From NCBI GenBank assembly GCA_017539635.1, contig JAFYCQ010000123.1, positions 1 to 10,810 on the forward strand: DNA of 10,810 nt, given 5' to 3'. Below are positions 1 through 10,810 of this stretch, piece after piece (position 1 is the first letter of the stretch; every line of letters begins with the position of its first letter). The translations under genes and the position numbers were made by a program. A model generated the notes under the pieces. It had not been told where the DNA came from, did not search any database, and saw only the letters and a program-made list of their open reading frames with translations. The stretch is from Oscillospiraceae bacterium. Lineage in GTDB: Bacteria > Bacillota > Clostridia > Oscillospirales > Oscillospiraceae.

Positions 1-410
1 GGCTCTCCGCCGGAGAGCTGAATGAGAGGGCGGCCGTGCGACAAAATTATGTCAACTGCACCTTTGAGTTCGTCAAGGGAGGGCTCCGGCCCCTTTTTTG
101 GGGCAAAGCAGAAGGCGCAGTTCAAATCGCAGCGGGGCGTGACCTCCAGAAGCACGCAGCACGTGCCCTGGGTGTGGCTGCCGCAGCGGCGGCAGTCGGG
201 GCACTTTTCGCCCTCGCCCTCTTTGAGAGGCGCCGCGTTTTCCCGCCAGTCTGCAAAGTCCGAAAGCCCCCGCCAGACGAGGGTTTTGAAATAACCGTGC
301 AAACGGCAGGTCTTTTCCATATATACGGCTCCGTTTTCCTCTGCCAGATGCGCCGCGATCGGCGCAAGGCAAACAGGGCAGACGGAGCGGGTTTTTCTTA
401 TTACAGTCAT
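1..410 (-). CDS. trsS: Radical SAM protein, TrsS-like (N-terminal part; 3' end outside window)
   Basis: The frame is open from the ATG at 408-410 to the left edge, about 136 codons. It carries the radical SAM cluster motif CX3CX2C as CDLNCAFC (C94, C98, C101), which binds the [4Fe-4S] cluster that cleaves S-adenosylmethionine, and LSGGE at 132-136, the usual second SAM-binding motif. Ahead of it lie further cysteines: CPVC (11-14), C35 in a CRLHGYF stretch, C70, C73, C76, and C84-C85. This Cys-rich leader followed by EVTPRCDLNC is typical of the COG1964-like group to which I recall TrsS belonging; some members are selenoproteins. No in-frame UGA appears in the visible part. The start codon overlaps the stop of the ligase gene by 4 bases (ATGA), so translation is probably coupled. 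The substrate is unknown. The radical SAM assignment is firm; the subfamily name rests on leader and neighbourhood from memory. Confidence 0.87.
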   Translation of the reverse strand, partial: MTVIRKTRSVCPVCLAPIAAHLAEENGAVYMEKTCRLHGYFKTLVWRGLSDFADWRENAAPLKEGEGEKCPDCRRCGSHTQGTCCVLLEVTPRCDLNCAFCFAPKKGPEPSLDELKGAVDIILSHGRPLIQLSGGE

Positions 411-1438
411 GGTCTTATCTCCGGGCGCCGGAATTTTTTCGGATCGGGGCGGCTCTCCACTCTCGCAAGTCTCCGGAGTATGCTGCCGCAGGGGCAGCTT
501 TGGGTTATGAGCCGGCATAGATCCCCGGTGCGGTAGCGGATAAAGGGCATGGCCCTTTTTCTCAGGGTGGTCACCACTATCTCCCCCGTCTCACCGGGAG
601 GGACGGGCAGGCCGCTTTCCGGTTCGACGATCTCATAATACAGATCCGATTCCCAGATATGGCAGGTGGGCGTCACGGTGCAGCCCACGCACCCGGCGTA
701 AGCCGTCTCCGTCATGCTGTAATGCTCGAAAACGGGACAGCCCAATGCCGCCCTGATTTCTTCAACGCACTTGTCCGTCACACAGGAGGCAGCCAAAAGC
801 ACGCCTTTCATTCTGCCGGAGAGCCGGTGTGACAGGCTTTCATCCGTCAGATAACGGGCAAAGCCGGAAACAGCCTCCGGCGGCCCGGCCAGGAAATCGA
901 AATTTCCCTCAATTATCGTATCCAGCATTTCCCCGTATCTTTCCGGCGCGGGAAAGCCGAAAACCTGAGACTTGACGCCGATGCGCAAAGGAGCCCTTGT
1001 CAAAAGCTCATTGAGGCAGTCGGGGCTTCTGCCGGGGAAGAGTATCAGCACCTTTTGGCCCGCTGTTACAAACTCCGCCATGCCGTGGGAAAAATACTCC
1101 TCGGTCAGCCTGAGCTCTTCCTCGGAAAAATATATGCGCTTGGGAGTTCCCGTGGTGCCGCTGGTGAAGAGCGTCACTACCCGGTGAATGTCCCGGGCCG
1201 GGACGCAGAGCATATCATGCCCCCGGGCCGCAACTTCCCCCGGCGTCGTAAAGGGCAGAGCGGAAAAACTCTCAAAGGAGTCGAAAGCGGCTCCTTTGAG
1301 CCTTTCGCCGTAAAACCGGCTGTTGTTGACGGCGTAATCAACTGCGTCCTTTAACAGAGACAGCCGTTTATCGTCCAGCTCCGCCCGGGTGAGTATCCGG
1401 GCGGAGCCGAGACGGCGGGAAACGTACCCGTCAAGCAT
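407..1438 (-). CDS. AMP-forming CoA ligase-like protein (DVU_1553-type, short)
   Basis: A 343-residue member of the acyl-adenylate-forming superfamily, closest in pattern to phenylacetate-CoA ligases. Visible motifs are the ATP-binding loop TSGTTGTPK (92-100), HYSMTE (239-244), and RYRTGD (301-306), whose Asp normally contacts the ribose. A CPCG motif (315-318) resembles the Cys-rich turn seen in PaaK-like proteins. Phenylacetate-CoA ligases run to about 430 residues; this one stops soon after RYRTGD, so the mobile C-terminal domain used in the thioester step is largely absent. It may therefore only adenylate a carboxylate, or hand it to a partner; that is inference. Its start overlaps the methyltransferase gene by 8 bases and its stop overlaps the radical SAM start by 4, placing it firmly in the operon. 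The substrate cannot be read from the sequence. Confidence 0.9.
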   Translation of the reverse strand: MLDGYVSRRLGSARILTRAELDDKRLSLLKDAVDYAVNNSRFYGERLKGAAFDSFESFSALPFTTPGEVAARGHDMLCVPARDIHRVVTLFTSGTTGTPKRIYFSEEELRLTEEYFSHGMAEFVTAGQKVLILFPGRSPDCLNELLTRAPLRIGVKSQVFGFPAPERYGEMLDTIIEGNFDFLAGPPEAVSGFARYLTDESLSHRLSGRMKGVLLAASCVTDKCVEEIRAALGCPVFEHYSMTETAYAGCVGCTVTPTCHIWESDLYYEIVEPESGLPVPPGETGEIVVTTLRKRAMPFIRYRTGDLCRLITQSCPCGSILRRLARVESRPDPKKFRRPEIRP

Positions 1439-2156
1439 CTTTTTGCTTCTTTCTGGCTATGAGCAGGAAGTAGCCGGCGTCCTTTCTCTTGCACAGAGCC
1501 TCGTTCCAGCAGCCTTCGGCCTCGTACCATTTCTCCAGAGAGCCGTAGTCCATTACGGCCTGGGCTGCATAAGTCTCCAGCTCCTTGGTGTGATCCTCCG
1601 TGACCTCCACCTTGAGCTCCAGCTCCTCTAACAGATCGACCAGGCTGGGCAGCACCACGGCCCCGTCCTGGCAGTAGGGGGAGGGGATCTCTATCTTTCT
1701 GCCGCACTCGGAGTGGAGCCTGGGCCTGTGGAAAAGAGCCATGGCCTCGTCGTACTGCTTTCTCCAGCGCTCCAGGTCCGGCTCCCGGCAATACACGTCG
1801 GAAATTATCAGCGCTCCGCCGGGCTTCAATACGCAGTACGCCTCGTGTATGGCCTCCTCCTGGTTTTCAAAAACCGAGAAGGAGCACTCCATAAGCACGT
1901 TGTCAAATTCATAGACGTCAAATTCCAGCATGGCGGCGTCCATGTTGAGGGCGTTTACGCCCTTTTCCTTGGCCGCTTTCACCATGTCGTCGTCTATGTC
2001 GATGGCCGTGACCACCTGGCCGTATTTGTCCCGGAGCATTTTGGCGACGGTGCCGTCGCCGCAGCCTGCGTCCAGTATAGTCCCTCCCGGCTTAACTCCG
2101 GCAAGCTCTATGGCGTGTTCCGTAAGCTCGGTGCCGCCGGGTCTTTTTATGCTCAT
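1431..2156 (-). CDS. Class I SAM-dependent methyltransferase (DVU_1556-type)
   Basis: A 241-residue Rossmann-fold methyltransferase. Motif I is ILDAGCGDG (27-35), the SAM-binding glycine loop. The acidic strand-2 end is AIDIDDDM (51-58), the motif IV region is FDNVLMECSFSVF (84-96), and KPGGALIISD (111-120) is the post-motif strand. The C-terminal half is rich in charged residues and holds Cys123, Cys146 and Cys158, which may shape the acceptor site. It is preceded by a GAGGTG ribosome binding site eight or so bases before ATG and lies 14 bases after the C-GCAxxG-C-C gene. I recall this family as regularly found beside the TrsS-type radical SAM protein. The methyl acceptor is unknown: a small molecule activated by the ligase, a cofactor or a protein are all possible. 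The enzyme class is clear, the specific role is not. Confidence 0.92.
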   Translation of the reverse strand: MSIKRPGGTELTEHAIELAGVKPGGTILDAGCGDGTVAKMLRDKYGQVVTAIDIDDDMVKAAKEKGVNALNMDAAMLEFDVYEFDNVLMECSFSVFENQEEAIHEAYCVLKPGGALIISDVYCREPDLERWRKQYDEAMALFHRPRLHSECGRKIEIPSPYCQDGAVVLPSLVDLLEELELKVEVTEDHTKELETYAAQAVMDYGSLEKWYEAEGCWNEALCKRKDAGYFLLIARKKQKDA

Positions 2157-2170
2157 GTCGGCACCTCGGT

Positions 2171-2548
2171 TTACATAATTTCTTTAACTATCTCGATCGC
2201 TCCGGCTACGTAGCCGGGGCAGACCTTCATCATCGTGCCGTTTGCCTTGGCCTCAGTCAAAGGCTGTTTGCCCAAAAGCTCGTGGCAGACGCAGGTGCCG
2301 AATTTTTCTGTAAATTTAGCCTCAAATTCAAGAGCCTTTTCCTTTTCCGCACCCAGCATGCCGCAGGCCATGAGGCCGCCGGTCACGGCGCCGCAGGTCT
2401 GGGCCATCATCATGCCGCCGCCGAAGAGGCAGCCGAAGCGGTCGGTCTCCTCAACGTCGTAGCCGCCCTCGTCGGCGAAGGCGCCTAAAACACACTGGGC
2501 GCAGTTGCGTCCGGACATAAACTCTTTAAGTACTTCGGTTTCGTTCAT
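2171..2548 (-). CDS. C-GCAxxG-C-C family redox/metal protein (DVU_1555-type)
   Basis: A 125-residue protein of the C_GCAxxG_C_C family. Cysteines occur in the family pattern: NCAQC (C16, C19), C40 before a GGG run, TCGAVTGG (51-58; C52), C62, TCVC (85-88; C86, C88) and C110. These conserved Cys residues, with glycine-rich segments between, suggest metal or Fe-S binding or thiol redox chemistry; the family has no settled biochemical role. There is no signal peptide or membrane segment, so it is cytoplasmic. A GGAG sequence lies about 11 bases before the ATG. It is separated from the upstream small redox gene by 82 bases, the only sizeable gap in the accessory block, and in that gap I see no clear promoter or terminator. 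Its constant company with the molybdoenzyme genes suggests electron transfer or maturation, which is inference. Confidence 0.9.
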   Translation of the reverse strand: MNETEVLKEFMSGRNCAQCVLGAFADEGGYDVEETDRFGCLFGGGMMMAQTCGAVTGGLMACGMLGAEKEKALEFEAKFTEKFGTCVCHELLGKQPLTEAKANGTMMKVCPGYVAGAIEIVKEIM

Positions 2549-2630
2549 TTCATCTTTTCTCCAATCCGCCGCCGTATGACCGTTTTTCCTTCCCCGGCGG
2601 CAGGGGGAGGGGGTCGTTATAAGAAAAGGA

Positions 2631-2819
2631 TTATTTGTCCTCCAGAAGCGTTTCCACCTCGTGCATTTTCCCGCTGACTATATCCGGCGGGATGTAGGGC
2701 TGGCCGCAGACAGGGCAGCAGGGGAAGTCGTTGGTGAGGCTGTGGCCGAGATAATTGAGGTTTATGGTCTTGGGCACAAGCTCAGCATTGCACTTGCCGC
2801 AGATAAGCTTTTCACTCAT
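2631..2819 (-). CDS. Small zinc-ribbon/rubredoxin-like protein (DVU_1557-type)
   Basis: A 62-residue protein with two metal-binding knuckles: CGKC (C7, C10) and CCPVCG (C34, C35, C38). Four of these five Cys would suit a rubredoxin-like iron site or a structural zinc ribbon. The rest is hydrophilic, with a short acidic C-terminal tail and no signal peptide. The ATG overlaps the stop of the large flavin/Fe-S gene by 4 bases (ATGA), so the two are very likely translationally coupled and may work together. I recall the family being annotated as a DVU_1557-type redox protein, which would fit a one-electron carrier between the flavin protein and the molybdoenzyme. The sequence does not distinguish an iron site from a zinc site. 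Confidence 0.88.
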   Translation of the reverse strand: MSEKLICGKCNAELVPKTINLNYLGHSLTNDFPCCPVCGQPYIPPDIVSGKMHEVETLLEDK

Positions 2820-5002
2820 CGTCCGTCACCCTCTCCCTCCAGCACCATGCGGTGGCAGTAGGCGTTGTGGATCATAAAGGCGTCGCCCTCTTCGCTCCAC
2901 TCCGCCCAGTAGGTCATTTTGCTGATTTTAATGTGGCCGATCTTCGTGCCTCTCTCCGTCAGCAGGTAGTTTTTCGTCTCATTGCAGCTTTTTATCACGT
3001 CGGAGATGTCATGGTCCCCGATGAGGTCAAGCTCCATTTTGTTCCTTAGTTCATCTGGTATTATAAGCTTCAATTCATCCATCGGGATTTCCTCTCCTGA
3101 ATAAAAAGCCTTGACTTCCACGCGGTTTCGGCGCCTCTGTCCCAGGCTCGGGGGAGAAGTCTCCCGTTTTCTGCCGGTGAGCACCTCGATTATATGCCGG
3201 CAGTCCTTGCCCTTGCCGGAGAGCACATCCCGGCAGTTGGCGCAGTAGGTGACGTAGGGCAGGGGATCGGAATCGGCCCTCTTTTGCGCCATGGTGTCGA
3301 AAAGCTCCCGGTTTCCGGGGTAGATGTGACCGCCGTAGCCGCAGCAGCGGTTTCTCTCCAGAGGGTCAGAAATTTCATTTGCCGTAATGCCCCGGGAGCG
3401 TATGAGCGCCTTGACGCTTTCCTGCATTTCTCCGTCCTTCCTGCTGGAGCAGGGGTGGAATACTGCGACGGTCTCGCCGGAGCTCTCCGCCGGGGCGCAG
3501 CCCTCCGCCAGAAGCTCGTAAAGTGAAGTTGCGGGAATGTCCGGCAGATACTCTATGAACGTCCGTTTGCAGGTGGGGCAGGCGGTGACTATGACGGGTT
3601 TTCCGCAGTCCTCCCAGACGCCCTTCAGTTTTTCCAGATGGGACTTAAACCCCTCGGCGTCTCCCGCCCAGCGGGCCGGAATGCCGCAGCAGTTCAGCAT
3701 TATGCCGCTGCCGGGCTTAATGCCGCATAAAAGGTCATAGGCGTCCTTGACAAGCTCCGGGTCGGAGGCCCCCAGCTGACAGCCGGGGAAGAACAGATAC
3801 CCGTTTTCCGGCTTTTTGAGGTACGCCGCCTTTTCGGAGAGGGAGAACTCAAAATCCCGCAGCCAAATATCGTGATAGACCTTCGGCAGACTCCCGTCGT
3901 CGAACATGAGGGCCCGGGAGGTCATGAGCATATAATTCATGTCTATGCTCTCCGGGCAGAAATCCCGGCACAGACCGCAGTCGTTGCAGGAATTTATGAG
4001 CCTGGTGGCCCTTCGCGGCATGAAGCAGTCCACGGGATTGAGGGTCACCCGGACGTCGCTCTCGGCTTTCGCCGGCATGGTCTTGTAATGCTGTAGAAGG
4101 TCGCAGCGGTCGTAACAGGCGCGGCAGTCGCACAGGCGGCAGCGCCTGGCCTCCTCCTGAGCCTGCTCCTTCGTTAAAGGTTCAGATTTCTCGGTTTTTT
4201 CTGCGCTTATGGGCTTGAGCCCGGAGGACAAAGTCACTTCCTCCCCGGCGCCTATTTTCAGATAGGCGTCTATGGCCGTAGCGGCGGCCTTGCCGCTCTC
4301 CACGGCTTTCGGAAGGGACGTGCCGGTGATTTCTCCGGCGGCAAAGACTTTTTCCGGCAATGCTTTGCCTTCAAAGCCCAAGGCGTCGGAGCCGGCCCCG
4401 GTGGCAATGGCCACGGCGGAAAAGCTCTCCAGCTCATTAAGGCTTTTTATCTTCCTGCCGGTGCTTATCGTCAGGCTTTCCGACTCGATGACGGACATTA
4501 TCTCCGGCAGGTAATCCTCCTGTGGGAGAAGCTCCCGGAGCCTGCCGCCGATGTCGTTTTCCGCCTCGAAAAGCTCCACGGAGTAGCCTAAAGTCGTAAG
4601 GACGTAAGCGCAGGTGAGGCCCCCGAGGCCTCCCCCCACAACGGCGATACGCTCTTCTTTAGGCGGGACGTTATAGCGTGGCGGCGAGCTTTTGGAACCG
4701 GCGAAGACCGCCTGCTCCAGAGTCGGGAGGTTTACGGGGGCGCCGGAAAGCTCGGCTGTGCACCCCTTGAGGCAGGGGGCCCCGCAAATAGCGCACATGA
4801 CTTTGGGAAAGGTGAGCTGCTCAGATAACGCGCCGTAAGCGCCCCGGATACTGCCTCTTTGCAGCTTGCGGATAAAGGCCCTCACATCCAGACCGTAGGG
4901 GCATTCCCGGGAGCACCGGGGAGCCTGGCCGTTTCGGCAGGGGGCCGTGAGATTCAGCTCCGTCGCAAAGGCTCGCGCCCTGGACGGCTTGACTGTTTTC
5001 AT
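2816..5002 (-). CDS. FAD/Fe-S oxidoreductase with two CCG (HdrB/GlpC-like) modules
   Basis: A 728-residue multidomain redox protein, of the family I recall as pyridine nucleotide-disulfide oxidoreductase/dicluster-binding protein. Residues 20-100 are a GltD-like N-terminal Fe-S domain (C22, C30, C34; C70, C73, C77, C81). Residues 119-128 (IAVVGGGLGG) open an FAD Rossmann fold, with FEAE at 145-148, AIATGA at 198-203 and FAAGE at 220-224. A Cys-rich knot follows (C288, C291, C293, C296, C300), then a [4Fe-4S] ferredoxin motif (C339, C342, C345, C349-P). Two CCG-type domains come next: FPGC and CCG (405-440) with CPTC (475-478), then HPC (516-518), CCGYGG (553-558) and YCANC (586-590), like HdrB, GlpC or LutA. 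A tail of about 100 residues (625-728) has no function I recognise. ATG is preceded by GGAGG six bases upstream. The stretch between 203 and 219 is too short for an NAD(P) domain. Likely role: electron transfer to or from the molybdoenzyme. Confidence 0.92.
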   Translation of the reverse strand: MKTVKPSRARAFATELNLTAPCRNGQAPRCSRECPYGLDVRAFIRKLQRGSIRGAYGALSEQLTFPKVMCAICGAPCLKGCTAELSGAPVNLPTLEQAVFAGSKSSPPRYNVPPKEERIAVVGGGLGGLTCAYVLTTLGYSVELFEAENDIGGRLRELLPQEDYLPEIMSVIESESLTISTGRKIKSLNELESFSAVAIATGAGSDALGFEGKALPEKVFAAGEITGTSLPKAVESGKAAATAIDAYLKIGAGEEVTLSSGLKPISAEKTEKSEPLTKEQAQEEARRCRLCDCRACYDRCDLLQHYKTMPAKAESDVRVTLNPVDCFMPRRATRLINSCNDCGLCRDFCPESIDMNYMLMTSRALMFDDGSLPKVYHDIWLRDFEFSLSEKAAYLKKPENGYLFFPGCQLGASDPELVKDAYDLLCGIKPGSGIMLNCCGIPARWAGDAEGFKSHLEKLKGVWEDCGKPVIVTACPTCKRTFIEYLPDIPATSLYELLAEGCAPAESSGETVAVFHPCSSRKDGEMQESVKALIRSRGITANEISDPLERNRCCGYGGHIYPGNRELFDTMAQKRADSDPLPYVTYCANCRDVLSGKGKDCRHIIEVLTGRKRETSPPSLGQRRRNRVEVKAFYSGEEIPMDELKLIIPDELRNKMELDLIGDHDISDVIKSCNETKNYLLTERGTKIGHIKISKMTYWAEWSEEGDAFMIHNAYCHRMVLEGEGDGR

Positions 5003-5018
5003 AAGGTTCCTCCATAGG

Positions 5019-5070
5019 AAAAAAACGCGGGGACGGGCCGGACTGATTTTCCAGTTCAGCCCATCCCCGC
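5019..5070 (-). terminator. Intrinsic terminator after the aldehyde oxidoreductase gene
   Basis: Read on the minus strand, GCGGGGA (5064-5070) pairs with TCCCCGC (5027-5033), one G-T wobble follows, GGGC pairs with GCCC (59-62 with 35-38 of the 5000s), and an inner ACTG/CAGT stem closes the loop. The helix is followed by a run of seven T at 5019-5025. On the plus strand there is no U-tract, so it works leftward only. It lies 44 bases past the oxidoreductase stop codon and just before the ribosome binding site of the flavin/Fe-S gene. It should end many transcripts after the enzyme gene and lower expression of the six accessory genes. Confidence 0.88.
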
Positions 5071-5087
5071 AAAATCAGCTCATTTTG
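5043..5087 (-). promoter_or_regulatory. Possible antiterminator and competing hairpin upstream of the terminator
   Basis: On the minus strand CTGATTTT (5071-5078) is an exact 8-base complement of AAAATCAG (5043-5050), which sits in the terminator loop. Forming that helix encloses the 5' arm of the terminator and breaks its inner stem. A third element, CAAAAT (5082-5087) with ATTTTG (5070-5075), would occupy part of the antiterminator arm. This resembles the layout of an attenuator, but the stems are AT-rich and short and could be chance. No ligand-binding fold or leader peptide was recognised here. Confidence 0.3.
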
Positions 5088-5113
5088 AGATGGCTAAAAG
5101 AACAGTGTCTCGC

Positions 5114-7972
5114 TTAGAGAGCAAGTCCGCCGCCGGCGGTGTTGGAGACGGGATTTTCGATAGCGTCCTCGATGATTCCGAACATATCCGGGCCGAGGTA
5201 GTACTTCTTGTTCTCCAGGGGCTTTCCGGCCTTTATGGCGTCGAGAGCGGCCTTGACCTTGGCGGGCTTTGCCGGCAGGTCGAAGATGCGGACGCCGCAG
5301 GCGTTGTAAATGGAGTTTATAATGGCCATGTGGCCTGCGCTCTGAAAGCCCTCGCAGCAGCCGACGGAGCCGAAGGGAGCCGGGTTCTTTCTCGGGCCTT
5401 CAAGGTTGACGAGCTCGATGTTGTCGGTGACGTCGTCGGCGTAGCGGAAGCCGCACTGGGTGATCTGGGCGTGCTTGGCGTCGTCGATGTACTCCTCGGA
5501 AAGGGCGAAGCCCAGGGAGTGGACGAGAGAGCCGTAGCCCTGGCCCTCAACAGCCTGCACGGAGCCGACCTTGCCGATGTCGTAGAACATGATGTAGCGC
5601 AGCACGTTGGTTACGCCGGTCTCGGTGTCAACCTCGGACAGAGCCATGAAGTTGCAGTAGTTGTACTGGGAGGTGGGGTCGCCGGCGCCGGTGTTGGGAT
5701 CCAGCTCCTCGCAAATGGCGGCGGTGTCGTGGACGCCCACGTACTTGGTGGGGATGCCCTCCTTCACCATCTCGTCATAGGTGCGGAAGGTGCCGTCGGG
5801 CTTCTTCATGGCGGCAATGAGCTTGTTTGCGCCGTCGATTATGGCGCTGCCGGCCATGTAGTGAGAGCGGTTGGCGCCGGCAGCTCCGGTAAGAGGAGCC
5901 TGGGCGGTGTCACCCTGGACGAGGCGGATCTTCTCTACGGGCACGCCGAGAGCCTTGACAGCCTCATGAGTGAGAACGAGGGAGCCGACATCGGAGCCCT
6001 GGCCCTGGTCTTCCCAGGTGTTGTAGCAGGTAACGCCGCCGTCGGGATCCAGGCCTATGGCCACCTCGGAGTGGTCGGCGCCGCCGGTGACGTTGTAGCC
6101 GCCGATGGCGATGCCCACGCCGTACTTCTTGTTGGGGATGTTCTCGGCGTTCTTCTTCTCAGCCTCGGCCTTCATCTCGTCGTAGTAGGGACGCATGGCG
6201 TCCATCATGCGCTTGAAGGGGTACTCGTGATAGGGCACGGAGTTGAGGTTCAGGTCGCCCTCCTTGACAAGGTTCCTGTAACGGAACTCGAAGGGGTCGA
6301 TCCCGGCCTTCGCGGCCAGCATATCCATCATGGCCTCGGACATGGTGTAGGACTGGGCGTTGCCGTAGGAGCGGTAGGGGGTGCCGTAGGTCTGGTTGGA
6401 GTAGCCGAGACGCACGAGGGCCCGGACGTTGGGCACGTTGTAGCCGAAGTAGGGGAAGCGCTGAGCCTTGGAGCCCAGCATGTCCGCCATTTCGCTGTAA
6501 GCGCCGTGGTCGAATACGAAGTCGTACTCGGCGGCGGTGAGCTTGCCGTCCTTGTCGCAGCCCAGGCGGGCGTTGGAGTAGTGGGCGCAGCGCTTGCCGA
6601 CGAAGGCGTTATGCTGCGCATAGGTGAGAGTCATGCTTACGGGTCTGCCCAGAGCCATGGCGGCGGCGCCGGCGATGCAGGCGGATCTCTGGGTCATGGA
6701 GGAGCCGAAGGAAGCGCCCGTCGGGTTTTCGATCATTCTCAGCTTGTCAGCCGGAATGCCGATGGTGGGCGGCACGACTCCCAGGAAGACGTCCAGAGCA
6801 AGGGTCTTGCAGTGGATGGTGAGAACGCCCTCGTCGTCCATGTAAGCCTGGACAACGTCGGGCTCTATAATGAGGTGGGGCTGGCTGGTGGAATAGAAGC
6901 TGCCCTCAACCACGTATTCGGACTCGTCCAGAACGTCTCTGGTGTCCTCGCCCTTGACAAGGGGCAGACGGAGATATTCGTTGGGGGAGCCCTCGTGAAT
7001 TTCGATAGCGCCGGGGGCGATAGACTCAAGATAGGTCATGTAGGCGGGCAGCTCTTCGATCTGCACCTTGACCTTCTTGGCGGCCTCACGGGCCAGCTCC
7101 TGGCTCTCGGCGGCAACAACGGCCACCACGTCGCCGTAACGATAGACCTTATCGTCGTTTATGACCTTGTGGTCAAAGCCGTCTATCTTGGAGCGGGGGT
7201 GAGGTACGGGCATCATAATGGTGTTGGTGCCCTTGACATCCTTGGCGGTGAGAACCTTGATGACGCCGGGCATGGCCTCGGCCTCACTTGCGTCGATGCT
7301 GATGATCTTGCCGTGGTGTACGCCGGGCATGACAGGGGCGAGATAAGCGGTGTTGCGGGGCATCTTGAGGGCGATATCGTCGCCGAAATCGCAGGTGCCG
7401 GTGGCCTTTGCCAGAGCCGCGGGACGGGGAATGGCGGTGCCGTAGATCGTTCCGTCAGCCGGTACGTGATAGGTTATGTCGTCAATGGTGGCCTCGCCGC
7501 GAAGGACCTTGGCGGCGGCCATGACGCAGTCGATGATCGGCTTCCAGCCGGTGCAGCGGCAGGCGTTCTTGTTGACGGTGAACCAGTGGCGAACCTCTTC
7601 TCTGGTGGGGTTGGGGTTCTCCTGCAGAAGGGCGTAGGTGGAGACTATGAAGCCCGGAGTGCAGAAGCCGCACTGAATGCCGCCGAAGGTGACGAAGGCC
7701 TGCTGAATGGGGTGGGGATTGGTCGGGGTGCCTATACCCTCGACCGTGAGTACCGTGCTGTACTCCTCGATGGATTTCATCTTCTTGATGCAGGCCCGGA
7801 CCAGCTTGCCGTTGAGAATGACGGAGCAGGCGCCGCAGACGCCGACGCCGCAGCCGATCTTGGTACCTGTGAGACCCATCTGCCGAAGTACTTTTGCAAG
7901 GGAGTCGTCCGGGTCGCAGACGAAAGCCTTGTTGGCTCCGTTAATGTTGAGCCATCTTTTTTCCAATGCCAT
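5114..7972 (-). CDS. Molybdopterin-dependent aldehyde oxidoreductase (Mop-type)
   Basis: A 952-residue member of the xanthine oxidase family in the single-chain layout of Desulfovibrio gigas Mop: two [2Fe-2S] domains then the molybdopterin domains, with no FAD domain. The plant-type ferredoxin cluster is C41, C46, C49, C61 and the second cluster C101, C104, C138, C140, each one residue beyond the positions I recall for Mop. GASFG (419-423) and TPYRSYG (531-537) match the Phe421 and Arg533 regions of Mop, and EDQGQG (654-659) is a molybdopterin contact segment. The catalytic Glu is probably E874, but in GCCE rather than GVGE. It catalyses hydroxylation of an aldehyde or similar carbonyl; the true substrate is unknown. 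It is cytoplasmic, being without a signal peptide. The start is fixed by AGGAGG ten bases upstream. It exceeds the roughly 907 residues of Mop by some 45. As first gene of the cluster and followed by a terminator, it is probably the most expressed product. Confidence 0.95.
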   Translation of the reverse strand: MALEKRWLNINGANKAFVCDPDDSLAKVLRQMGLTGTKIGCGVGVCGACSVILNGKLVRACIKKMKSIEEYSTVLTVEGIGTPTNPHPIQQAFVTFGGIQCGFCTPGFIVSTYALLQENPNPTREEVRHWFTVNKNACRCTGWKPIIDCVMAAAKVLRGEATIDDITYHVPADGTIYGTAIPRPAALAKATGTCDFGDDIALKMPRNTAYLAPVMPGVHHGKIISIDASEAEAMPGVIKVLTAKDVKGTNTIMMPVPHPRSKIDGFDHKVINDDKVYRYGDVVAVVAAESQELAREAAKKVKVQIEELPAYMTYLESIAPGAIEIHEGSPNEYLRLPLVKGEDTRDVLDESEYVVEGSFYSTSQPHLIIEPDVVQAYMDDEGVLTIHCKTLALDVFLGVVPPTIGIPADKLRMIENPTGASFGSSMTQRSACIAGAAAMALGRPVSMTLTYAQHNAFVGKRCAHYSNARLGCDKDGKLTAAEYDFVFDHGAYSEMADMLGSKAQRFPYFGYNVPNVRALVRLGYSNQTYGTPYRSYGNAQSYTMSEAMMDMLAAKAGIDPFEFRYRNLVKEGDLNLNSVPYHEYPFKRMMDAMRPYYDEMKAEAEKKNAENIPNKKYGVGIAIGGYNVTGGADHSEVAIGLDPDGGVTCYNTWEDQGQGSDVGSLVLTHEAVKALGVPVEKIRLVQGDTAQAPLTGAAGANRSHYMAGSAIIDGANKLIAAMKKPDGTFRTYDEMVKEGIPTKYVGVHDTAAICEELDPNTGAGDPTSQYNYCNFMALSEVDTETGVTNVLRYIMFYDIGKVGSVQAVEGQGYGSLVHSLGFALSEEYIDDAKHAQITQCGFRYADDVTDNIELVNLEGPRKNPAPFGSVGCCEGFQSAGHMAIINSIYNACGVRIFDLPAKPAKVKAALDAIKAGKPLENKKYYLGPDMFGIIEDAIENPVSNTAGGGLAL

Positions 7973-7982
7973 GATTAAGTTT

Positions 7983-7988
7983 CCTCCT
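7983..7988 (-). promoter_or_regulatory. Ribosome binding site of the aldehyde oxidoreductase gene
   Basis: On the minus strand a full AGGAGG lies ten bases before the ATG at 7970-7972. It settles the start of the enzyme gene and predicts strong translation. Confidence 0.9.
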
Positions 7989-8022
7989 CTTATGTTTCTT
8001 TAGCCTTACCTCTTTCTTAATG

Positions 8023-8081
8023 ATACGCGGGCTTGTATGAAAGACATTGTGCACAAAACCGCGTATGACATACCACTGTCA
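8023..8081. promoter_or_regulatory. Cluster of inverted repeats, candidate operator region
   Basis: Several short perfect inverted repeats overlap within 59 bases. ATACGCGG (8023-8030) mirrors CCGCGTAT (8059-8066). TTGTGCACAA (8047-8056) is a ten-base palindrome between those arms. GTATGACATAC (8063-8073) is a palindrome around a central A. TGACA (8066-8070) mirrors TGTCA (8077-8081). They lie 50-110 bases before the aldehyde oxidoreductase start, where a regulator would act. The regulator is not identified, and no single repeat matches a consensus I can name with confidence. Confidence 0.45.
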
Positions 8082-8193
8082 CTTTATCGAAAAGAACGGG
8101 AAATGTATTGTATTTATTGGTAATGCGTCCGGCACTTTTTTTGAAAAAAACTTAAAAAATATACTTTCCGGTGGTGCAAAGCGGGCGAAAACA

Positions 8194-8202
8194 TGGTATG
8201 AT
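8194..8202 (+). promoter_or_regulatory. Extended -10 promoter element of the surface-protein gene
   Basis: TGGTATGAT fits the extended -10 form TGnTATAAT with one mismatch. The place where a -35 would sit (about 8174-8179, GTGCAA) is a poor match, which is tolerated in extended -10 promoters. Transcription would begin near 8209, giving a leader of about 75 bases. A 12-base palindrome, TAATTATAATTA (8212-8223), lies just past the likely start and could be a repressor site. Confidence 0.5.
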
Positions 8203-8270
8203 ATAGTCAACTAATTATAATTATGCACAGTTTACTGAACATAGCCGCGTTTCGCGTTATTTTTTGCTCA

Positions 8271-8276
8271 AGGAGG
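8271..8276 (+). promoter_or_regulatory. Ribosome binding site of the surface-protein gene
   Basis: AGGAGG lies eight bases before the ATG at 8285-8287. It supports this start, which is also followed at once by a good signal peptide. Confidence 0.9.
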
Positions 8277-8284
8277 CCGTTATT

Positions 8285-10810
8285 ATGAAGACGAAAAAGG
8301 TGCTCAGCTTATTGCTGGCTGTTTTGATGTGCGTTTCCCTCCTGCCCGTAACGGCGGGGGCGGCAGTCATCGCCTCCGGCACCTGGGGCGATTGCCCGTG
8401 GGAACTGGACGACCAGGGTGTTCTCACCGTCCATCCGGGCGACGCCGACGATGCTTCCTCAGCGCCCTGGAAAAACAGGGATGACGTAAAATCCGTCGTC
8501 ATCCGGGAGGAAGACGGGAAAAAGACAGCCGCGTCGTCAAGTTGCGATAGTCTTTTCGGCGGATGCGGGAATATAACATCTATCGACCTTTCTGGGCTTG
8601 ACACCTCGGGCGTGACGGGTATGGTGGAGATGTTCTATAACTGCTCGTCCCTCGCCTCCCTGAACGTTTCGGGATGGAAAACTTCGAGCGTGACGGATAT
8701 GAAGGCGATGTTCTATGGCTGCTCGTCCCTCACCTCCCTCGACGTTTCAAAGTGGGACACCTCGGGCGTGACGAGCATGTACGACTTGTTCCGCGACTGC
8801 TCTTCCCTCACCGTCCTCGACGTTTCGGGCTGGGACACCTCGAGTGTGACGGATATGGCGGAGATGTTCTTTGACTGCTCGTCCCTCACCTCCCTCGACA
8901 TGTCCGGCTGGGATTTCTCAAATATTGAAGACGGCGGGACGAGCGTCATTTTCTATCAATGCGAAAACCTTTCCGAGTTGACCCTGCCCTCCGATTACAA
9001 GATAACCGCGGCGTCGTCGTCCAAGGAGAGGGGAGGGGCGTGCATATCGCACCTTAATGAGGACGGAAAAACCGTAACCCTGACGGCCTTTCCCATAGGA
9101 AACAACGTTTTCAAAGGATGGCAGGAGGGCGAAAGCATCGTCTCCACGGCTGACCCCTATGAGTTCACGGCCACGGAAAACCGCACCCTCACCGCCGTTT
9201 TTGGAGAAAAGACCGCCACCCCCGGCACCGGCACGGGGAACACCGCCGACCTCGTCCTGGACTTCGGAGGGTACTACACGGCTGCCCCGGGAGACTCGGT
9301 AAATATCACCGTCAAACTCGCAGAGGGTGACGTCCCGGTCGCGGGTATGGACGTTTTCTACCAGATAGACAGCCCGCTCAAAATAGCCGACTTCGGCTAC
9401 ACCGCAGCGGCGTACGATAATGCTGTAGTAAACAAAAACGTAAATGATCTTGAATGTAATTTCTCCGTCGCAAACGACGGCGATCCCGTTAAAGTCAGTG
9501 TCGGCAAGTCGGTGTTCAGCCTCACAGTGTACATTCCAGAAAATTGCCCTAACGGCGATTACACGGTGACCTTCAAATCGATTAAAGTGTTCAAACAAGA
9601 AGACTCCGGTGACACATGGTCTGTCGCCGTAATACCCGCGACCATAAAGGTGGAAAAACCCGCCGTCCCCAACCCCGATACCGCCTACTGGGGCGACGCC
9701 AACTGCGACGGCCAGGTGGATATGGCGGACGCGGTGCTCATAAAGCAGTCTCTGGCAAACCCGAACAGGTACGGCTTGGGCGGGACCGAACCCGAACCCG
9801 GCCACCTGACGGAGGAGGGCAAACTGCGCGCAGACGTCGATAATTCCACCAAAGGTTTAACCTCGGATGACGCCGTGAAGATCCAGGAATTTCTTTTGGG
9901 CAAAATAGATAGTTTGACCCCTGTCGGCGCAGGTGCTGCTCTGCCGGACTATAAGGAGCCGCCCCGTCTCTCCGGGGGCAACAACGTTACGGAAAACGCC
10001 GACGTGGCCTTTTCCTTCATGGACGACAAGGGCCAAAACAATGTAATGGCCAAGCCGGGAAAAGAGATAAAGGTCTGCGTAATAATCGACGCCGGGGATA
10101 ATAATATCTCGGCCATTGACGCGCAGTTCAAGACGCAGGGGCTTGCGATCGATGAATTTGATAATAATTCAGAGGCGTGCGGAGATGCTAAATTGGCGAA
10201 AAACGAAAAAGGACTTCGGGCAAACTTCACGAGCACCGGGAGGAACGACGGCGAACCCGTGAAGGTCAGTAACGGCAAGGATGCTTTTACCTTCTATATC
10301 ACCCTTCCCACAGACGCCAAAGACGTCATTTACACCGTGGGCTTTGCCGAATACTTACGGGTTTATAAAGGCAACACGAAGGACCTCTATTCCACCTCCT
10401 TCACGCCTCTGACCATAACGGTGGGAAATCCCGCCGTCACCCTCCCCGGCACAGGCAAGGAGGGCGACCCCTATCAGATCAGCACCGCCGCGCAGCTGGG
10501 TAAGTTCCGGGATATAGTGAACGGGGCTAACGGCGAAACGCAGAACAGCGAAGCCTGCGCAGAGCTTAAAGCGAATATCGACTTAGGCGGCCTGGACGCG
10601 GAGGGCAACCTTGTGGAGGCCAATAAGTGGACGCCCATAGGCCCGGATTACAACACCTATTACACCGGCACCTTCAACGGGGCGGGGTATGAGATCTCCG
10701 GCCTGAAGGTCTCGGGAGAACTGGAATATGCCGGTCTGTTCGGCTATATTGGCAATAAGGGCGTGGTGGAAAACCTGTCCGTCTCCGGCAAGGTAGAGGC
10801 AGAAGCTACC
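8285..10810 (+). CDS. BspA-like secreted surface protein with cohesin-like, dockerin-like and GLUG regions (3' end outside window)
   Basis: The frame is open for 842 codons to the right edge, so the protein is longer than seen. Residues 1-26 are a signal peptide (basic MKTKK start, hydrophobic core, cleavage near AGA/A). Residues 95-226 are five BspA/DUF285 leucine-rich units of about 26 residues each, with the core LDVSGWDTSSVTDM. Residues 239-306 resemble an InlB B-repeat (NVFKGWQEGE, then NRTLTAVF). Residues 322-456 and 570-715 are two related cohesin-like beta domains. Between them, 468-541 resembles a type I dockerin with a full first calcium loop (D471, N473, D475, D479, D482) and a degenerate second one. 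From about 718 a GTGKEGDPYQIS segment opens a GLUG-type region, with TGTFNGAGYEISGL at 794-807. Expected location is the cell surface or matrix; an anchor would lie past the window. Function is probably adhesion, inferred from the modules. Domain calls are by eye. Confidence 0.88.
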   Translation, partial: MKTKKVLSLLLAVLMCVSLLPVTAGAAVIASGTWGDCPWELDDQGVLTVHPGDADDASSAPWKNRDDVKSVVIREEDGKKTAASSSCDSLFGGCGNITSIDLSGLDTSGVTGMVEMFYNCSSLASLNVSGWKTSSVTDMKAMFYGCSSLTSLDVSKWDTSGVTSMYDLFRDCSSLTVLDVSGWDTSSVTDMAEMFFDCSSLTSLDMSGWDFSNIEDGGTSVIFYQCENLSELTLPSDYKITAASSSKERGGACISHLNEDGKTVTLTAFPIGNNVFKGWQEGESIVSTADPYEFTATENRTLTAVFGEKTATPGTGTGNTADLVLDFGGYYTAAPGDSVNITVKLAEGDVPVAGMDVFYQIDSPLKIADFGYTAAAYDNAVVNKNVNDLECNFSVANDGDPVKVSVGKSVFSLTVYIPENCPNGDYTVTFKSIKVFKQEDSGDTWSVAVIPATIKVEKPAVPNPDTAYWGDANCDGQVDMADAVLIKQSLANPNRYGLGGTEPEPGHLTEEGKLRADVDNSTKGLTSDDAVKIQEFLLGKIDSLTPVGAGAALPDYKEPPRLSGGNNVTENADVAFSFMDDKGQNNVMAKPGKEIKVCVIIDAGDNNISAIDAQFKTQGLAIDEFDNNSEACGDAKLAKNEKGLRANFTSTGRNDGEPVKVSNGKDAFTFYITLPTDAKDVIYTVGFAEYLRVYKGNTKDLYSTSFTPLTITVGNPAVTLPGTGKEGDPYQISTAAQLGKFRDIVNGANGETQNSEACAELKANIDLGGLDAEGNLVEANKWTPIGPDYNTYYTGTFNGAGYEISGLKVSGELEYAGLFGYIGNKGVVENLSVSGKVEAEAT
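8567..8962 (+). repeat. Five tandem 78-base units encoding BspA/DUF285 repeats
   Basis: Units cover residues 95-120, 121-146, 147-172, 173-198 and 199-226 of the surface protein; the last is two residues longer. Each ends in a Cys (120, 146, 172, 198, 226) and starts with SSL in four of the five. At DNA level the middle units share long stretches such as TGCTCGTCCCTC and GACACCTCG, so they could misalign and change copy number. Confidence 0.88.

Follow-up and report, generated by a model that had tools for sequence, protein, structure and literature searches.

A Mop-type aldehyde oxidoreductase (Mop) of an Oscillospiraceae bacterium is encoded together with a dedicated flavoprotein and a set of putative biosynthetic enzymes that includes the radical SAM protein TrsS. 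As a tentative explanation of this arrangement, Mop may feed electrons to the flavoprotein, while a separable module of neighbouring genes may make a small diffusible cofactor or carrier. The locus is the DVU_155x neighbourhood of NCBIfam and as such had already been catalogued; its families have been named by NCBI, but no assigned function was found for it.

Organization of the locus

The window, that is, the whole stretch of DNA analysed (10,810 nucleotides), is one whole contig (C80) of a genome whose completeness is rated 60%. It carries seven minus-strand genes between positions 3 and 7972, all with open frames and with neighbours that overlap or lie closely spaced (Table 1), as the initial annotation had described. 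Six of them score above NCBIfam or Pfam cut-offs, and the seventh, encoding TrsS, is interrupted by the contig end. The gene of the small protein ZN overlaps that of the flavin protein by 4 bases, and the ligase gene overlaps that of the methyltransferase by 8. The TrsS reading frame opens at position 518, its likely start being the ATG at 410, which overlaps the ligase stop. Since the window is a whole contig, the genes that had been predicted just left of it (a MobA/MocA-like nucleotidyltransferase and an XdhC-like factor) fall outside the visible DNA. Three further matches to the TrsS model are present in the same genome, all at 52 bits or less, and none of them continues the window TrsS.

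The resemblance to the DVU_155x neighbourhood and its TrsS member, initially suggested, was borne out by the NCBIfam matches: the families are identical (NF045663-NF045669, NF045645, NF045646) and the gene set is largely shared. The window order is Mop, flavin protein, ZN, C-GCAxxG-C-C protein, methyltransferase, ligase and TrsS. As differences from the catalogued neighbourhood, the window ligase is a short form, and the C-GCAxxG-C-C protein lies under the cut-off of the DVU_1555 model (NF045669, 24.7 versus 103), while it matches the wider PF09719 and is 0.1 bit short of TIGR01909.

Table 1. Features of the window, with model scores and their cut-offs
Feature	Position	Strand	Description and matches
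Mop-type aldehyde oxidoreductase	7972-5114	-	952 aa; NF045668, 1160.2 bits (cut-off 1100); PDB 1sij, 824 bits
Flavin/dicluster/double-CCG protein	5002-2816	-	728 aa; NF045663, 629 bits (530)
ZN, small two-knuckle protein (DVU_1557 family, DUF7479)	2819-2631	-	62 aa; NF045645, 73 (60); PF24292, 81 (27)
C-GCAxxG-C-C protein	2548-2171	-	125 aa; PF09719, 82 (27)
SAM-dependent methyltransferase, DVU_1556 family	2156-1431	-	241 aa; NF045667, 175 (155)
PaaK-like adenylate-forming ligase, DVU_1553 family, short form	1438-407	-	343 aa; NF045666, 351 (300)
TrsS, radical SAM, N-terminal part	3..410	-	NF045646, 129 bits over positions 2-142 of 441 (490)
Intergenic region, presumed operon promoter	7973..8263	.	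no Mo/W riboswitch found

The aldehyde oxidoreductase and its flavoprotein partner

The window Mop contains two [2Fe-2S] domains plus the Mo-cofactor domains and is homologous over its full length to the D. gigas aldehyde oxidoreductase (PDB 1sij, 1vlb), with 46-48% identity to the nearest D. gigas-type enzymes. From this homology we infer that it would carry an MCD cofactor and oxidize aldehydes. The catalytic Glu, which we take to correspond to Glu869 of the D. gigas enzyme, is common to both, and the motif around it is altered (GCCEGFQS versus GVGELPLT-type); this variant, class B, occurs in 9 of 70 aligned Mop ORFs. The residue matching D. gigas Phe425, a position that we presume to bear on the substrate, is altered as well, and the two changes together suggest a different substrate for the window Mop.

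The available part of a review gives MCD as the cofactor of the D. gigas enzyme, with a structure at 1.28 Å, and describes it as the first xanthine-oxidase-family crystal structure; a flavodoxin was docked as the 'missing' flavo-domain to model its flavin partner (PMC10223205). In D. gigas, the gene has the same operon partners as the window Mop. It had been proposed that the accessory genes could build or attach a ligand for the molybdenum site or modify the oxidoreductase. Because an enzyme from the same operon is described with an ordinary MCD cofactor, a stable modification of the Mo site is unlikely, and the set also occurs without Mop beside other redox enzymes.

In the window, as in D. 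gigas and many relatives, the flavin protein gene is the next one recognised downstream of Mop. An alignment of 44 sequences and structural matches delimit an Nfn/HdrA-type Fe-S and flavin half, a dicluster part, an HdrB-like double CCG part and a C-terminal domain of about 90 residues, FADct (AlphaFold model of the protein, pLDDT 88.9). The first half is similar to the Nfn/Stn bifurcating transhydrogenases and to HdrA, and the double CCG part resembles HdrB of HdrABC, two full five-Cys motifs and the HdrB-like fold both being present. Unlike these systems, the flavin protein, compared with the chains ranked high by Foldseek, apparently has no NAD(P)-binding domain, joins its parts in a single chain and carries the extra FADct. 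A fold search with FADct-ZN gave no match at E <= 0.001, and a RelE-like resemblance seen in weak matches was distrusted.

The suggestion that this flavin/Fe-S protein is an electron partner of Mop is plausible. Mop would oxidize aldehyde to acid at an ordinary Mo-MCD site, and its two [2Fe-2S] clusters would pass the electrons to the flavin protein, whose dicluster would hand them to the HdrB-like CCG clusters for reduction of a disulfide or similar acceptor; bifurcation by the flavin protein is possible. In relatives, the Mo cofactor would be matured by neighbours of known type (MoeA-like, MocA-like NTP transferase, XdhC).

TrsS and the accompanying enzymes

The window TrsS fragment matches PDB 7tol (tetraether lipid synthase Tes, also GDGT-MAS) at E 7e-18 and shows the first three of the four Tes metal sites: a rubredoxin-like motif, the N-terminal cluster motif and the CX3CX2C of the radical SAM cluster. 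TrsS relatives align with Tes along their whole length, with a poor match in the stretch joining the two aligned parts. In 25 aligned relatives, the Tes ligands that could be mapped are conserved at all four metal sites, the labile Met among them; only L035 and L062 depart from this, both being without the N-terminal cluster ligands. The C-terminal Cys ligands are our own assignments from the alignment. TrsS differs from Tes in its bacterial operon context and in the substitution of Tyr459, which is invariant in archaeal Tes.

MJ0619, a relative of TrsS, is Tes; it had earlier been proposed as a pterin methylase, an activity that Lloyd et al. could not corroborate according to the available part of their paper (PMC9433317), and pterin methylation by TrsS was dropped on these grounds. 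A selenoprotein role was also rejected: selenocysteine is listed for some NF045646 members, but no in-frame TGA lies within 98 TrsS matches from 136 loci and the window (whose copy is incomplete), and two flavin-family hits were taken as read-through into neighbouring sequence. As for published work, the search, from which subscription journals were mostly absent, returned for TrsS as a radical SAM protein a table entry without function, and the available parts of the D. gigas genome paper and of a tungsten oxidoreductase classification do not mention the module.

The window ligase ends 37 residues past its RYRTGD motif, compared with 100 or more in long relatives, and alignment with these places the missing part at their C-terminal domain. 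Among 96 ligase ORFs, 19 are short, 73 long and 4 intermediate. In AMP-forming ligases the usual catalytic lysine is carried by the C-terminal domain, so that adenylation by the short forms is only putative.

Distribution of the module

Co-conservation of the oxidoreductase with its partners, as had been anticipated, was found in three partly overlapping samples: TrsS is present in 163/169, 16/16 and 42/49 Mop genomes. Mop without TrsS, whose frequent occurrence would have refuted the initially proposed maturation or electron-supply system, is confined to 6/169, 0/16 and 7/49. Several of these cases are explained by contig ends, in an inspection covering the Mop-only genomes other than G074, G202 and G210; one genome, G550 (97% complete), has two Mops and no TrsS match. 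Thresholds were E <= 1e-200 for Mop and E <= 1e-60 for TrsS in sample 1, the curated cut-offs in sample 2, and E <= 1e-200 (40/49 above cut-off) and E <= 1e-50 (35/45 above cut-off) in sample 3, the one sample with completeness figures. Sample 2 overlaps with sample 1 in six of its 16 Mop genomes, and the Fisher tests of co-occurrence ignore relatedness.

The loci of relatives are the best 80 of 547 from an alignment-based scan of genome contigs (a single-sequence scan gave none), so rare contexts are under-sampled. The TrsS-type operon is present from Desulfovibrio to Firmicutes. TrsS also occurs without Mop; the TrsS, methyltransferase, ligase and ZN set then adjoins a tungsten-type oxidoreductase (AFOR), adjoins ATP-dependent reductases or stands apart. 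Judged by these gene contexts, TrsS, methyltransferase, ligase, ZN and the FADct domain are a separable module. AFOR was rejected as a general partner, the link being local: Geobacter-type AFOR matches occur in 61 of 228 genomes, 6 of which have a TrsS match. A link to RACo, seen in L122 and L123, is weak, since the gene is oppositely oriented and the two loci are closely related; matches to the double-cubane and AcsV models stayed under their cut-offs.

Possible roles of the module

The proposal that ligase, methyltransferase and radical SAM enzyme form a small biosynthetic pathway is likely. The ligase would activate a carboxylate, the methyltransferase would contribute a methylation step, and TrsS, using Tes-type chemistry, would create a bond at an unactivated carbon. 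The product would most likely be a diffusible cofactor or carrier that serves the Mop-flavin complex and other low-potential redox enzymes and is not fixed to Mop. Some observations weigh against this reading: nothing Hdr-like was matched next to the Geobacter module, G550 combines two Mops with no TrsS match, FADct-ZN gave no significant match in the fold search, and the short ligases lack the domain with the usual lysine. A bolder version, which we regard as rather unlikely, is that TrsS, methyltransferase and ligase make a new small redox cofactor, comparable to PQQ or mycofactocin though not peptide-derived, through a Tes-type bond at an unactivated carbon, with FADct and ZN handling it; this cofactor would be common to Mop, tungsten aldehyde oxidoreductases and ATP-dependent reductases.

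A role in maturation, in which the three enzymes transiently make, insert or sulfurate the cofactor (Mo-MCD or W) on which Mop and AFOR depend and leave no trace in the finished enzyme, is a competing reading that we hold to be somewhat unlikely. The rarity of Mop without TrsS agrees with it, and in many relatives the module sits between Mop and XdhC or the NTP transferase. Among the best 80 of 547 loci, XdhC is found on 36 and the MocA-like NTP transferase on 44, by our own thresholds and with many loci interrupted by contig ends. Even at a distance from Mop, TrsS often has Mo-cofactor genes as neighbours: MoeA-like, MoaA, MoaB-type and XdhC in L163, and MocA-like or XdhC in L165, L169 and L173. 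Mo/W riboswitches were detected in 10 of 44 sources searched, preceding Mop or AFOR operons in nine, with a tandem pair in front of the Geobacter AFOR operon; together with the Mo-cofactor neighbours, they favour maturation. The window has no such riboswitch, even at E up to 1. Against maturation, L118 to L123, L125 and L131 have no match to XdhC, NTP-transferase or MoeA-type models, MoaC was not found in the genome of L131 (G023, without a completeness figure), and the pterin-methylase annotation of MJ0619 offers no corroborated support. To our knowledge, none of TrsS, methyltransferase and ligase is needed for the known steps of MCD formation and sulfuration.

Many HgdB-type proteins act on CoA thioesters, and L118, L120 and L131 have proteins of this type next to the module. 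This fits a catabolic pathway, in which the ligase would use the acid produced by Mop or AFOR to form an acyl-AMP or a thioester, to be processed further by TrsS and methyltransferase, with HgdB-type or other enzymes elsewhere. Sigma-54 regulators and iron alcohol dehydrogenases on some loci point the same way, as does a D. vulgaris proteome table that places DVU_1559, the Mop of this species, in ethanol metabolism (PMC10920352, available part). We nevertheless consider catabolism improbable: of 24 genomes in which Mop was matched more than once, 22 have one TrsS match, Mop and TrsS co-occur even on different contigs, the short ligases lack the C-terminal domain, and a bulk pathway would presumably pay heavily for radical SAM and methylation steps. 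Least probable is that TrsS and its partners assemble or repair metal clusters by modifying the flavin/CCG or C-GCAxxG-C-C protein at an Fe-S cluster or a cysteine. These proteins are frequent companions (on 63 and 64, respectively, of the best 80 of 547 loci), but the Geobacter argillaceus locus has no match to CCG or C-GCAxxG-C-C, and the ligase and methyltransferase would have no obvious place.

Significance

With a dedicated flavoprotein gene next to Mop, the question of the partner of D. gigas-type enzymes becomes directly testable. The Mop operon also encodes TrsS, a Tes-like radical SAM enzyme for which no assigned product was found. As the module set recurs in many anaerobic bacteria, its product is a concrete question; if TrsS does make a cofactor, that cofactor would be expected in many anaerobes.

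Operon and relatives

The window is the whole of contig C80 of a 1.19-Mb draft genome with a completeness rating of 60%. Family-model matches bear out the seven genes listed in the initial annotation, which range from a D. gigas-type aldehyde oxidoreductase (Mop) to the radical SAM protein TrsS. The C-GCAxxG-C-C protein (CGC) matched the general Pfam family and not the DVU_1555 model, and no continuation of TrsS turned up in the 60% complete source assembly. The divergent surface-protein gene beside the operon shows no sign of belonging to it.

Features of the window and of relative loci (ZN, DVU_1557 two-knuckle protein; AFOR, tungsten-type oxidoreductase)
Source	Position	Strand	Feature
Window	7972 to contig end	-	Operon: Mop, flavin/dicluster protein, ZN, CGC, DVU_1556 methyltransferase, DVU_1553 ligase, first part of TrsS
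Window	8264-10810	+	Divergent surface-protein gene with PARCEL/BspA-type repeats and dockerin-like domain, running off the contig
L016	2604-2724 and 2823-2942		Two tandem Mo/W riboswitches upstream of the Geobacter argillaceus AFOR-MoeA-TrsS operon
L056	16208-16245		SECIS_4 element match, about 5 kb past the ligase gene
L131	6138-10757		Two tandem TrsS-like genes, ligase, DUF5714 protein and HgdB-type protein

A scan with the ligase alignment (A1) yielded 547 loci, the best 80 of which were named. The titles of these 80 cover Desulfobacterota, Firmicutes, Chloroflexi, Acidobacteria, Actinomycetes, Spirochaetes, Synergistaceae, a Sulfurospirillum and two Alphaproteobacteria, some ranks being presumed from genus names. 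HMM matches at thresholds of our own placed TrsS in 63 of the 80, the methyltransferase in 61, ZN in 59, CGC in 64, the flavin protein in 63, Mop in 52, an NTP transferase in 44 and XdhC in 36; among the 38 of them that span at least 20 kb, 25 combine Mop with the flavin protein, ZN, methyltransferase, TrsS and ligase. The common order is MoeA-like, Mop, flavin protein, ZN, methyltransferase, CGC, TrsS, ligase, XdhC, NTP transferase and an alpha-ribazole-phosphatase-type protein. The methyltransferase is fused to the ligase in L046, L062, L066 and L076, and the C-terminal domain of about 90 residues of the flavin protein (FADct) is fused to ZN, with or without the remaining flavin protein, in L016, L002, L003, L039 and L133. 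The ligase C-terminal domain is present in 73 of 96 ORFs, absent from 19 and intermediate in 4 (one gene counted twice, as L016 and L130).

Association of Mop with TrsS

In a first sample of 247 genomes, 163 hold both Mop and TrsS, 6 Mop only, 6 TrsS only and 72 neither. A contig end interrupts the operon in all three Mop-only genomes fetched (L166-L168); among the six with TrsS only, two have a partial Mop where the contig ends, three have a contig that starts close to or at the flavin gene or that spans only 4.4 kb, and G023 (locus L131) is a real exception. In the phylum of Geobacter argillaceus (228 genomes), all 16 genomes with Mop over the cut-off have TrsS, while 24 have TrsS over the cut-off, eight of them lacking Mop at that level (one of these, G370, shows a Mop fragment where a contig ends). 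A sample of 200 genomes from the window's own family has both in 42, Mop only in 7, including the window's genome with its truncated TrsS, TrsS only in 3 and neither in 148. The two share a contig in 23 of the 42 and lie on separate contigs in 19; in four fetched cases (L169, L171-L173) TrsS sits well within its contig and has no Mop nearby. Taken together, these counts indicate that Mop without TrsS is rare and that TrsS without Mop is commoner.

A whole-genome search found Mop over the cut-off in 17 of 22 genomes behind the loci, the exceptions being those of L003, L016, L022, L035 and L065. In L016, from Geobacter argillaceus, the FADct-ZN fusion, methyltransferase, TrsS and ligase follow AFOR, a ferredoxin-like protein and MoeA. 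HgdB-type proteins adjoin the module (TrsS, methyltransferase, ligase, ZN and FADct) on the same strand in L118, L120 and L131, accompanied in L118 and L120 by an acyl-CoA dehydratase activase; in L122 and L123 its neighbour on the opposite strand is a RACo-type activator. A CobW-type GTPase directly adjoins TrsS in L163, L164 and L171, from genomes whose TrsS stands apart from Mop or that gave no Mop match. Of 14 genomes in which TrsS but no complete Mop was detected, 11 yielded MoaC, which marks Mo-cofactor synthesis; it was not found in G023, G554 (70% complete) or G614 (67% complete). Mo/W riboswitches (RF01055) occur in 10 of 44 sources, nine upstream of a Mop or AFOR operon and one, in L035, before the gene after the ligase; none was found in one set of nine sources, seven of them showing no Mop linkage. 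The riboswitches connect the Mop and AFOR operons with the Mo/W cofactor.

TrsS and flavin protein

The metal-site ligand positions of tetraether lipid synthase (Tes) are invariant or nearly so in 25 aligned TrsS relatives: CxxC-x20-CxxH, C-C-C-H, CX3CX2C, and three Cys plus a Met. Met439 of Tes is named in the published passages, which do not name the C-terminal Cys ligands; these were assigned from the alignment, and the Met439 equivalence is our own mapping. The N-terminal cluster ligands are absent from L035 and L062, and Tyr459 of Tes is not conserved. Similarity to Tes is poor in the region that separates the two aligned parts, so the alignment does not imply a lipid substrate. Tes-like proteins adjoin sigma-54 regulators in L128 and L129 of the Geobacter phylum sample, that of L128 scoring above the tetraether synthase cut-off.

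Both CCG motifs are complete in an alignment of 44 flavin proteins. The predicted structure (pLDDT 88.9) matches StnABC, Nfn and GltD-type proteins at 21-292 and HdrB at 400-618. Because only 228 residues align across positions 45-472 of the Nfn chain 5jfc_L, an NAD(P)-domain-sized block is apparently missing; Pfam finds a single dinucleotide-binding region (about 104-193) in the window's protein. The L065 protein, by contrast, matches the whole two-domain family (110-403). The flavin protein is the best candidate for the electron acceptor of Mop; published in-vitro work, as reviewed, used flavodoxin (PMC10223205).

Function of the module

D. gigas Mop was searched in 247 genomes belonging to the same family as a Halodesulfovibrio genome (assumed to be Desulfovibrionaceae), and one of them (G037) matches it with 100% identity over 905 residues. 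Its locus, L116, holds MoeA-like, Mop, flavin protein, ZN, methyltransferase, CGC, TrsS, ligase, XdhC and phosphatase-type genes. According to the review consulted, D. gigas Mop was purified from very large D. gigas cultures, contains the MCD cofactor, carries an oxo group at Mo where other family members have sulfur, and has a 1.28 Å structure (PMC10223205). A permanent extra ligand or protein modification supplied by the operon would be expected to appear in that structure, known here through the review. Nine of 70 Mop ORFs, the window's included (some genes present twice; L021 appears unlike Mop), share an altered motif at the catalytic Glu and have a non-aromatic residue instead of Phe425, and these nine may act on a substrate other than that of the D. 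gigas enzyme.

We tentatively favour a diffusible cofactor or carrier as the product of the module. G550, a 97% complete genome from the window's own family with two Mops and a ligase and no TrsS match, counts against that reading. A transient service in maturation is only slightly less likely than a cofactor or carrier, and a catabolic role is improbable. The locus belongs to an already catalogued neighbourhood; as far as our searches go, four points are new, namely that the module is separable, the argument drawn from D. gigas, the metal set of Tes type and the candidate partner in electron transfer. To return to the cofactor or carrier, the product of this conserved pathway seems to be something that Mop needs and that is not fixed to it.
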